From Flavobacteriia bacterium (lineage in GTDB: Bacteria; Bacteroidota; Bacteroidia; Flavobacteriales; Flavobacteriaceae), in the NCBI GenBank assembly GCA_004293165.1, contig RDYL01000003.1, positions 124,001 through 188,000 on the forward strand: DNA of 64,000 nt, in the 5' to 3' direction. This document shows positions 1 through 64,000 of this stretch, piece after piece. The translations under genes and the position numbers were made by a program. Position 1 is the stretch's first letter, and each line of letters opens with the position of its first letter. Below the pieces are notes generated by a model. The model was not told where the DNA came from. It saw nothing but the letters and a program-made list of their open reading frames with translations, and ran no database searches.

Positions 1-1105
1 TATGATTTTCAATGATATCATAACCCGAATTGAAGTAAAATAATTTAGCAGGATAAGTTAATCCAGTTAAATAAGTATTCATATTTGAAGAAGGTTCAGG
101 AACCACGCCATCAGTAGTGATATTACCTCCAAACGCATTGGTTATTCGTCCAATTACACATGAAAAATCAATTAGATTATCTATCGATTTTTGGTTTAAG
201 CCCTGAATGGTTTCTCCTGAAATGCCATTGCAATTAACATCAACATTGTAAAAATCTGGAGAATAGGAGTTGTCATTCATGCTTGTGCTGTTTTGAATTT
301 CAGTGCCTCCAAATAAAAAATGACTTCCTTCGCCACTATAATAGTAAGTGGTTTTTAAATCTCTTATAGCTTCAGAACTTACATCCGTTCCGGTCATAAA
401 CGCTAAAACATTATCACTTGCGTTACTTCCGCCATGGGGAGTTCCTAAAGTTAATAACTTAGCTACATGGTGTTGATTATCGGATTGCCAATTATACGCG
501 TTTTGAATGTATTCTCTGGATGCTAAACCACCCATGCTGTGCCCAATCAAAATAACTTTGTCTTTTCCGGTTACTTCCATTACTCTTTGAATGGCTACTT
601 TTACTGCAGCGCCTTGCTTAGCAATTGCTGATTGATTACTCAAAACAGTTGTTCCAACTGCGCCATTTGGGTTTACATTAAAATTTACATAGAAATAGTC
701 TCCATTTTGCACAAACGATTCAAATGCAGCAATATCAGCTCCTGCAGTAGGATAAAAGTTTTTATTAGTTGTGGTATTGTTGTTGTCTGCATTTAAACAG
801 AAATCAAACCGTCCTCCATAGGTAAATGAATATTGTGTATCGTAATAATCGGTAGATGTATTCCAAGTTTCCGAACTTGAATTTAATCCGTGAATAAAGA
901 GAATAGGATAAGGTAATTTGCTTTCAAACACCCTACTAGTTGTATTTCTAACAGGGGTTTTTAATGGAAAAATACTGTCGTTTCTGTATTCAAAATACTC
1001 GAATTCGGCTTGTCTAGGTTTAAATTCAATCCGATGATTTTGAGAAAATCCAACGGAAGAAATGAATAGTAAAGTAAATGATAAAAAAAAGGTAATTTTA
1101 TTCAT
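1..1105 (-). CDS. Secreted alpha/beta-hydrolase (lipase-like), 3' end cut by window edge
   Basis: Leftward reading frame open from an ATG at 1105 to the window edge, so the C-terminus is missing. The first ~20 residues (MNKITFFLSF..., ending near GFSQ) form a signal peptide, so the product should be exported. The nucleophile elbow GHSMGG is at about residues 188-193 with Ser190, the hallmark of lipases and PGAP1-like esterases. The substrate cannot be told. A terminator of the next gene lies upstream, so it is probably transcribed alone. The fold call is secure; exact enzyme activity is inference. Confidence 0.8.
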   Translation of the reverse strand, partial: MNKITFFLSFTLLFISSVGFSQNHRIEFKPRQAEFEYFEYRNDSIFPLKTPVRNTTSRVFESKLPYPILFIHGLNSSSETWNTSTDYYDTQYSFTYGGRFDFCLNADNNNTTTNKNFYPTAGADIAAFESFVQNGDYFYVNFNVNPNGAVGTTVLSNQSAIAKQGAAVKVAIQRVMEVTGKDKVILIGHSMGGLASREYIQNAYNWQSDNQHHVAKLLTLGTPHGGSNASDNVLAFMTGTDVSSEAIRDLKTTYYYSGEGSHFLFGGTEIQNSTSMNDNSYSPDFYNVDVNCNGISGETIQGLNQKSIDNLIDFSCVIGRITNAFGGNITTDGVVPEPSSNMNTYLTGLTYPAKLFYFNSGYDIIENH

Positions 1106-1198
1106 GCACATTATTCTGAGGATAATAATTAGTGCAATATATAAAATATGTGTTAAATTTTCTAAAATAATTTAATTATGACGAAAATTCAATAAAAA

Positions 1199-1222
1199 TA
1201 AAAGCTCCAACTGGAGCTTTCT
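1199..1222 (-). terminator. Rho-independent terminator of the 85-aa/thioredoxin group
   Basis: Inverted repeat AAAGCTCC-AACT-GGAGCTTT at 1201-1220, followed on the minus strand by a T-rich run. It begins just past the stop of the leftward gene at 1225. Confidence 0.8.
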
Positions 1223-1224
1223 AA

Positions 1225-1482
1225 TTATTTATCTATAGAACCTAAAACACGTTTCATGAAATCGTTCAAGGCTGTTTTTTTGTCTTTGCCTTCTTTTATC
1301 ATTTGGGTTACTTCAAGTGCACCATACATGTTTGAAATTAATTCGGCAATTACATCTAATTCTTCATCTTTTAATGATGAAACTTCACAAAGATTCTCTA
1401 GAACCTCAATAGTTTCAACTAAATAATCTTGGTCGTTATCTTCAATAAATTGAGTTAACTGTTTTATAACGGGTAATTTCAT
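1225..1482 (-). CDS. Small conserved protein beside thioredoxin/peroxiredoxin (DUF6952-like)
   Basis: An 85-residue acidic, mostly helical soluble protein with no signal peptide, membrane segment or cysteine pair (a single Cys near residue 32). I recognise it only as a small protein of Flavobacteria found next to thioredoxin and peroxiredoxin genes; the family name DUF6952 is from memory and tentative. It is last in a leftward group (peroxiredoxin, thioredoxin, this gene) with 50-80 bp gaps and is followed at once by a terminator. A role accessory to the redox pair is inferred from position only. Confidence 0.7.
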   Translation of the reverse strand: MKLPVIKQLTQFIEDNDQDYLVETIEVLENLCEVSSLKDEELDVIAELISNMYGALEVTQMIKEGKDKKTALNDFMKRVLGSIDK

Positions 1483-1539
1483 ATTTGTTTTTGTTTCAAG
1501 TTTAAGGTTTCAGGTTGTTTACAAACTTGAAACTTATAA

Positions 1540-1848
1540 TTAAACTACTTCTGCAACCAATTCAGCTAAAACTTCAGCTTTATTAGTTTGTGTTTGATTC
1601 ACTAATGCACCATTTTTAAATGTAGCAAAAGTTGGTAAGTTATCTACTTTAGCTAATTTTCTAGATTCTGGAAACTTTTCAGCATCTACAATTACAAAAG
1701 GAATGGTTTCGTTTTGTGAAGCCATCATTTTGAATTTTGGTTTCATGATACGACAATTTCCACACCATGAAGCTGAAAATTGTACCACAACCGTTTCGTT
1801 GTTTGCAATTACTTCGGCTAAATTATCTTGTTCTATTTCTGTAAACAT
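1540..1848 (-). CDS. Thioredoxin-family protein with a CGNC active site
   Basis: A 102-residue single-domain thioredoxin fold. The active site is W28-C29-G30-N31-C32 instead of the usual WCGPC, and the cis-proline is in the NLPTF stretch near residue 72. There is no signal peptide, so it should be cytoplasmic. It lies between the peroxiredoxin gene (upstream) and the 85-aa gene, which suggests that it reduces the peroxiredoxin. Asn at the position normally held by Pro would be expected to shift the redox potential. Family membership is firm; the partner is inferred. Confidence 0.9.
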   Translation of the reverse strand: MFTEIEQDNLAEVIANNETVVVQFSASWCGNCRIMKPKFKMMASQNETIPFVIVDAEKFPESRKLAKVDNLPTFATFKNGALVNQTQTNKAEVLAELVAEVV

Positions 1849-1929
1849 AATTTTTAAAATTCAATTTCAATAGCAATATCTAAATTCAATTATTTGAAAC
1901 TTGATATTGCTATTGATTTTTGTTATTGA

Positions 1930-2565
1930 TTAATGTGAAGCTAAATAAGCAGCAGTTGAATTTCTATCTGCATTCATAGCGTCTTTTCCTTCTTCCCAGT
2001 TAGCTGGACAAACTTCACCTTTAGTTTGAACGTGCGTATAAGCGTCAACTAATCTTAAATATTCGTTTACGTTTCTTCCTAATGGCATGTCATTTACACT
2101 TTCGTGGAAAATTTTACCTTCTTCGTCAATCAAATAAGTAGCTCTAAAAGTTACATTTGAACCTTCTAATATTTCATCATTAAGATTTTCGTCATAAACC
2201 CATTCTGCATCTAAAATATCTAAAGCAGCAGATAAATTTCTAGTAGTGTCTGCTAAAAGTGGATAAGTTACACCTTCAATTCCACCATTATCTTTTGCTG
2301 TATTTAACCATGCAAAGTGTACTTCGTTAGTATCACAAGAAGCGCCAATTACCATTGTGTTTCTTTTTTCAAATTCACCCAAAGCAGCTTGAAATGCATG
2401 TAATTCTGTTGGACAAACAAATGTAAAATCTTTTGGATACCAAAACAATACTACTTTTTTCTTGTTGTTAACAGCTTCTTCTAATACGTTAATTCTTAAA
2501 TTATCTCCCATAAAAGAGATAGCATCAACTGTAATGTTTGGGAATTTTTTTCCTACTAATGACAT
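1930..2565 (-). CDS. 2-Cys peroxiredoxin (AhpC/Prx1 type)
   Basis: A 211-residue thiol peroxidase that reduces H2O2 and organic peroxides. The peroxidatic cysteine is C51 in FVCPTE and the resolving cysteine is C186 in EVCPANW, the typical 2-Cys arrangement. Length fits the AhpC/Prx1 subfamily. It is the first gene of a leftward group with a thioredoxin downstream, the likely electron donor; no AhpF is present in the window. A promoter with a TAnnTTTG element lies just upstream. Confidence 0.95.
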   Translation of the reverse strand: MSLVGKKFPNITVDAISFMGDNLRINVLEEAVNNKKKVVLFWYPKDFTFVCPTELHAFQAALGEFEKRNTMVIGASCDTNEVHFAWLNTAKDNGGIEGVTYPLLADTTRNLSAALDILDAEWVYDENLNDEILEGSNVTFRATYLIDEEGKIFHESVNDMPLGRNVNEYLRLVDAYTHVQTKGEVCPANWEEGKDAMNADRNSTAAYLASH

Positions 2566-2602
2566 AATGTTATAATTTTAAATTGTTATTTATTTTCTGA
2601 TA

Positions 2603-2628
2603 CAAATTTACGAATAAAAAAACCACAA
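2603..2628 (-). promoter_or_regulatory. Putative promoter of the peroxiredoxin group
   Basis: Minus-strand TAAATTTG at 2603-2610 matches the Bacteroidota -7 consensus TAnnTTTG, with TTG at 2626-2628, 15 bases upstream. The start codon is 38 bases from the -7 box. No transcription-start data; the assignment rests on sequence match only. Confidence 0.5.
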
Positions 2629-2647
2629 CTATAGTTAAGTCATGGTT
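2614..2647 (-). terminator. Terminator of the nhaC-type gene
   Basis: On the minus strand a 10-bp stem (two G-U pairs) AACCATGACT/AGTTGTGGTT at 2621-2647 is followed by seven T (2614-2620). It lies 38 bp after the stop of the leftward antiporter gene and overlaps the upstream part of the peroxiredoxin promoter. Confidence 0.7.
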
Positions 2648-2684
2648 AATTTTTATTTTAATATAGATTTTGTTTATGGTATTT

Positions 2685-4154
2685 TTATTTCTTTATTTCT
2701 GAAACCAATTGTTTGATTTTAATATTGAAAGCCGCAAAAATTAATGTCATGAATGGACTTAAAATATTAAAAAATGCATAAGGTAAATAATCCAGTGTTG
2801 AAACACCTAGCGTCCCGGCTTGGTAGGCACCACAAGTGTTCCAAGGTACTAATACGGATGTAACTGTACCAGTATCTTCTAATGTTCTACTTAAGTTTTC
2901 TGGTGCTAGTCCTTTGTCTTTATATGCTTTTGCAAACATTTTTCCAGGTACTACAATTGCTAAATATTGATCAGACGCTGTTATGTTTAATGCTAAACAA
3001 CTTCCAACAGTTGAAGCAAACAAACCAAAAGTTGTATGCGCTAACTTCAATAATGATTCGCTAATTCTTGCTAAAGCTCCAATTGCATCCATAATTCCGC
3101 CAAAAACCATCGCACATAAAATTAACCAAATGGTGGGTAACATTTTTGCCATGCCGCCAGAAGTAAATAAATCTGCTAATGTTTTACTTTCTGTAGGAAC
3201 AATTACTTCAGTAGTTATAGCTTGCATTACCCCCTTATAAGCTGATTTGAAAGTTAAACTATCGGCTCCAGTAATTTGAGTAACAATTTCCGGTTGAAAA
3301 ATAATAGCAAAAATTCCCGCTAATAAAGTCCCAACTAAAAGCGCAACCAATGGTTCCGTTTTTTTAACGATTAATCCGATTACTATAACTGGAACTAAAA
3401 ACAATAATGGAGTAACATTAAAACTTGCTGTTATTGAGTTTAATAAATCGTTTGTATTTGCCTCACCACTTACTTCTACAGAAAGTCCTAAGACGATAAA
3501 TAAAATTAAAGTGATTATGTAAGTTGGGATTGTAGTTAATGTCATGTATTTAATATGCGTAAACAAATCGGTTCCCGCCATTGCAGGGGCAAGGTTAGTG
3601 GTGTCAGACATGGGGGATAATTTATCTCCGAAATAAGCGCCAGATATTACAGCTCCAGCCACCATTCCTAAATCAAAACCCAATGCACCACCAATACCTA
3701 TTAATGCAATACCTACAGTTGCAGAAGTTGTCCAAGAACTTCCAGTAGCAATAGAAATTACCGAACAAATGATTAAGGTAGCCGGTAAAAAGATAGCCGG
3801 ACTTAAAATTTGTAAACCATAATATATCATTGAAGGAATAATTCCACTCACCATCCAAGTTCCAGCAAGGGCACCAACCATTAACAAAATAAGAATGGCA
3901 CTTGCTGTTGATTTAATATTATTAGCAACTTCGTCTAGCATTTTATGAAAGGGAACTTTGGTAAAATAGCCTACAATTGCAGCGACAGCGCCACCTAATA
4001 AGAGAATAAATTGATTACTTCCACCTAGTGCATTATCATCTGGTCCATTATAGGCATAAAGCACATTATAAGCAAGCATTCCGATTAAAGCAAATACAGG
4101 AATTAAAGCTTCCCATAGTTTTAGCTCTCTGTTTTTTATGATTTTAGTGTCCAT
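2685..4154 (-). CDS. nhaC: Na+/H+ antiporter, NhaC family
   Basis: A 489-residue inner-membrane protein with about 12 hydrophobic segments, of normal length for NhaC antiporters. Typical family stretches include the GSSWTTSATVG and DKLSPMSDTTNLAP regions, the latter a conserved polar loop. Predicted to exchange external H+ for internal Na+. It is transcribed alone: a terminator of the upstream gene lies at 4217-4248 and its own hairpin at 2621-2647. Family is secure; ion preference is inferred (some NhaC members carry organic acids or amino acids). Confidence 0.9.
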   Translation of the reverse strand: MDTKIIKNRELKLWEALIPVFALIGMLAYNVLYAYNGPDDNALGGSNQFILLLGGAVAAIVGYFTKVPFHKMLDEVANNIKSTASAILILLMVGALAGTWMVSGIIPSMIYYGLQILSPAIFLPATLIICSVISIATGSSWTTSATVGIALIGIGGALGFDLGMVAGAVISGAYFGDKLSPMSDTTNLAPAMAGTDLFTHIKYMTLTTIPTYIITLILFIVLGLSVEVSGEANTNDLLNSITASFNVTPLLFLVPVIVIGLIVKKTEPLVALLVGTLLAGIFAIIFQPEIVTQITGADSLTFKSAYKGVMQAITTEVIVPTESKTLADLFTSGGMAKMLPTIWLILCAMVFGGIMDAIGALARISESLLKLAHTTFGLFASTVGSCLALNITASDQYLAIVVPGKMFAKAYKDKGLAPENLSRTLEDTGTVTSVLVPWNTCGAYQAGTLGVSTLDYLPYAFFNILSPFMTLIFAAFNIKIKQLVSEIKK

Positions 4155-4216
4155 TTAGTTTTGTTTGAGGATGCAATATAGAAAAAGGAAAGTATATCGC
4201 AAAGTTTAGTTAAAAT

Positions 4217-4248
4217 AAAAATCCAGTTGAATACTCAACTGGATTTTT
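4217..4248 (-). terminator. Strong terminator of the PLP lyase gene
   Basis: A perfect 14-bp inverted repeat (AAAAATCCAGTTGA, 4-base loop, complement) lies 20 bp past the stop of the leftward gene at 4268 and ends in a T run on the minus strand. Confidence 0.9.
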
Positions 4249-4267
4249 AAAATATTGATTTTAAGAA

Positions 4268-5470
4268 TTATAAAACACCTAATTCTACCATACATTGTCT
4301 CATCATTTGATAGGTTCTTTCAATATCATTATCTAAACCAATAGAAAAACGAATTAAACCATCCGTTAAGCCCATTTCTTTTTGCTCATCTAGTGGAATT
4401 TCAGATGAAGTTGAAGTTCCTGGCGCACTAAATAAGGTTTTGTAAAACCCTAAACTTACTGCTAAATAGCCTAAGTTTCTTTGTTGCATTAATTCCATCA
4501 AAGCATTTGCCTTATCTAAAGTACCTACATCAATAGTCATCATTCCTCCAAAACCATATTCTGGATTAATCATGGTTTTATAAATTTCATGACTTGGGTG
4601 ACTTGCTAAACCTGGGTAAACCGTTTTAATTCCGTCTGCTTCAAATTTGTTAGCCAAATACATTGCATTGTGGCTGTGTTGTTTCATTCTAATGTGTAAG
4701 GTTCTTAAGTTTTTCATCACAGAAGCCGAACGCAAACTATCCATTGTTGGACCTAAAAGCATACTTGCTCCGTCGTTTACATTTTTCAAGCTATTGATGA
4801 ATTCTTGAGAAGCACAAACCACACCGCCAACAGTATCACTACTTCCGTTGATGTATTTTGTTAACGAATGAATCACAATATCAGCACCTAATTTTGCAGG
4901 AGCAACTGATAAAGGTGAAAAAGTATTATCAACAACTAATTTAATGTTGTGTTTTTTTGCAATTTTAGCTAAGGAAGCAATATCAGCTACTTCTAATAAA
5001 GGATTACTTACAGTTTCACAATATAAAACTTTGGTATTTGGTGTTATTGCAGCTTCAACGATGTCTAATTTGGTAATGTCAACAAAGGAAGTTTTGATGC
5101 CCATTCGTGGAACAAAATTTTTCAAAAATGCATATGTTCCTCCGTAAATAGTTCTACTTGAAACAATATGATCTCCGTTTCCACATAATTGTAAAAGAGT
5201 AGGAGTAATAGCACCCATTCCAGAAGCAGCAACGTTTGCCGATTCTGTTCCTTCCATGGCAGCTAATGCTTTGTCTAAGTATAAATTACTTGGAGATGAA
5301 TGACGTGAATATAAATAACATCCTTCTGCATTGCCTTCAAAGGTGTCGAACATGGTTTTTGCCGACAAAAAAGTATAAGTTGAACTGTCGGAAATAGATG
5401 GATTTACACCTCCAAATTCTCCAAAGTATTGTAAGTCTTGAATGTTGTCTGCTGGATTGAAATTTTCCAT
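4268..5470 (-). CDS. Cys/Met metabolism PLP-dependent enzyme (methionine gamma-lyase / cystathionine gamma-synthase type)
   Basis: A 400-residue enzyme of the trans-sulfuration family, normal length. The PLP lysine is in SLTKYINGSSD, and the DNTFSPL stretch holds the PLP-ring aspartate. Conserved C-terminal LIRFSIGLD is present. The reaction is a beta/gamma-elimination or replacement on Met, homocysteine or cystathionine; sequence alone does not separate these, but methionine gamma-lyase is favoured. A divergent Lrp/AsnC regulator 180 bp away suggests control by an amino acid and fits a catabolic lyase. Confidence 0.85.
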   Translation of the reverse strand: MENFNPADNIQDLQYFGEFGGVNPSISDSSTYTFLSAKTMFDTFEGNAEGCYLYSRHSSPSNLYLDKALAAMEGTESANVAASGMGAITPTLLQLCGNGDHIVSSRTIYGGTYAFLKNFVPRMGIKTSFVDITKLDIVEAAITPNTKVLYCETVSNPLLEVADIASLAKIAKKHNIKLVVDNTFSPLSVAPAKLGADIVIHSLTKYINGSSDTVGGVVCASQEFINSLKNVNDGASMLLGPTMDSLRSASVMKNLRTLHIRMKQHSHNAMYLANKFEADGIKTVYPGLASHPSHEIYKTMINPEYGFGGMMTIDVGTLDKANALMELMQQRNLGYLAVSLGFYKTLFSAPGTSTSSEIPLDEQKEMGLTDGLIRFSIGLDNDIERTYQMMRQCMVELGVL

Positions 5471-5611
5471 ATTTTTAATGTTTAGTTGTTTATTTTAAAT
5501 CAAAAATATAATAGTATAGTTTAATAATCAATAGTAATTATATAAATTAGATTTTAATTTTAATTTTGTTTCATGTTGTAGTTTTTATTTCCGTTTTTTA
5601 ATCGTTTTGAT

Positions 5612-5619
5612 TACATTTG
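5612..5619 (+). promoter_or_regulatory. -7 promoter element of the lrp/asnC gene
   Basis: TACATTTG matches TAnnTTTG and sits 31 bases before the regulator ATG, inside the 180-bp divergent region that should also hold the operator shared with the PLP-lyase gene. No clear -33 element was seen. Confidence 0.4.
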
Positions 5620-5650
5620 CCGATAACAACTACAAACAACAACACAATTA

Positions 5651-6103
5651 ATGGATTCAATTGACAAAAAACTTCTGGGATTACTCCAAGAAGACACAAA
5701 AAAAACTACAAAAGAACTTTCAATGGTTTTGAATCTTTCAGTAACAGCGGTTTATGAAAGAATAAAAAAATTAGAACGAGAAGGCGTAATTAGTAAATAT
5801 GTCGCCATTCTAGATAGAAATAAGGTAGAAAAAGCATTTGTGGTATTTTGCCACATTAAATTAATTCAGCATACTAAAGATTTTTTAACAACTTTTGAAA
5901 GCGAAGTTGTAAAATTAGATGAAGTTTTAGAGTGTTTTCACGTAAGTGGTGATTATGATTACATCTTAAAAGTACATGTAAAAGATATGGACGAATATAG
6001 AGAGTTTATGGTTACCAAGCTAACAGGATTAAACCACATTGGAAGTACACACAGTTCATTTATGATTGGAGAAGTTAAAAATACGACTGCTTTTACTTTG
6101 TAA
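5651..6103 (+). CDS. Lrp/AsnC-family transcriptional regulator
   Basis: A 150-residue protein with an N-terminal winged helix-turn-helix (about residues 5-60, DSIDKKLLGLLQ...VTAVYERIKKLE) and a C-terminal RAM/AsnC ligand-binding beta-alpha sandwich (about 65-145, with the GDYDYILKV stretch). Such proteins form octamers that sense amino acids. It is divergent from the Cys/Met PLP lyase gene, so it most likely controls that gene and itself. The ligand is not visible; methionine or another sulfur amino acid is a guess from context. Confidence 0.92.
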   Translation: MDSIDKKLLGLLQEDTKKTTKELSMVLNLSVTAVYERIKKLEREGVISKYVAILDRNKVEKAFVVFCHIKLIQHTKDFLTTFESEVVKLDEVLECFHVSGDYDYILKVHVKDMDEYREFMVTKLTGLNHIGSTHSSFMIGEVKNTTAFTL

Positions 6104-6158
6104 GAATCAGCTATAATAATTTACCAAAAAAGCAACAAATAATTAATTCAAAAAGCGT

Positions 6159-6166
6159 TACTTTTG
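6159..6166 (+). promoter_or_regulatory. -7 promoter element of lpd
   Basis: TACTTTTG fits TAnnTTTG, 40 bases before the lpd ATG. No good -33 TTG at the usual distance. Confidence 0.35.
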
Positions 6167-6206
6167 TATCCGAATTTAAGTCAAACAACAAACTTTATAT
6201 AAAATC

Positions 6207-7610
6207 ATGAGTCAATTTGATGTAACCATTATAGGTTCTGGACCTGGAGGATATGTTTCGGCGATCCGTTGTGCCCAATTAGGTTTTAAAACTGCTATTA
6301 TTGAAAAATATTCAACGCTTGGAGGAACTTGTTTAAACGTAGGATGTATTCCTTCTAAAGCATTATTAGCTTCTTCGCATCATTATGAAGAATTACAACA
6401 TTTTGCAGACCACGGAATTGAAGTTTCGGGAGATGTAAAAGTGAATTTAGAGAAAATGATTGCTCGTAAACAAGCAGTTGTAGATCAAACTTCGGGTGGT
6501 GTAAAATTCTTAATGGATAAAAACAACATCACAGTTTTCAATGGAGTAGGTTCGTTTGAAAGCGCTACTTCTGTAAAAGTGACTAAAGAAGATGGTTCTT
6601 CGGAAATCATTGAATCAAAAAATATTATTATTGCTACAGGTTCTAAACCTTCAAGCTTACCATTTATCAAATTAGATAAAGATAGAATCATCACTTCTAC
6701 TGAAGCTTTGAAACTGAAAGAAGTTCCAAAACACCTTGTAATTATTGGTGGTGGTGTAATCGGAATCGAATTAGGTCAAGTATATTTACGTTTAGGAGCG
6801 CAAGTTTCTGTAGTAGAATTTATGGACAGAATTATTCCAGGAATGGACGCAGCTTTGTCAAAAGAATTGACTAAAGTGTTGAAAAAACAAGGCATGAAAT
6901 TCTACACGTCTCACAAAGTTCAATCAGTAGAAAGAGCTGGAGATGTTGTAACGGTAAAAGCAGAAAATGCTAAAGGAGAAATCATCACATTAGAAGGTGA
7001 TTATTCATTAGTTTCTGTAGGTCGTCGTCCTTATACAGATGGATTAAATGCGGATAAAGCAGGAGTAAAAGTTACCGAAAGAGGTCAAATCGAAGTAAAC
7101 GATCATTTACAAACTTCAGCTTCAAATGTTTATGCGATTGGAGATGTAGTTCGTGGAGCGATGTTAGCACACAAAGCGGAAGAAGAAGGAGTAATGGTAG
7201 CTGAAATCTTAGCAGGACAAAAACCACATATCGATTATAATTTAATCCCTGGAGTAGTTTACACTTGGCCAGAAGTTGCCGCTGTTGGAAAAACAGAAGA
7301 GCAATTAAAAGCAGAAGGTGTAGCATACAAAGCAGGAAGTTTTCCTTTCAAAGCATTAGGAAGAGCAAGAGCTGGTGGCGACACAGACGGATTTGTAAAA
7401 ATCTTAGCTGATGCCAAAACAGATGAAGTTTTAGGAGTTCACATGATTGGAGCAAGATGTGCTGATTTGATTGCTGAAGCAGTAACCGCTATGGAATTCA
7501 GAGCTAGTGCAGAAGATATCTCAAGAATGTCTCACGCACACCCAACATTTGCAGAAGCAATCAAAGAAGCAGCATTGGCAGCGACAGATAACAGAGCATT
7601 ACACGTGTAA
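6207..7610 (+). CDS. lpdA: Dihydrolipoyl dehydrogenase (E3)
   Basis: A 467-residue flavoprotein disulfide reductase that reoxidises the lipoyl groups of 2-oxo-acid dehydrogenase complexes and the glycine cleavage system. FAD-binding GSGPGGY is at 10-16, the redox disulfide C42/C47 is in GGTCLNVGCIPSKA, the NAD-binding GGGVIGIE lies near 190, and the catalytic His is in the C-terminal HAHPTFAEA. It is monocistronic, with its own promoter element and a strong terminator; E1/E2 partners are not in the window. Confidence 0.97.
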   Translation: MSQFDVTIIGSGPGGYVSAIRCAQLGFKTAIIEKYSTLGGTCLNVGCIPSKALLASSHHYEELQHFADHGIEVSGDVKVNLEKMIARKQAVVDQTSGGVKFLMDKNNITVFNGVGSFESATSVKVTKEDGSSEIIESKNIIIATGSKPSSLPFIKLDKDRIITSTEALKLKEVPKHLVIIGGGVIGIELGQVYLRLGAQVSVVEFMDRIIPGMDAALSKELTKVLKKQGMKFYTSHKVQSVERAGDVVTVKAENAKGEIITLEGDYSLVSVGRRPYTDGLNADKAGVKVTERGQIEVNDHLQTSASNVYAIGDVVRGAMLAHKAEEEGVMVAEILAGQKPHIDYNLIPGVVYTWPEVAAVGKTEEQLKAEGVAYKAGSFPFKALGRARAGGDTDGFVKILADAKTDEVLGVHMIGARCADLIAEAVTAMEFRASAEDISRMSHAHPTFAEAIKEAALAATDNRALHV

Positions 7611-7630
7611 ATAGAAAAGTTATTATATCA

Positions 7631-7670
7631 AAAAGCCGAAATTTCAATTGAAATTTCGGCTTTTTTGTTT
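7631..7670 (+). terminator. Strong terminator after lpd
   Basis: A 15-bp perfect stem AAAAGCCGAAATTTC / complement at 7631-7664 with loop AATT and a T run. It may also serve the convergent DoxX gene that ends at 7686. Confidence 0.95.
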
Positions 7671-7685
7671 TGTTTTATTTAAATA

Positions 7686-8063
7686 TTATGGCTTTACAAT
7701 TTCTTTAAAACCATCCCAATTAGCATAAATTAAAAACACATTTGCAAGTAAGATTGCTGCTGCCATTGGAATATCTGTTCCACTAACAACTACGTGAATT
7801 AGAAAAATATTGATGCTTATTGGAAGTAAAATTATAGTTCCCAATCTAATAAACTTACCGCTTACTAACATTAATCCCGCTAATAATTCAATAGCTTTTG
7901 CTACTGGAAAAATGTACTTTGAAGCCATAAATCCAGCCATTAAAGTAGCCAAATCTCCTGTTGGTTCAGGTTGTTCTCCCATTAGGTTAAAAAAATAAGA
8001 AATCGAAGCAAAAAGCATCATAGCTCCTAAAAGTACCCGAACAATAATAGTTGCAATTTTCAT
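7686..8063 (-). CDS. DoxX-family membrane protein
   Basis: A 125-residue protein with four hydrophobic segments (about 5-22, 48-68, 72-92, 98-118). The GxMxLxAxxYFF start and AKAIELLAGLMLVSGKF core are typical of the DoxX/DUF6041-like small membrane proteins. The role in this family is poorly defined, often linked to redox or respiratory functions. It is leftward and convergent with lpd, sharing the 7631-7664 hairpin region. Family membership likely; function unknown. Confidence 0.75.
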   Translation of the reverse strand: MKIATIIVRVLLGAMMLFASISYFFNLMGEQPEPTGDLATLMAGFMASKYIFPVAKAIELLAGLMLVSGKFIRLGTIILLPISINIFLIHVVVSGTDIPMAAAILLANVFLIYANWDGFKEIVKP

Positions 8064-8118
8064 AATTTGAATAGTTTTTTGGTTAGTTAATTCAAAGATA
8101 ATGAAATAATAATACTAA

Positions 8119-10566
8119 TTAATCTTCGTATTTTTTGTTTTTATTGGCGCTTTCTAAAACTCTTTCTTTTTCGGCATCAAACGAAATCTTCATTTTTGAA
8201 GAAAAATTTATTTCTGATTTGTCAAGATTTAAAGATTCAAATTCTTCTTTTTCTTGTTTGCATAAATATTCAATAAATTTTTCAACTCTTTCAATTCTGA
8301 GTTGGATTCTATCAATAGTTTTGTGAGTTTGTTTTAGTTTTAATTCATCATTTGCAGATTTAATTAAATAATTACAAAGTTCTTCATTAAAGCTTCCACA
8401 ATCAATACAAACTAGCTCTAAATAGGCAAAATTAAATGCTAGATGCTCGTATAAGTAATTTCCAAATGCAGTTATTTTTATTTGATCAACATCATTATTA
8501 AATTCTTCTAATCTGTTGCTTGCTTCAATAAGACCTCTGTTTATTAATATGTTTAGATGTTGTTCACAATCATCTTTTAAAAAATATCTATTTTCAAATT
8601 CTTGAAGAAAATATTTTGCATCGATAAATCCAGAAGAATTGCTAAGTAGATTTAATATTCTAAGACCAGTAAAGTGTGAACTATTAATATCATTCCTTAA
8701 TTTAAGTAAATTTGGTATTTTGCTTAAACTTTCATTATAAAACATTCTATCTGGCACCATCATTGGTTTAATAACTTGATGAATTTGAAAATGCCAAGTT
8801 TCTGTAAAAGAGATTTCATCAATATTAATATATCCTGATGTAATAAAACCCTTAAAAAATTCTAATGCTTGTCTTACATCCCCATGAGTCGCAAATCGTA
8901 AGAATTTATTGAAATGTGAATTTTCGATTTTCAACTGATTAAAACAAACTCTAAAAAAAGATTCAATCTTCTGTAATTCAATATTACTATTAATATTATA
9001 ATCTGTTTCTACATCAATTGTATATTTTAATCGTTCAAGTATATATTTAATTCTTTTATTTATTACTTCAGGAATTAAAGGAGCTGTCAAATGGAAGCCA
9101 GGGGTATGGTAAGCATCTAAAACGCCTTTTGTTTTTGCATTATAAAACCTTTCTTCTCTCATTGATATGATCACCAAACAGCTTAGCTTTTTAGCGATTT
9201 CAACAGCAATTAAATAACAAACATCTTGTAATTCGCTACTTAATTGGTCCATATTATCTAGGAAAACAATTAAACCTCTATTTTTATTTTTCCAATATAG
9301 ACTTAATTTCTCACAAAATATCTTTTTATCAGTTAAACATTTCTGCGTAAAATCAATTAAAAGCTTATTATAAATTTCACTTGACGAATCTAAATTGTAT
9401 AAAAATTGTTTTTCAAAAACTTCAAATTCTTCCGAGAAAAGTTCAAAAATATCCTCTCTTTTACCACTAAAAATATTATTTTGATCAATTGACTTTAATA
9501 CATTATCCCAAATTTCCTGTGATAGTAATTCTGATGTCTGTGATGAATTAATTAAGTCAATTAAAGCAATTTTTGAATACATGTCAATTTCTATAGGTCT
9601 AACATGATATAAAAATCTTTTTAAGAATGTAGATTTTCCTGAACCTCTACCTCCAAAAAGAATCATAACATTATCTAAATTTTCTTGCTTTATAGTGTTT
9701 ACAATTGCTCTTCCAAAACTACCACCGTCCTTTTCTGTCGTAAAATTTTTAAAACCCTGATTTTTAAAATAAGGAGTTAAAGAATCAACTAAAAAATTCT
9801 GAACATTGTTTTGTAAATTTTCATATTGTCTTTTATTGATTACATAGCAATTATCCATAAATTCAGAATCTTTTTCAGGAATAATTCCCAAATATTTTCT
9901 TGAAATTATTGATAAAGAATTAGCGTATTTATTGCTGCTTACTAATGTATCATAAGCTGTAATTGATGAACTAGGAAAATATATTTCAGGATGTAATATT
10001 TTAGAAACACCAACTAAGCTTTGAAGTGATAGTTTGTTAATAACACTCGTGTATCCTAAAAAATTTATTGCTTCAGTATAATTGTTTTCAAAAAAGTCTA
10101 AAGATTTTATTACATAAGCTGGTAATTTTTTCCAAGGATTTTGATTTGTTGATGTTATTTTAAAAATAATCCAAACTTCCCCGTTACAAATTGCAGCATA
10201 TTGACACATCAAATCTTCACAATATTCTTTTACTTGAAGTACCGCCTCTTTTATATGCTTGTCTGTTAATAATTTTTCAAGAGCAATTTTTTCAAATTGG
10301 TTCTTAAAATTTATAGTTGTTGGTAATTCAAAATAATTACCAGTTTTTTTGCTTTCTATAATTAAAACAGGCCTTTGTGAATTATTATATAAAACATAGT
10401 CAGCTCTATTTCCATTATGAAATACTTCAACACTTGTATTGTTTTTTGGCCATTTTAAATATTTTTCAAGAATTTCGTCAATTATTTTAAATCTAACTTC
10501 AGCTTCGTTAAATTTTTTTCCATAATATTTTTTTTTAAAATCTTGAATTAATTCAATTTCTGTCAT
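8119..10566 (-). CDS. HsdR-N-like PD-(D/E)xK domain fused to a P-loop ATPase; candidate defence protein
   Basis: An 815-residue protein. I place the start at the ATG at 10566 (MTEIELIQ), 14 codons inside a longer frame whose extra N-terminus is only hydrophobic residues. Residues ~20-75 resemble the N-terminal nuclease domain of type I restriction R subunits: NEAEVR (22-25), RADYVLY with D56, then PVLIIESKK with E71-x-K73. A P-loop ATPase follows: Walker A GGRGSGKST (305-313) and Walker B LIVFLDNMD (432-440). The C-terminal half is helical with a CIDCG near residue 750. No methylase or specificity gene is adjacent, so this is not a classical R-M locus. Function is inferred. Confidence 0.75.
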   Translation of the reverse strand: MTEIELIQDFKKKYYGKKFNEAEVRFKIIDEILEKYLKWPKNNTSVEVFHNGNRADYVLYNNSQRPVLIIESKKTGNYFELPTTINFKNQFEKIALEKLLTDKHIKEAVLQVKEYCEDLMCQYAAICNGEVWIIFKITSTNQNPWKKLPAYVIKSLDFFENNYTEAINFLGYTSVINKLSLQSLVGVSKILHPEIYFPSSSITAYDTLVSSNKYANSLSIISRKYLGIIPEKDSEFMDNCYVINKRQYENLQNNVQNFLVDSLTPYFKNQGFKNFTTEKDGGSFGRAIVNTIKQENLDNVMILFGGRGSGKSTFLKRFLYHVRPIEIDMYSKIALIDLINSSQTSELLSQEIWDNVLKSIDQNNIFSGKREDIFELFSEEFEVFEKQFLYNLDSSSEIYNKLLIDFTQKCLTDKKIFCEKLSLYWKNKNRGLIVFLDNMDQLSSELQDVCYLIAVEIAKKLSCLVIISMREERFYNAKTKGVLDAYHTPGFHLTAPLIPEVINKRIKYILERLKYTIDVETDYNINSNIELQKIESFFRVCFNQLKIENSHFNKFLRFATHGDVRQALEFFKGFITSGYINIDEISFTETWHFQIHQVIKPMMVPDRMFYNESLSKIPNLLKLRNDINSSHFTGLRILNLLSNSSGFIDAKYFLQEFENRYFLKDDCEQHLNILINRGLIEASNRLEEFNNDVDQIKITAFGNYLYEHLAFNFAYLELVCIDCGSFNEELCNYLIKSANDELKLKQTHKTIDRIQLRIERVEKFIEYLCKQEKEEFESLNLDKSEINFSSKMKISFDAEKERVLESANKNKKYED

Positions 10567-10597
10567 GTTGAAGATGTTAAGTATATTTACAAATATA

Positions 10598-10627
10598 AAA
10601 AAAACCACCAGTTTCCCGATGGTTTAT
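10598..10627 (-). terminator. Terminator of the DUF4349 gene
   Basis: Minus-strand AAACCATC / GGTGGTTT stem (one G-U pair), loop GGGAAACT, then a run of eight T. It begins 4-5 bp after the stop of the gene at 10631 and separates it from the next leftward gene. Confidence 0.85.
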
Positions 10628-10630
10628 TTC

Positions 10631-11524
10631 TTACTTTTTCAAAAACTTTTTATATCCCAAGAATCCTAGAAACCCAATTAAAACAAAAGGCCAAAGCACT
10701 ACAACAAACGAAATAATATGTTCCAACATAAACCACCCCGTTTTAATACTATCCCAGATTTGTAACCCAATATTTGGTCGGTAGGCGTTGATGCTTTTTT
10801 CATTAGCCATCATTTCTTGTTTGATGCTTTCGTCTTGGTAAATATTTAGCGTTAAAGTACTAAAATTAACTTGATCTTGAAGTGATAAATTCTGCAATTT
10901 TGAAGCATCATTTTGCTCATTTTTCGCATCTAAGGTTGCTTCGGCATCCACAACTTGATTTAGTTTTTTTCCTTTCGAATCAATTGCATTTGCCAAACGT
11001 TTTTCTGAAGAATTGCTTCTTTTTTGCGCTATTTCATTCGATAACATTTGTAAGGAAACATCATCTGCTTTAATGATGCGATAATCTAAAAAATGAATTT
11101 GTTTCGCAATAGTTTTAATCACCGTATCCATTTTTGTATTTGGAACACGAATGGTAATGTTGTTGTCCACTTTATATTTTGTAGTTACTAACGTGCTATC
11201 CTGACTCACTTTGGTTCGGTCTTCACTGTGAATGTTGCTTTGAAGATTGGTATAGGTTACAAATCCACCAAATTTCGTAGTTGCATCTTCAATCGCATAA
11301 GTCGATTTGGCAACATTCTTGACTTTAAATTTTACATCGGCCGTTCGTACAAATTTACGATTGCTGTTTTTGTTTTCAACGGCTGCCGAGGAGGAAACAA
11401 CGCTTGTGCTATCGGTTGCAACATTTTCTGAATAATCTGATGTTTCTTCAGCTACACTTTCTTTACAAGCTACTACTAAACCAAGCGCTAGTAAAGTCAA
11501 TACGATTTTGGTGTTTTTGTTCAT
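10631..11524 (-). CDS. DUF4349 lipoprotein
   Basis: A 297-residue protein. The N-terminal lipoprotein signal is LALGLVVAC (lipidated Cys20); a Ser/Thr-rich linker follows. The body contains the VKFKVKNV..STYAIEDA stretch and a helical coil region (~150-220) typical of DUF4349. The end carries a hydrophobic helix (~265-290, FVVVLWPFVLIGFLGFL) and a basic tail, so it may be anchored at both ends. The biochemical role of DUF4349 proteins is not known. Monocistronic, followed by a strong terminator. Confidence 0.85.
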   Translation of the reverse strand: MNKNTKIVLTLLALGLVVACKESVAEETSDYSENVATDSTSVVSSSAAVENKNSNRKFVRTADVKFKVKNVAKSTYAIEDATTKFGGFVTYTNLQSNIHSEDRTKVSQDSTLVTTKYKVDNNITIRVPNTKMDTVIKTIAKQIHFLDYRIIKADDVSLQMLSNEIAQKRSNSSEKRLANAIDSKGKKLNQVVDAEATLDAKNEQNDASKLQNLSLQDQVNFSTLTLNIYQDESIKQEMMANEKSINAYRPNIGLQIWDSIKTGWFMLEHIISFVVVLWPFVLIGFLGFLGYKKFLKK

Positions 11525-11708
11525 AAAAATTCATTTTTAAAGTTATTGATTAATTGTTTTTAATTCGAGTAGTTATAGAATCAATAGAAATGAATTTTTA
11601 ATTGGTTAGTTATAGAGGCAAGAATAAAAACCGTGCCAAATTTTAACATTTGAACCATTTTCCAACAACTATTTTTTTGTTGTACTTTTACAAAGTAAAT
11701 TTTCCAAT

Positions 11709-12995
11709 TTGAGAACAGTAATTACAAAATATATTTCGCAGTTTCCTGACTTTAAAAACCAACTTTTGCATTGGGCTAACCAACACAGAGAAGTTGTTTT
11801 TTTAGATTCGAATCAGTATCATCAAAAGTATTCGAGTTACGATGCAGTTTTGGCGGTTGATGCTTTTACTTCGATTAAAACCGATTACGAAAATGCGTTT
11901 CAAGATTTGTATCAGTACCAAAGCCAAACGAAAGATTGGTTGTTTGGTTACTTATCCTACGATTTAAAAAATGATACCGAAGCTTTACAATCCAATAATT
12001 TCGATGGTTTAGATTTTCCAGATTTGTTTTTCTTTCAACCCCAAAAGTTGTTTTTGATTAAAGAAAATCAAGTCGAAATTCAATATTTACGAATGTGTGA
12101 TGACGAAATAGAAGCTGATTTCAACGATATTTTTTTGTCAAAACTTTGCGACTTTGCGACTTTGCGAGAAATTTCAATAAATCAGAGAATCTCAAAAGAA
12201 AATTACCTTTCCAAAGTTACCAAAATGCTCGAGCATATTCATCGTGGCGACATTTACGAAGCCAATTTCTGTATGGAATTTTTTGTAGAAAATGCTCAAA
12301 TTGAGCCTTTGGAAATCTATCAAAAACTAAATGCTATTTCCAAACCACCATTTGCGGTGTATTTCAAAAATAATTTTCAGTATTTACTTTCCGCTTCACC
12401 AGAACGTTATTTGCGAAAAGAAGGAAATAAAGTTATTTCCCAGCCGATCAAAGGAACAGCCAAAAGAAGTTTCGATTTAGAACAAGACGAACAATTAAAA
12501 TCTGATTTAGCTCAAAACGAAAAAGAGCGTTCAGAAAACATTATGATTGTAGATTTAGTTCGAAACGATTTATCGCATACTGCCACAAAAGGAAGCGTTC
12601 AAGTGGAAGAATTGTGTCAGATTTATACGTTTAAGCAAGTTCATCAAATGATTTCGACAATTGTTTCAGAAGTAGAAAATACCACTTCACCCATCGAAAT
12701 TCTAAGAACAACTTTTCCAATGGGAAGCATGACTGGTGCACCCAAAATTTCGGCTATGCAAATCATTGAAGAATTAGAAGAAACCAAACGAGGATTATAC
12801 AGTGGAGCAGTAGGTTATTTCACTCCAAATGGGGATTTTGATTTTAATGTGGTGATACGAAGTATTTTGTATAATTCGGAAAATCAATATTTATCATTTT
12901 CTGTTGGAAGTGCTATTACTTCTCAAGCCATACCAGAAATGGAATACGAAGAATGTTTATTGAAGGCAAAAGCGATGTTTGAGGTTTTAAGATAG
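11709..12995 (+). CDS. pabB: Aminodeoxychorismate synthase component I (PabB) / anthranilate synthase I-like
   Basis: A 428-residue chorismate-binding enzyme converting chorismate with an amino group from PabA or ammonia to 4-amino-4-deoxychorismate for folate synthesis. Conserved blocks are PIKGTAKR, the ENIMIVDLVRND stretch and GSMTGAPKISAM, followed by RGLYSGAVGYF. No ATG precedes the conserved start; the first start is a TTG at 11709. Length and the PIKGT motif favour PabB over TrpE. The stop codon TAG (12993-12995) is embedded in a repeat that begins the flank of the following four-helix-bundle cassette. Confidence 0.88.
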   Translation: MRTVITKYISQFPDFKNQLLHWANQHREVVFLDSNQYHQKYSSYDAVLAVDAFTSIKTDYENAFQDLYQYQSQTKDWLFGYLSYDLKNDTEALQSNNFDGLDFPDLFFFQPQKLFLIKENQVEIQYLRMCDDEIEADFNDIFLSKLCDFATLREISINQRISKENYLSKVTKMLEHIHRGDIYEANFCMEFFVENAQIEPLEIYQKLNAISKPPFAVYFKNNFQYLLSASPERYLRKEGNKVISQPIKGTAKRSFDLEQDEQLKSDLAQNEKERSENIMIVDLVRNDLSHTATKGSVQVEELCQIYTFKQVHQMISTIVSEVENTTSPIEILRTTFPMGSMTGAPKISAMQIIEELEETKRGLYSGAVGYFTPNGDFDFNVVIRSILYNSENQYLSFSVGSAITSQAIPEMEYEECLLKAKAMFEVLR

Positions 12996-13000
12996 GGAAA

Positions 13001-13414
13001 AGTAAAAAGGGATTAGGGAAGAGTAAAAAGCAATAAATATGAAAAGTTATAGAGATTTAATAGTTTGGCAAAAATCGATGAATTGGGTAACATTTGTCTA
13101 TTCTGTTACATCAAAAATTCCTGAAAGTGAAAAGTTTGGATTGATTTCACAAATTAGGAGAAGTTCAGTTTCTATTCCTTCTAATATAGCAGAAGGTTAT
13201 GGTAGAAATTACAAAAAAGATTATTCAAGATTTTTACAAATTGCGAGAGGTTCTTTATTTGAATGTCAAACCCAAATAGAAATTGCAATTAATTTAAATT
13301 TTATTTCTGAAGAAGATTGTAAAGAAATTAATGAATTGTCAATTGAAATTGAAAAAATGCTAAATTCGCTAATTAATAAATTGGCAGATAACTAATCCCT
13401 AATCCCTTTTTACT
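13001..13414. repeat. Cassette bounded by 19-bp perfect inverted repeats
   Basis: AGTAAAAAGGGATTAGGGA at 13001-13019 is repeated as its exact reverse complement at 13396-13414, enclosing the four-helix-bundle gene. The left flank also has a 17-bp direct repeat (12993-13009 and 13014-13030, 16 of 17 identical), and the right flank carries TAATCCC twice in tandem. No transposase and no obvious target-site duplication. The arrangement is seen directly; mobility is inference. Confidence 0.75.
13039..13395 (+). CDS. Four-helix-bundle protein (S23 / 23S rRNA intervening-sequence family)
   Basis: A 118-residue soluble protein with the family signature SYRDLIVWQKSM at the start, the SSVSIPSNIAEGYGR loop, and the FLQIARGSLFECQTQIEIA helix. 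Members occur inside 23S rRNA intervening sequences, as the Avd accessory of diversity-generating retroelements, or as stray genes. Here there is no rRNA, no reverse transcriptase and no variable-repeat pair, so it is a stray copy. It lies between pabB and tilS inside a perfect 19-bp inverted repeat, suggesting insertion into a pabB-tilS unit. Function unknown. Confidence 0.9.
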   Translation: MKSYRDLIVWQKSMNWVTFVYSVTSKIPESEKFGLISQIRRSSVSIPSNIAEGYGRNYKKDYSRFLQIARGSLFECQTQIEIAINLNFISEEDCKEINELSIEIEKMLNSLINKLADN

Positions 13415-13427
13415 AATTACTTTATTA

Positions 13428-14732
13428 ATGCTTACAAAATTCCAATATCATATCGAACAAAATTTCGCCCAACTAAAAGACAAGAAATTGCTTTTAGCAG
13501 TTAGTGGTGGTGTTGACAGTATGGTTTTATTGGATTTATTTTACAAGTTGAAGTTTGACATTTGCGTAGCGCATTGTAATTTTCAATTGCGTGGAAAAGA
13601 GAGCGATGCAGATGAATTGTTAGTCAGAGAAATATGTCAAGATGGATATATTCCTTATTTTATAAATTCGTTTGAAACACTCGAATTTGCTAAAGAAAAC
13701 AAACTTTCCATTCAATTAGCCGCTCGAAAGTTGCGTTATGATTGGTTTCAAAAATTACTTTCACTTGGATTTGATTATGTTTTAACTGCGCATCATTTAG
13801 ATGACAATGTAGAAACGTTCTTAATCAATTTTACTAGAGGAACTGGTTTGGAAGGTTTAACAGGAATTCCATCGCAAAACGAGAACATCATCCGACCATT
13901 ATTGCCTTTTTCAAGAGACGAAATTGAGAATTATGCCATAGATAATAAAATCCAATGGCGAGAAGATTCGAGTAATGCTTCAGACAAGTATTTTAGAAAT
14001 AAATTACGTCACAATATTGTTCCCACTTTAAAAGAATTGAATACAGGATTTTTAGATTCGTTTCAAAATACCTTACATCATTTGCAACAAGCAGAATCTT
14101 TGGTAAATGATGCCTCTAAATTAGTGTATGAAAAAGTTGTTGAAGATAATGGAAATCAAATAGAAATCCATTTGAAACCATTGCTTGAATTCCAAAATTA
14201 TAAAGCCTATTTGTTCCAATGGCTTAAAAGTTATGGTTTTTCGGCTTGGAATGATATTTATGATTTGGTAAACGCACAATCTGGAAAGCAAGTGTTTTCT
14301 GAAACACATGTTTTATTGAAAGACCGTGAGAAATTAATCCTTTCGGAAAGAAAATCAATAAATAAATCTGAAGTTTTTATCATTGAATCGATAGAATGTA
14401 AAGTTAATATTCCCTTAAAACTTATCTTTTCAAGGTTTTCAGGGGGTAAAAATGTGAATGCAAATTGTATATTTGTAGACAAGGATAAAATTAAATTTCC
14501 GCTTATAATTAGAAAATGGCAAGAAGGCGATTATTTTTATCCAGCCGGAATGAATGGAAAAAAGAAATTGAGTAAATATTTCAAAGACGAAAAATATTCG
14601 CTTTTAGATAAAGAAAATCAATGGTTATTGTGTTCGGAAGACCAAATTATTTGGGTAATTGGAAAACGAGCAGACCAACGTTTTATTGCAACAGAAACAA
14701 CACAACAAAATATAAAAATAGAATTAGCCTAA
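13428..14732 (+). CDS. tilS: tRNA(Ile)-lysidine synthetase
   Basis: A 434-residue ATP-dependent enzyme that changes C34 of tRNA-Ile(CAU) to lysidine so that it reads AUA. The PP-loop SGGVDS is at 26-31; the HCNFQLRG and HHLDDNVET motifs follow. A C-terminal TilS domain includes RKWQEGDYFYPAGMNGKKKLSKYF. The stop overlaps the dsbD start (TAATG), so the two are co-translated. Essential in most bacteria. Confidence 0.96.
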   Translation: MLTKFQYHIEQNFAQLKDKKLLLAVSGGVDSMVLLDLFYKLKFDICVAHCNFQLRGKESDADELLVREICQDGYIPYFINSFETLEFAKENKLSIQLAARKLRYDWFQKLLSLGFDYVLTAHHLDDNVETFLINFTRGTGLEGLTGIPSQNENIIRPLLPFSRDEIENYAIDNKIQWREDSSNASDKYFRNKLRHNIVPTLKELNTGFLDSFQNTLHHLQQAESLVNDASKLVYEKVVEDNGNQIEIHLKPLLEFQNYKAYLFQWLKSYGFSAWNDIYDLVNAQSGKQVFSETHVLLKDREKLILSERKSINKSEVFIIESIECKVNIPLKLIFSRFSGGKNVNANCIFVDKDKIKFPLIIRKWQEGDYFYPAGMNGKKKLSKYFKDEKYSLLDKENQWLLCSEDQIIWVIGKRADQRFIATETTQQNIKIELA

Positions 14733-16741
14733 TGAAAAAATTAGTTTTAGTATTCACCTTATTGTTTTCCTTTTTAGGATATTCTCAAATTTTTAATCCA
14801 GTAAAATGGTCTTCTAAAATTGAGCAAAAATCAGACAATGAATTTGTTTTAGTGATGGATGTGATAATAGAAGACGAATGGCATTTGTATTCGCAATTCA
14901 CGCCAGACGGAGGTTCGCAACCAACCGCTTTTACCTTTAAAGAATCGAAAGGAAATTATCAATTGGTTGGAAAAACTAAGGAAAGCCCTTATAAAAAAGT
15001 ATTCAATGATATTTTTGAAGTAGATGAATATTATTTTGCTAAAAAAGCCACTTTCAAACAAACGATTAAAGTTACTAATCCCAAATTAAAAACGATAAAA
15101 GTATATGTAGAATACCAAGTTTGTAAAGAACAATGTATTCAAGGCGATAACACTTTCACGTTTACTTTGCCAGAAATTAAAACAGCTGCGGTGGAAACTG
15201 CAAGCAACGTAGTTACAGCAGATTCTTCTTCAGTTGCTTTAGATTCTTCCTCAGTTGTAAGTTCTGAAGTAGAAAAAAATACAAAAGAAATTGCTCCCAC
15301 TTCGGCTCCTAAAGAAGAGAAAAAAGGATTATGGGCTATTTTCTTTTTAGCTTTCTTCGGAGGTTTTGCTGCTTTGTTAACACCTTGTGTGTTTCCAATG
15401 ATTCCAATGACGGTAAGTTTCTTTACCAAACAAAGTGGTACAAGGGAAAAAGGAATTGCAAATGCACTCATTTATGGTTTTTCAATAATTGTGATTTATG
15501 TTTTATTAGGATCTCTAATTACTGGTATTTTTGGTGCTGATGCTTTAAATGCTTTATCAACTAGTGTTTTATTTAACATTATATTTTTTATTGTATTAGT
15601 TTTTTTTGCTACTTCTTTTTTGGGTGCTTTTGAAATTGTTTTGCCTAATTCATGGGCTAATAAAGTAGACAGACAAGCTGGAAAGTCTGGAATTGTTGCT
15701 ATATTTTTTATGGCATTAGCTTTAGCAATAGTTTCTTTTTCTTGCACAGGGCCAATTGTTGGAACTTTATTAGTTGAATCTGCCTCTAAAGGAGGAATAG
15801 CTCCAATTGTTGGAATGCTTGGTTTTTCTTCTGCAATTGCGCTCCCTTTTATGCTTTTTGCAATGTTTCCTGGTTGGATGAATTCATTACCAAAGTCGGG
15901 TGGTTGGTTAAACACAGTAAAAGTTTCTTTAGGATTTTTAGAATTAGCTTTAGCTTTTAAATTTTTATCAAATGCTGATTTAGTAGTTCAAGCACACTTA
16001 TTAGAAAGAGAGGTTTTCTTAATTATTTGGATTGTAATTTTTGGTGCTTGGGCATTATATTTATTTGGAAAGTTGACATTACCTCATGATAGTCCACTAA
16101 CACATTTATCTGTTGGACGATTATATATGGCTATTTTTGTTTCTATTTTTACAATTTATTTAATCCCTGGTTTATGGGGAGCTCCTTTGAAAATTATTTC
16201 AGGATTCCCACCGCCAATGACTTATAGTGAAAGTCCAAATGGAATAGGAACTTCTGGTGGAACTTCAACAGCAGCTATAGATTTACCAGAACACGCACAT
16301 TCAGGTCCGCATGGAATTATTGCTTTTCATGATTATGAAGACGGTTTAGCTTATGCGAAGAAAGTTGGGAAACCAATTTTATTAGATTTCACTGGTCACG
16401 CTTGTGTGAATTGTAGAAAAATGGAAGATTTTGTTTGGTCAAAACCAGAAATTTTGTCTCTCTTAAAAGATAAAGTAGTTTTAGTTTCACTTTATGTGGA
16501 TGATAAACGTGAATTACCTAAAGATGAGCAATATGTATCTAAAGAAACTGGTAAAGAGATTATAACTATTGGAAACAAATGGAGCGATTATCAAATTACA
16601 CGATATAAAAATAACGCACAACCATATTACATTATCTTAGATAGTGATGGAAAGGATATTACGCAGCAAATTGGTTATACGCCAGACGCAGCTGTTTATA
16701 AAAAATGGCTAGAAGACGGCATATCAAAATTCAAAAAATAA
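14732..16741 (+). CDS. dsbD: Thiol:disulfide interchange protein DsbD
   Basis: A 669-residue membrane protein that carries electrons from cytoplasmic thioredoxin to the periplasm. The start is the ATG at 14732, overlapping the tilS stop by one base. Order: signal peptide (MKKLVLVFTLLFSFLGYSQ), N-terminal DsbD-alpha domain with CKEQC, Ser-rich linker, eight-helix membrane core with TPCVFPMIP and SFSCTGPI cysteines, and a C-terminal thioredoxin domain with HACVNCRKMED. All three redox pairs are present. Its periplasmic clients here could include cytochrome maturation or envelope proteins. Confidence 0.95.
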   Translation: MKKLVLVFTLLFSFLGYSQIFNPVKWSSKIEQKSDNEFVLVMDVIIEDEWHLYSQFTPDGGSQPTAFTFKESKGNYQLVGKTKESPYKKVFNDIFEVDEYYFAKKATFKQTIKVTNPKLKTIKVYVEYQVCKEQCIQGDNTFTFTLPEIKTAAVETASNVVTADSSSVALDSSSVVSSEVEKNTKEIAPTSAPKEEKKGLWAIFFLAFFGGFAALLTPCVFPMIPMTVSFFTKQSGTREKGIANALIYGFSIIVIYVLLGSLITGIFGADALNALSTSVLFNIIFFIVLVFFATSFLGAFEIVLPNSWANKVDRQAGKSGIVAIFFMALALAIVSFSCTGPIVGTLLVESASKGGIAPIVGMLGFSSAIALPFMLFAMFPGWMNSLPKSGGWLNTVKVSLGFLELALAFKFLSNADLVVQAHLLEREVFLIIWIVIFGAWALYLFGKLTLPHDSPLTHLSVGRLYMAIFVSIFTIYLIPGLWGAPLKIISGFPPPMTYSESPNGIGTSGGTSTAAIDLPEHAHSGPHGIIAFHDYEDGLAYAKKVGKPILLDFTGHACVNCRKMEDFVWSKPEILSLLKDKVVLVSLYVDDKRELPKDEQYVSKETGKEIITIGNKWSDYQITRYKNNAQPYYIILDSDGKDITQQIGYTPDAAVYKKWLEDGISKFKK

Positions 16742-16744
16742 ATT

Positions 16745-16770
16745 AAATCCCGAGTAATCGGGATTTTTTA
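16745..16770 (+). terminator. Terminator after dsbD
   Basis: A 9-bp stem AAATCCCGA-GTAA-TCGGGATTT followed by T5, starting 4 bp after the dsbD stop. Confidence 0.93.
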
Positions 16771-16785
16771 TTTCAAAAACTTTTT

Positions 16786-16793
16786 TATATTTG
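16786..16793 (+). promoter_or_regulatory. -7 promoter element of comM/yifB
   Basis: TATATTTG matches TAnnTTTG, 33 bases before the ATG at 16826. Confidence 0.4.
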
Positions 16794-16825
16794 CATCTAT
16801 ATAAGCCAATTAAATAGTATAAGCC

Positions 16826-18361
16826 ATGTTAGTAAAAGTATTCGGTAGCGCCGTTTTTGGCGTTGAAGCCACCACCATTACGGTTGAAGTAAATATTGAT
16901 AAAGGAATAGGCTACCACTTGGTAGGTCTTCCAGATTCCGCTATAAAAGAGAGTAGTTATCGTATAGCTGCTGCACTAAAAAACAACGGGTATCAATTGC
17001 CCGGAAAGAAAATCACCATCAACATGGCTCCGGCCGATTTACGAAAAGAAGGTTCAGCCTATGACCTTACTTTGGCTATTGGTATTTTAGCCGCTTCTTC
17101 CCAAATTAAATCAGAAGATATTCACAACTATGTAATTATGGGTGAACTATCACTCGATGGTGGTTTACAACCCATAAAAGGAGCTTTGTCAATTGCCATT
17201 AAAGCCAAAGAAGAAGGTTTTAAAGGGTTAATTTTGCCTTTTCAAAATGTAAAAGAAGCTGCAATTGTTGACGGACTCGATGTATATGGAGTAGAAAATG
17301 TGTTGCAAGTCATTAATTTTTTCGAAGGAAAATCAGATTTGATTCCCACTACTATTGACACCAAAGAAGAATTTAATAAAACCTTAGATTTCCCAGAACA
17401 CGATTTTTCCGATGTTAAAGGTCAGGAAGGAATTAAACGCTGTATGGAAATTGCTGCTGCTGGCGGACATAATATCATTTTAATTGGTCCTCCAGGTTCA
17501 GGAAAAACAATGTTAGCCAAACGTTTGCCTAGTATTTTGCCACCAATGACGATGCGTGAAGCTTTAGAAACCACCAAAATTCATTCCGTAGCTGGAAAGA
17601 CGAAAGATGTTGGTTTAATGGCGCAACGCCCTTTTAGAAGTCCGCATCATACGGCATCGAGCGTAAGCTTAGTTGGTGGCGGAAGTTATCCACAACCAGG
17701 TGAAATTTCATTAGCACACAATGGTGTTTTATTTTTAGATGAATTACCCGAATTTAAACGTGAAGTTTTAGAAGTCATGCGTCAGCCCTTAGAAGATAGG
17801 GAAGTCACGATTTCTAGAGCGAAATTTACGATTACTTATCCATCATCATTTATGTTAGTGGCAAGTATGAATCCGAGTCCGGGCGGTTATTTTAATGACC
17901 CCAATGCACCTGTAACTTCATCACCAATGGAAATGCAAAGGTATTTAAGTAAAATTTCAGGACCTTTATTGGATCGAATTGATATCCATATTGAAGTAAC
18001 GCCCGTTCCGTTTGAAAAATTAACCGAAACTCGAAAAGCAGAAAATAGTACTGAAATTAGAAAAAGAGTTACCAAAGCAAGAGAAATACAATCACACCGA
18101 TTTGAAAACTATGAATACATTCATTACAATGCGCAAATGAGTAGCAAACTAATACGCGAATTTTGTATTTTGGATGAGGTTTCCTTACAATTGCTAAAAA
18201 CAGCTATGGAACGATTGAATTTGTCTGCAAGAGCGTATGATAGAATTTTAAAAGTTGCAAGAACTATAGCCGATTTAGAAGCTTCAGAGGCAATTCAATC
18301 GCATCATATTGCGGAAGCGATTCAATACAGAAGTTTGGATAGGGAAGGATGGTTAGGATAA
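16826..18361 (+). CDS. comM: YifB/ComM-family Mg-chelatase-like AAA+ ATPase
   Basis: A 511-residue AAA+ protein. The N-terminal ~180 residues form a Lon-protease-like domain. The ATPase has Walker [10 protein letters not shown] (near 221) and Walker [11 protein letters not shown], plus the [16 protein letters not shown] stretch. A C-terminal Mg-chelatase domain ends in [20 protein letters not shown]. Characterised ComM is a hexameric helicase aiding branch migration of incoming DNA during natural transformation. Length is normal. Monocistronic; the convergent SET gene ends 3 bp later. Confidence 0.93.
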
Positions 18362-18364
18362 ATT

Positions 18365-18742
18365 TTAACCATGTTTTTTCCAATATTTTGCACCATAGCT
18401 ACAAAAAATTTCATTACCTGATTTAATTTTTTTTGTAGCTATGAGGCAAACATTATCTTCATCATCTAAAGTTATTTTGGAATTGTTTTTGAATTCTAAT
18501 TTTGAAAAAGCTTCAGCATCATTTGCATATTTAGCGAAACATTCAGAATGCATAGCATCTAAAATGCTTCCATCTAACATGTTCATAAAATATTTGTCGT
18601 TTCCTAATTGTGCTCTTTTTTCAGCTTCAATTTCCGTTAGAATTTCACCTTTAAAAAAGGAAATTATTTCATCTTTGTATATATCAATAGCAGAAAACAA
18701 ACCTTTTCCAGCATTTGTTATTTGAGAATCTTGAATGTACAA
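18365..18742 (-). CDS. SET-domain protein-lysine methyltransferase-like, start uncertain
   Basis: A 125-residue protein that is almost entirely a SET domain: NAGKGLFSA near the start, a YFMNMLDG core and CSYGAKYW near the end, the last containing the usual catalytic-tyrosine region. The only start in this frame is a TTG at 18742. The frame stays open back to a stop at 18812-18814, encoding a plausible family-like stretch (HLKKLPNS...ESDYL) with no ATG, so the protein may start upstream at a rare codon or be N-terminally damaged. Bacterial SET proteins methylate ribosomal or chromatin-like proteins; the substrate here is unknown. Confidence 0.72.
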   Translation of the reverse strand: MYIQDSQITNAGKGLFSAIDIYKDEIISFFKGEILTEIEAEKRAQLGNDKYFMNMLDGSILDAMHSECFAKYANDAEAFSKLEFKNNSKITLDDEDNVCLIATKKIKSGNEIFCSYGAKYWKKHG

Positions 18743-18917
18743 ATAATCAGACTCAAGTGCTTCAATTGAATTCGGTAATTTTTTCAGATGGAAATTGTTA
18801 GAGTTAAATATTTAAATGAATTACCTAAAATTAGTATTCGATTTTTTTGTGTAAAATGGTCTAATAGTTGAAATTACAAATCAAATTCTACATTTTGTAA
18901 ACAGATTTTAAAAATGT

Positions 18918-20270
18918 TTAAAATCCGAAACGAACCCCTAAATAGAAATCGGCTTGTTTCCCATCACTTGCTAATGCAGAAAAAGCACTGTTTGATCCAA
19001 TGAAAAAACCAGCTAATCTAAATCCTATACCACTTGTAAATCCTGAAATTTCATTAGCAGCAAGAGGTGCGTAGGCTTCAAACCAACCTGATAAAAATCT
19101 AGGAATTAAGGAATATGAGTTTTGAGTTGTTGTTACATCACTTTCAGTATCATCTGAAATTTTTTGATTAATTGTTCCTGTAACAAACCATTTTTTGTGA
19201 AGACGTAAATCTGCATATGCATTAATTACGGTAGGTAACTTAATTTTTACATCAGCACTGCTAGAAGTTGTTTGTAAAATACCAGCATTAGCAGGATCAT
19301 TTAATATGGCTTCAATTTCTTCAATACTTTGTACGTTTTCAAACTGATTTATGTCTAAACTTTCAATTCCATCTATATTCAAGGAATAATTTTTACTTAA
19401 ATTATTGTCAGATTTAAACGTCATGCCTCCTAAGTTTTTTATAGAAAGTCCAGTATTTAATTTATAACTGTTAGCATCATTTTCATCCTTTAATCTATAG
19501 TTAAATCCTAAGTCAAAGGCATATCCATTGATTCCTTGTGAGAAAAATTCATTATAATTACCTTGGTCAGAGAAGTCATTTGCTAAAACTCCAGCATAAG
19601 AGATGTTAATGTTTGCACTTGCATTAATTAAAGAAATATCACCAAAATTATTTACCAAAGTTCCGTTTAAATTAGAAGCAGAAAAGTTAGCATACGCACC
19701 TGGAAATAATAATCTTATATTAGTACCAACGTTGATTTTATGTTTAGGAGAATCCATAAGATTTCTTGCAATATTAAAACTTAACTCACCCCAAGTAGTA
19801 GCATTTAAACGTTGATTTTCGTTTGAAGATAGATTTGTTTGTGTAAACAAATTGCTTAAACCACCATTGCTAATTGCTTCTCCCAATTCATTATCAACAT
19901 TTACTGCATTTGCTTTTAAATAAGCAGAAGAATTTAAACCAAAACCCCATTTTCCTTTTTTGAAGGCAAAGGAAGGACCAAAAAATTGTGTATCTAGTCG
20001 TAAGTTTACGGGGTCGCTACCTTCAAATAATTTATCTTCAATATTATCGTCACTAGTTAAGTCGCTTATTGATAACTTATTATTAGCCATTGCCACAGAG
20101 AAGTTAAAAACATTTACTTCATATTTTGTAGTCATATTTGCTAATTCCGCAGGATTATTTGCTGCACTTAATAGTCCACCTCTTTTTGAAGTAGAAATCC
20201 CACTAAAATGTTCTTGAGAAAAAACCGACATTGAAGCAATTAACGAAAATGATAGAATAATTTTTTTCAT
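18918..20270 (-). CDS. Outer-membrane beta-barrel protein (DUF5723-like)
   Basis: A 450-residue protein; start set at the ATG 20270 (MKKIILSFSLIASMSVFSQ), a clear signal peptide, nine codons inside a longer frame. The mature part has many alternating hydrophobic strands, the KWGFGLNSSAYLKANA stretch and a C-terminal YLGVRFGF ending in Phe, the outer-membrane assembly signal. The start EHFSGISTSKRGGLLSAANNPAELA is characteristic of DUF5723. It may carry a surface or transport role; no ligand is visible. It follows the pseudouridine-synthase gene by 11 bp and may be co-transcribed. Confidence 0.82.
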   Translation of the reverse strand: MKKIILSFSLIASMSVFSQEHFSGISTSKRGGLLSAANNPAELANMTTKYEVNVFNFSVAMANNKLSISDLTSDDNIEDKLFEGSDPVNLRLDTQFFGPSFAFKKGKWGFGLNSSAYLKANAVNVDNELGEAISNGGLSNLFTQTNLSSNENQRLNATTWGELSFNIARNLMDSPKHKINVGTNIRLLFPGAYANFSASNLNGTLVNNFGDISLINASANINISYAGVLANDFSDQGNYNEFFSQGINGYAFDLGFNYRLKDENDANSYKLNTGLSIKNLGGMTFKSDNNLSKNYSLNIDGIESLDINQFENVQSIEEIEAILNDPANAGILQTTSSSADVKIKLPTVINAYADLRLHKKWFVTGTINQKISDDTESDVTTTQNSYSLIPRFLSGWFEAYAPLAANEISGFTSGIGFRLAGFFIGSNSAFSALASDGKQADFYLGVRFGF

Positions 20271-20281
20271 GGTATGTAAAT

Positions 20282-20977
20282 TTAAAGTGAGTTCCAAATA
20301 CTATCGTTAGGGGTTGATGCATTAAATATAATAATTTCTTTTGAAACTGGATGTGTTAAAACTAATTTTTTAGCATGAAGATGAATTCCTCCATCGGGAT
20401 TACTTCTATCGAAGCCATATTTTAAATCGCCTTTTATTGGGCAACCTATGGCTTGTAATTGCGCTCTGATTTGATGATGTCTACCCGTGTGTAAATCAAT
20501 TTCTAACACAAAATAATGGTCTAATTTTTTTATGATTTGATAGCTTAAACTAGCTTTTTTACTCTCGGGAACTTCTTTTAAATGGGCTTTTGAGGTATTG
20601 TTTTTAGTATTACGCTTTAAAAAATGTACTAAAGTATCCTTTTCTTTAGGAGGCATTTTTTTAACAACTGCCAAATATGTTTTTTGAGTTTCTCTATTTT
20701 TAAAAGTTTCATTCAAACGTGTTAAGGCTTTAGAAGTTTTAGCAAAAACCACAATTCCGGTAGTTGGTCTATCTAAACGATGGACAACACCTAGAAAAAC
20801 ATCTCCTGGTTTGTTGTATTTTTCTTTGATGTATTCTTTAACAACTTCTGAAAGTGGTTTATCCCCCGTTTTATCACCTTGAACAATATCGCCAACACGT
20901 TTATTGACAACTATGATGTGGTTGTCTTCGTGAATAATTTGTAGGTTGTTTTTAGTGGAAATTTCTTTCGTAGACAC
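20282..20977 (-). CDS. RluA-family pseudouridine synthase
   Basis: A 231-residue enzyme converting uridine to pseudouridine in rRNA or tRNA. The catalytic aspartate is in VVHRLDRPTTGIVVFAKT (HRLDRxTSG motif) and the HTGRHHQIRAQL block follows. There is no N-terminal S4 domain, as in RluA/TruC-type members. The target base is not predictable. The leftward pair panB - this gene is only 2 bp apart, indicating one operon. Confidence 0.93.
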   Translation of the reverse strand: MSTKEISTKNNLQIIHEDNHIIVVNKRVGDIVQGDKTGDKPLSEVVKEYIKEKYNKPGDVFLGVVHRLDRPTTGIVVFAKTSKALTRLNETFKNRETQKTYLAVVKKMPPKEKDTLVHFLKRNTKNNTSKAHLKEVPESKKASLSYQIIKKLDHYFVLEIDLHTGRHHQIRAQLQAIGCPIKGDLKYGFDRSNPDGGIHLHAKKLVLTHPVSKEIIIFNASTPNDSIWNSL

Positions 20978-20979
20978 AA

Positions 20980-21798
20980 TTAATATTGTTCGTTTGAATT
21001 GGGAAAATCTTCTGATTTTACATCGGTTACATATTGACCAATTGCTTTTGTCATTTGATTATATAAGTCTAAATATCTACGTAGAAATCTTGGACTAAAT
21101 TCATTGTTCATCCCTAACATATCGTGAATAACTAATACTTGTCCGTCAACACCGTTGCCTGCACCAATACCTATTACAGGAATTGAAATGCTTTTTGCTA
21201 CTTGTTCTGCTAATGCAGCTGGAATTTTTTCTAAAACAAGAGCAAAACAACCTAGTTTTTCTAGCATTTTAGCGTCTTCTAATAATTTTTCAGCTTCTGC
21301 ATCTTCCTTGGCTCTAACGGTGTAAGTGCCAAATTTATATATAGACTGTGGTGTTAGGCCTAAATGCCCCATAACTGGAATTCCAGCATTTAATATTTTT
21401 TTAATCGAATCTTTAATTTCACTGCCTCCTTCTAATTTAACAGCATGTCCACCACTTTCTTTCATAATTCGGATAGCAGAGCGTAAGGCTTCTTTAGAAT
21501 CTGATTGGTAGCTTCCGAAGGGTAAATCAACTACAACCAAAGCTCTTTCACTAGCTCTAACTACACTAGAGGCGTGATAGATCATTTGATCAAGTGTAAT
21601 TGGAAGCGTAGTTTCATGTCCGGCCATTACATTACTCGCAGAATCACCAACTAAAATTACGTCAACTCCAGCAGAATCTACAATTTTTGCCATTGTAAAA
21701 TCGTAAGCAGTTAACATGGAGATTTTTTCTCCATTTTCTTTCATTTCAATTAATGTTTTTGTCGTAATTCTCTTGTAATCTTTCTTCGCTACTGACAT
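20980..21798 (-). CDS. panB: 3-methyl-2-oxobutanoate hydroxymethyltransferase
   Basis: A 272-residue TIM-barrel enzyme that makes ketopantoate from 2-oxoisovalerate and methylene-THF, the first step of pantothenate/CoA synthesis. The [16 protein letters not shown] start, [15 protein letters not shown] with Mg-binding Asp, and [16 protein letters not shown] are family hallmarks. Length normal. First gene of an operon with the pseudouridine synthase. Other pan genes are not in the window. Confidence 0.97.
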
Positions 21799-21923
21799 TA
21801 TTTTTAATTTTAAAAAAACAAAGGTACTAAATGTTATTTGCTTTTTAGTTTAAAAAAAATAATTATCAAATATTAAATTAAAGTTAAATTAATGTTTTAT
21901 TTTTGTGTTTTAAATACAAAAAA

Positions 21924-23210
21924 ATGATATCTATCTTACTTTTAGTAGCAATTTTAGGCTATTTGTCTGTTATTCTTGAATCTCCTATAAAAATTAACAA
22001 AACGATTACTGCTTTACTTACTGGAACAATATGTTGGGTGGTTATTGCCTCATTTAGCCATGATGATCAACATTTAGTTACCGAAAGATTAATGGAGTAT
22101 TTTGGAGAAATTTCAGGCTTGTTAATTTTTTTAATGGGTGCTATGACTATTGTTGAGTTAATAGATATTCACAAAGGTTTTACGGTTATTACAAGAAGAA
22201 TTAGAACTACATCAGTTTTAAGATTATTATGGATAGTTGCATTTATCACATTCTTTCTTTCAGCCTTATTAGATAACTTAGCTACTGCAATTATTATGGT
22301 GACGCTTCTAAGAAAGTTAATGCCTAAAAGCGAAATTAGAATGTTATTAACAGGTATTGTTGTAATTGCAGCCAATGCAGGAGGTGCTTTTAGTCCTATT
22401 GGAGACGTTACGACAACTTTATTATGGATTGGTGGTCAGGTTAGCTCTTTTGGAATTGTAAAAGCGTTGATTTTACCTTCAATTATGGTTTTGTTAGTTC
22501 CAGTGATTATAGCAAGTTTTAGAATGAAAGGTTTTGCTGTTCTTCGTGCTCAAGTTTCTATGGCTCAAGTGCGACAGGAAGAAAAAATGAGAGGAAGTGT
22601 GAGTGTGTTTATTGCTGGTGTGGTAGGTTTGGTTATGGTACCTGTTATCAAAACATTAACTGGTTTGCCTCCCTTTATAGGAGTTTTAATTTCGCTATCA
22701 ATGGTCTCATTGGTTTCTATTATGTATCATAGAAATAAAACACAAGAAGAAAAAGATAAATTTTCGGTTGCTTATGCTTTAACCAAAGTAGATGTAAGTT
22801 CTATACTATATTTTATGGGTATTTTATTAATGGTATTTGCTTTGCAAGAAGTAGGTGTTTTGAAAGAAATGGCTACCTTTTTAATTACGAATTTACCAAA
22901 TACAAATTCGATGGTTATAGCTATTGGTGCCTTATCATCAATTGTGGATAATGGAAGTTTAGTTGCTGCTACTCAAGGAATGTTCTCACTTGCAGATTAC
23001 CCAATGGATCATTCTTTATGGGAGTTTATTGCTTTATGTGCTGGAACGGGTGGTAGTATGTTGGTTATTGGTTCTGCTGCTGGGATTGCGGTTATGGAAA
23101 AAGAAAAAATCACTTTTATGTGGTATTTAAAAAAGATAACTCCTTTAGCTGTAGTAGGTTATATTGCTGGAATTGTAACTTATTTGGTTCAAGTGCTACT
23201 AATGCATTAA
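21924..23210 (+). CDS. nhaD: Na+/H+ antiporter, NhaD type
   Basis: A 428-residue inner-membrane protein with about 11-12 segments. The start is the ATG at 21924; a TTG 21 bases upstream is possible but adds non-conserved residues. Family stretches include LLDNLATAIIMVTLL, ANAGGAFSPIGDVTTTLLW and GSLVAATQGMF with GGSMLVIGSAAGIAVM. Predicted to extrude Na+ (or Li+) in exchange for H+. With NhaC at 2685 the cell has two unrelated antiporters in 20 kb. The NTF2-like gene follows 9 bp later. Confidence 0.92.
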   Translation: MISILLLVAILGYLSVILESPIKINKTITALLTGTICWVVIASFSHDDQHLVTERLMEYFGEISGLLIFLMGAMTIVELIDIHKGFTVITRRIRTTSVLRLLWIVAFITFFLSALLDNLATAIIMVTLLRKLMPKSEIRMLLTGIVVIAANAGGAFSPIGDVTTTLLWIGGQVSSFGIVKALILPSIMVLLVPVIIASFRMKGFAVLRAQVSMAQVRQEEKMRGSVSVFIAGVVGLVMVPVIKTLTGLPPFIGVLISLSMVSLVSIMYHRNKTQEEKDKFSVAYALTKVDVSSILYFMGILLMVFALQEVGVLKEMATFLITNLPNTNSMVIAIGALSSIVDNGSLVAATQGMFSLADYPMDHSLWEFIALCAGTGGSMLVIGSAAGIAVMEKEKITFMWYLKKITPLAVVGYIAGIVTYLVQVLLMH

Positions 23211-23219
23211 ACTAAATTT

Positions 23220-23660
23220 ATGAGAGCTAAACTTTTTATTCTTTTTATTCTTCTATCAAATTCGATATTAGCACAAGAAAATTCTCCTAAAAAGGTAATT
23301 GATGATTTTTTTACTGCTTTTCATGCCAAAGATACTACTGCTTTAAAGCAATTGTGTCATGAAGATATCGTAATGAAAACAATTGCTAATACTAAAGAAG
23401 GAAATAAATTGGTTGAAGCACCGTTTCAAGATTTCTTAAAATCGATAGCTACAATTCCGTCTAATATGAAGTTTTTTGAAAAATTAACCGATTACAAAGT
23501 AGAAATAGATGCTAATTTGGCACATGTTTGGACGCCTTATGAGTTTTATGTGAACGATACTTTAAGTCATGTAGGAGCCAACGCATTTACGCTTTTTAAT
23601 GATAACGGGAAGTGGCAAATTATCCATTTGATTGATACTAGAAGGAAGAAATCTTTATAA
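23220..23660 (+). CDS. Exported NTF2-like protein
   Basis: A 146-residue protein with a signal peptide (MRAKLFILFILLSNSILAQ) and an NTF2/SnoaL-like body: the VIDDFFTAFHAKDTTALKQLCHED start, the middle DANLAHVWTPYEFYVNDTLSHVG and a final KWQIIHLIDTRRK strand are typical. The fold is a cone with a ligand pocket; the ligand or enzyme activity is not evident. It is 9 bp after nhaD and likely co-transcribed. The GTG-started kinase operon begins 90 bp later. Confidence 0.8.
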   Translation: MRAKLFILFILLSNSILAQENSPKKVIDDFFTAFHAKDTTALKQLCHEDIVMKTIANTKEGNKLVEAPFQDFLKSIATIPSNMKFFEKLTDYKVEIDANLAHVWTPYEFYVNDTLSHVGANAFTLFNDNGKWQIIHLIDTRRKKSL

Positions 23661-23712
23661 AATCTTTATACTTATTAGTAGTTCTTTTATACACTATTTA
23701 TAAAACCCAACT

Positions 23713-23720
23713 TATCTTTG
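23713..23720 (+). promoter_or_regulatory. -7 promoter element of the potassium operon
   Basis: TATCTTTG matches TAnnTTTG, 30 bases before the GTG start at 23750. Transcription would begin near 23727. Confidence 0.45.
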
Positions 23721-23749
23721 CCAAGTAATTCAATGGTAAAGTTTAAAAC

Positions 23750-24820
23750 GTGTTTAGTAGAACATCAAATCCGAACAATCAATATATTTTTAGCACAGTA
23801 TTAGTAGTGCTAATTTCGCTTGTTTGCTTTGCTTTTAAAGAGATTATTGGTTATAAAGTTATTGCCTTTATTCTTTTGGTTACTGTTTCTTTTGTAGCCA
23901 TGTTTTATAGAATTGTTCCCACATTATTAGCAGCTGTTTTAAGTGCTTTAATTTGGAATTTCTTTTTCATCAAACCTTATTTTACGTTTCATATTGGAAA
24001 TACTGAAGACCAATTTATGTTCTTTATGTATTTTGTAATTGCTTTAATAAATGCGGTTTTGACATTTAAAATTAGACAAATTGAACGAATAGCAAATGAA
24101 AAGGAGTCCAAATTAAAATCTATAAAACTCTACAACACCCTTTTAGATAGTTTATCTCACGAGTTAAAAACGCCTATTGCTGCAATTATTGGTTCAACCG
24201 ATGCGCTTCAAAGTAATGCAATCATGACTGATAATCAGAAGGAAAAATTATTGGAAGAAATTTCAATTGCAACACTACGATTAAACAATCAAGTAGAAAA
24301 TTTACTGAACATGTCACGATTAGAATCGGGTGTTATTGTTGCAAAAATGGATTGGGTAGATGTAAATGAAATTGTATATGAAGTTATTCGATCACTGCAA
24401 ATTAAATCCTATTCACAAAAAATTGAAGTTAATGCCACTGAAATTTTCCCGTTATTCAAATTAGACTATGGATTAATGGAGCATGTAATTTATAATTTAT
24501 TAAATAATGCGATAATTTATACACCGCAAAATAGTAATATAACAATCGATTTATCCCACAATGAAGATACCTTGCAAATTGTAATTTTAGACGAAGGAAA
24601 TGGTTTTCCAGATGATGAAATTGCCTTTGTTTTCGAAAAATTTTACCGACTTAAAAATTCACGACCAGGTGGTTCTGGGTTAGGGTTATCAATTGTAAAA
24701 GGTTTTGTTGAAGCACAGAACGGAACAATAACTTTAGAAAATAGAGTAGAAGGTGGAGCAAAATTTGTAATCCAAATTAAAACTGAAGTTTCAAAATTTA
24801 ATCCGACAGAAAATGAATAA
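23750..24820 (+). CDS. Short KdpD-like sensor histidine kinase
   Basis: A 356-residue kinase. The start is GTG 23750, bounded by an in-frame stop at 23744-23746. Four membrane helices (~12-28, 34-52, 55-75, 88-106) form a DUF4118/KdpD-like module. The phospho-acceptor H137 is in SLSHELKTPIAA. The ATPase has LLNNAIIYTP, DEGNGFPDDE and GGSGLGLSIV. The large N-terminal cytoplasmic KdpD and Usp domains of E. coli KdpD are absent. It overlaps the response regulator gene by 8 bases and lies upstream of kup, so it likely regulates K+ uptake; the signal is unknown. Confidence 0.9.
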   Translation: MFSRTSNPNNQYIFSTVLVVLISLVCFAFKEIIGYKVIAFILLVTVSFVAMFYRIVPTLLAAVLSALIWNFFFIKPYFTFHIGNTEDQFMFFMYFVIALINAVLTFKIRQIERIANEKESKLKSIKLYNTLLDSLSHELKTPIAAIIGSTDALQSNAIMTDNQKEKLLEEISIATLRLNNQVENLLNMSRLESGVIVAKMDWVDVNEIVYEVIRSLQIKSYSQKIEVNATEIFPLFKLDYGLMEHVIYNLLNNAIIYTPQNSNITIDLSHNEDTLQIVILDEGNGFPDDEIAFVFEKFYRLKNSRPGGSGLGLSIVKGFVEAQNGTITLENRVEGGAKFVIQIKTEVSKFNPTENE

Positions 24821-25496
24821 GCGCCAAATTTTAGTTATTGATGATGAAACACAAATCAGAAAACTTTTAGAAATTACTTTAAGTACAAATGATTTTGAGG
24901 TGAAATTAGCAGAAAATGGCTTACAAGGCATTCGTTTTGCCGCCACTTTTCAACCTGATTTGATTATGCTTGACTTGGGTTTACCCGATGTTGACGGACA
25001 AAAAGTGTTGCAACAATTGCGCGAATGGTATTTGAATCCAATTATGATTTTATCGGTTAAAAGTGAGGAATCAGAAATTGTAAAAGCATTAGATAATGGA
25101 GCAAATGATTATTTAATTAAACCATTTAGAACACAGGAATTATTAGCAAGAGTGCGTTCTCATATGAGAAATCACATCAAAGAAGCCACTGAACCAGTGA
25201 TTAGTTCAACTAATTTTTCGATTGATTTAATTGCCCGAATTGTAAAAGTAAATGACGAAGAAGTCAAATTAACTCAAACAGAGTTTAATTTATTAGCCAT
25301 TTTGGCAAAAAACGAAGGAAAAGTATTAACACATCAATACTTATTAAAAGAAATTTGGGGAAAAAGTTATAGTGATCAAACACAATATCTACGAGTATTT
25401 GTAGCACAATTAAGAAAAAAAATTGAGAAAGATGCCAATCATCCGGAAATGATTCTCACCGAAAGCGGAATTGGTTATCGATTTATTCTGACATAA
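24813..25496 (+). CDS. KdpE-like OmpR/PhoB-family response regulator
   Basis: A 227-residue regulator. The receiver domain (1-120) has the acidic pair D10/D11, phospho-acceptor D54 (MLDLGLPDVDG) and K103 (LIKPF). The C-terminal winged helix (~130-225) has the TQTEFNLLAIL start and the QYLRVFVAQLRKKIE recognition stretch typical of KdpE. Start overlaps the kinase gene by 8 bases, so the pair is co-translated. The likely targets are its own operon and potassium transport genes. Confidence 0.93.
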   Translation: MNKRQILVIDDETQIRKLLEITLSTNDFEVKLAENGLQGIRFAATFQPDLIMLDLGLPDVDGQKVLQQLREWYLNPIMILSVKSEESEIVKALDNGANDYLIKPFRTQELLARVRSHMRNHIKEATEPVISSTNFSIDLIARIVKVNDEEVKLTQTEFNLLAILAKNEGKVLTHQYLLKEIWGKSYSDQTQYLRVFVAQLRKKIEKDANHPEMILTESGIGYRFILT

Positions 25497-25508
25497 AAAT
25501 CATTACAT

Positions 25509-25763
25509 ATGGAAAATTCAGACAGCAACACAGCTAATGTGCCAAGCAACAGTGATAGTTTGTCTTTAAATAAAGCAATTCACCCCTCGCAAGCTAATTC
25601 AAATTCAGATTGTTGGCTTCGAGAATTTATCAAAATTAATCAATGTCCACAACGGGATGATGATTTGGAAAATCAATTAAACGATTTGAGTTTAGTAGCT
25701 GAAAAATTAGGAATGTATTATGCATCACACTTTATTAAAAATATAAATAAGTCAAAAAAATGA
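25509..25763 (+). CDS. 84-residue protein of unknown function in the K+ operon
   Basis: A small protein with a Ser/Asn-rich N-terminal half, a WLREFIKINQCPQRDDDLE centre and a C-terminal helix ending in HFIKNINKSKK. No signal or membrane segment. It is 12 bp after the response regulator and its stop overlaps the kup start (25760-25763), so it is translationally coupled to Kup. I do not recognise the family; an accessory role in Kup activity or in the two-component system is only a guess. Confidence 0.75.
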   Translation: MENSDSNTANVPSNSDSLSLNKAIHPSQANSNSDCWLREFIKINQCPQRDDDLENQLNDLSLVAEKLGMYYASHFIKNINKSKK

Positions 25764-27697
25764 GTAATTCAAATTATCAAAAGGTAACAGCAGCAACACT
25801 TTTAGTAGCATTAGGAATCATTTATGGTGATATAGGGACTAGTCCGCTGTATGTAATGAAAGCAATTATTGGAAATAGAGAAATTTCTAAAATGCTTGTT
25901 TATGGAGGAATTTCATGTGTTTTTTGGACACTAACATTTCAAACTACTTTTAAATATATCATATTGACATTAAGAGCAGATAATCATGGTGAAGGCGGTG
26001 TTTTCTCCTTATATGCTTTGATTAAACGTTTTGGTAAGGGTAAATTAGTGATTCCAACTATTTTAGGAGCAACCACTCTTTTGGCAGATGGAATTATAAC
26101 ACCACCAATTTCAGTAGCTTCTGCGGTAGAAGGTTTAGAAGCTGTAATTCCAAATTTGCCTACTGTTCCAATTGTAATTGCCATTTTATCAGGTTTGTTT
26201 TTGTTTCAAAGATTTGGAACCCAAAAAGTAGGCTTCTTTTTTGGACCAGCAATGGTAGTTTGGTTTTCGATGTTATTAATTTTAGGGATTTCACAAATTG
26301 TTATTCATCCTGAAATATTAGAAGCTTTAAATCCAATGTACGCCTATCGATTGTTAGTTGAGTATCCACATGGATTTTGGTTACTTGGCGCTGTATTTCT
26401 TTGTACTACAGGAGCTGAAGCTTTATATTCGGATTTAGGTCACTGTGGAAGAGACAATATTAGAATAACATGGATTTTTGTAAAAACTGCTTTAGTAGTT
26501 AATTATCTTGGTCAAGGCGCATGGATTATGACGCAAGGAAGCCAATTTCTAGAAGGAAGAAATCCATTTTATAGTATTATGCCTCAATGGTTTTTAATTT
26601 TTGGAATTATCATTGCTACAATGGCAGCTATTATTGCTTCACAAGCATTGATTAGTGGTTCTTTTACATTGATTAATGAAGCTATTTCACTTAATTTTTG
26701 GCCTAGAGTTGCCTTAAAAAACCCAACAAATACGAAAGGTCAAATTTATATACCTTCTGTAAATACAATTTTATGGATAGGTTGTGTATTAATGATTTTA
26801 TATTTTAAAAATTCGGAACACATGGAAGCAGCTTATGGTTTTTCAATAACTGTAGCCATGTTAATGACCACTTTTTTATTGTCATATTACTTGTTTTACA
26901 TTAAGAAAATGAAAATCGGTTGGATTGCATTGATTTTATTTCTTTTTTCAGTTATTGAAATCTCATTTTTTATTGCAAATGTGGTTAAAATTAAAGAAAG
27001 ATGGATGTTTTTGTTCTTTGAGTTGTTCATTTTTATGGTAATGTATGTTTGGTATTATTCAAGAAAAATTAACAACAAATTTTTAAAATTTGAAAACATA
27101 AAAGAACATGCTTTTAAATTAGAAGAGTTAAGTAATGACGACACAATTCCAAAGTATTCAACTCATTTAATTTATCTTTCAAAAGCAGATAAAATCAATC
27201 AAATAGAAGAAAAAATTATAAATTCAATCTTTTCAAAAAAACCAAAAAGAGCAGATGTTTACTGGATTTTACATATTAATCGTACAGATGAACCGTTTAC
27301 GCTAGATTATGAAGTTCATGAAATTATTGATGACAAAGTAATTAAAATAGTTTTAAATGTTGGGTTTAGAATCCAACCGAAGGTAGAATTGTATTTCAAA
27401 AAAATTGTTCAAGATTTAGTACAACAAAACGAATTAAATTTACATACTCGACCTGATGGTTCAACTAAATACAATGCCGAACCTGACTTTAAATTTGTAA
27501 TTTTGGAAAAATTTTTATCGGTTGAAAATGAATTTTCAATAAAAGAAGGTTGGTTAATAAATAGTTATTTTATTTTGAAAAGAATGGCAATTTCAGATAC
27601 AAAAGCATTTGGTTTAGATAAAAGTGATGTTGTAGTAGAAGAATTACCGATGGTATACCAACCCACAACAAATATTTCCTTAAATAGAAAAAAATAG
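25760..27697 (+). CDS. kup: K+ uptake transporter, Kup/HAK/KUP family
   Basis: A 645-residue inner-membrane K+ symporter (12 segments in ~450 residues, then a ~190-residue cytoplasmic tail). The start has LGIIYGDIGTSPLYVMKAI, the family signature; DGIITPPISVASAVEGLE and CTTGAEALYSDLGHCGR are also conserved. Length normal. The operon order is KdpD-like, KdpE-like, 84-aa, kup, porin, with overlaps of 8 and 4 bases and zero spacing to the porin. Confidence 0.97.
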   Translation: MSNSNYQKVTAATLLVALGIIYGDIGTSPLYVMKAIIGNREISKMLVYGGISCVFWTLTFQTTFKYIILTLRADNHGEGGVFSLYALIKRFGKGKLVIPTILGATTLLADGIITPPISVASAVEGLEAVIPNLPTVPIVIAILSGLFLFQRFGTQKVGFFFGPAMVVWFSMLLILGISQIVIHPEILEALNPMYAYRLLVEYPHGFWLLGAVFLCTTGAEALYSDLGHCGRDNIRITWIFVKTALVVNYLGQGAWIMTQGSQFLEGRNPFYSIMPQWFLIFGIIIATMAAIIASQALISGSFTLINEAISLNFWPRVALKNPTNTKGQIYIPSVNTILWIGCVLMILYFKNSEHMEAAYGFSITVAMLMTTFLLSYYLFYIKKMKIGWIALILFLFSVIEISFFIANVVKIKERWMFLFFELFIFMVMYVWYYSRKINNKFLKFENIKEHAFKLEELSNDDTIPKYSTHLIYLSKADKINQIEEKIINSIFSKKPKRADVYWILHINRTDEPFTLDYEVHEIIDDKVIKIVLNVGFRIQPKVELYFKKIVQDLVQQNELNLHTRPDGSTKYNAEPDFKFVILEKFLSVENEFSIKEGWLINSYFILKRMAISDTKAFGLDKSDVVVEELPMVYQPTTNISLNRKK

Positions 27698-28747
27698 ATG
27701 AAAAATATAATTAAGTTTTTAATAATTGGCATTTCAGCAATATCGTTTGCTCAAGAAAAAGATACCTTAAAAATTAAAGTTTCAGGTTTTTTGGAAACGT
27801 ATTATGCGTATGATTTTAGTAATCCAACAAACGATGTTAAACTTTCATTTATGTACAATTACAACCGTCATAATGAGTTTAATGTGAACAATGGATTAAT
27901 TCGCGCGCAATTGCAATATGAAACTACTTATGCATCAATCGCAGTTCATGCAGGAACCTATGTAGACGATAATTATGCATCGGAAGATATAAAATTATTG
28001 AGCGAAGCTTATGTGGGACTGTTTTTGAATGATAACAAAAAAGCATCCATAGAAGTTGGGATTTTGCCAAGTTATATCGGTTTTGAATCGGCAACTACAG
28101 CTTCCAATTTGACTTTAACGCGTTCTCTTTTAGCGGATAATTCGCCCTATTTTATGACGGGAGTAAAGTATAATTACAAACCTTCAGATAAATGGAGTTT
28201 TTCGGGATTGGTAACTAATGGTTGGCAACGCATTAATAAGCCGCAAAAAGACGTTGCTCCAGCTTTTGGAACACAAATTGTTTATAAACCAGGAGAAAAA
28301 ACAACTTTGAACTGGAGCACATTTATTGGAAAAGAATTTTATGCAACCGAATTAGCAATGCGTTATTTCAGTAATTTGTATTGGGACAATACGTGGAATG
28401 CAAAGTGGCGCACCATTTTAGGATTTGATTTTGGCATTCAAGATAGTTCTTCTTTAAATGACAAACATTTGTATTGGTTGAGTCCCGTTTTGATTGCACA
28501 ATATTCGATAAATCTAAAATGGCAAACGGCTGTTCGAGTAGAATATTATCAAGATGAGGATAATGTCATTGTTACTACATCAGATGCTTTTAAAACTTCA
28601 GGAGCTTCCATAAATTTTGATTATTTACCAAATTCAAAAGTAAAATTAAGAACCGAAGCCCGTTATTTCGATTCAAAAGAAGCTATTTTCTTTGATACTA
28701 AATCCAATAACTTTTTTGTTACTTCGAGTTTAAGTTTTGAGTTTTGA
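27698..28747 (+). CDS. Outer-membrane porin of the potassium operon
   Basis: A 349-residue protein with a signal peptide (MKNIIKFLIIGISAISFAQ) and a beta-barrel ending in Phe (SLSFEF), an outer-membrane insertion signal. It starts in the base after the kup stop codon and must be co-translated. Related porins occur after kdpABC in Bacteroidota, so a K+ or general cation entry route through the outer membrane is a reasonable inference. The last 29 bases overlap the convergent DUF2809 gene. Confidence 0.87.
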   Translation: MKNIIKFLIIGISAISFAQEKDTLKIKVSGFLETYYAYDFSNPTNDVKLSFMYNYNRHNEFNVNNGLIRAQLQYETTYASIAVHAGTYVDDNYASEDIKLLSEAYVGLFLNDNKKASIEVGILPSYIGFESATTASNLTLTRSLLADNSPYFMTGVKYNYKPSDKWSFSGLVTNGWQRINKPQKDVAPAFGTQIVYKPGEKTTLNWSTFIGKEFYATELAMRYFSNLYWDNTWNAKWRTILGFDFGIQDSSSLNDKHLYWLSPVLIAQYSINLKWQTAVRVEYYQDEDNVIVTTSDAFKTSGASINFDYLPNSKVKLRTEARYFDSKEAIFFDTKSNNFFVTSSLSFEF

Positions 28748-29114
28748 CGAACTTCCAATCGATTAGAAAAGCTAGTAAAGATCCAATTACATAGCAAAGT
28801 AAATCCAACCAAAGAAAACCTTGTCCCAAAATATAATGTCCTAAAGTGGTTTTACGAATGGCAATTAACCAATCAATTTGTACTAATTGTAAAAATTCGA
28901 TTCCAAAACAAAAAAGTAGGGAGAATAGGAGTGAAGTTGATTTTTCCGATTTTATAATTAAAAATCGAAATCCGAAGTAAATCAAAACAGCATACAAAAC
29001 ATCTCCTATAAATAAAGGAACAACAGTTGTTTTTCGGGATAAAATTCCTAAAATCAATGTTATAAATAGTGCTAAAAAATAATATAATCTATTGTTTTTC
29101 AATATACTTAACAA
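28719..29114 (-). CDS. DUF2809 membrane protein
   Basis: A 131-residue protein with four hydrophobic segments (~8-24, 32-52, 62-78, 100-122). The GILSRKTTVVPLFIGDVLYAVLIYFGFRFL stretch, and GHYILGQGFLWLDLLCYVIG are typical of DUF2809. Its function is unknown. Its 3' end overlaps the porin by 29 bases in convergent orientation; its 5' end overlaps the SH3-domain gene by 7 bases, so it is co-translated with that gene. Confidence 0.88.
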   Translation of the reverse strand: MLSILKNNRLYYFLALFITLILGILSRKTTVVPLFIGDVLYAVLIYFGFRFLIIKSEKSTSLLFSLLFCFGIEFLQLVQIDWLIAIRKTTLGHYILGQGFLWLDLLCYVIGSLLAFLIDWKFVKTQNLNSK

Positions 29115-30313
29115 TAATAATTTACTTCGATTGAATACAAAACACCATCCTTAAAATAAATAGAATAAAAACCTGAATCAAAAGAGATATTATAAAAATG
29201 AGGATTCTTAAAGCTATATTCTAAATATTGACCATACTTCAAAATAAAATCTTTTTCAGAAATTTGTTGACTAAATATGGAATGGGCATCAAAATAAAAT
29301 TTAGTATTAGGTTTAAAAAAGATTTCTACCAATTCTGCTTTATTGGTTTCTTGATCTACACTAATTATAAAATCTGAATAATGATATAAAACATTAGATA
29401 AATATACACCACACTCATCTTCAACATTCTCAATTTTTAATGGTTTACCAAATTTTTTCAGTAAATCTGTGTACGAAATCGCTGTATTGTCAAACTTAAA
29501 ACCATGGATTTCAAAATAGGATGATTGTATTTTTTCTTGTAGTAATTTAAAGTCTAAATCAGAATGTAATACTATATTTTTAGCAATTAAGATATTAAAC
29601 TCTGTATCCTTAATTAATTTTTCATCATTTAATTGTTTGGCTACTTCTAAATATCGTTCTAAAGCCGGTAATTCATTGATTTCACCACTGTTCCATGTTA
29701 ATTCTACTAATCGTTCTCCAATGGTTTTTCTATTCGCAACATCAGTTTTTGGTAGTTTATCAAATTGTGTCAATAAATATTCATAAACAGGTCGTTTTCC
29801 TAAATATTTTGCTAAAACAAATTTTGCTGCATTTGGTCCAAATCCATATCCAATATTAACCCATTCTTCTTTATTTACAGGAAAATAACTAACCGAAACC
29901 GCATCACCATTAGTCAGAATTTCTCTTACAGAAGCCAATTTATCAGGTTTACTTCTAGCTTTTAAACCAGCAACGGTAACAAATAAATGATTGCCACCAT
30001 AATAAGCATCACCACCTTTAATAATTGGGTTAGAAGGATCTTCGATAATTTTATCGTTTCCATTCATAGTAGTTCGAATCAACTCTTTTTTTACAAAACC
30101 AATGGTAAAATTATCCGATTGCACTTTGAGCCAACCATTTTTTAAATCGTCAATGATTTTTACTTCAGCACCATATCTAAAATAACCGTAAAATTTACTT
30201 TCTGTAGATGGTTTTTCAAATAATTTGGTATCATTAATAATCCAATATCTGTCTTGAGCAATTGAAAACACATGCGTAAATAGAAATAAACAGATAAAAA
30301 GAAACTTCCTCAT
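29108..30313 (-). CDS. Exported SH3-domain protein
   Basis: A 401-residue protein with a signal peptide (MRKFLFICLFLFTHVFSIAQ). An SH3-like segment occupies ~25-80 (DTKLFEKPSTES..YFRYGAEVKI..GWLKVQS) and a second ~110-165 (LKARSKPDKLASVREILTNGD). The C-terminal 230 residues are unassigned. Such proteins bind peptidoglycan or partner proteins in the envelope; specifics unknown. It is co-transcribed with DUF2809. Confidence 0.82.
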   Translation of the reverse strand: MRKFLFICLFLFTHVFSIAQDRYWIINDTKLFEKPSTESKFYGYFRYGAEVKIIDDLKNGWLKVQSDNFTIGFVKKELIRTTMNGNDKIIEDPSNPIIKGGDAYYGGNHLFVTVAGLKARSKPDKLASVREILTNGDAVSVSYFPVNKEEWVNIGYGFGPNAAKFVLAKYLGKRPVYEYLLTQFDKLPKTDVANRKTIGERLVELTWNSGEINELPALERYLEVAKQLNDEKLIKDTEFNILIAKNIVLHSDLDFKLLQEKIQSSYFEIHGFKFDNTAISYTDLLKKFGKPLKIENVEDECGVYLSNVLYHYSDFIISVDQETNKAELVEIFFKPNTKFYFDAHSIFSQQISEKDFILKYGQYLEYSFKNPHFYNISFDSGFYSIYFKDGVLYSIEVNYYC

Positions 30314-30316
30314 AAA

Positions 30317-31732
30317 TTAACAATCCGACATGTTTACTGCTATTGCTAATCCACCTTCAGATGTCTCTTTGTATTTTGAATTCATGTCTTTTGCAGTTTG
30401 CCACATGGTGTTAATTACTTTATCAAGTGGTACTTTTGCATGTAAAGCATCGGTTTCTAATGCTAATTCAGCAGCGTTAATGGCTTTGATTGCACCCATC
30501 GTATTTCTTTCAATACAGGGAATTTGCACTAAACCACCAATCGGGTCACAAGTTAACCCTAAATGATGTTCCATTGCAATTTCGGCTGCCATAGTAACTT
30601 GAGCTGGAGTACCGCCCATCAATTCACACAAAGCTGCTGCTGCCATAGCACTCGAAACTCCAATTTCTGCCTGACAACCGCCCATAGCTGCAGAAATGGT
30701 AGCCCCTTTTTTGAAGATGGAACCAATTTCGCCCGCCACCATTAAAAATTGTTTGATTTCTTTTTCGCCCGCTTTGTGATTTTCAATTACTAAATAATAC
30801 ATTAAAACAGCTGGAATAACTCCCGCACTTCCGTTGGTAGGCGCTGTAACGACACGACCTAACGAAGCATTTACTTCATTTACTGCCAAAGCAAAACAGC
30901 TTACCCATTTTAAGATTTGACGAAATTTAACTTCGGTTTGTCTAATGATTTGCAACCACGAATAAGGATCTTCATAGGGTAAAACGCCAATTAAGTTTTT
31001 GTGCATGTCATATGCTCTTCGCTTTACATTTAATCCACCTGGAAGAATTCCTTCTGAATGACATCCAATGTACATGCATTCCAACATCGTATCCCAAATA
31101 CGAAGTAATTCATTGTGAATTTCTTCTTCGCTTCGCATGGTTTTTTCGTTTTCGTAAACGATTTCAGATATTTTTTTATTTTCCGATAAACAGAAAGCTA
31201 ATAATTCATCTGCTTTTTCAATTGGAAAAGGAAAAGTATGTAAAATTTCTTCTTTGTGATGGTCTTCTTTTTCTTTAACTACAAATCCGCCACCGATAGA
31301 ATAATAGGTTTCCGAATATGTTTCGGTATCGGTTTTAGCTGTAAAAGTTAATCCGTTAGCATGAAAAGGTAAAAAGTTTCTATTGAACACAATATCCGTT
31401 TCAAAACAAAACGGAATTAAAATTTCATTCCCTAAGAAAATCTCTTTTTTGTTTTTGATTGCCGAAATAATTACATCAATACTTTCCACTGGAATATATT
31501 CTGGGTCAGCACCGCTTAAGCCTAGCATTACGGCTAAATCTGTTGCATGCCCTTTTCCAGTTAATGATAAGGAACCATATAAATCTACTTTGATACCAAT
31601 AATGTTGTCAATTAAATTACGTTCGCGCAATTCTTTTAAAAATTGTTCGGCAGCACGCCATGGTCCAAGAGTGTGAGAACTCGAAGGTCCAACACCAATC
31701 TTTAACATATCAAAAACGGATATACATTCCAT
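30317..31732 (-). CDS. sdaA: L-serine ammonia-lyase (single-chain, Fe-S)
   Basis: A 471-residue enzyme converting L-serine to pyruvate and ammonia, with beta and alpha domains fused as in E. coli Sda[21 protein letters not shown] near the start is diagnostic. The alpha domain has [34 protein letters not shown] and [16 protein letters not shown]; their cysteines bind the 4Fe-4S cluster. It lies 3 bp before the SH3 gene and may start that operon, with a good promoter upstream. Confidence 0.97.
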
Positions 31733-31753
31733 AATTTTATTTCTTTACTACAG

Positions 31754-31785
31754 CAAATATAGTCTTTAAAATTGAATTTATACAA
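31754..31785 (-). promoter_or_regulatory. Promoter of sdaA
   Basis: Minus-strand TATATTTG (31754-31761) with TTG at 31783-31785, spacing 21 bases, matching the published Flavobacterium arrangement of TTG and TAnnTTTG. It is 22 bases before the ATG. Confidence 0.6.
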
Positions 31786-31880
31786 CTCCGATTACAGTTC
31801 AAAAGTTAAAAAAAATTGAATTAATAACATAAAATTAAGATTCGAATCGTGAATTTTTTAGTTCATTTGCAAAAAAAAAA

Positions 31881-32789
31881 ATGCCCATAAATAAATATTT
31901 TTTGTCTGCTTTATCTGCCTTTATTATTTGGGGTTTTTTTAGTTTGGCATTAAAACCACTTATTAATTATGCTTCTCTAGATATTTTATTCTTTCGAGTT
32001 TTCATTGCTACGGCTTTCTTATTGGTTATCAATTTATTTTTTAGAAAATCAGTTGTTCTAGAAGCGAAGAAAACTTTTAAAGAACTTTCCAAGAAAAAAC
32101 AAAAATCAGCAGTAATCATGACGGTTGTTGGTGGACTTTTATTAGTATTGAATTGGTTTTTATTTATCTATGCGGTGAATCACGTGAGTTTGCAATCGGC
32201 TTCGTTTGCTTATATTATATGTCCCATTTTAACCACTGTCTTAGCTTTTATATTATTGAAAGAAAGAATTGATTTATGGCAATGGATTGCAGTAGGATTG
32301 TGCGTAATTAGTTGTGTAATATTATCTTATGGAAATTTCAAAGATTTGATTTATAGTGTTATAATCGCTTTAAGTTTTGGATTTTATTTGGTTTCCCAAC
32401 GGAAGAATAGTGATTTTGATAAATTCTTGGTGTTAACCATTCAAATGATAGTTTCATCGGTTATTTTATTGCCGTTTTATCCTAGTTTTGGTAGCGCTAT
32501 CCCAACCGAGTTTTTGTTTTATGGTTTACTTTTAACTATAGTAATTGTTTTTACCATTATTCCATTGTTCCTGAATTTATATGCTTTAAAAGGATTGAAC
32601 TCTTCAACTGTTGGCATATTGATGTATACTAATCCCTTGATTCATTTCTTTTTAGCCATTTTCTATTTTAAAGAATCGGTTTCAATTGCACAAATTGTTT
32701 CTTATTCCTTGATTTTGATTTCTATCTTGGTTTTTAACTTGACGAATTTTAAAAATCTAAGACATAATAGAGTTAAAAAACAACTATAA
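31881..32789 (+). CDS. rarD: RarD-type EamA-family transporter
   Basis: A 302-residue inner-membrane protein with ten hydrophobic segments in two EamA repeats. The FIIWGFFSLALKPL start, FIYAVNHVSLQSASFAYIICPI and GLNSSTVGILMYTNPLIHFF stretches are RarD hallmarks. Substrate of RarD proteins is not well established (amino-acid or chloramphenicol-resistance phenotypes have been reported). Monocistronic; an inverted repeat follows at 32797-32824. Confidence 0.9.
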   Translation: MPINKYFLSALSAFIIWGFFSLALKPLINYASLDILFFRVFIATAFLLVINLFFRKSVVLEAKKTFKELSKKKQKSAVIMTVVGGLLLVLNWFLFIYAVNHVSLQSASFAYIICPILTTVLAFILLKERIDLWQWIAVGLCVISCVILSYGNFKDLIYSVIIALSFGFYLVSQRKNSDFDKFLVLTIQMIVSSVILLPFYPSFGSAIPTEFLFYGLLLTIVIVFTIIPLFLNLYALKGLNSSTVGILMYTNPLIHFFLAIFYFKESVSIAQIVSYSLILISILVFNLTNFKNLRHNRVKKQL

Positions 32790-32796
32790 AACGACA

Positions 32797-32824
32797 TTTT
32801 GTCAGTATTTTAAACCTGACAAAA
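32797..32824. repeat. 9-bp inverted repeat upstream of the dnaK promoter
   Basis: TTTTGTCAG (32797-32805) and CTGACAAAA (32816-32824) are perfect inverted repeats spaced by ten bases. No T run follows, so it is not a clear terminator for rarD. It lies 35 bp before the -24 element and could be an upstream regulator site. Its TGTCA/TGACA core recurs before grpE. Confidence 0.5.
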
Positions 32825-32832
32825 GCTGTTTT

Positions 32833-32874
32833 CTGTCAATTTCCCTTATTTTTCGTAATGGCACAATCCTTGAA
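32833..32874 (+). promoter_or_regulatory. dnaK promoter with -24/-12 (sigma-54-like) element
   Basis: CTGTCAATTT (32833-32842), 16 bases, then TGGCAC-N5-TTGAA (32859-32874). GG to GA spacing is ten bases, the sigma-54 geometry. Expected transcription start is near 32885, giving a 40-base leader before the ATG. The same layout and spacing occurs before grpE. Confidence 0.6.
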
Positions 32875-32924
32875 TTAAAGACATCGAGTTTAAAATTGAA
32901 ATTTAAAATCTAACAAGTATAAAA

Positions 32925-34811
32925 ATGAGCAAAATTATTGGAATCGACTTAGGAACAACCAACTCATGTGTGGCTGTAATGGAAGGTGGAGAACCTGTTG
33001 TAATTGCAAACGCAGAAGGAAAAAGAACAACACCATCTGTTATTGCATTTGTAGAAGGTGGCGAAATTAAAGTTGGAGATCCGGCAAAAAGACAAGCAGT
33101 AACTAACCCAACAAAAACGATTGCTTCTATCAAACGTTTTATGGGTAACAAGTATACTGAAAGTGCAAAAGAAGCTTCAACAGTAGCTTACAAGGTAGTA
33201 AAAGGGGACAACGATACTCCACGTGTTGATATCGATGGTCGTTTATACACACCACAAGAATTGTCTGCAATGACACTTCAAAAAATGAAAAAAACAGCTG
33301 AAGATTATTTAGGTCATTCAGTTTCTGAAGCAGTTATTACTGTTCCAGCTTACTTTAACGATGCGCAACGTCAGGCTACGAAAGAAGCAGGTGAAATTGC
33401 AGGTTTGAAAGTAATGCGTATTATCAATGAGCCTACAGCAGCAGCTTTAGCTTATGGATTAGACAAACAAGGTAAAGACCAAAAAATTGCAGTTTATGAT
33501 TTAGGTGGAGGTACATTTGATATTTCTGTATTAGAATTAGGAGACGGAGTTTTTGAAGTTTTATCTACAAACGGAGATACACACTTAGGTGGAGATGATT
33601 TTGACCAAGTAATTATCGATTGGTTAGCTAACGAATTCAACGCAAATGAAGGTGTTGATTTACGTAAAGACCCAATGGCATTACAACGTTTAAAAGAAGC
33701 AGCTGAGAAAGCTAAAATTGAATTATCAGCTTCTGCTCAAACAGAAATCAACTTACCATACGTAACAGCTACGGCTTCTGGACCAAAACACTTAGTTCAA
33801 ACTTTAACAAGAGCAAAATTCGAGCAATTAGCTGAAACTTTAGTAAAACGTTCTATGGAACCAGTTGCTAAAGCGTTAAAAGATGCTGGTTTATCAGTTT
33901 CTGATATTGACGAAGTAATTTTAGTAGGAGGTTCAACTCGTATTCCTGTTATCCAAGAACAAGTAGAGAAATTCTTCGGTAAAAAACCATCAAAAGGAGT
34001 AAATCCTGATGAAGTAGTAGCAATTGGAGCTGCCATTCAAGGTGGAGTTTTAACTGGTGAAGTAAAAGACGTATTATTATTAGACGTTACTCCACTTTCA
34101 TTAGGTATTGAAACTATGGGAAGTGTAATGACAAAATTAATTGAGTCGAACACTACTATTCCAACAAGAAAATCACAAGTTTTCTCAACAGCAGCAGATA
34201 ACCAACCATCGGTAGAAATCCATGTTATTCAAGGAGAAAGACCAATGGCAAATGATAACAAAACAATTGGTCGTTTCCATTTAGACGGAATTCCACCAGC
34301 ACCAAGAGGCGTTCCTCAAATTGAAGTAACGTTTGATATTGATGCAAATGGTATCATTAAAGTATCAGCTACTGATAAAGGAACAGGTAAATCGCATGAT
34401 ATTCGTATCGAAGCTTCTTCAGGTTTAACTCCAGAAGAAATCGAAAAAATGAAAAAAGATGCTGAATTAAATGCTGAAGCGGATAAATTAGCTAAAGAAA
34501 GAGCAGACAAGTTAAACGAAGCTGATTCTATGATTTTCCAAACAGAAAGTCAATTGAAAGAAATTGGTGATAAATTAACTGCTGAACACAAAACAGCTAT
34601 CGAATATGCTTTAACTGAATTGAAAATGGGTCATGAAACACAAGATTTAGACGCTATTCAAAAAGGTTTAGACAACGTAAATGCAGCTTGGAAAACAGCT
34701 ACAGAAGAAATGTACAAATCACAAGAGCAAGGAGGAACTTCTCAAGCTGAGCCACAAGCGAGCGCTTCAGGAGACCAAACGCAAGATGTAGATTTCGAAG
34801 AAGTGAAATAA
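32925..34811 (+). CDS. dnaK: Molecular chaperone DnaK (Hsp70)
   Basis: A 628-residue Hsp70. The nucleotide domain begins [13 protein letters not shown] and includes the [12 protein letters not shown] and [10 protein letters not shown] motifs, then the substrate domain ([12 protein letters not shown]) and a helical lid ending in DVDFEEVK. Works with DnaJ and GrpE, which are 26-28 kb away in one group. It is monocistronic, preceded by a -24/-12-like promoter and followed by two hairpins. Confidence 0.99.
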
Positions 34812-34870
34812 TTAATTATTAATTCATTTCAGAATAAATTGACTTAATAAAAAATTTTATAATAATTGAT

Positions 34871-34905
34871 AATAGTGAGCTTGATATTTTATCGAGTTCA
34901 CTATT
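34871..34905 (+). terminator. Hairpin after dnaK
   Basis: AATAGTGAGCTTGATA / TATCGAGTTCACTATT, 16-bp stem with two mismatches, 60 bp after the dnaK stop. The T run after it is weak. Confidence 0.5.
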
Positions 34906-34945
34906 TATAACTTAAATTGTCTGATTTAAAGTAACTTATATTATC

Positions 34946-34988
34946 AAAAATCCCGATTTTGAACCTTTTTCAAAATCGGGATTTTTTT
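34946..34988. terminator. Strong bidirectional terminator (dnaK / blaR1-like gene)
   Basis: A 17-bp perfect stem AAAAATCCCGATTTTGA / complement (34946-34986) with a 7-base loop, flanked by A5 and T7. It lies between the convergent dnaK and M56 genes and can serve both. Confidence 0.95.
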
Positions 34989-34989
34989 G

Positions 34990-37047
34990 TTATTTGGTTT
35001 CAATGATGATTTTTTTGATTCTTTTCTTCTCTTTTGGAGATGATTCGTCTTCTATGATTTTAATATCTTTTATTTTTTCAAGTTCGTAGTTTTTGAAGAA
35101 ATCAATGTTGTCTTCAAGAATTTTACCTTGAAACTCTAATTTTAACTGATTTAAATAATGCGTTGGGTAACCAGGAAATTTAATTCTGTCACCTTCAAAA
35201 ACTACGACAACATCACCATTTTTAAGTTCGATTGATTTTGGTTTTGGTTTTTCAGAATTGTTCTTTGAAATTAAATTCTCTCTTATAATAGGATTATTTT
35301 CTATATCATACGCTTTGGTATTAATAAAAATTACTCCATTTTTGCCTTTTTCGCCATATTTTTTCATTGCGTGAGAAGCAATAGTATTACCAGATGAACT
35401 GATTGTTTTGGCATCTATTTTATCTAAATCTTCATAGTTAATTTCTTTTCCATTGAAGAGAATCAGAGCCTTTTTAGCATCAACTAATTTGTTATGCTTG
35501 ATTTTATCTATGTGGCTGAAAGTTCCATCTTCTGAATATTCACCCTCTACTACTGCATACACGGCATCCGAATTCGGCTTTTCACTTTCTTTTTTCTTAG
35601 TTATTTCGTTAAAAGAAATTGTAGTTTTTGGTTCATCTGATATATTAGATTTTCCTTTGAACACCATTACTTTTTTTCCACTTTTTTCATCTTCATTCAT
35701 TTCTATTGCGCCGTCTAATTCAACGATTTTATCTTTCATTTCCTCCTTAGTATATTCTTTTCCATTGATGATGTAAATCATTTCATCAGTAGCTGATTTT
35801 TTGATTTCAACTGTATTTAAGGATTTTGCATCATTCCAATTTACGCCTACAGTATTTTTAATTTCTTCAAAACCACAAGCATTATCATCATCCTTATCAG
35901 AATTAATAAAAATTTTAATAGCATCAATAGGTTCAGTTGATTTTCTTTCCAAAATTCGATTGTAGGTTTTTCCAGAGTCAAAAGAAAGTTTTATTCCAGT
36001 TATTTCCCCTTCTTTATTTCGCTTAACTTTTGAAATTTTAAGTTTATATTTTTCATCTGAAAAAGTCTTTTCTAATTCTCGCAACTCTTTATCGGTCGTG
36101 TTTTTGGTTAGAATTGAAGAATAAGTTACTTCTTCAACAGCATAAGTTGCCACTTTTGAGTTTTCTTTTACCTGCGCAATGGTTTCAATTTGAAACAATA
36201 GCATAAAGCCAACTAATAGCGGAAGAATTGTAGCATATTTCCAAGCATTTCTTTTGTGGGATTGATTTGTGTGTAACATAATGATTCGTTTTTTGATTAA
36301 TGATTGATAAAATTGATTAGTAATACTTAAGTCGTGTTGATGAGTCACAACTTTTAATAAAGTTTTTTGATATTCGTATTTGTTTTCGATTTGTTGAAAG
36401 GTTTCACTATCGGCAATAAACTCAAGATTTTGAAGCATTGCTTTTCGATACAACCAAATGATTGGGTTTACCCAAAACACAGCACAAAATAGTTTTCCTA
36501 GCAACACATCAATTGAATGTTTTTGCTTTACATGAATACTTTCGTGTGTTAAAATATGTTGTAATTCTGCTTCCGAAAATAAATGAGGATTAATAACAAT
36601 GTAATGAAAGAATGAAAATGGATTTTCGGTTTTATTCGAGTGAATTAAGATGAAATCTGCTTCTTTCTGTTGGTTGTGCTTTCTGATTCTATTGTAAAAT
36701 GATGCTATTTCGATACCAATTTTTACTAAAATTAAAACACAAATTACAACATATGCTGTAGTCAAAATTAAAGACCAATCTATTGGAGTTTCTTGAATGG
36801 GAACTTCGATATAATCACTGTTTACAGTAGTTGTTTCTTGATAAAATTCTGGAACAGATGTTGGTTCAATCCAAATGGTTTTGGTAAATGTTATCAAGGG
36901 TAAACATAAGGATACTATCAATCCTAAAATCAGGTACAAACGATTTGAGACAAAAAACGTTTCTTTTCTCAAAAATAAGACATACATCAAATAAAATAAA
37001 ATGATAAGTCCGTTTGCCTTTATAAAATATAGCATTAGATTTTCCAT
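34990..37047 (-). CDS. BlaR1-like M56 membrane peptidase with long exported C-terminal part
   Basis: A 685-residue protein. Membrane helices lie at ~5-25, 35-55, 92-114 and ~268-286. The gluzincin site is H168-E169-S-I-H172 (THESIHVKQKHSID), then FCAVFWVNPIIWLYRKAMLQNLEFIADSE, the BlaR1/MecR1 signature. The 400-residue C-terminal part is exported and rich in Lys/Glu repeats; it holds no penicillin-binding SxxK domain that I can see, so the signal is probably not a beta-lactam. It starts 1 bp after the BlaI-like gene stops and likely cleaves or inactivates that repressor. Confidence 0.9.
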   Translation of the reverse strand: MENLMLYFIKANGLIILFYLMYVLFLRKETFFVSNRLYLILGLIVSLCLPLITFTKTIWIEPTSVPEFYQETTTVNSDYIEVPIQETPIDWSLILTTAYVVICVLILVKIGIEIASFYNRIRKHNQQKEADFILIHSNKTENPFSFFHYIVINPHLFSEAELQHILTHESIHVKQKHSIDVLLGKLFCAVFWVNPIIWLYRKAMLQNLEFIADSETFQQIENKYEYQKTLLKVVTHQHDLSITNQFYQSLIKKRIIMLHTNQSHKRNAWKYATILPLLVGFMLLFQIETIAQVKENSKVATYAVEEVTYSSILTKNTTDKELRELEKTFSDEKYKLKISKVKRNKEGEITGIKLSFDSGKTYNRILERKSTEPIDAIKIFINSDKDDDNACGFEEIKNTVGVNWNDAKSLNTVEIKKSATDEMIYIINGKEYTKEEMKDKIVELDGAIEMNEDEKSGKKVMVFKGKSNISDEPKTTISFNEITKKKESEKPNSDAVYAVVEGEYSEDGTFSHIDKIKHNKLVDAKKALILFNGKEINYEDLDKIDAKTISSSGNTIASHAMKKYGEKGKNGVIFINTKAYDIENNPIIRENLISKNNSEKPKPKSIELKNGDVVVVFEGDRIKFPGYPTHYLNQLKLEFQGKILEDNIDFFKNYELEKIKDIKIIEDESSPKEKKRIKKIIIETK

Positions 37048-37048
37048 A

Positions 37049-37408
37049 CTATTTCTTTTTTTCGATTAACGCTAAAATCTCACGAAGTTCATCTGCCGAA
37101 ATTTTATCTTCTTCTGCAAAATAGGAAACCAAATTTTTATACGAACTATTGAAGTAGTTATCAATAGCGGTATTCATAAAAGTTTTTCTGTAATCTTCAA
37201 TGGCAACAATAGGAAAGTACTGATGCGTTTTTCCATAGGCATTATAACCAACATAACCTTTTTCCTCAAGATTACGAACAATGGTTGAAAGTGTATTGTA
37301 ATGAGGTTTATCGTCGGTGATTTCTTCTAAGATATCTTTTACAAAAGCTTTTTTTAGCTTCCATAAAATGTGCATAATTTCTTCTTCTTTGTTGGTTAGT
37401 TTTTGCAT
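37049..37408 (-). CDS. BlaI/MecI-family transcriptional repressor
   Basis: A 119-residue winged-helix repressor. The LTNKEEEIMHILWKLKKAFVKDILEEI start and HYNTLSTIVRNLEEKGYVGY recognition-helix region are typical of BlaI/MecI/CopY. It is the first gene of a two-gene operon with the BlaR1-like peptidase. Immediately upstream are three 16-bp palindromes at 20-bp intervals, its likely autoregulatory operators, abutting the promoter. Confidence 0.95.
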   Translation of the reverse strand: MQKLTNKEEEIMHILWKLKKAFVKDILEEITDDKPHYNTLSTIVRNLEEKGYVGYNAYGKTHQYFPIVAIEDYRKTFMNTAIDNYFNSSYKNLVSYFAEEDKISADELREILALIEKKK

Positions 37409-37428
37409 GACTTATCGTTTTGATAAAT

Positions 37429-37458
37429 CAAAGTTAAACTATATTTTTAGTTATACAA
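37429..37458 (-). promoter_or_regulatory. Promoter of the blaI-blaR1-like operon
   Basis: Minus-strand TAACTTTG (37429-37436) with TTG at 37456-37458, spacing 19 bases. It lies 21 bases before the ATG at 37408. The -7 box touches the first operator palindrome and the TTG falls at the start of the second. Confidence 0.65.
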
Positions 37459-37492
37459 CTATTTTTATAGTTATTTAACTAAATTTTTAGTT
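37437..37492. promoter_or_regulatory. Three-palindrome operator array for the BlaI-like repressor
   Basis: Three 16-bp palindromes of form AACTA-N6-TAGTT at 37437-37452, 37457-37472 and 37477-37492, each start 20 bases apart. All three share the AACTA/TAGTT half-sites exactly and have 4-base spacers. The array covers the promoter of the adjacent blaI-like gene. BlaI-family proteins bind palindromes as dimers, so autoregulation is likely; the 20-bp period places the sites on nearly the same DNA face. Confidence 0.75.
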
Positions 37493-38719
37493 TTACAGGT
37501 TTCTAGGTGGTTCATATTTAACCAATTTCATGGTCCAAATGAAAAGTAAAACACCAATAACTCCCAGTGTTCCCATAAAAAACCAGTTGGTTTGATAATT
37601 GAAAATTGAAATCATTTCCATCCCAGTTTTAGCGCTTAAGATGTGAGCCAAACTATAACTCATGGTAAAAATTGCCATGTAACGACCTTCATGTCCTTTT
37701 GGAGCGCGACTCATAGCAAATGAATTTGAGAAAGGAAAAGCAAACATTTCTGCAAATGTCATAAATATCATCATAACAATTAAAATACCTGCCCATTGGT
37801 TAATTAATAACAAGTAAAAGCAAGTTGCCATCGCTAAACAACCATAAGTGATTACTTTTAATTTGTTAATTTTATGACGTTCAATATAACTCACAATTGG
37901 CATTTCTAAGAAGAAAACCAATATACCATTAAGAGTTAGTAGTAATCCTGTTTGAAATTCACTCAAATTAAATTGCTCTTTATGGTAGAGTGGAATGGTA
38001 GTAAACAATTGAAAAAATAAGATACCTGTTATCAAAGTTCCTCCAAGGAAAATCCAAAAAGGTTTATCTTTAAAAACGGAGTGTGTTAAAATTTCTCCCG
38101 GATGTTCTGAATCGGTAAATTTTGATTTTTTCTTTTCTTTCACCTTAATCCAGAATATTAAAATAGCTAAAATACATGTAGCTCCATCCACCCAAAATAA
38201 CCCTTTATAGCCAACACTCATGATTAACAATCCTCCAAGTGCGGGACCAGCGGCAAATCCTAAATTTATAGCCAATCTTACTAGGGTTAACGCACGCGTT
38301 CTGTTTTCGGGTTTTGCGTAAGCGCCTAAGGATACAAACATGGCAGGTCGAAACATATCGGCAATAACCATAATAAAAAACATAGCGACAAGTAATCCTT
38401 CAAAACTAGTAATAAATTGTAGTCCAAAAAAGGCAATACCACTAGTTAATAAACTAAATATCATTATTTTGTAGAATCCAATTTTATCGGATAATTTACC
38501 GCCTAACCAAGAACCTAGAATAGAGCCACAGCCAAAACTTACCATAATCCAACCTACTTGACTATATGAAAAATGTAAATCTTCTTTCAAGTATTTAGAC
38601 AAGAAAGGCAATACCATAGTTCCAGCACGATTGATAAAAGTGATAAGTGTAAGTATCCAAATTTCGCGAGAAAATCCTCTGAAATTATCGACATATTTAT
38701 TAAAAGCTTTTTGTAGCAT
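37493..38719 (-). CDS. Major facilitator superfamily transporter
   Basis: A 408-residue inner-membrane protein with 12 hydrophobic segments. The WLGGKLSDKIGFYKIM loop is the MFS motif A (between helices 2 and 3). Resembles drug or metabolite efflux proteins; substrate not predictable. Its stop (37493) directly abuts the third operator palindrome. It is separate from the blaI operon and could be regulated by its own promoter near 38750. Confidence 0.88.
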   Translation of the reverse strand: MLQKAFNKYVDNFRGFSREIWILTLITFINRAGTMVLPFLSKYLKEDLHFSYSQVGWIMVSFGCGSILGSWLGGKLSDKIGFYKIMIFSLLTSGIAFFGLQFITSFEGLLVAMFFIMVIADMFRPAMFVSLGAYAKPENRTRALTLVRLAINLGFAAGPALGGLLIMSVGYKGLFWVDGATCILAILIFWIKVKEKKKSKFTDSEHPGEILTHSVFKDKPFWIFLGGTLITGILFFQLFTTIPLYHKEQFNLSEFQTGLLLTLNGILVFFLEMPIVSYIERHKINKLKVITYGCLAMATCFYLLLINQWAGILIVMMIFMTFAEMFAFPFSNSFAMSRAPKGHEGRYMAIFTMSYSLAHILSAKTGMEMISIFNYQTNWFFMGTLGVIGVLLFIWTMKLVKYEPPRNL

Positions 38720-38803
38720 ACCTAATGTTGAATTGCAAATTTACAAAAGCTAAGACGATTACAATGTTATAGAAATTATATATTTTTGTAAAAAATACAA
38801 CTA

Positions 38804-39394
38804 ATGAAATATATCTTACTTTTTCTTTTTTGTTCAACTTTTGTTTTTGCTCAAAAAGATGTGTTGGCTTCTAAGAAGTTTCAAACAGAATTGAATCAAA
38901 GTTATGCAGATTCATTGAAAAGTCCATTAACTAAAGAAGATTTAAATCATTTTAAAGGTCTTGATTTTTTCCCAATAAGCGAAAAATACATTGTTGAAGC
39001 TACTTTTGTTAGGACAAAAAAGGAAAAACCTTTTGGCATGAAAACAACCACATCAAGAACACCATTATATAAAAAATATGGTGAGTTGCGTTTTTCAATT
39101 GAGGGAAAGGAATTCAAATTAAATGTGTATCAAAACATAGATTTAATTAAAAAATCGGGGTATGATGATTATTTGTTTTTACCATTTTCTGATTTAACCT
39201 GTGGAAAAGAAAGTTATATTGGAGGAAGATATGTGGATGTAAGAATTCAAAAAGGTACTATTTGGACGATTGATTTTAATAAAGCATACAATCCGTATTG
39301 TGCTTATAATTATGAATATTCGTGTCCGATTGTTCCTTTAGAAAATGATTTAGATATTGAAATTTTAGCAGGTGTAAAGAAATTTCATGACTAA
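38804..39394 (+). CDS. DUF1684 exported protein
   Basis: A 196-residue protein with a signal peptide (MKYILLFLFCSTFVFAQ). Family marks are FFPISEKYIVEATF near residue 55, YDDYLFLPFSDLTCGKESYIGGRYVDV and DFNKAYNPYCAYN. DUF1684 proteins are widespread in Bacteroidota; function unknown. The stop overlaps the TatD start by 8 bases, so they are co-translated. Confidence 0.9.
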   Translation: MKYILLFLFCSTFVFAQKDVLASKKFQTELNQSYADSLKSPLTKEDLNHFKGLDFFPISEKYIVEATFVRTKKEKPFGMKTTTSRTPLYKKYGELRFSIEGKEFKLNVYQNIDLIKKSGYDDYLFLPFSDLTCGKESYIGGRYVDVRIQKGTIWTIDFNKAYNPYCAYNYEYSCPIVPLENDLDIEILAGVKKFHD

Positions 39395-40037
39395 GTTTAT
39401 CAATTTACATACGCACAAATTTTCCAATCTTTCAGATGTTATTGAAGTTGTAAATCAATATCCTTGGGAATTTAATTCTATTTTATCAAACTATTCTATA
39501 GGAATTCATCCTTGGTATATTGATGAAAAACGTCTGAATAATGATTTAAAAATTATTAAAAAAAAACTACAATTAAAAGAATGTTTAGCATTGGGTGAGT
39601 GCGGTTTAGATAAACGAATAGAAATCCCTTTGGATGTCCAAATTTCAGTATTTAAAAAGCAATTAGAAATTGTAAAACAAACTAAGAAACCAATTGTGTT
39701 GCATTGTGTTGCTGCTTATGATGAAGTAATAGCTATAAAAAAAGAAATGAAAATAGATAACCCAATGATTATTCATGGATTTTCAAAAAATGATCAAGTG
39801 GCTCAGTCTTTATTAAAAAACGGATTCTATTTATCATTTGGAAAATATTTACTTCGTAATCCAGATTTAGAAAAAGTATTTACCTTTGCACCCGAAAATC
39901 AAATTTTATTAGAAACAGATACGATTGAAGAATCTATTTATCAAGTGTATGAAAAAGCAGCTTTGATAAAAGGAATTTCCATAGACGAACTAAAAACGAT
40001 TGTTTTTACTAATTTTTCGAGAATTTTTAACAACTAA
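39387..40037 (+). CDS. TatD-family metal-dependent hydrolase
   Basis: A 216-residue TIM-barrel hydrolase. Metal-binding residues are in LHTHKF, GECGLDKR, IVLHCVAAYDE, IIHGFS and LLETDT. It is shorter than typical TatD (~255 aa) but carries all metal motifs. TatD proteins act as deoxyribonucleases in some species. Co-translated with DUF1684 and 25 bp from the ThiF/TcdA gene, so the three form an operon. Confidence 0.87.
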   Translation: MTKFINLHTHKFSNLSDVIEVVNQYPWEFNSILSNYSIGIHPWYIDEKRLNNDLKIIKKKLQLKECLALGECGLDKRIEIPLDVQISVFKKQLEIVKQTKKPIVLHCVAAYDEVIAIKKEMKIDNPMIIHGFSKNDQVAQSLLKNGFYLSFGKYLLRNPDLEKVFTFAPENQILLETDTIEESIYQVYEKAALIKGISIDELKTIVFTNFSRIFNN

Positions 40038-40062
40038 CAATTAACTAAAACCATAAATTAAA

Positions 40063-40785
40063 ATGGCAAAGTGGAAAGAAAGAGCAGCTTTATTATTCAA
40101 AGAAGAAGGAATTCAAAAACTTGAAAATGCAAATGTATTAGTAGTTGGATTAGGTGGAGTAGGAAGTTTTGCTGCCGAATTTTTAGCACGAGCTGGTGTG
40201 GGAAGCATGACAATTGTTGACGGAGATGTTGTGGATATTACTAATATTAACAGACAATTACCCGCTTTACACAGTACGGTAGGTGAGCCAAAAGTAAAAA
40301 TTGTAGGCGATCGATTAATGGATATTAATCCAGAATTGAAACTTACTCGAATTGAAGAATTTTTATCTCCAGAACGCGCATTTGAATTGGTTTCTCCAGA
40401 GTTTAATTATGTTTTAGATTGCATTGATAGTTTGACTCCAAAAATCAACCTAATATTGGCTTGTAAACGAAAAAAAGTCAAAGTCATTAGTAATATGGGA
40501 GCAGGAGGTAAGTTTGAAGCTGAGAAAGTTCGTGTAAAAGATATCAGTAAAACAGATTATTGTCCGTTAGCCAAGCAAGTAAGAAAGCGTTTGAAATTAG
40601 AAGGCATTTCAAGTGGTGTTAAAGTGGTTTATTCTTATGAACGTCCCGATTATGATAGTGTTAAGATGACAGATGGTTCTAATTTCAAAAAATCGTTTTA
40701 TGGAACCAATAGTTGGATGCCTGCTTTATTTGGTTTACATGCTGCAGAAACCGTTGTTAAACATCTTATAGGAAAGAATAAGTAA
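40063..40785 (+). CDS. tcdA: ThiF/TcdA-type E1-like ATP-dependent enzyme
   Basis: A 240-residue Rossmann protein. The nucleotide loop is VVGLGGVGSFAAEFLARAG; TNINRQLPALHSTVG and DCIDSLTPKINLI follow. This pattern is typical of CsdL/TcdA, which makes cyclic t6A37 in tRNA. The DYCPLAKQVRKRLK stretch agrees. Slightly shorter than E. coli TcdA (268 aa). Third gene of the DUF1684-TatD operon. Confidence 0.88.
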   Translation: MAKWKERAALLFKEEGIQKLENANVLVVGLGGVGSFAAEFLARAGVGSMTIVDGDVVDITNINRQLPALHSTVGEPKVKIVGDRLMDINPELKLTRIEEFLSPERAFELVSPEFNYVLDCIDSLTPKINLILACKRKKVKVISNMGAGGKFEAEKVRVKDISKTDYCPLAKQVRKRLKLEGISSGVKVVYSYERPDYDSVKMTDGSNFKKSFYGTNSWMPALFGLHAAETVVKHLIGKNK

Positions 40786-40786
40786 T

Positions 40787-40816
40787 AAAAAAGGACATTT
40801 TTAAATGTCCTTTTTT
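40787..40816. terminator. Bidirectional terminator between tcdA and the 149-aa gene
   Basis: A 14-bp perfect stem AAAAAAGGACATTT / AAATGTCCTTTTTT with a 2-base loop, 1 bp after the tcdA stop and 4 bp from the convergent gene stop. Confidence 0.95.
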
Positions 40817-40820
40817 TTGT

Positions 40821-41270
40821 TTATCTAGAAGTTCTTAGTGTGATATCTTCGTTGTATTTATCGTAAAATGTTTGTACTTTTTCAAGGTTTAAATTTCCTT
40901 TAGTATCAATTACTTTTTCTTTAAGTAACCATTTTACTAGTTTTTGCATGTTTTTTTTCGAATTCATTCCCATGCCAGAAATAACATGTTCAACACTTGT
41001 TGTTTCAACTTTAATTTTTGCAGTTAAAAAGTTTATAATGATATAATCATCATCACTGTATTGATTGGTTTCATTGTCATGAAATTTAAAAAGTAATATT
41101 TCATCATCGCTTTCTAAAGAATAGAACGAATGTTGTATTATGTTTATTTTCTCATACTTTAAAATTGGATTTCCACCTAACAATACTTTGTCATCTTTAA
41201 TTTCAACTTCTTGCGCAGAAATGAATGTAGCAATAAATATAAATGCAATTGAAAAAATAAGTTTGTTCAT
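40821..41270 (-). CDS. Exported protein of unknown function
   Basis: A 149-residue protein with a signal peptide (MNKLIFSIAFIFIATFISAQ). The rest is a mixed alpha/beta domain with an acidic middle (DDEILLFKFHDNETNQYSDDDY) and a Lys-rich end. I do not recognise the family. It starts 20 bp after the SRPBCC gene and likely shares its transcript. Confidence 0.72.
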   Translation of the reverse strand: MNKLIFSIAFIFIATFISAQEVEIKDDKVLLGGNPILKYEKINIIQHSFYSLESDDEILLFKFHDNETNQYSDDDYIIINFLTAKIKVETTSVEHVISGMGMNSKKNMQKLVKWLLKEKVIDTKGNLNLEKVQTFYDKYNEDITLRTSR

Positions 41271-41290
41271 TTTATAAATAGTTAAATAAA

Positions 41291-42313
41291 TTATTTAGTT
41301 GTATTTGTTGTTGAGGTTTCACTTGTGCCAACAACTTCTTGTACTTCCGTAGGTTTTGGTTTTGGAATGTATACTCGTTTTTTGACCGGAATATAAATCT
41401 CAGTTACCCATTTTGAAGGTTTACGTTCTTTGGGTAAGCTAATTTTATAAACTTCAATATTTAAACCTTCAGTATCTTTAATTAATTTTTTCTTATTAAT
41501 GTAGTTGATGGTTTTATTCCAAGCTTCTATATTATGAGAATAGTCACCTGTTAAAGTAGTTTTAACGGCTAAAAAATCATCAAAATGGCCACCTGAAATC
41601 TCACTACCAGAAGTAGTTAGTATTTCTTCTTCCACAGGAACACACATTGAAAAAATGGTTGTTTTAGCTTTTTTGTCCCAGGTTTGATGAGTAATAAAAG
41701 GAGAACCAATGATGGCAATGTCATTCTTCTCAACAAATGCTATCATATTTTGTAGCATTTTTTTCGATACTTTTTGAAAATCGGCAAAAGAGCAAGTGTC
41801 AATTTGTTGAATATAATTGGTTGCATGCTTTTTTACTATTCCATGCACTTTAATGTTGTAGGTATTTAGTTCTTTAACTAAATAATTATCAATGTTGTTT
41901 AATCCATCATCTAATTTATCACCTAATACATTTTCAACCCCACCTTGTAAAATACTTCGCAATTTTAATTCAAAGTCTAAATTTCCTTTTAATTCCCATG
42001 AAATTAATGTTCCTTTTTTTGTTTTTTGAAAACGCATAAAGGATTCATTCTTTTCTCCTGATAAGGAAATTTTTTGCAGTATTGTATCACCAGAAACTAA
42101 TTTTACATTTTTAAAAACGGCTTCGTCTTTTTCCCATGGATTCCAATCGATAAGAGATGTGCTATCTGAAACTAAATTATATACAATATCTTTAGAAATT
42201 TTGATTTCTTTTGAGCGTATCACTTTGTAATCGCTTTGTTGGGTAGCCACAAAAACCACAAAGGCAACACTTAAAAGAAGTAATAAAAGAAGTATGTATT
42301 TTAAAATTCTCAT
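41291..42313 (-). CDS. Membrane-anchored SRPBCC-type protein with GyrI-like C-terminal half
   Basis: A 340-residue protein with an N-terminal membrane anchor (~5-24, YILLLLLLLSVAFVVFVA). Residues ~30-160 fit a SRPBCC/polyketide-cyclase fold (DWNPWEKDE). Residues ~170-300 resemble the GyrI/effector-binding fold, with the EAWNKTINYINKKKL and TEIYIPVKKR stretches. A Pro/Thr-rich tail follows. These folds bind small hydrophobic ligands; the ligand is not evident. Confidence 0.75.
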   Translation of the reverse strand: MRILKYILLLLLLLSVAFVVFVATQQSDYKVIRSKEIKISKDIVYNLVSDSTSLIDWNPWEKDEAVFKNVKLVSGDTILQKISLSGEKNESFMRFQKTKKGTLISWELKGNLDFELKLRSILQGGVENVLGDKLDDGLNNIDNYLVKELNTYNIKVHGIVKKHATNYIQQIDTCSFADFQKVSKKMLQNMIAFVEKNDIAIIGSPFITHQTWDKKAKTTIFSMCVPVEEEILTTSGSEISGGHFDDFLAVKTTLTGDYSHNIEAWNKTINYINKKKLIKDTEGLNIEVYKISLPKERKPSKWVTEIYIPVKKRVYIPKPKPTEVQEVVGTSETSTTNTTK

Positions 42314-42346
42314 TGAGGAATGAATTTGTTTTTCAAAAGTAATAAA

Positions 42347-42550
42347 TTAATCTTTCATAAGTACTTTAATTACAAACAGTAATCCAATAAAAACTAAAAA
42401 ACCTACAAAAACCCAATACGTTCCTTTATAAAAAGGTTTTAAAACTTTTAAATCTTTACGATACACTAATATCATTGTAATTACAAAAGCAATAATAAAG
42501 AAAATTGCAAAGTAGATTTGACCTGTTGAAAACATATTGAAAATTTTCAC
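42347..42550 (-). CDS. Small two-helix membrane protein
   Basis: A 67-residue protein with two hydrophobic helices (~12-28 and 44-62) separated by a basic loop (YRKDLKVLKPFYKG). No recognised family. It is upstream of the SRPBCC gene by 33 bp in the same direction, likely one operon. Confidence 0.7.
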   Translation of the reverse strand: MKIFNMFSTGQIYFAIFFIIAFVITMILVYRKDLKVLKPFYKGTYWVFVGFLVFIGLLFVIKVLMKD

Positions 42551-42609
42551 AAAAATAGTAATTTAATACTATCAATTTTTTTAATTTTAGTGAAATTTAT
42601 AGTATAATT

Positions 42610-42993
42610 ATGCAAAAACAATTAAAAGCAGTAAAGCTATTTCATGAAACTTATGGATTAGGTGTCAGTGAAGAAATGAAAGCCGATTTAGGTAATTTAA
42701 AAAACGACCTTCGTTTTAATTTAATGAAAGAGGAAAATGAAGAATATTTAGAAGCAGTTCAAAACAATGATTTAGTTGAAGTTGCCGATGCTTTAGGCGA
42801 TATGTTGTATATTTTGTGTGGAACAATTTTAGAACACGGTTTGCAACATAAAATTGAAGAAGTTTTTGATGAAATTCAACGTTCTAATATGAGTAAACTT
42901 GGTGAAGATGGAAAACCAATTTATCGAGAAGATGGAAAAGTAATGAAAGGGCCAAATTACTTCAAGCCAAATTTTGAGGAGATTTTAAAATAA
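42610..42993 (+). CDS. MazG-like nucleoside triphosphate pyrophosphohydrolase
   Basis: A 127-residue protein of the all-alpha NTP pyrophosphatase superfamily. The metal site is EENEEYLEA followed by DLVEVADALGDMLYI (ExxE...ExxD). Predicted to hydrolyse (d)NTPs, perhaps non-canonical ones. Monocistronic, with a strong bidirectional terminator right after. Confidence 0.88.
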   Translation: MQKQLKAVKLFHETYGLGVSEEMKADLGNLKNDLRFNLMKEENEEYLEAVQNNDLVEVADALGDMLYILCGTILEHGLQHKIEEVFDEIQRSNMSKLGEDGKPIYREDGKVMKGPNYFKPNFEEILK

Positions 42994-42995
42994 AA

Positions 42996-43029
42996 AAAAA
43001 GGCGATTTCAATTTTGAAATCGCCTTTTT
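42996..43029. terminator. Bidirectional terminator between the MazG-like gene and ilvE
   Basis: A 15-bp perfect stem AAAAAGGCGATTTCA / complement with loop ATTT (42996-43029), between two convergent stop codons. Confidence 0.95.
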
Positions 43030-43055
43030 ACTTATATGTTTTTTAATTTTGAACA

Positions 43056-44123
43056 CTATATCTTAACAGTCCAACCAAAAGTGTCTTCTGCTAATTTGTA
43101 TTGAATGTTTGTTAATTTTTCTTTGATTTCTAAAGCAACTGCATTTTCTAATTTTGGTAATTCATAATATTCGCCTAAATAAGAAAAACCTACAATTGGA
43201 TTAATAACGGCAGCGGTTCCAGCTCCAAAAATTTCTTTTAGCGAACCATCTTTTGCAGCGGCTACTAATTCGTCAACTAAAACGGAACGTACTTCTACTT
43301 TAATGTTTTCTCTTTTTGCTAATTCGATAACACTTTTACGAGTTACACCATCTAAGATTCTTTCACTTGTTGGAGCAGTATATAAAGTATCATTAATTCT
43401 AAAGAACACATTCATTGTACCTGCTTCTTCTAATTTTGTATGAGTAGCGTCATCAGTCCAAATAACTTGTTGGAATCCTTGTTCGTTTGCTAATTTTGTT
43501 GGATAAAATTGGGCAGAATAATTTCCAGCCGCTTTTGCAGCACCTATTCCACCATTAGCAGCTCTACTAAAATGTTCTGCAATTAGTACTTTTACTTCTC
43601 CAGAATAATAAGCGCGTGCAGGTGATAAAATTATCATAAAACGATAATCTTGAGAAGGAGCAGCAATTACTCCATGCCCAGTTGCAATCATAAACGGACG
43701 AATATACAAGGTATTTCCTTTTCCTTTTTTAACCCATTCTTTTTCAATTTCTAATAAATGGTGTAAACCTCCTAAGAAAATATCTTCTGGAACTTCTGGC
43801 ATTGCCATTCTAGTTGCACTTTTATTAAAACGGTGAAAGTTTTCATCAGGTCTAAATAACCAAACAGCATCTTGTTCGTCTTTGTAAGCTTTCATGCCTT
43901 CAAAAATAGCTTGACCATAATGAAATACTTTTGCTGAAGGATCTAGTAAAAAAGGGGCATAAGGTTCTATAACAGGTTTTTGCCACACTCCATTCACATA
44001 ATCACATACCAACATGTGATCTGTAAACACATTTCCAAAGGTTAAGTTTTCAAAATCAACCTCGTTGATTTTTGAATGTGGAGCCGAAATAATATCAATT
44101 TCGTTTAAAGTTTTTAATTCCAT
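43056..44123 (-). CDS. ilvE: Branched-chain amino-acid aminotransferase
   Basis: A 355-residue PLP enzyme that transaminates Val, Leu and Ile. The catalytic Lys is in GAAKAAGNYSAQ; EEAGTMNVFF and TRKSVIELAKR stretches are conserved. It is of the class-IV fold type typical of BCATs of 350-360 aa. A 5'-leader with a hairpin and promoter lies in the 44124-44202 region. Confidence 0.96.
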   Translation of the reverse strand: MELKTLNEIDIISAPHSKINEVDFENLTFGNVFTDHMLVCDYVNGVWQKPVIEPYAPFLLDPSAKVFHYGQAIFEGMKAYKDEQDAVWLFRPDENFHRFNKSATRMAMPEVPEDIFLGGLHHLLEIEKEWVKKGKGNTLYIRPFMIATGHGVIAAPSQDYRFMIILSPARAYYSGEVKVLIAEHFSRAANGGIGAAKAAGNYSAQFYPTKLANEQGFQQVIWTDDATHTKLEEAGTMNVFFRINDTLYTAPTSERILDGVTRKSVIELAKRENIKVEVRSVLVDELVAAAKDGSLKEIFGAGTAAVINPIVGFSYLGEYYELPKLENAVALEIKEKLTNIQYKLAEDTFGWTVKI

Positions 44124-44436
44124 TAGAGGTAAACTGTTATAATTTATAGTTTTGTAAAATCGTCAAAAAAAAGACGATTTATTGATTTTCGTTGCAAATT
44201 TACTAAAAAAAAAGAAGTTTTGTTTTTACCTATTTAAAAATAATTATCAACAACTACCGAAATTAATTCTTAATAAAAACTTTAAAATACATTAAAATCA
44301 ACTAAAATGAGAATAAATAATGAATTGTTCTTTTATGAATTTAAATTCAATTTTATGTTCAAAAATAACTTTTTTTTGATGCGAAGTAAAAGTAAAAAAA
44401 ATATAGTTAATTTTGTAGAAATAATATTCAATTAAG
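44124..44436. other. 313-bp divergent intergenic region (ilvE / DUF4920)
   Basis: Strongly AT-rich. I see the ilvE leader hairpin AAATCGTC-(A8)-GACGATTT at 44157-44180, a minus-strand -7 box TAAATTTG at 44195-44202, and a plus-strand -7 box TAATTTTG at 44408-44415 for DUF4920. No ORF or RNA gene is apparent. Confidence 0.6.
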
Positions 44437-44928
44437 ATGAAAAAAATACTTACTCTTTCTCTATTGACAATTGCTTTTGTGAGCTGTGAACAAAAAAAAG
44501 AAACTACACCAGAAGTTGCTAAAGTGGATTATGCTGTTTTTGGAGATTCAATTTCAACTGAAGGCGCTTTGTCGAATGCTGAAATGATGGAAAAATTCAA
44601 ATCATTAAAAGAAGGCGATACTCTAGAAGTAAAATTCAAATCAGGAATTAACGAAGTTTGTCAAAAGAAAGGTTGTTGGATGACATTAGATTTAGCAGAT
44701 GACCAAGAAGCTTTTGTGAAATTTAAAGACTACGGTTTCTTTGTTCCTAAAAATGCACAAGACAAAGAGGTTATTGTAAATGGAAAAGCATTTGTAAGTG
44801 TAGAAAGTGTTGATGTTTTAAAACATTATGCCAAAGATGCCGGAAAATCGCAAGCAGCAATTGATAGTATTACTGAGCCAAAAGTTACGTATTCATTTAT
44901 GGCAGATGGTGTTTTAATTGCTAAGTAA
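44437..44928 (+). CDS. DUF4920 lipoprotein
   Basis: A 163-residue lipoprotein: signal MKKILTLSLLTIAFVSC with the lipidated Cys17. The body has GDTLEVKFKSGINEVCQKKGCWMTLDL, the conserved DUF4920 core with two cysteines (CQKKGC), perhaps metal-binding. Function unknown; OB-fold-like. It abuts the CxxCH lipoprotein gene (shared base at 44928), so they are co-translated. Confidence 0.9.
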   Translation: MKKILTLSLLTIAFVSCEQKKETTPEVAKVDYAVFGDSISTEGALSNAEMMEKFKSLKEGDTLEVKFKSGINEVCQKKGCWMTLDLADDQEAFVKFKDYGFFVPKNAQDKEVIVNGKAFVSVESVDVLKHYAKDAGKSQAAIDSITEPKVTYSFMADGVLIAK

Positions 44929-45398
44929 TGAAGAATTTATTTTTAATTTTTGTATTATCTTTTTTTATTTTTTCTTGTGAAAACTTAAAAAATAGTGATT
45001 CTATAGAAGTTTTAGGTATTGAAGTTTCAAAAAAAGATTCTATCTCAAATAATAAAGATGGATTTGAAATGTACGAAATGTCAGAAATGGCAGCGCTTAT
45101 GGAGCAAATGTATGTGGATAACGAACGATTAAAAGAGCGCATCATTAAAGGAGATACTATTGGTAAATTTCCACAACATTTCATCAAAATTCATAAAGCG
45201 GTAATGACTGATGAAACTGATAAAGATGCTTATTTTAATGAACAAGCGGCTAAATTTATCAAAGCGCAAGAATTAATTTATCAAGACCCGAAAAACGCGA
45301 AAGAGCATTTTAATAACGGAATAGATGCTTGTATCAAATGCCACGAAGTAAAATGTGGTGGACCGATACCAAAAATTAAGAAGTTGTATATTGAGTAA
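44928..45398 (+). CDS. Lipoprotein with a CxxCH haem-binding-like motif
   Basis: A 156-residue lipoprotein: signal ending LSFFIFSC, Cys17. The middle has a helical region and ends in NNGIDACIKCHEVKCGGPIPKIKKL. CIKCH is a canonical c-type haem motif, in the C-terminal tail, as in small diheme-like or cytochrome c' -like proteins. Start overlaps the DUF4920 stop by one base. A role in periplasmic electron transfer is inferred. Confidence 0.8.
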   Translation: MKNLFLIFVLSFFIFSCENLKNSDSIEVLGIEVSKKDSISNNKDGFEMYEMSEMAALMEQMYVDNERLKERIIKGDTIGKFPQHFIKIHKAVMTDETDKDAYFNEQAAKFIKAQELIYQDPKNAKEHFNNGIDACIKCHEVKCGGPIPKIKKLYIE

Positions 45399-45415
45399 AA
45401 TTTGATATAGTTTTT

Positions 45416-45547
45416 AAAAGGTTGTTTAAAGTTATTTGCTTTGTCATTCTGAACTCGTTTAACTACGTTGAATTTTCGATTTCAGAATCTTTTCAAGAGA
45501 AGCTGAAGTAAATTCAGTTTGATACAAAACACTTTAAACAACCTTTT
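45416..45547. repeat. Long inverted repeat, 17-bp perfect arms
   Basis: AAAAGGTTGTTTAAAGT (45416-45432) and its exact complement (45531-45547) enclose 98 bases containing a second inverted repeat ATTCTGAA/TTCAGAAT (45446-45453 / 45481-45488). It ends in T7 and lies between the CxxCH gene and mnmD. It may be a terminator or a remnant of an intergenic repeat family with the GTCATTCTGAA motif. Confidence 0.7.
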
Positions 45548-45564
45548 TTTATATTGTAAATCCA

Positions 45565-46230
45565 ATGAAAAGAGAAATTATTATTACCGATGACGGTTCC
45601 ACCACTATCCGAATTCCGGAATGGGATGAGAACTATCATTCAACTCACGGTGCTATTCAGGAAGCAAAACATGTTTTTATAAAAAACGGATTGGATTTAT
45701 TTCAAAATCAAGGTTCAATTTCGATTTTAGAGATTGGTTTCGGAACGGGTTTGAATGCATTCATCACCTTTTTAGAAACTTTAAATAAAGATAAAGTCAA
45801 TTATGTTGGAGTAGAAGCATTTCCTATTTCAGCTGAAGAAATTGCTCAAATGAATTATGTTTCCGAATTGCAGGCTAAACAATATAAGGAAGTTTTTAGT
45901 ACAATGCATTCTTGTAATTGGGAACAAAATCAATTTATTTCAAATAACTTTCATTTAACCAAAAGGCAACAGTTTTTTCAAGATATTGAAGATAAAAATC
46001 AATTCGATTTAATTTACTTTGATGCTTTCGGATTTCCTTTACAACCTGAATTATGGAGTGAAGTGATTTTTAAAAAAATGTACGATGCACTTTTGCCTAA
46101 AGGAACTTTAGTGACTTATGCTTGCCGTTCTACAATTAAAAACGCAATGTTAAGTGTTGGATTTTCTATTGAAAAACTGCCTGGAGCACCTGGAAAACGC
46201 GAAATGTTACGTGCGACAAAAAATGAATGA
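45565..46230 (+). CDS. mnmD: MnmD-type tRNA methyltransferase
   Basis: A 221-residue SAM-dependent methyltransferase for the wobble 5-(methyl)aminomethyl-2-thiouridine of tRNA. The SAM motif is LEIGFGTGLNAFITF; FDLIYFDAFGFPLQPELWS and the C-terminal GAPGKREMLRA stretch mark the MnmD (MnmC2-like) family. The oxidoreductase MnmC1 part is absent, as in other stand-alone MnmD. Confidence 0.93.
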   Translation: MKREIIITDDGSTTIRIPEWDENYHSTHGAIQEAKHVFIKNGLDLFQNQGSISILEIGFGTGLNAFITFLETLNKDKVNYVGVEAFPISAEEIAQMNYVSELQAKQYKEVFSTMHSCNWEQNQFISNNFHLTKRQQFFQDIEDKNQFDLIYFDAFGFPLQPELWSEVIFKKMYDALLPKGTLVTYACRSTIKNAMLSVGFSIEKLPGAPGKREMLRATKNE

Positions 46231-46290
46231 TTTTTACTGTAAAGTAAAAATTTAATAAAAAATTAGCATTTTTTTTATCAACTATATCCT

Positions 46291-46318
46291 TTTTGTGAAG
46301 TTTTTTTATTTATCTTTA
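46291..46318 (+). promoter_or_regulatory. Promoter of the 64-aa gene
   Basis: TTTTG (46291-46295) and TATCTTTA (46311-46318, one mismatch to TAnnTTTG), spacing 15 bases, 45 bases before the ATG at 46363. Confidence 0.45.
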
Positions 46319-46362
46319 CTACAAGTTCTAGTCCCAAGTTTAACCTTTTATCTTGAATATGT

Positions 46363-46557
46363 ATGCCCAGAGCAATGTTTTCCTACACCAAGTCGATTTT
46401 GGAAAGAGTGAGTTTTGATGCGAAACTGTTTTGTAAAGAATTAGAAAAAGCAATGCGAACATTGCTTCCTTATGAGATAGATCAATTGAGAGAATGGCTT
46501 TTGCAGTTTACTGTTGAAAAGCCAGAATTAAGGCAATGTTTAATTTATATCAACTAA
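46363..46557 (+). CDS. 64-residue conserved flavobacterial protein
   Basis: A small soluble protein (MFSYTKSILERVSFDAKLFCKELEKAM...), largely helical, with two Cys and no signal peptide. The ATG at 46375 (second Met) is an alternative start. I recognise it only as a small conserved protein of Flavobacterium; function unknown. It has a promoter box and a strong terminator, supporting a real gene. Confidence 0.7.
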   Translation: MPRAMFSYTKSILERVSFDAKLFCKELEKAMRTLLPYEIDQLREWLLQFTVEKPELRQCLIYIN

Positions 46558-46564
46558 AAATAGT

Positions 46565-46592
46565 AAGTCCCGATTTTATCGGGACTTTTTTG
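46565..46592 (+). terminator. Terminator after the 64-aa gene
   Basis: A 10-bp perfect stem AAGTCCCGAT-TTT-ATCGGGACTT then T5, 7 bp after the stop codon. Confidence 0.92.
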
Positions 46593-46594
46593 TT

Positions 46595-47533
46595 TTATTT
46601 AGATTTTGGACTTATAATTTCTACATCACTAAAAGCAATTGCGCCTCTAACAACTCCAGAAATCACATCACGAAGTGCGTTAATAATATGTATTTTTAAT
46701 TCATTTTTAGGATAAATTAGACTTACTTCTCTTGCAGGTTTAGGATCTTTAAAATGTTTTAGTTTTTCTTTGTTTTTCTCATTCAAATCTAACGTATGTA
46801 GATAGGGAAGTAAGGTTGTTCCAAGACCTTCATCTGCTAATTTAATAAGTGTTTCAAAACTTCCGCTTTCCAATTGAAAATGACTGTCGGCAAAGTATTT
46901 ATTGTTTTTACATAAATTCAAAATTCCATTTCTAAAGCAATGTCCATCTTGTAATAGCAATATTTTATCCAAATCTAAATCAGAAATTTCAATTTCCTTT
47001 TTATCAATGGCAGAATGATTTTTTGGTACATAAGCAACAAAAGGTTCATAATACAATACAATTTCTTTTAGATTTTCTTCTTCTAATGGAGTTGCTGCAA
47101 TGGCGCAGTCTAAATGACCATTTTTTAATCTTTTGATGATTTCTTCCGTTGTTTGTTCTTCTATAATTAAATTAACTTTTGGGTATTTCTTAATGAAATT
47201 ATTTAAAAACATAGGTAATAATGTTGGCATCACTGTAGGAATTATTCCAACTTTAAACTCACCACCAATATACCCTTTTTGCTGATCTACAATGTCTTTG
47301 ATTCTTCCAGCTTCATTTACAATATTCTTTGCTTGATTTACGATTTTTTCACCTACTTCAGTTAATAAAATAGGTTTCTTACTTCGATCAAATATTAATA
47401 TTGATAATTCATCTTCTAATTTTTGAATTTGCATGCTTAGAGTAGGCTGAGTTACAAAGCACTTTTCTGCAGCAAATGTAAAATTTTTATATTCTGCAAC
47501 GGCTAAAACATAGTATAGTTGAGTAATGGTCAT
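46595..47533 (-). CDS. oxyR: OxyR-type LysR-family peroxide sensor
   Basis: A 312-residue LysR regulator; start set at the ATG 47533 (MTITQLYYVLAVAEYKN), since the 57 codons upstream overlap dps and are not family-like. HTH: FTFAAEKCFVTQPTLSMQIQKLE. In the sensing domain, LLQDGHCFRNGILNLC has two cysteines nine apart, matching the peroxide-sensing Cys199/Cys208 of E. coli OxyR. It is divergent from dps. Confidence 0.93.
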   Translation of the reverse strand: MTITQLYYVLAVAEYKNFTFAAEKCFVTQPTLSMQIQKLEDELSILIFDRSKKPILLTEVGEKIVNQAKNIVNEAGRIKDIVDQQKGYIGGEFKVGIIPTVMPTLLPMFLNNFIKKYPKVNLIIEEQTTEEIIKRLKNGHLDCAIAATPLEEENLKEIVLYYEPFVAYVPKNHSAIDKKEIEISDLDLDKILLLQDGHCFRNGILNLCKNNKYFADSHFQLESGSFETLIKLADEGLGTTLLPYLHTLDLNEKNKEKLKHFKDPKPAREVSLIYPKNELKIHIINALRDVISGVVRGAIAFSDVEIISPKSK

Positions 47534-47552
47534 AGTATTGATATTTATTATG

Positions 47553-47585
47553 CAAATATAAAAACTATCAATTAAATTTATACAA
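47553..47585 (-). promoter_or_regulatory. Promoter of oxyR
   Basis: Minus-strand TATATTTG (47553-47560) with TTG 47583-47585, spacing 22 bases, 20 bases before the oxyR ATG. Confidence 0.55.
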
Positions 47586-47603
47586 CTAAGGGGGTAAATT
47601 TTG

Positions 47604-47611
47604 TAAATTTG
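47604..47611 (+). promoter_or_regulatory. -7 promoter element of dps
   Basis: TAAATTTG fits TAnnTTTG, 17 bases before the dps ATG and 44 bases from the oxyR -7 box. An OxyR site is expected between them, near the GGGGG run at 47590-47594. Confidence 0.45.
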
Positions 47612-47627
47612 AGTAAATAAAGAAATT

Positions 47628-48107
47628 ATGAAATACAATAGTTTAGGATTGCCCGTAAAAGAATCAGAAGAATTAGTTATAGAACTAAATGGTTTGTTAT
47701 CCAATTTTCAAATGTATTACCAAAATTTAAGAGGTTTGCATTGGAATATTCGTGGTAAACGTTTTTTTGATTTGCACTTAAAGTTTGAAGAGTTGTACAA
47801 CGATAGTCAAATTAAAATTGATTTAATTGCCGAACGTGTTTTAACATTAGGAGGAACACCATTACATACTTTTTCAGATTATATAGAACATAGTAAATTA
47901 CAAATAGGAAAAAATATTTCTAACGATGTTGAAGCGATTCAGTTGATTTTAGAATCATTAAGTATTTTGCTGCAAATAGAGAGAGTAATTTTGAATAAAG
48001 CAGCTGAAATTAATGACGAAGGAACTAATTCAATGATGAGTGATTTTATTGCAGAACAAGAAAAAACAAATTGGATGTTGAAAGCTTGGATGGAAGAAGA
48101 AATTTAA
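47628..48107 (+). CDS. dps: Dps ferritin-like DNA-binding protein
   Basis: A 159-residue dodecameric ferritin that oxidises and stores iron with H2O2. The LRGLHWNIRGKRFFDLHLKFEELYND motif contains H38, H50 and E54 of the ferroxidase site. It is divergent from oxyR (94 bp), so peroxide induction is likely. Monocistronic by layout. Confidence 0.95.
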   Translation: MKYNSLGLPVKESEELVIELNGLLSNFQMYYQNLRGLHWNIRGKRFFDLHLKFEELYNDSQIKIDLIAERVLTLGGTPLHTFSDYIEHSKLQIGKNISNDVEAIQLILESLSILLQIERVILNKAAEINDEGTNSMMSDFIAEQEKTNWMLKAWMEEEI

Positions 48108-48193
48108 TATAATTTTTTAATTCTACTTTTAGGTAGTTTTTTTATTAATAGAATTTATTGAAATAATAGATAAAATATTTTTATATTTGTTAT

Positions 48194-48484
48194 ATGAAAT
48201 TTTTATCTGTTATTTTTTTAGTTTCATTTCTAACATTTTTAATTACACCTACAGTTTTAGGAGTAATTGATAATGAAGCAGATACTTCCTATTTTTACAG
48301 CATGTGTGAAGAGGAAGAGAATTTCACGTCCTACAGTGATATTGAGTCAATACAGACTAATTGTATTTCAGTTTTTAAAATTGCAATTAAAGGCTTAACA
48401 GAATCTAGCTTTGTATTTGTTGCTAATTTAAGTTTCGATAATTTAGCACATCAAATTTTTTCTCCACCTCCGAATTTTATTTAA
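48194..48484 (+). CDS. Small exported protein, unknown function
   Basis: A 96-residue protein with a hydrophobic N-terminal segment (signal or anchor, ~1-22) and a C-terminal FSPPPNFI. No family recognised with certainty; similar small proteins ending in PPP-F-I occur next to transporters in Bacteroidota. It has a TATATTTG -7 box 12 bases before the ATG, so its mRNA would be nearly leaderless. It precedes the SulP gene by 65 bp. Confidence 0.65.
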   Translation: MKFLSVIFLVSFLTFLITPTVLGVIDNEADTSYFYSMCEEEENFTSYSDIESIQTNCISVFKIAIKGLTESSFVFVANLSFDNLAHQIFSPPPNFI

Positions 48485-48549
48485 TACATTTTCTTTTTTT
48501 CTGAACTCATTTTTAGAGTTTATTATTAATGTATTAATAATTAAAATTC

Positions 48550-50136
48550 ATGAATACGCATTCTTTTTTTTCCAATGTAAGAGGTGATCTTGCAGCTGGT
48601 TTAGTAGTTTTTTTAGTAGCTTTACCTTTGTGTTTAGGTATTGCGTTAGCCTCGGGAGCACCATTGTTCTCAGGTATAATTTCGGGTGTAATAGGAGGTA
48701 TTGTAGTTGGGTTTTTAAGCAACTCAGCACTAAGTGTTACAGGACCAGCAGCCGGTTTAACAGCTATAGTTTTAACAGCCATTTCAGATTTAGGTGGTTT
48801 TGATATTTTTCTTGTCGCAGTAATTTTAGCGGGTGTAATTCAAATTATATTTGGCTTTTTGAAAGCAGGTAGTTTTTCTAATTATTTCCCAACAAGTGTC
48901 ATTGAAGGTATGTTGGCTGCTATTGGTATAATTATAATTTTAAAACAAATTCCCCACGCCTTTGGACATGATATAGATAATGAAGGTGATTTTTTCTTTA
49001 TCGAAAAATCGGGTCATACCACTTTTGATACTTTAATAGAGTCAATAAATTATATTCATACTGGAGCATTAATTATAGCGCTATTATCATTGGCTATTTT
49101 GATTATTTGGGAAAAAGTTCCTTTTTTAAAGAAAATAAAAGTGGTTCCCGGAGCTTTAGTTGTTGTGGTAGTAAGTATACTTTTGAATGAGTTTTTTATT
49201 CAATCAGGTTCAAGTTTAGCTATTGTAACACAAAATCACTTAGTAAGTTTGCCTTCGTTTACTGAAATTAGAAACGGTTTTGCTTTGCCAAATTTCACTT
49301 CTTTAACCAATGAAAAAGTTTGGATTGTTGCTGTTACTATCGCAGTTATTGCATCCATTGAAACCTTATTGTGTGTTGAGGCAACCGATAAACTCGACCC
49401 GTATAAACGATTTACAAACACTAATCGCGAATTAAAAGCGCAAGGAATTGGTAATATTTTAAGTGGATTTTTAGGTGGTTTGCCAATGACATCAGTTGTT
49501 GTTCGTTCCTCTGCTAATATTAATTCAGGTGGTAGAACTAAGCTAGCAACTATTTTTCATGGTTTTTTATTGATTCTTTTTGCATTATCAATACCATTTG
49601 TATTAAATAAAATTCCATTAGCTGCTTTAGCCGCTGTTTTATTAATGGTGGGTTATAAATTAGCAAAACCAAGTGTGTTTATTCATCTATGGAAAAATGG
49701 TTTTTCTCAGTTCATTCCATTTGTAATAACTGTAATTGCGGTAGTTCGTATTGATTTATTGAAAGGCGTCGCAATTGGATTAGGAGTTAGTGTTTTGTTT
49801 ATATTGTATCAAAATTTAAAAATAGCTTATTCATTTAAGAAAGAATCATTCCACGATGGGGATGTAATTACAATAAAATTAGCCCAAGAAGTTTCGTTTT
49901 TGAATAAAGCGGCCATTAAAAATACTTTAGGAAGCATTCCAGAAGGTTCGGAATTAATTATTGATGCCTCAAATACAAATTATATTGACTTTGATGTGGT
50001 AGAATTGATTAAAGATTTTAGAAACGTTAAAGCCGAAGATAAGAATATTAAATTGACATTAAAAGGTTTTAAAGATCATTATGACATAGAGACGACTGAA
50101 TTTAAGCATGTAAAAATTAAAGACGAAAAAAAATAA
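48550..50136 (+). CDS. SulP-family anion transporter
   Basis: A 528-residue protein with ~12-14 membrane segments (~15-420) and a C-terminal STAS domain (~430-528, IDASNTNYIDFDVVELIKDF). The VRGDLAAGLVVFLVALPLCLGIALASGAP start is the SulP signature. With a carbonic anhydrase gene 30 bp downstream, bicarbonate uptake (like BicA) is likely, rather than sulfate. The substrate is inferred from this pairing. Confidence 0.92.
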   Translation: MNTHSFFSNVRGDLAAGLVVFLVALPLCLGIALASGAPLFSGIISGVIGGIVVGFLSNSALSVTGPAAGLTAIVLTAISDLGGFDIFLVAVILAGVIQIIFGFLKAGSFSNYFPTSVIEGMLAAIGIIIILKQIPHAFGHDIDNEGDFFFIEKSGHTTFDTLIESINYIHTGALIIALLSLAILIIWEKVPFLKKIKVVPGALVVVVVSILLNEFFIQSGSSLAIVTQNHLVSLPSFTEIRNGFALPNFTSLTNEKVWIVAVTIAVIASIETLLCVEATDKLDPYKRFTNTNRELKAQGIGNILSGFLGGLPMTSVVVRSSANINSGGRTKLATIFHGFLLILFALSIPFVLNKIPLAALAAVLLMVGYKLAKPSVFIHLWKNGFSQFIPFVITVIAVVRIDLLKGVAIGLGVSVLFILYQNLKIAYSFKKESFHDGDVITIKLAQEVSFLNKAAIKNTLGSIPEGSELIIDASNTNYIDFDVVELIKDFRNVKAEDKNIKLTLKGFKDHYDIETTEFKHVKIKDEKK

Positions 50137-50165
50137 TATAAATAACTTTATTAAACATAAATAAA

Positions 50166-50801
50166 ATGAGTGATTTTTATAAAAAAATACTAGAAAATAA
50201 TAAGAAGTGGGTTGAGAAAAAATTAGAAATTAGTCCCGAGTATTTCAACAATTTAGCAGAAGGACAACAGCCACCTTTATTATGGATTGGTTGTTCAGAT
50301 AGTAGAGTTCCGGCTAATGAAATTATTGGAGCAGAGCCTGGAGAAGTTTTCGTACATAGAAATATTGCTAATATGGTAATTCACTCCGACATGAACATGT
50401 TAAGCGTTTTGGATTATGCTGTAAATGCATTAAAAGTGAAACACGTTATTGTTTGTGGACATTATGGATGTGGTGGTGTGAAAGCTGCAATGGGAAATAG
50501 TTCTATTGGAATTATTGATAATTGGATTCGCCACATTAAAGATGTATATCGTTTTCATCAAAAGGAGTTAGATGCTATCACAGATGAAAATGAACGTTTC
50601 AATAAATTTGTTGAAGTCAATGTGAAAGAACAAGTTTTAGATTTAGCCAAAACATCCATAGTACAAAATGCTTGGAAAAACGGACAAGAATTATCGATTC
50701 ATGGTTGGGTTTATGGTTTAAATTCTGGCTATGTGACAGATTTAGGAGTAAATTTTAGTTGCGATAAAGATTTAGACGATGTGTATCAGTTAAAATTTTA
50801 A
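50166..50801 (+). CDS. can: Beta-class carbonic anhydrase
   Basis: A 211-residue enzyme interconverting CO2 and bicarbonate. Zinc ligands are C43 and D45 in CSDSRVPANE, and H99/C102 in HYGCGGV. Length normal. It follows SulP in the same direction by 30 bp, so the two form an inorganic-carbon operon. Confidence 0.95.
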   Translation: MSDFYKKILENNKKWVEKKLEISPEYFNNLAEGQQPPLLWIGCSDSRVPANEIIGAEPGEVFVHRNIANMVIHSDMNMLSVLDYAVNALKVKHVIVCGHYGCGGVKAAMGNSSIGIIDNWIRHIKDVYRFHQKELDAITDENERFNKFVEVNVKEQVLDLAKTSIVQNAWKNGQELSIHGWVYGLNSGYVTDLGVNFSCDKDLDDVYQLKF

Positions 50802-50803
50802 AT

Positions 50804-51376
50804 TTATTTAATTACTAAATCATATTTTTTAAGCAGACCAGATAAATTTTCTGTAGAAAAAATTGCTCGTTTCAACTTGTTTTTTTCAGGGTCAATAATG
50901 AAATCATAACTTGTAGAAAAATCAGTTTTATTAGCTGTTGTTCCTATAAAAACAGCATGTCGTAAATTGCAGTTGTCAAATAAAGCTTCCGTAAGGTCAC
51001 TTTCCATAAAATCAACTGCAATCATACTACAGTTAATGAATTGCATTCTTTTTAGCTTTAAGCTATAAAACTGTGCATAATCAAGCAAGCTGTCTTTAAA
51101 GTGGAATTCATATAAAATTTGGTCAGTCATTGCAAAGTTAACGGAAGTAAAATCACATTTTGAAAACCAAACATCACGTAAAGAAACGTGGTTGATTTTT
51201 GTGCCTTTAAAATTACATTCAATGAAATTACAATCGATAAACGTTACAGCAATAAAGGAACACAATCTAAAATCACAATTGGTAAATGTGCAATTTTCGT
51301 ATTCTTTGTATTTTACATCGCTTTCAGCATAGGTTAAATCAGTAAAGTTTTGGTCGGTAATGTAATCTGCGTGCAT
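50804..51376 (-). CDS. Pentapeptide-repeat protein
   Basis: A 190-residue protein with a run of pentapeptide repeats (A/C-D/N-F-x-x) from ~20 to ~160, such as FTNCDFRLCSF, FIDCNFIECNF and FKGTKINHVSL, predicted to form a right-handed beta-helix. Such proteins include the DNA-mimicking Qnr group, but a family-specific loop is not seen. Function unknown; leftward, stops 3 bp after the carbonic-anhydrase stop. Confidence 0.9.
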   Translation of the reverse strand: MHADYITDQNFTDLTYAESDVKYKEYENCTFTNCDFRLCSFIAVTFIDCNFIECNFKGTKINHVSLRDVWFSKCDFTSVNFAMTDQILYEFHFKDSLLDYAQFYSLKLKRMQFINCSMIAVDFMESDLTEALFDNCNLRHAVFIGTTANKTDFSTSYDFIIDPEKNKLKRAIFSTENLSGLLKKYDLVIK

Positions 51377-51503
51377 GGTTTCGTTTTAGTGGGATAAAAT
51401 TACTTTATTTTTTTGATCGAATCAAAGGTTTTTATTTTAAGTTGTGCACTGAATTATTTAATTAGGCAGTATTAAAAAAAAGCTTATATTCGTACAATAA
51501 AAT

Positions 51504-51577
51504 GGGGATGTAGCTCAGTTGGCTAGAGTGCTTGACTGGCAGTCAAGAGGTCGTGGGTTCGAGCCCCATCTTCTCCA
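51504..51577 (+). tRNA. tRNA-Ala (anticodon GGC)
   Basis: A 74-base cloverleaf: acceptor GGGGATG, D-arm GCTC..GAGT, anticodon arm CTTGA-CTGGCAG-TCAAG with anticodon GGC at 51538-51540, T-arm GTGGG-TTCGAGC-CCCAT, acceptor 3' CTTCTCC plus A. G3-U70 is present, the Ala identity element. U6-U67 is mismatched. The CCA end is not encoded. Confidence 0.95.
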
Positions 51578-51608
51578 CAAGAATCTTGTTTCGGCAGGAT
51601 TTTTTGTT

Positions 51609-52373
51609 TTAAAACCCTTCAAAAACACCCAATCCAAATAGGGCAAAATCATATTTTACAGGGTCGTTTGGGTCTAATGCTCTTAAATTTTGGTCGAGTT
51701 CTGCTAAGGCTTTAGCATCGTTTTGTTTACGAGTTAATAATCCAAGTTTTCTAGCTACGTTACCCGAATGCACATCTAAAGGACATGAGAGTTGAGAGGG
51801 ATATATGCTTTTCCAAATACCTAAATCTACTCCTTTGTTATCTTGCCTACAATTCCATCTAAGCCACATATTTAGTCGTTTACTTGAAGAATTCTTGTTA
51901 GGGTCAGAAATGTGTTTTTCAGTTCTATTTAAATGCTCAATTTCAAAGAAGATAGTTTTAAATTTGGATATAGCATTTTGCATAGAATCCTTTTCTTGAT
52001 GTATTGTAAAAATTGATTCAAGTCCTCCGTGATTCAAATATATGTTTTGAAGACTTTTAATAAATCCAATGAAATCCTGCCCGTTGAATGTTCGATGGAC
52101 AAAAGTTTCTAAACGTTGTAAATCATTACCATTATGAGACATAACAAAATCATAGGGAGAATTTCCCATTAAATCCATCATTTTCTTAGCATTGTTAATA
52201 ATCATCTTGCGATTGCCCCAAGCAATAGTTGCTGCTAAAAAACCTGCAATTTCAATATCTTCTTTCAAAGTATACAAATGCGGAATTTGTATGGGATCGC
52301 TATCTATGAAATTGGGATGGTTGTATAAATCAACTTTTTCATCTAAAAATTCTTTTAACTCGGATTTTGTCAT
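51609..52373 (-). CDS. TIGR02757 family protein (unknown function)
   Basis: A 254-residue protein with the family stretches DPIQIPHLYTLKEDIEIAGFLAATIAWGNRKMI and NMWLRWNCRQDNKGVDLGIWKS. The helical core has similarity to helix-hairpin-helix DNA-glycosylase folds, which is a recollection rather than something proven here. It is 1 bp from lolD in the same direction, so they are co-transcribed. Confidence 0.9.
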   Translation of the reverse strand: MTKSELKEFLDEKVDLYNHPNFIDSDPIQIPHLYTLKEDIEIAGFLAATIAWGNRKMIINNAKKMMDLMGNSPYDFVMSHNGNDLQRLETFVHRTFNGQDFIGFIKSLQNIYLNHGGLESIFTIHQEKDSMQNAISKFKTIFFEIEHLNRTEKHISDPNKNSSSKRLNMWLRWNCRQDNKGVDLGIWKSIYPSQLSCPLDVHSGNVARKLGLLTRKQNDAKALAELDQNLRALDPNDPVKYDFALFGLGVFEGF

Positions 52374-52374
52374 T

Positions 52375-53043
52375 TTAAGAATTTACAATAATTAAGCCGT
52401 CTTTCATTACTAATTTTCTATCAGCCATATTTGCTAACTCTTCGTTATGGGTTACAATTACAAAAGTTTGATTGAATTCTTCGCGAAGTTTAAAAAATAA
52501 TTGATGAAGCATTTCGGCAGATTGTGTATCTAAATTTCCAGAAGGTTCATCGGCATAAATTACTGCGGGTTTATTAATTAATGCTCTGGCTACCGCAACA
52601 CGTTGTTGTTCGCCACCAGATAATTCACTTGGTTTGTGATGTGTTCTTTCTGAAAGTCCTAAATAGTTTAATAATTGTTTTGCTTCTTTTTCTACATCTT
52701 TTTTATCGCGATTAGCTATGAAGCCAGGTATACAAACATTTTCTAATGCCGTAAATTCTGGTAACAGTTGATGAAATTGGAAAATAAAGCCTAAATGTTG
52801 GTTTCTAAATTTTGAAAGTTCTTTGTCTTTTAAATTCAAAACCGATGAACCATTAATCTCTAAAACAGTATCATTTTGCTTAGTTGGTAAATCTAATGTA
52901 CCTAAAATTTGAAGCAACGTTGTTTTACCAGCACCTGAAGCACCAACAATAGAAACGATTTCGCCTTTTTTAATATGTAAATCAACCCCCTTTAAAACAT
53001 GAAGGGAATCGTAATATTTATGTAGATTTTTTGCAGTAATCAT
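52375..53043 (-). CDS. lolD: LolD-like ABC transporter ATPase
   Basis: A 222-residue ABC ATPase: Walker [10 protein letters not shown], signature [15 protein letters not shown] and Walker [13 protein letters not shown] are all intact. The [21 protein letters not shown]-loop stretch is typical of LolD, which releases lipoproteins from the inner membrane to LolA. Membrane partners (LolC/E) are not in the window. The call to LolD over MacB is by overall similarity. Confidence 0.9.
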
Positions 53044-53145
53044 AATGGAACATTTCTACAAAGAAACAAAGATTTTTATCGAATAAAAAAACAATTCTTT
53101 TCCTAATTACTATTTATCAAATAATAAAGTTAAGTTAAAATGTAA

Positions 53146-53172
53146 TTTGTGTTTAATTTTTGTTTAAATTTG
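53146..53172 (+). promoter_or_regulatory. Promoter of msrA
   Basis: TTTG (53146-53149) and TAAATTTG (53165-53172), spacing 15 bases, 25 bases before the msrA ATG. Confidence 0.5.
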
Positions 53173-53197
53173 TTAAACAAAATAACGAATTGAATTA

Positions 53198-53851
53198 ATG
53201 AAAAATAAAATAAAAGCATTATCGTTAATTTTTGGTTTGGTTTTTACTTCTTGTACAGCTAAAGAAAAACCAATAATCAAGGATGATTTTAAAGAACCTG
53301 TTAAAGTTAAAGAAATTGAAGGTATGGAAGTTGCAACATTTGCTGGAGGCTGTTTTTGGTGTACAGAAGCTGTTTTTTTAGAAATTAAAGGCGTTGAAAA
53401 AGTAGTCTCAGGTTACATTGGAGGAAAGACTAAAAATCCAACATATAAAGATATATGTACAGGAGAAACTGGTCATGCTGAAGCAATTCAAATTACCTAT
53501 AATTCAAAGGAGGTAGCGTATGAAGATTTATTAGAAGTTTTCTTTGGAACACATGATCCAACAACGTTGAATAGACAAGGAGCTGATGTTGGAACGCAAT
53601 ACAGAAGTGAAATTTTCTATCATTCAGAAGCTCAAAAAGTAAAAGCTGAAAATTATATTGAATTGTTAGTAAAAGAAAAATTATACGATAAATCTATAGT
53701 TACTAAAATATCTTCAGCTACTCAATTTTATCCAGCGGAAGATTATCATCAAAATTACTACAATCAAAATTCAAGTCAAGGTTATTGCCAAATGGTGATT
53801 GCTCCAAAATTAGAAAAATTGCACAAATATTATAAATCGAAATTAAAATAG
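53198..53851 (+). CDS. msrA: Peptide methionine sulfoxide reductase MsrA, lipoprotein form
   Basis: A 217-residue reductase of methionine-S-sulfoxide. A lipoprotein signal (LIFGLVFTSC, Cys19) shows that it is exported, unlike most cytoplasmic MsrA. Active site GCFWCTEA with C52 and C55; THDPTTLNRQGADVGTQYRS is family-typical. The C-terminal resolving cysteine is in SQGYCQMVI. It is followed by folE after 15 bp. Repair of periplasmic or surface proteins is implied. Confidence 0.95.
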   Translation: MKNKIKALSLIFGLVFTSCTAKEKPIIKDDFKEPVKVKEIEGMEVATFAGGCFWCTEAVFLEIKGVEKVVSGYIGGKTKNPTYKDICTGETGHAEAIQITYNSKEVAYEDLLEVFFGTHDPTTLNRQGADVGTQYRSEIFYHSEAQKVKAENYIELLVKEKLYDKSIVTKISSATQFYPAEDYHQNYYNQNSSQGYCQMVIAPKLEKLHKYYKSKLK

Positions 53852-53866
53852 AAGGGGAAAATTGCT

Positions 53867-54535
53867 ATGAATACTGCTATTGAAAAAGAAATATTCGACA
53901 TTATTGGTGATAATCATCAAATGACCTCGGTTGAAACACCCTTAAGGCCAGATGCTTTTGCTAGATCTGATGACCAAAAAATGCAAGTTATTGAGCATCA
54001 TTTTGAAATCATTATGAAAGAATTAGGGTTAGACCTAACAGATGATAGTTTACAAGGAACTCCTCATCGTGTTGCTAAAATGTTTGTACAAGAAATTTTT
54101 TCGGGATTAAATCCGGCAAACAAACCAAAAATTTCGGTTTTTGATAATTCGTATCAATACGATAAAATGTTGGTGGAGGCAAATATTAGTTTTAATTCTA
54201 CTTGCGAGCATCATTTTTTACCAATTGTTGGAAAAGCGCACGTTGGTTATGTTTCGTCTGGTAAAGTTATTGGTTTGTCTAAATTGAATCGAATTGTAGA
54301 TTATTATGCAAGAAGACCACAAGTGCAAGAACGAATGATTATGCAGATTTTTAATGAACTTAAACAAGTTTTAGAAACAGATAATGTAATGATTGTTGTT
54401 GAAGCTACACATTTGTGTGTTTCGAGTAGAGGGATTAAAGATGAAAGCAGTTATACTTCAACCTTACAATATGGAGGTGTTTTTAATCAAAAAGAATTTC
54501 GTGATGACTTTTACAAAATGATTCATAAAGAATAA
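53867..54535 (+). CDS. folE: GTP cyclohydrolase I
   Basis: A 222-residue enzyme making dihydroneopterin triphosphate, the first step of folate/pterin synthesis. Zinc ligands are C113, H116 (STCEHHFLP) and C184 (HLCVSSRG). Length normal. It is 15 bp after msrA and 51 bp before the 103-aa membrane gene. Confidence 0.97.
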   Translation: MNTAIEKEIFDIIGDNHQMTSVETPLRPDAFARSDDQKMQVIEHHFEIIMKELGLDLTDDSLQGTPHRVAKMFVQEIFSGLNPANKPKISVFDNSYQYDKMLVEANISFNSTCEHHFLPIVGKAHVGYVSSGKVIGLSKLNRIVDYYARRPQVQERMIMQIFNELKQVLETDNVMIVVEATHLCVSSRGIKDESSYTSTLQYGGVFNQKEFRDDFYKMIHKE

Positions 54536-54586
54536 AAAAGTGGTATTAGTTTTGTATATTCGTTATACAGAATTAATATTTTTAAA

Positions 54587-54898
54587 ATGATACATGATCA
54601 AGTTCCTTCGGGAGCAGTTTCTACTAAAAACAATAAAGGGACAATGTTAGTTCTTAGCTTATTTTTTGATGGAATAGGGATGTTGTCTTATGTTATTCCT
54701 GTTTTTGCGGAAGTTACAGATCTATTTTGGGCGCCAATTTCAGCACTATTACTGCTTATAATGTTTAAGGGTACAGCAGGAAAATTAGCATCCATTTTTG
54801 GACTTATAGAAGAGTTATTACCTTTTGTTGATGTGATTCCTACGTTTACAATTACATGGTTTTATACCTACGTAATTAAAGGAGGTAAAGACCAATAA
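54587..54898 (+). CDS. 103-residue membrane protein, unknown function
   Basis: Two or three hydrophobic segments (~20-42, 48-64, 76-98) around a charged loop, no signal peptide. Family not recognised. It lies 51 bp after folE and is followed at once by a bidirectional terminator, so it may close an msrA-folE transcript. Confidence 0.72.
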   Translation: MIHDQVPSGAVSTKNNKGTMLVLSLFFDGIGMLSYVIPVFAEVTDLFWAPISALLLLIMFKGTAGKLASIFGLIEELLPFVDVIPTFTITWFYTYVIKGGKDQ

Positions 54899-54900
54899 AA

Positions 54901-54930
54901 AAAGAGCTGAATTAATATTCAGCTCTTTTT
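54901..54930. terminator. Bidirectional terminator after the 103-aa gene
   Basis: A 13-bp perfect stem AAAAGAGCTGAAT / complement with loop TAAT, flanked by A and T runs, between convergent genes. Confidence 0.95.
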
Positions 54931-54938
54931 TTATATTT

Positions 54939-55775
54939 TTATTTTTCTTTCTTATACAAAGTTGCATTATTTGCAAATTTGGTTATTTCAATTTTTGAGT
55001 CTCCAAGTAATTCAATTTCACTTTTTCCAGAAGCCATTAAAGTAAGTTCGCTAGTTACATTAACATAACATTTTGAATAACCCTCTGTAGTTAATTCTAA
55101 ATTAGCAATAATTAGTTTTTTTGCGGTTAGTATAATGTAATTATCTAATCTAATTTTAGCATCATTCACGTTTCCTTCAATGGTAGCTTGACTTTTTTGG
55201 TACATGTCAAGTTTCAATTCTTTACCAGTAACTAGCGCTTTTAAATCGGCATTTTTACTTAATTCAATAGAGGTGTTATCTGCTTTAACATTAATTTCTG
55301 CTTCAGATTTATCGTTTAAAATTAATGCAAAATAATTAGCTTTTACATTTAAAAAAGATCTTGAATTATCATAATTTTTAATAGTGATATTATCTAATTC
55401 TAAATCTGCTAAAGCATGAATAGTGCTTTCATTTTTAGCTGTAATTAATTTTAAATCAGAAGTATAATTAATTCTAATAGCAAATTTTTTTTCACCAGTT
55501 ACTTCTCTTAATGCCGATACTTTTAAAGTACCACCTATAACTTCATAATTAATGATATCATGTAAATTGTCATCGGCTTCAATTTCAAAAGAAGTTTTAT
55601 CTGCTTTTACTAAAAAAACTTCAAAATTGTCATTTATTTCTATGTTTTCAAAAGTTGGAATTTCTTTAACAGAAACGGTTACAATTTTAGAACCCTTTAT
55701 TTTCTCTTTTTTCTGAGCAACTACAAGCGATGTAAACAGTAAAAGTGTAAGCAGAAACGATATTTTTTTTGTCAT
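54939..55775 (-). CDS. Exported DUF2807 protein (paralogue of the 56082 gene)
   Basis: A 278-residue protein; start ATG 55775 (MTKKISFLLTLLLFTSLVVAQ), a signal peptide. The body is the DUF2807 right-handed beta-helix repeat (VSVKEIPTFENIEINDNFEVFL start, then EIEADDNLHDIINYEV). Putative auto-transporter adhesin / 'head GIN' family; function unknown. It is 300 bp from the second DUF2807 gene and shares its repeat type, but lacks the lipobox. Confidence 0.85.
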   Translation of the reverse strand: MTKKISFLLTLLLFTSLVVAQKKEKIKGSKIVTVSVKEIPTFENIEINDNFEVFLVKADKTSFEIEADDNLHDIINYEVIGGTLKVSALREVTGEKKFAIRINYTSDLKLITAKNESTIHALADLELDNITIKNYDNSRSFLNVKANYFALILNDKSEAEINVKADNTSIELSKNADLKALVTGKELKLDMYQKSQATIEGNVNDAKIRLDNYIILTAKKLIIANLELTTEGYSKCYVNVTSELTLMASGKSEIELLGDSKIEITKFANNATLYKKEK

Positions 55776-56081
55776 TTTTTCGAAATTTTTAATATCACAA
55801 ACATACACAAAATTTATTCCAAAATTATTATTTTAGGAAGTTGACATAAAATTTTCTACTTGAAAATGCATAATAACATAAAAGCACCAGTTATAAACTG
55901 ATGCTTTTTATATTTATATGATTGAATCTATTAAATATACCATAAGGGTAAAAACAAATTCTACGACTTGAATTATTAACTTAATCATGAGAATGAGATT
56001 TAGGACTAATTTTGGTACTGTAAATTTATAAAATGCTTAAATTAAAGCTGTTAATTATATATTAATTATTTGTTAAATACG
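55776..56081. other. 306-bp intergenic region between the two DUF2807 genes
   Basis: AT-rich, no ORF. Holds an imperfect hairpin AAAGCACCAGTT / AACTGATGCTTT at 55880-55908 with T runs, a possible terminator for the upstream 56082 gene. Probably also carries the promoter of the 54939 gene. Confidence 0.5.
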
Positions 56082-56807
56082 TTAGTTTTTAGAAACGCTT
56101 CCGCCAGAAGATTCTTCTTTTACCACCTTTTTAGGATCTTTTACGTATTCAATAGAACTTCCGCTAGATGCTTTTGCATTTAAAAGAACTATTGGGTTTA
56201 CAGTTGTATTACTACCACTTGTAGACTCAGCTGTAATTTCATTTGCTGCTAAATCTAGCGCATTAATAGTACTTCCACTAGATGAATTTGTTTTTACAAT
56301 TAATGCTTTTCCCGACAGTGTTATTTCGCTTCCGCTTGAAGATTCACTTTCCACTTTTTCATACTCTAAATCAGTATTAATTGAACTCCCGCTGCTTGTT
56401 TTTACCGTTAAGTTAGTCCCTTTTAAAGTGCTTTTTGAACGAATACTCGCTCCGCTAGACGATTCTAATCCGTTAATTGTAGTTGTTTTGACATGAACAA
56501 TAGCACTTTCCATAGAATTAATATTGCCTTCAATTTTTACAATTAAAGTACCGTTTTCTACTCTTGTAATGATATGTTCCATCAAGTTGTCATCAACTTC
56601 AACAATTACTTCCGTTGGATTTCCTTGTTCAACAATTACTTCAACACCTGTACTAGCGTCAATTTTTGTAAATGGTGTATCAATAGTTCTTTTTTCGGAT
56701 ACTACATTTCCACTACCATCTATGCCATTTCCTAAGTTTAAATTGGCATTACAAGAAGCTAAACTTAATGTAATTAGTAGCGCTATTAATTTAAAAGTCG
56801 TTTTCAT
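56082..56807 (-). CDS. DUF2807 'head GIN' lipoprotein
   Basis: A 241-residue lipoprotein (LITLSLASC, Cys19). DUF2807 repeats give a Ser/Gly-rich pattern (ESSSGSEITLSG, TNSSSGSTINA) like a beta-helix. A paralogue is at 54939. It is last in the PadR-PspC operon (17 bp after pspC) and probably an envelope-stress effector on the outer membrane; this is inferred from context. Confidence 0.87.
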   Translation of the reverse strand: MKTTFKLIALLITLSLASCNANLNLGNGIDGSGNVVSEKRTIDTPFTKIDASTGVEVIVEQGNPTEVIVEVDDNLMEHIITRVENGTLIVKIEGNINSMESAIVHVKTTTINGLESSSGASIRSKSTLKGTNLTVKTSSGSSINTDLEYEKVESESSSGSEITLSGKALIVKTNSSSGSTINALDLAANEITAESTSGSNTTVNPIVLLNAKASSGSSIEYVKDPKKVVKEESSGGSVSKN

Positions 56808-56824
56808 ATTATTTGATTTAGATT

Positions 56825-58603
56825 TTATCTATTTTTTTGTTCTTTAATTTCTTTGTATACCTTTTTTTCTACTTCATCAGCTGCTATAATATATTCTTCT
56901 TTTTTTGTAACAACACCTGTTTTCTCAGTGTTTACTACTTTTTTCACAAGTACTCCGTTTTCATCATAATAGATTGAAGCAGCGGTATCACCAGTTTCTA
57001 TTTTTACACTTAAACTATCGTCTATTTCTTCTGAAGAACAATTCAAACAATTTACCTTATCTTGATTTACTTTAAAAACTGGGTTTTTAGTGTCAAATTC
57101 ATTTTCATCAAAAAACTCATAATCACTTCTGTCAAAGTTACTAAAACTATCGTCTATTTGAAAGATTGTTCCTTTTGGTAAATAAAGGTAAATTTCTACT
57201 TCTTGGCCTCTAAATTTATTGTCTACACCTGTTAGTAAGTAATTATTAAAGGTTATGTTGTTTTCTTCGATTTTATAGTCGTATTTGATTTTTTCAGCTC
57301 TTTTTTTCGCTTGTGAAGTTGATTTACCATTAGCTAACTTTTCTATTAAAATATAAGGTGTAGTTTCATCGGTATATTTAACCTCAATACTTACGTTGTT
57401 TGAGTAAATGATTTCATTATCACCTTCATCTTGTGTTATCTTGTATTCATGATTTCTGTAAATACTTTTTGAATAAAAATCATTATTCTTAAATTTTATT
57501 TTCAAAGTATCTGTTGGTGCAATTGCAATTAATTCTTTTTGAACTGATTTACTTTCAAATGCTAGTTGAGAGGCTTCATTAATTCCTAGTGTTATTAATA
57601 TTCCTACTGTAATAATCCAAACCGCTAGTAAGCTATATTTTACATAGTTTCCAATTGATCTAATAGTATTAACCATTAATTTTAATCCTAAAATAAATAA
57701 GAAAAATAATGGAATTCCAAATCCTAATAAAAATAGTATTCCTTGTGCCCAAAGTGGTGTTTCTAACCCAATAGGAGTTTGAATGTGATTCAAAATATAG
57801 TTCTCAGGCATTGTTGATGAAAATATCATGATAATGCTTGTTATAATAATCCCTAGCAATGCTATTGCTGAGAAAAATAAGATGAATGAACCTATTATTT
57901 TTGCAAATACTTTGAAAATTGTTGTAATAACTTCTTCAATTGAAGAACCAATTCTAGAAGCTCCTGATTTAGCGGTATGGGCAATTTTTTCGGTATCAAT
58001 ACTATTTATTTTAGATGTAATATCATCAAATCCTTCTTTTACTTTTTTCTCAATATTAGAAATGGTAATGGGTTCACCTTTCATTTCTAATTTCTGAGTT
58101 GTAGATATTGCTTCGGGAACTAAAATCCACAATACGATGTAGACAAATAGACCCGTACCAAATCCAAAAAATAAAATAACCATAAAAATACGTAACCATA
58201 AAGTGTCAATTCCTAGATAATGTCCTAAACCAGCCATTACACCACCAAGCATACCGTTTTCTTTATCTCGATACAATCTTTTTGAAGGGTAATAAAAGTT
58301 TGTTGAAGCACCCGAATTTGATTGATAAGTTGTTTTGTCATCATCAATCTTATAATCTTCAGGTTGTCCCATAATAGAAATAACTTCTTCAATTTCAGTT
58401 AATCCTACAACTTGTTTGTCATTTTTTAATCGCTCTTGAAATAATTCTGCAATGCGACTTTCAATGTCTTTCATGATTTCATCTCTACCATCTGGAGCAA
58501 GAGAGCGCTTCACCGCATCAAAATAACGCGATAACTTCTGATAGGCATCTTCATCAATATGGAAGAAAAAACCTCCTAAATTTATACTTATTGTTTTGTT
58601 CAT
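56825..58603 (-). CDS. PspC-domain envelope-stress protein
   Basis: A 592-residue membrane protein. N-terminus (~1-80) soluble; the PspC domain is at ~105-175 (RLYRDKENGMLGGVMAGLGHYLGIDTLWLRIFMVILFF), with further membrane helices ~215-360 and an exported C-terminal part with CLNC (~515). Regulated by the adjacent PadR repressor. In other phyla PspC senses membrane damage; the C-terminal part here may sense an envelope signal. Long compared with minimal PspC. Confidence 0.9.
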   Translation of the reverse strand: MNKTISINLGGFFFHIDEDAYQKLSRYFDAVKRSLAPDGRDEIMKDIESRIAELFQERLKNDKQVVGLTEIEEVISIMGQPEDYKIDDDKTTYQSNSGASTNFYYPSKRLYRDKENGMLGGVMAGLGHYLGIDTLWLRIFMVILFFGFGTGLFVYIVLWILVPEAISTTQKLEMKGEPITISNIEKKVKEGFDDITSKINSIDTEKIAHTAKSGASRIGSSIEEVITTIFKVFAKIIGSFILFFSAIALLGIIITSIIMIFSSTMPENYILNHIQTPIGLETPLWAQGILFLLGFGIPLFFLFILGLKLMVNTIRSIGNYVKYSLLAVWIITVGILITLGINEASQLAFESKSVQKELIAIAPTDTLKIKFKNNDFYSKSIYRNHEYKITQDEGDNEIIYSNNVSIEVKYTDETTPYILIEKLANGKSTSQAKKRAEKIKYDYKIEENNITFNNYLLTGVDNKFRGQEVEIYLYLPKGTIFQIDDSFSNFDRSDYEFFDENEFDTKNPVFKVNQDKVNCLNCSSEEIDDSLSVKIETGDTAASIYYDENGVLVKKVVNTEKTGVVTKKEEYIIAADEVEKKVYKEIKEQKNR

Positions 58604-58608
58604 GACTC

Positions 58609-58938
58609 TTAGTTTTGACTAGTTATTATATTTACGGCATCAGCTAATTCTTTCCAGGTGCCATTTAATTCTTGTAAAAATTCTTTCCCTTCATCGGTTA
58701 ATCCATAATATTTTCTTGGCGGACCCGATGTTGATTCTTCCCAACGATAATTTAATAAGTTATCGTTTTTTAATCTTGTTAATAAAGGATAAACGGTGCC
58801 TTCTACCACAAGTAGTTTTGCGTTTTTTAGCGTGTCTAGTATTTCAGAGGTATAAGCGTCTTTTTCTTTTAATACAGATAAGATACAAAACTCTAAAACA
58901 CCTTTTCGCATTTGCGCTTTAGTGTTCTCAATGTTCAT
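58609..58938 (-). CDS. PadR-family transcriptional regulator
   Basis: A 109-residue winged-helix regulator: QMRKGVLEFCILSVLKEKDAYTSEIL...VVEGTVYPLLTRLK..LLNYRWEES. First gene of a leftward operon (PadR, PspC, DUF2807), 5 bp before pspC. Likely autoregulator of the operon. The trigger is unknown. Confidence 0.93.
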   Translation of the reverse strand: MNIENTKAQMRKGVLEFCILSVLKEKDAYTSEILDTLKNAKLLVVEGTVYPLLTRLKNDNLLNYRWEESTSGPPRKYYGLTDEGKEFLQELNGTWKELADAVNIITSQN

Positions 58939-59043
58939 AATTCCTTTTGTTTTTTTTAATTAAACTGTTCATTTTTTGATTGTTTTGCTTACGCAGTTGA
59001 TTGATTTGATGATTGAAACTAGTATACCTATTAATTTCTTATA

Positions 59044-59051
59044 CAAAGATA
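59044..59051 (-). promoter_or_regulatory. -7 promoter element of the padR operon
   Basis: Minus-strand TATCTTTG fits TAnnTTTG, 105 bases before the padR ATG, leaving a long leader. No clear -33 element. Confidence 0.35.
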
Positions 59052-59170
59052 ATTCTAAAAGAAGGTATTGTGTAACGCATAGTACTAATATTTAACATAT
59101 ATTTAACAATTAAAAAAATAGTAGGAATGCATAGTATTTTTTGTATTTTTACAAAATAAATCAATGAATC

Positions 59171-59626
59171 ATGGAGTTTACACCTGCAAAACTGAATCTT
59201 TTTACCTTTTTTAAACTGCCATCTGCTTTTTGGAGTGGCCTGCGTGTGAAATCAATTTCACCAGAAGTTTGTGAAGTAACGGTTAAACACCGCTGGTTCA
59301 ATCAAAATCCGTTTAACTCGATGTATTTTGCTGTACAAGCAATGGCAGCAGAATTTACAACTGGCGCTTTGGTAATGTATCAAATTAAAGAAAGCAAAAA
59401 GAATATTTCAATGTTAGTGGCTCAAAACAAAAGTGTTTTTACTAAAAAAGCTACTGGAAGAATTACTTTTACTTGCAATCAAGGAACAGCAATTAAAGAA
59501 ACTATTAAAAAAGCAATAACTTCTAATGAAGGACAAACCATTTGGCTAACCTCTACAGGTAAAAACGAAAAAGGCGAGCAAGTTTCAGAAATGCAGTTTG
59601 AATGGACTATTAAAGTTAGAGCTTAA
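59171..59626 (+). CDS. DUF4442 / hotdog-fold thioesterase-like protein
   Basis: A 151-residue single-domain hotdog-like protein, with the VKHRWFNQNPFNSMYFAVQAMAAEFTTGALV stretch typical of DUF4442. It is related to acyl-CoA thioesterases, though a catalytic acid in the usual position is not obvious. The substrate is unknown. Monocistronic. Confidence 0.82.
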   Translation: MEFTPAKLNLFTFFKLPSAFWSGLRVKSISPEVCEVTVKHRWFNQNPFNSMYFAVQAMAAEFTTGALVMYQIKESKKNISMLVAQNKSVFTKKATGRITFTCNQGTAIKETIKKAITSNEGQTIWLTSTGKNEKGEQVSEMQFEWTIKVRA

Positions 59627-59707
59627 AAATTACTTTTAATTATCACATCCAAAACTACATTATTCGAAACGCTCAACTATTCCTAAACATACGTTAATTT
59701 ACTTTCA

Positions 59708-59733
59708 TTGTTCTTTTTTTGATTGTAACTTTG
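59708..59733 (+). promoter_or_regulatory. Promoter of the TIGR01777 gene
   Basis: TTG (59708-59710) and TAACTTTG (59726-59733), spacing 15 bases, 14 bases before the ATG at 59748. Confidence 0.5.
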
Positions 59734-59747
59734 AGAAAAAGAAAAAA

Positions 59748-60653
59748 ATGACCATTTTAATTACAGGTGCAACAGGATTAGTAGGGCAGGAGTTGGTAAG
59801 CTTGCTTTTGCAAAACGGACACACGGTTCATTATTTATCTACGTCAAATAATAAATTAGTTACGAATTCTAATTATAAAGGTTTTTATTGGAATCCAAAA
59901 ACAGCAGAAATTGATACCGATTCATTAGCTGATGTTGAGGTTGTTGTTCATTTAGCGGGTGCAAGCGTAGCTAAAAAATGGACAAAATCATATAAAGATG
60001 AAATTATCGATAGTCGTGTACTTTCAACTAAATTATTATTTCAAACCCTTCAAAATACACCAAATAAAGTAAAACAAATCGTGTCGGCTTCCGCAATCGG
60101 AATTTATCCTGATAGTTTAACCAATATTTATCATGAATCTGATTTGGATATTGATGTTTCTTTTCTTGGAAATGTGGTGAAATTATGGGAAAATGAAGTC
60201 AACCAATTTGAAAAATTACAACTCATCGTTTCTAAAATCAGAATCGGAATTGTGTTGGCTAATAATGGTGGCGCTTTGCAAGAAATGGTTAAACCAATTC
60301 AATATGGAGTAGGAGCAGCATTTGGTTCCGGAGAACAATATCAATCATGGATTCACATTCAAGATTTAGTTGCTATTTTTTATCATGTCATCGAAAACAA
60401 ACTTCCAGGAATTTATAATGGTGTTTCACCTTATCCTGTAACTAATACAGAACTTACTAAATCAATTGCTAAAACGCTTAATAAACCATTTTTTCTTCCC
60501 AATATCCCAAAATTCGTAATGCAGCTTATTCTTGGAGAAATGCATCAAATTTTATTTTCAAGTCAGCATGTAAGTTGTAGAAAATTATTGGATGAAAACT
60601 TTCAATTTAAATTTGCTTCTTTAGACAAAGCTTTGAATGATTTGTTGAAATAA
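59748..60653 (+). CDS. TIGR01777-family epimerase-like protein (SDR39U1 type)
   Basis: A 301-residue NAD(P)-binding Rossmann protein: GATGLVGQEL at the start, then VVHLAGASVAKKWTKSYKDEIIDSRV, typical of TIGR01777. A C-terminal DUF1731 segment is present (~255-301). The reaction is not established for the family. A promoter of grpE follows after 48 bp. Confidence 0.9.
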   Translation: MTILITGATGLVGQELVSLLLQNGHTVHYLSTSNNKLVTNSNYKGFYWNPKTAEIDTDSLADVEVVVHLAGASVAKKWTKSYKDEIIDSRVLSTKLLFQTLQNTPNKVKQIVSASAIGIYPDSLTNIYHESDLDIDVSFLGNVVKLWENEVNQFEKLQLIVSKIRIGIVLANNGGALQEMVKPIQYGVGAAFGSGEQYQSWIHIQDLVAIFYHVIENKLPGIYNGVSPYPVTNTELTKSIAKTLNKPFFLPNIPKFVMQLILGEMHQILFSSQHVSCRKLLDENFQFKFASLDKALNDLLK

Positions 60654-60674
60654 AGTGTTTCTTCATCTTTTTTC

Positions 60675-60716
60675 CTGACAATTTGACATTTTTAAACATT
60701 TGGCAATACATTTGCA
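60675..60716 (+). promoter_or_regulatory. grpE-dnaJ promoter with -24/-12 (sigma-54-like) element
   Basis: CTGACAATTT (60675-60684), 16 bases, then TGGCAA-N5-TTGCA (60701-60716). GG to GC spacing is ten bases. The CTGWCAATTT box lies 26 bases before TGG in both the dnaK and grpE promoters. The start of transcription would be near 60727. Confidence 0.65.
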
Positions 60717-60737
60717 ATCCCATTTACTAAAGTAAAA

Positions 60738-61301
60738 ATGTTTAAAAAAATATTTAAAAATATGAGTCAAGAAAGTACTGAAAACATCGAAAAGGAGAAC
60801 ATTAATGAAGAAAATGTTTCAGAAACTCAAGGAATTCCTACACCTGATTTATCTGTAGAAGAGCAATTACAAGAAGAATTAAGCAATGAAAAAGACAAAT
60901 TTTTACGTCTTTTTGCTGAATTTGAAAATTATAAACGAAGAACTACTAAAGAACGTATTGACTTATTCAAGACTGCTAACCAAGAAGTTTTGCAAGCAAT
61001 GTTGCCTGTATTAGATGATTTTGACAGAGCTTGGGCACAAGTGTCTAAGTCAGATGATGATGCTTTGGTAACAGGAGTACAATTGATTCATGATAAATTA
61101 AGAAGTACATTAGTTGCGAAAGGTTTGGAAGAAGTTGAAGTAAGAGCGGGAGATGTTTTTAATGCTGATTTTGCAGAAGCAATTACCCAAATTCCAGCGC
61201 CAAACGATAAATTAAAAGGTAAAATTGTAGATGTTATTGAAAAAGGTTACAAATTAGGAGACAAAATTATTCGTTTCCCAAAGGTTGTAATCGGACAATA
61301 A
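60738..61301 (+). CDS. grpE: Nucleotide exchange factor GrpE
   Basis: A 187-residue GrpE, the nucleotide exchange factor of DnaK. A coiled-coil (~40-80) precedes the core FAEFENYKRRTTKERIDLFKTANQEVL and the end VDVIEKGYKLGDKIIRFPKVVIGQ. The start may be the ATG at 60762 (MSQES), since the predicted transcription start at ~60727 gives it a 35-base leader like that of dnaK (40). The operon continues with dnaJ 56 bp later. Confidence 0.95.
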   Translation: MFKKIFKNMSQESTENIEKENINEENVSETQGIPTPDLSVEEQLQEELSNEKDKFLRLFAEFENYKRRTTKERIDLFKTANQEVLQAMLPVLDDFDRAWAQVSKSDDDALVTGVQLIHDKLRSTLVAKGLEEVEVRAGDVFNADFAEAITQIPAPNDKLKGKIVDVIEKGYKLGDKIIRFPKVVIGQ

Positions 61302-61357
61302 TTTTTACCGTAGAAACGCGATTCATTGCGTTTTAATCATTATTATAATATTTTAAA

Positions 61358-62476
61358 ATGAAAAAAGATTTTTACGAAATATTAGGCATTTCAAAAAATG
61401 CTACAGCAGAAGAGATTAAGAAAGCATATCGTAAGAAAGCAATCGAATTTCATCCTGACAAAAATCCAGGGAACAAAGAAGCGGAAGAAAAGTTCAAAGA
61501 AGCTGCCGAAGCTTATGAAGTATTAAGTGACGCTAACAAAAAAGCAAAATATGATCAATATGGTCACCAAGCTTTTGATGGTGGTGGATTTGGCGGTGGT
61601 CAACACATGAACATGGATGATATTTTCAGTCAATTTGGTGATATTTTTGGTAGTGCTTTTGGCGGTGGCGGATTTTCTGGATTTGGCGGTGGCGGTGGTC
61701 AACGTAGAGTAAAAGGAAGTAATCTTCGTATCAAAGTGAAATTAACTTTGGAAGAAATTGCAAATGGTGTTGAAAAGAAAGTAAAAGTTAAACGTAAAGT
61801 TCAAGCTAAAGGGGTAACCTATAGAACGTGTCCAACTTGTAATGGTTCAGGACAAATTATGAAAATTGCGAACACAATATTAGGTAGAATGCAAACTGCT
61901 ACTACGTGTCATACATGTAGTGGTTCTGGTCAAATTTTAGATCAAAAACCTGCTGGAGCCGATGCGCAAGGAATGTTATTAGAGGATGATACGGTTTCAA
62001 TCAAAATTCCTGCAGGTGTTGTAGACGGAATGCAGTTAAAAGTAGCAAACAAAGGGAATGAAGCGCCAGGAAGCAATAGTATTCCAGGGGATTTAATTGT
62101 TGCTATTGAAGAAATTGAACATGAATTCTTAAAGCGTGAAGGCGAAAATTTACATTATGATTTATACATCAGTTTTGCAGAAGCAGCATTAGGAGTTTCT
62201 AAAGAAATTGATACCGTTTCAGGAAAAGTACGTATCAAATTAGAAGAAGGAATTCAATCGGGTAAAATTTTACGTTTGAAAGGTAAAGGTGTACCAAGTA
62301 TTAATGCTTATGGAAATGGCGATTTGTTAGTTCATGTGAACGTATGGACGCCAAAGACATTAAACAAAGAGCAAAAGCATTTTTTTGAAAAAATGCTTAC
62401 CGATGAAAACTTCATTCCTAGACCTGAGAAATCAGATAAATCTTTTTTTGAAAAAGTTAAAGATATGTTTTCATAA
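61358..62476 (+). CDS. dnaJ: Chaperone DnaJ with two instead of four zinc-finger repeats
   Basis: A 372-residue type-I J-protein. J-domain 1-70 with HPD at 32-34, Gly-rich segment ~74-118, client domains to 372. The zinc region holds only two CxxCxGxG motifs (C158-C161 and C184-C187), joined by a [12 protein letters not shown] linker, where canonical DnaJ has four. I see no further CxxC. So only one zinc centre can form. It is second in the grpE operon. Confidence 0.95.
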
Positions 62477-62499
62477 TTAAATATAATTTAATACTTTTG

Positions 62500-62527
62500 A
62501 AACTCACTTTTTTAGGAGAGTGAGTTT
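62500..62527 (+). terminator. First hairpin after dnaJ
   Basis: A 9-bp perfect stem AAACTCACT / AGTGAGTTT with a 10-base loop, then T-rich DNA. Confidence 0.75.
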
Positions 62528-62548
62528 TTCTTTTTCATAGCAATTTTT

Positions 62549-62580
62549 CCCATCCTTTAGCAATGAAGGGTGGGTTTTTT
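62549..62580 (+). terminator. Second terminator after dnaJ
   Basis: A 9-bp stem CCCATCCTT / AAGGGTGGG (one G-U pair) with an 8-base loop and T8, 70 bp after the dnaJ stop. Confidence 0.8.
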
Positions 62581-62634
62581 TTGTAACAAAAGCATTTTTT
62601 TGCTACTAATAAGTAAATAAAATCAACTCAATTT

Positions 62635-63555
62635 ATGAGCAATATTCTCGAAGTACAAAACGTAGTGAAACAATATGGCGATTATACCGCTTTAAACAAC
62701 GTTTCGTTGCAAGTTCCTAAAGGAAGTATATACGGACTTTTAGGTCCAAATGGTGCTGGAAAAACATCTCTTATTCGTATTATTAATCAAATTACGATGC
62801 CAGATAGTGGAATAGTATTGTTAGATGGTGAAAAACTTAAACCACAGCATGTTCAATATATTGGCTATATGCCCGAAGAACGTGGTTTATACAAAACCAT
62901 GAAAGTTGGCGAACAATGTTTGTATTTGGCACAATTAAAAGGAATGCCAGAAGCAGAAGCTAAAAAGCAACTTAAATATTGGTTTGAGAAATTAGAAATT
63001 CAAGGTTGGTGGGACAAAAAAATCCAAGAACTTTCTAAAGGAATGGCACAAAAAATTCAGTTTGTAGTTACTGTTTTGCACAATCCCAAATTATTGATTT
63101 TAGACGAACCATTTTCGGGTTTCGATCCAGTTAATGCAAATTTAATTAAAGACGAAATCATCGAATTGAATAAAAAAGGAACATCGGTAATTTTTTCTAC
63201 TCACAGAATGGAATCGGTTGAAGAAATGTGCGATTACATTGCTTTAATTCATAAATCCAATAAATTAATCGAAGGGAAGTTAGAAGATGTAAAACGCCAA
63301 CACAGAACTAATACGTTCCAAGTAGGTATTATTACAAACAATATTGAAGGTTTAATGTTGCAATTAACACATAAATTTACGTTGAATCAAACCAATTTTA
63401 AATCATTAAACGATGATTTAAAATTAGAAGTACATTTAGGTCAGTATAATTCAAACGAATTACTTTCTATTTTGACACAATTTGGGCAAGTAACTCACTT
63501 TGTTGAAAAAATTCCAAGTGTAAACGATATTTTTATTCAAACCGTAAGCCAATAA
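62635..63555 (+). CDS. ABC transporter ATPase (NatA-like)
   Basis: A 306-residue ATPase: Walker A GPNGAGKTS, signature ELSKGMAQKIQF (a K in place of the second G of LSGGQ), Walker B LLILDEPFSGFD, H-loop FSTHRMESVEEM. The C-terminal ~90-residue extension is typical of NatA/DUF4162 members. Together with the downstream permease it forms an exporter, probably of Na+ or a hydrophobic compound; NatAB pumps out Na+. Confidence 0.9.
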   Translation: MSNILEVQNVVKQYGDYTALNNVSLQVPKGSIYGLLGPNGAGKTSLIRIINQITMPDSGIVLLDGEKLKPQHVQYIGYMPEERGLYKTMKVGEQCLYLAQLKGMPEAEAKKQLKYWFEKLEIQGWWDKKIQELSKGMAQKIQFVVTVLHNPKLLILDEPFSGFDPVNANLIKDEIIELNKKGTSVIFSTHRMESVEEMCDYIALIHKSNKLIEGKLEDVKRQHRTNTFQVGIITNNIEGLMLQLTHKFTLNQTNFKSLNDDLKLEVHLGQYNSNELLSILTQFGQVTHFVEKIPSVNDIFIQTVSQ

Positions 63556-63557
63556 TC

Positions 63558-64000
63558 ATGAACATATTATACTTAATTATCAAGAGAGAATTTATTGCCA
63601 AAGTGCGTAATAAATCGTTCATCGTAATGACTTTTTTAAGTCCGCTTTTATTTGTTGGAATGGCTGTTCTAGTGGGGTATTTATCTACTATGAATAAAGA
63701 TTCGGTAACTCAAATAGCTATTCATGACGAAGCAGGTTTGCTAAGAAAAGAATTTAAAAACGACAAGTATACTAATTATACAGATTTGTCTGCATTACCA
63801 TTCAAAACAGCAAAAGATACTGCAAGTAAAAGCTATGAAGGATTGCTTTATATTCCAAAAGTAACTACTGTTCAAGATTTAAAAGAAAAAGTAGAATATA
63901 TTTCAGAAGATAGTCCAAGTTTAGACTTTATTTCGGATGTAGAAGAAGTTATAGATTCTGTAATTACGCAAGAAAATTTAAAGGTTTTGGGTTTTGATGC
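63558..64000 (+). CDS. ABC-2 type permease (NatB-like), 3' end cut by window edge
   Basis: Reading frame open from the ATG at 63558 to the window edge (~147 residues seen). N-terminus NILYLIIKREFIAKVRNKSFIVMTFLSPLLFVGMAVLVGYLST is the first membrane helix of an ABC-2 permease; an exported loop follows. It is 2 bp after the NatA-like ATPase, so the two are one exporter. Confidence 0.88.
   Translation, partial: MNILYLIIKREFIAKVRNKSFIVMTFLSPLLFVGMAVLVGYLSTMNKDSVTQIAIHDEAGLLRKEFKNDKYTNYTDLSALPFKTAKDTASKSYEGLLYIPKVTTVQDLKEKVEYISEDSPSLDFISDVEEVIDSVITQENLKVLGFD

Follow-up and report, generated by a model that had tools for sequence, protein, structure and literature searches.

The three palindromes in front of the blaI-type gene very probably form an autoregulatory operator array of the blaI-M56 operon. 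In the window, by which we mean the whole 64,000-nucleotide stretch analysed, AACTA-N6-TAGTT occurs as three exact 16-bp copies separated by 4-bp spacers: site 1 (proximal) at 37437-37452, site 2 at 37457-37472 and site 3 (distal) at 37477-37492. Downstream on the minus strand lie the gene for the blaI-type repressor (37049-37408, start at 37408, 119 aa, PF03965) and, second in the operon, that for an M56 (BlaR1-type) membrane metalloprotease (34990-37047, 685 aa). An MFS open reading frame on the same strand ends at 37493, 84 bp ahead of the blaI start; the array is therefore intergenic and touches the MFS stop. The -7 box TAACTTTG (TAnnTTTG, the sigma-A consensus of flavobacteria), at minus-strand positions 37436-37429, touches site 1, while the -33 promoter element, a TTG at minus-strand positions 37458-37456, falls in the spacer between sites 1 and 2 and at the start of site 2. 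Site 1 is thus flanked by both elements. The preliminary description had reported this same geometry of 20-bp intervals, -7 box, -33 TTG and abutting MFS stop, and the coordinates bear it out in full. In F. psychrophilum, TAnnTTTG was mapped to -12 to -5 (available part of PMC9723704); from this position the blaI transcription start is predicted near 37424, which would place sites 1, 2 and 3 at about -13 to -28, -33 to -48 and -53 to -68.

The array is not due to chance. Lone sites with up to two mismatches are unremarkable, the window holding 85 of them against 77.4 +/- 7.8 in shuffles, and there are four exact sites, of which the array accounts for three, where a first-order Markov model predicts 0.16. 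The fourth exact copy sits inside the blaI coding region (37144-37159), and it is exact at those codons in 15 of 80 relatives. Under the same kind of model, a 2.57 Mb genome is expected to contain 1.6e-5 two-site and 4e-11 three-site arrays. A regulon of single sites in the window's own genome was considered and rejected: there are 14 exact places genome-wide, compared with 6.4 in the Markov model and 23 for a reversed control pattern. No second array was found in this genome even with three mismatches, a setting at which the control pattern gives one match. Since the control outnumbers the sites and a second array is lacking, we claim no regulon beyond blaI-M56 for this genome.

To examine conservation in front of orthologous genes, the window was compared with 80 loci, the best of 568 by protein similarity, which was the sole criterion of choice. 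Sites with at most two mismatches each precede blaI as a triplet in 77 of the 81, as a pair in 2 and not at all in 2; one of the latter (L092) is at a contig end, and the other (L123) belongs to a blaI-M56-blaI-M56 operon as its second blaI, the array there preceding the first copy. Spacing equals 20 bp in 156 of 156 intervals, with 18-22 allowed, and 79 of 79 promoters have TAnnTTTG behind the proximal site, its offset from the end of that site being +1 (72), 0 (6) or -1 (1). All three sites are exact in 33 promoters, two in 41 and one in 5; the weak one is usually distal, and site 2 is the best conserved. The preliminary description had proposed a search before orthologous blaI genes, and at least two sites are indeed kept at 79 of the 81 loci. 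Its idea of a blaI-type operator array gains support from this conservation, and the fixed 20-bp phase fits dimers bound side by side on nearly one DNA face.

Another possibility is that the palindromes act within the MFS transcript, as an RNA element or a terminator in which one long hairpin ends MFS transcription. The predicted fold of the strand reaches -17.8 kcal/mol (z = -6.0; none of 200 shuffles does as well) and the MFS stop codon directly adjoins the array, but any palindrome array must fold in this way. In a comparison of 57 distinct arrays, pairing at the spacer and at most N6 positions is about as frequent as in shuffled columns, and the two innermost pairs are rarer than there (0.16 vs 0.36 and 0.05 vs 0.40). 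As pairing is no better than in shuffled columns, there is no covariation; besides, the array is kept where the upstream gene differs or is divergent, and so is its phase to the -7 box. We regard a role in RNA as highly improbable.

The alternating half-sites can also be read the other way, as TAGTT-N4-AACTA dyads across the spacers with the outer half-sites left over. Such a reading would accommodate the distal half of site 3, which is degenerate in many relatives, and the spacer-centred half-sites ATAGT (43) and TTAGT (30), second to AACTA among 264 promoters. Several promoters argue for the N6 frame instead: locus L075 consists of two whole N6 dyads without an outer half, and an N6 dyad stands alone in 3 of 10 AACTA promoters at class level. 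The 5-N6-5 frame is moreover common to the TACTA, TACGA and TTCTA classes described below, and the 16-bp operator of CopY is built in this register too. We give the N4 dyad very little credence and retain the 16-bp AACTA-N6-TAGTT palindrome as the unit.

The BlaI protein matches PF03965 with 103.1 bits (cut-off 22.6) and can be aligned to MecI over residues 4-118. Against the named NCBIfam models (MecI, BlaI of BCL, CopY/TcrY) it reaches 37-47 bits, far under their cut-offs of 122-250. By these scores it is a member of the PF03965 family and none of the named proteins. Its 119 residues include no cysteine, which rules out a CopY-type C-terminal CXC metal motif. Phe97 is invariant in 81 of 81 aligned orthologues, preceded by Phe (65), Tyr (11), His (4) or Cys (1), and not by Asn; S. 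aureus BlaI is cleaved at Asn101-Phe102 (available part of PMC9834060).

The M56 protein matches PF05569 (44.7 bits, cut-off 31), and the HExxH motif is present in 72 of 72 M56 proteins. For a model predicted from 39 sequences (pLDDT 65), the best fold matches are to S. aureus BlaR1 (E 1.4e-6). No penicillin-binding (class D-like) sensor was detected in it: Pfam finds no sensor domain and the fold matches listed beyond BlaR1 are weak, at a model confidence so low that a diverged sensor could be missed. Because no penicillin sensor was found, a beta-lactam as the signal is not supported, nor is it excluded. The C-terminal region gives weak TonB-receptor-like fold matches (levan utilisome chain, Cir). 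It includes a stretch, NGKE...YGEKGKNGVI, that we take to resemble TonB-receptor plug domains; the plug-like motif searched for is missing from 54 of 72 relatives.

Most likely, then, the array is where BlaI binds and switches off its own operon. One BlaI dimer would occupy each 16-bp dyad, side by side at 20 bp (about 1.9 helical turns), and neighbouring dimers may contact each other and bind cooperatively. Bound BlaI would exclude RNA polymerase, as it would sit on the -33 element at site 2 and, at site 1, on the whole interval separating this element from the -7 box. Upon a signal, the M56 protease of the same operon would cleave BlaI beside the conserved Phe97; the array would empty and the operon be transcribed, along with an envelope or secreted output gene in some genera.

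Array searches covered Bacteroidia genomes. An exact two-site array is present in 116 of 299 Flavobacteriaceae genomes and 32 of 247 genomes of the class, the reversed control giving 0 in both. A stricter pattern, with TAnnTTTG exactly one base after the array, is matched by 35 of 395 genomes in the order (34 belong to the family) but not by the genome of the window, in which that one base is missing before the box. In 119 class genomes, PF03965 matches occur in 45, with more than 75 bits in 30. The 16 array genomes examined for PF03965 all belong to these 30, each with its array immediately ahead of a PF03965 gene, as a manual comparison of positions showed, and none of the 74 PF03965-negative genomes has an array, which for 54 of the 74 is inferred (Fisher p 2e-8). 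Where checked, the array is thus restricted to genomes with BlaI. Conversely, the exact two-site array is absent from 29 of the 45 positive genomes, including 14 of the 30 strong ones. A set of 70 class-level or paralogue promoter rows, with at least one gene present twice, contains 26 with a significant AACTA-type array, 25 of these at exactly 20 bp; none was detected in the other 44. TAnnTTTG comes right after the array in 0 of 10 promoters of a small class set vs 16 of 27 in an array-selected one.

What the arrays control in other genomes was read from 109 array rows, in which some places were fetched twice. A BlaI start lies within 250 bp of the array in 96 of them (25 of 30 and 71 of 79). 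Of the other 13 arrays, seven head operons in which one or two genes come first, followed by blaI and M56. The leading genes encode a PF00144 hydrolase (L328), such a hydrolase with a protein that we label HEHFHQ in this analysis (L326), an HEHFHQ protein (L332, L333) or small secreted or lipoproteins (L334-L336). Five arrays appear free-standing, as judged over ~0.7 kb downstream for L244 and over ~2.2 kb to the contig end for L241; their candidate target genes encode a PF00144 protein (L155), HEHFHQ proteins (L243, L244), a CarboxypepD_reg protein (L249) and a protein with a weak outer-membrane-barrel match (L241). TAnnTTTG is at its usual place in three of the five and as a TAnnTTTA variant in the two HEHFHQ ones, and each of the five genomes has a BlaI 63-68% identical to that of the window. 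The remaining one of the 13, an exact array at L128 (G302), lacks a -7 box and was discounted, being probably a chance occurrence or a terminator. The HEHFHQ proteins gave no Pfam match in the two that were scanned. They are found in 5 of 299 family genomes and lie under an array in 5 of 5, a sixth match (E 8e-4) being discounted; the search started from a protein of an array locus, so what it adds is the failure to find any copy lacking an array. Membership of PF00144 does not by itself show beta-lactamase activity. Of the scattered regulon members that the preliminary description suggested looking for, a few candidates exist as array-carrying genes in other genera; none was found in the window's genome.

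Half-sites were compared over 264 distinct BlaI with upstream DNA, many of them fetched for their array and hence a biased sample. AACTA is the commonest exact 5-N6-5 half-site, in 192 promoters and 0 in shuffles; ATAGT and TTAGT, the next commonest, are read as AACTA arrays seen across their spacers. TACGA (10 promoters), TTCTA (7) and TACTA (6) are further half-sites of this form, each with 0 in shuffles. A preference for A-tracts inside N6 was tried and rejected: A4/T4 runs reach 0.68 over 413 sites vs at most 0.54 in shuffles, but the 102 distinct N6 fall within the shuffle range.

For 155 distinct BlaI from protein- or family-selected loci, including L337-L350 of six genomes picked for arrays, we set the half-site against recognition-helix residues 38, 41, 42 and 45. 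The code N38-S41-T42-R45 (NSTR) accompanies AACTA alone in 89 promoters. TLKQ is found in 10 of 10 TACGA promoters, TATK or TSTK in 6 of 7 TTCTA promoters (TATK in 5, the seventh being NSTR), and NATK in 4 TACTA promoters and 2 with mixed TACTA/AACTA. Among classified promoters the association gives a Fisher p of 7e-19, which overstates independence because the sequences share ancestry. No class could be assigned to 43 of the 155, 16 of these NSTR. Of 106 NSTR proteins, 16 lack a classified dyad and 1 has TTCTA. Tandem operons account for 10 of the 16, all second copies, and N7 dyads for 4; of the other two, 1 has one mismatch and 1 none. Nine TASK and TASR proteins are also unclassified, several with TACGA palindromes of other spacing. 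By alignment to the window BlaI, MecI has K, R, T and T at the code positions. The site upstream of the TTCTA paralogues is TACA/TGTA-like (TTCTA-CA-N2-TG-TAGAA).

Loose patterns bring out additional palindromes at paralogues. TACGA-type ones were seen at L195, L198, L205, L214, L216, L258, L259, L266, L267, L270, L275-L277, L280-L282, L285 and L286, and CTACA-N2-TGTAG sites resembling TACA/TGTA at L215, L263-L265, L269, L273 and L295.

Could a regulator other than the adjacent BlaI bind the array? Binding by BlaI is what we infer, and the sites here lack the CA/TG found inside the published BlaI/CopY operator. Against this, all 16 comparable array genomes of the class sample have a BlaI, as do the five with free-standing arrays, and the half-site varies with the recognition-helix residues of the neighbouring BlaI. 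Another regulator is, in our judgement, very unlikely, and BlaI remains the preferred ligand. Going further, we tentatively propose, with a little short of even confidence, that Bacteroidia hold several parallel BlaI-M56 circuits separated by an operator code. Residues 38, 41, 42 and 45 would set the half-site (NSTR for AACTA, NATK for TACTA, TATK for TTCTA, TLKQ for TACGA) within one 16-bp frame, with the 20-bp phase holding at least in AACTA and TACTA; the AACTA circuit would serve envelope sensing through a non-penicillin sensor and command secreted hydrolases in some genera.

Compared with known systems, the array resembles the CopR/CopY operator (consensus RNYKACANNTGTMRNY, with two operators in some promoters; available part of PMC7253601) in being a 16-bp dyad in 5-N6-5 register for the same repressor family. 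The outer ten positions agree with that consensus, AACTA fitting RNYKA and TAGTT fitting TMRNY. In contrast, A/T-rich DNA here replaces the inner CA-N2-TG, three sites recur at a fixed 20 bp, and the window BlaI is without the CXC copper motif. CA-N2-TG is absent from the N6 of all three window sites, so none has the form TACA-N2-TGTA. The preliminary description had set the half-site against the staphylococcal TACA/TGTA form; we judge this contrast by the TACA/TGTA and CopY statements in the available part of PMC7253601. It is a partial one, standing for the lacking inner CA/TG, while length and outer bases are those of the CopY operator. The suggestion of a Bacteroidota-specific operator needs narrowing: AACTA does not extend to the whole phylum but marks the class found at NSTR BlaI, other Bacteroidia paralogues having TACTA, TACGA or TTCTA sites upstream.

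As in the BlaI/MecI systems of staphylococci and B. licheniformis, the repressor is encoded with an M56-type protease and binds its own promoter, here putatively; B. licheniformis BlaI likewise has three operators (available parts of PMC7253601, PMC3305447 and PMC9834060). Staphylococcal and window BlaI have the cleavage-site Phe in common (PMC9834060, available part). Those systems differ in forming a divergon with beta-lactamase or mecA, in their penicillin-binding BlaR1 sensor and in their half-site, and the available parts of the three sources make no mention of a 20-bp phased array for their operators. In Clostridium thermocellum, sites of BlaI_0696 and BlaI_1845 have DAP-seq and gel-shift support. 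They resemble the present ones in CTAT-containing half-sites (GTCTAT and GACTAT there) and in ordered dyad pairs at a few autoregulated operons, but the GTCTAT repeats are reported to be five nucleotides apart, the dyads are two and not three, and the phylum is another (available part of PMC8457756).

Since the CopY consensus and the C. thermocellum dyad pairs precede it, the array idea and its register are known in kind. To the extent that the literature searched shows, three features are new: the half-site, the triple array with its strict 20-bp spacing, and the constant position of this array in a TAnnTTTG promoter. No Bacteroidota BlaI operator was found in the open-licence literature searched: the available parts of PMC11213822 (Bizionia) and PMC12584681 (Dyadobacter) mention BlaI/MecI/CopY proteins with no operator seen there, and the main text of PMC9723704 has no match for BlaI or operator. 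BlaI relatives, common in the genus Flavobacterium (116 of 150 genomes), are named after staphylococcal beta-lactam resistance. With so sharp and conserved an operator, real BlaI regulons can be read from genomes; it suggests that the commonest BlaI class acts mainly on its own expression, with secreted hydrolases or lipoproteins as further targets in a few genera. What the M56 proteases sense becomes a testable question, and the link between helix residues and half-site offers a simple specificity prediction for a family with clinically important members.

The surroundings of the array vary among relatives. Tandem blaI-M56-blaI-M56 operons occur at L111-L114, L117, L121, L123, L124, L203 and L208, in which the second blaI lies behind an M56 gene and lacks an array. 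The distal array end reads, in many relatives, CAAACTTAA or CAAACGTTAA. A divergent promoter at this end was considered, a canonical reversed TAnnTTTG being found in 14 of 77 loci, but the idea was dropped because 0 of the 18 loci with a divergent upstream gene have it. Across the array at L102, L119, L125, L135, L138, L236, L247 and L250 lies a divergent gene starting with LLVVGGEFLVRAS or similar, presumably a Na+/Ca2+ antiporter. Finally, a conserved divergent ORF of 180-197 aa (YNKTNFHKHTFCIF...YKSKSGS) is found upstream of the array in 12 loci (L067, L073, L077, L083, L087-L089, L094, L095, L097, L101 and L126), where site 3 is degenerate.
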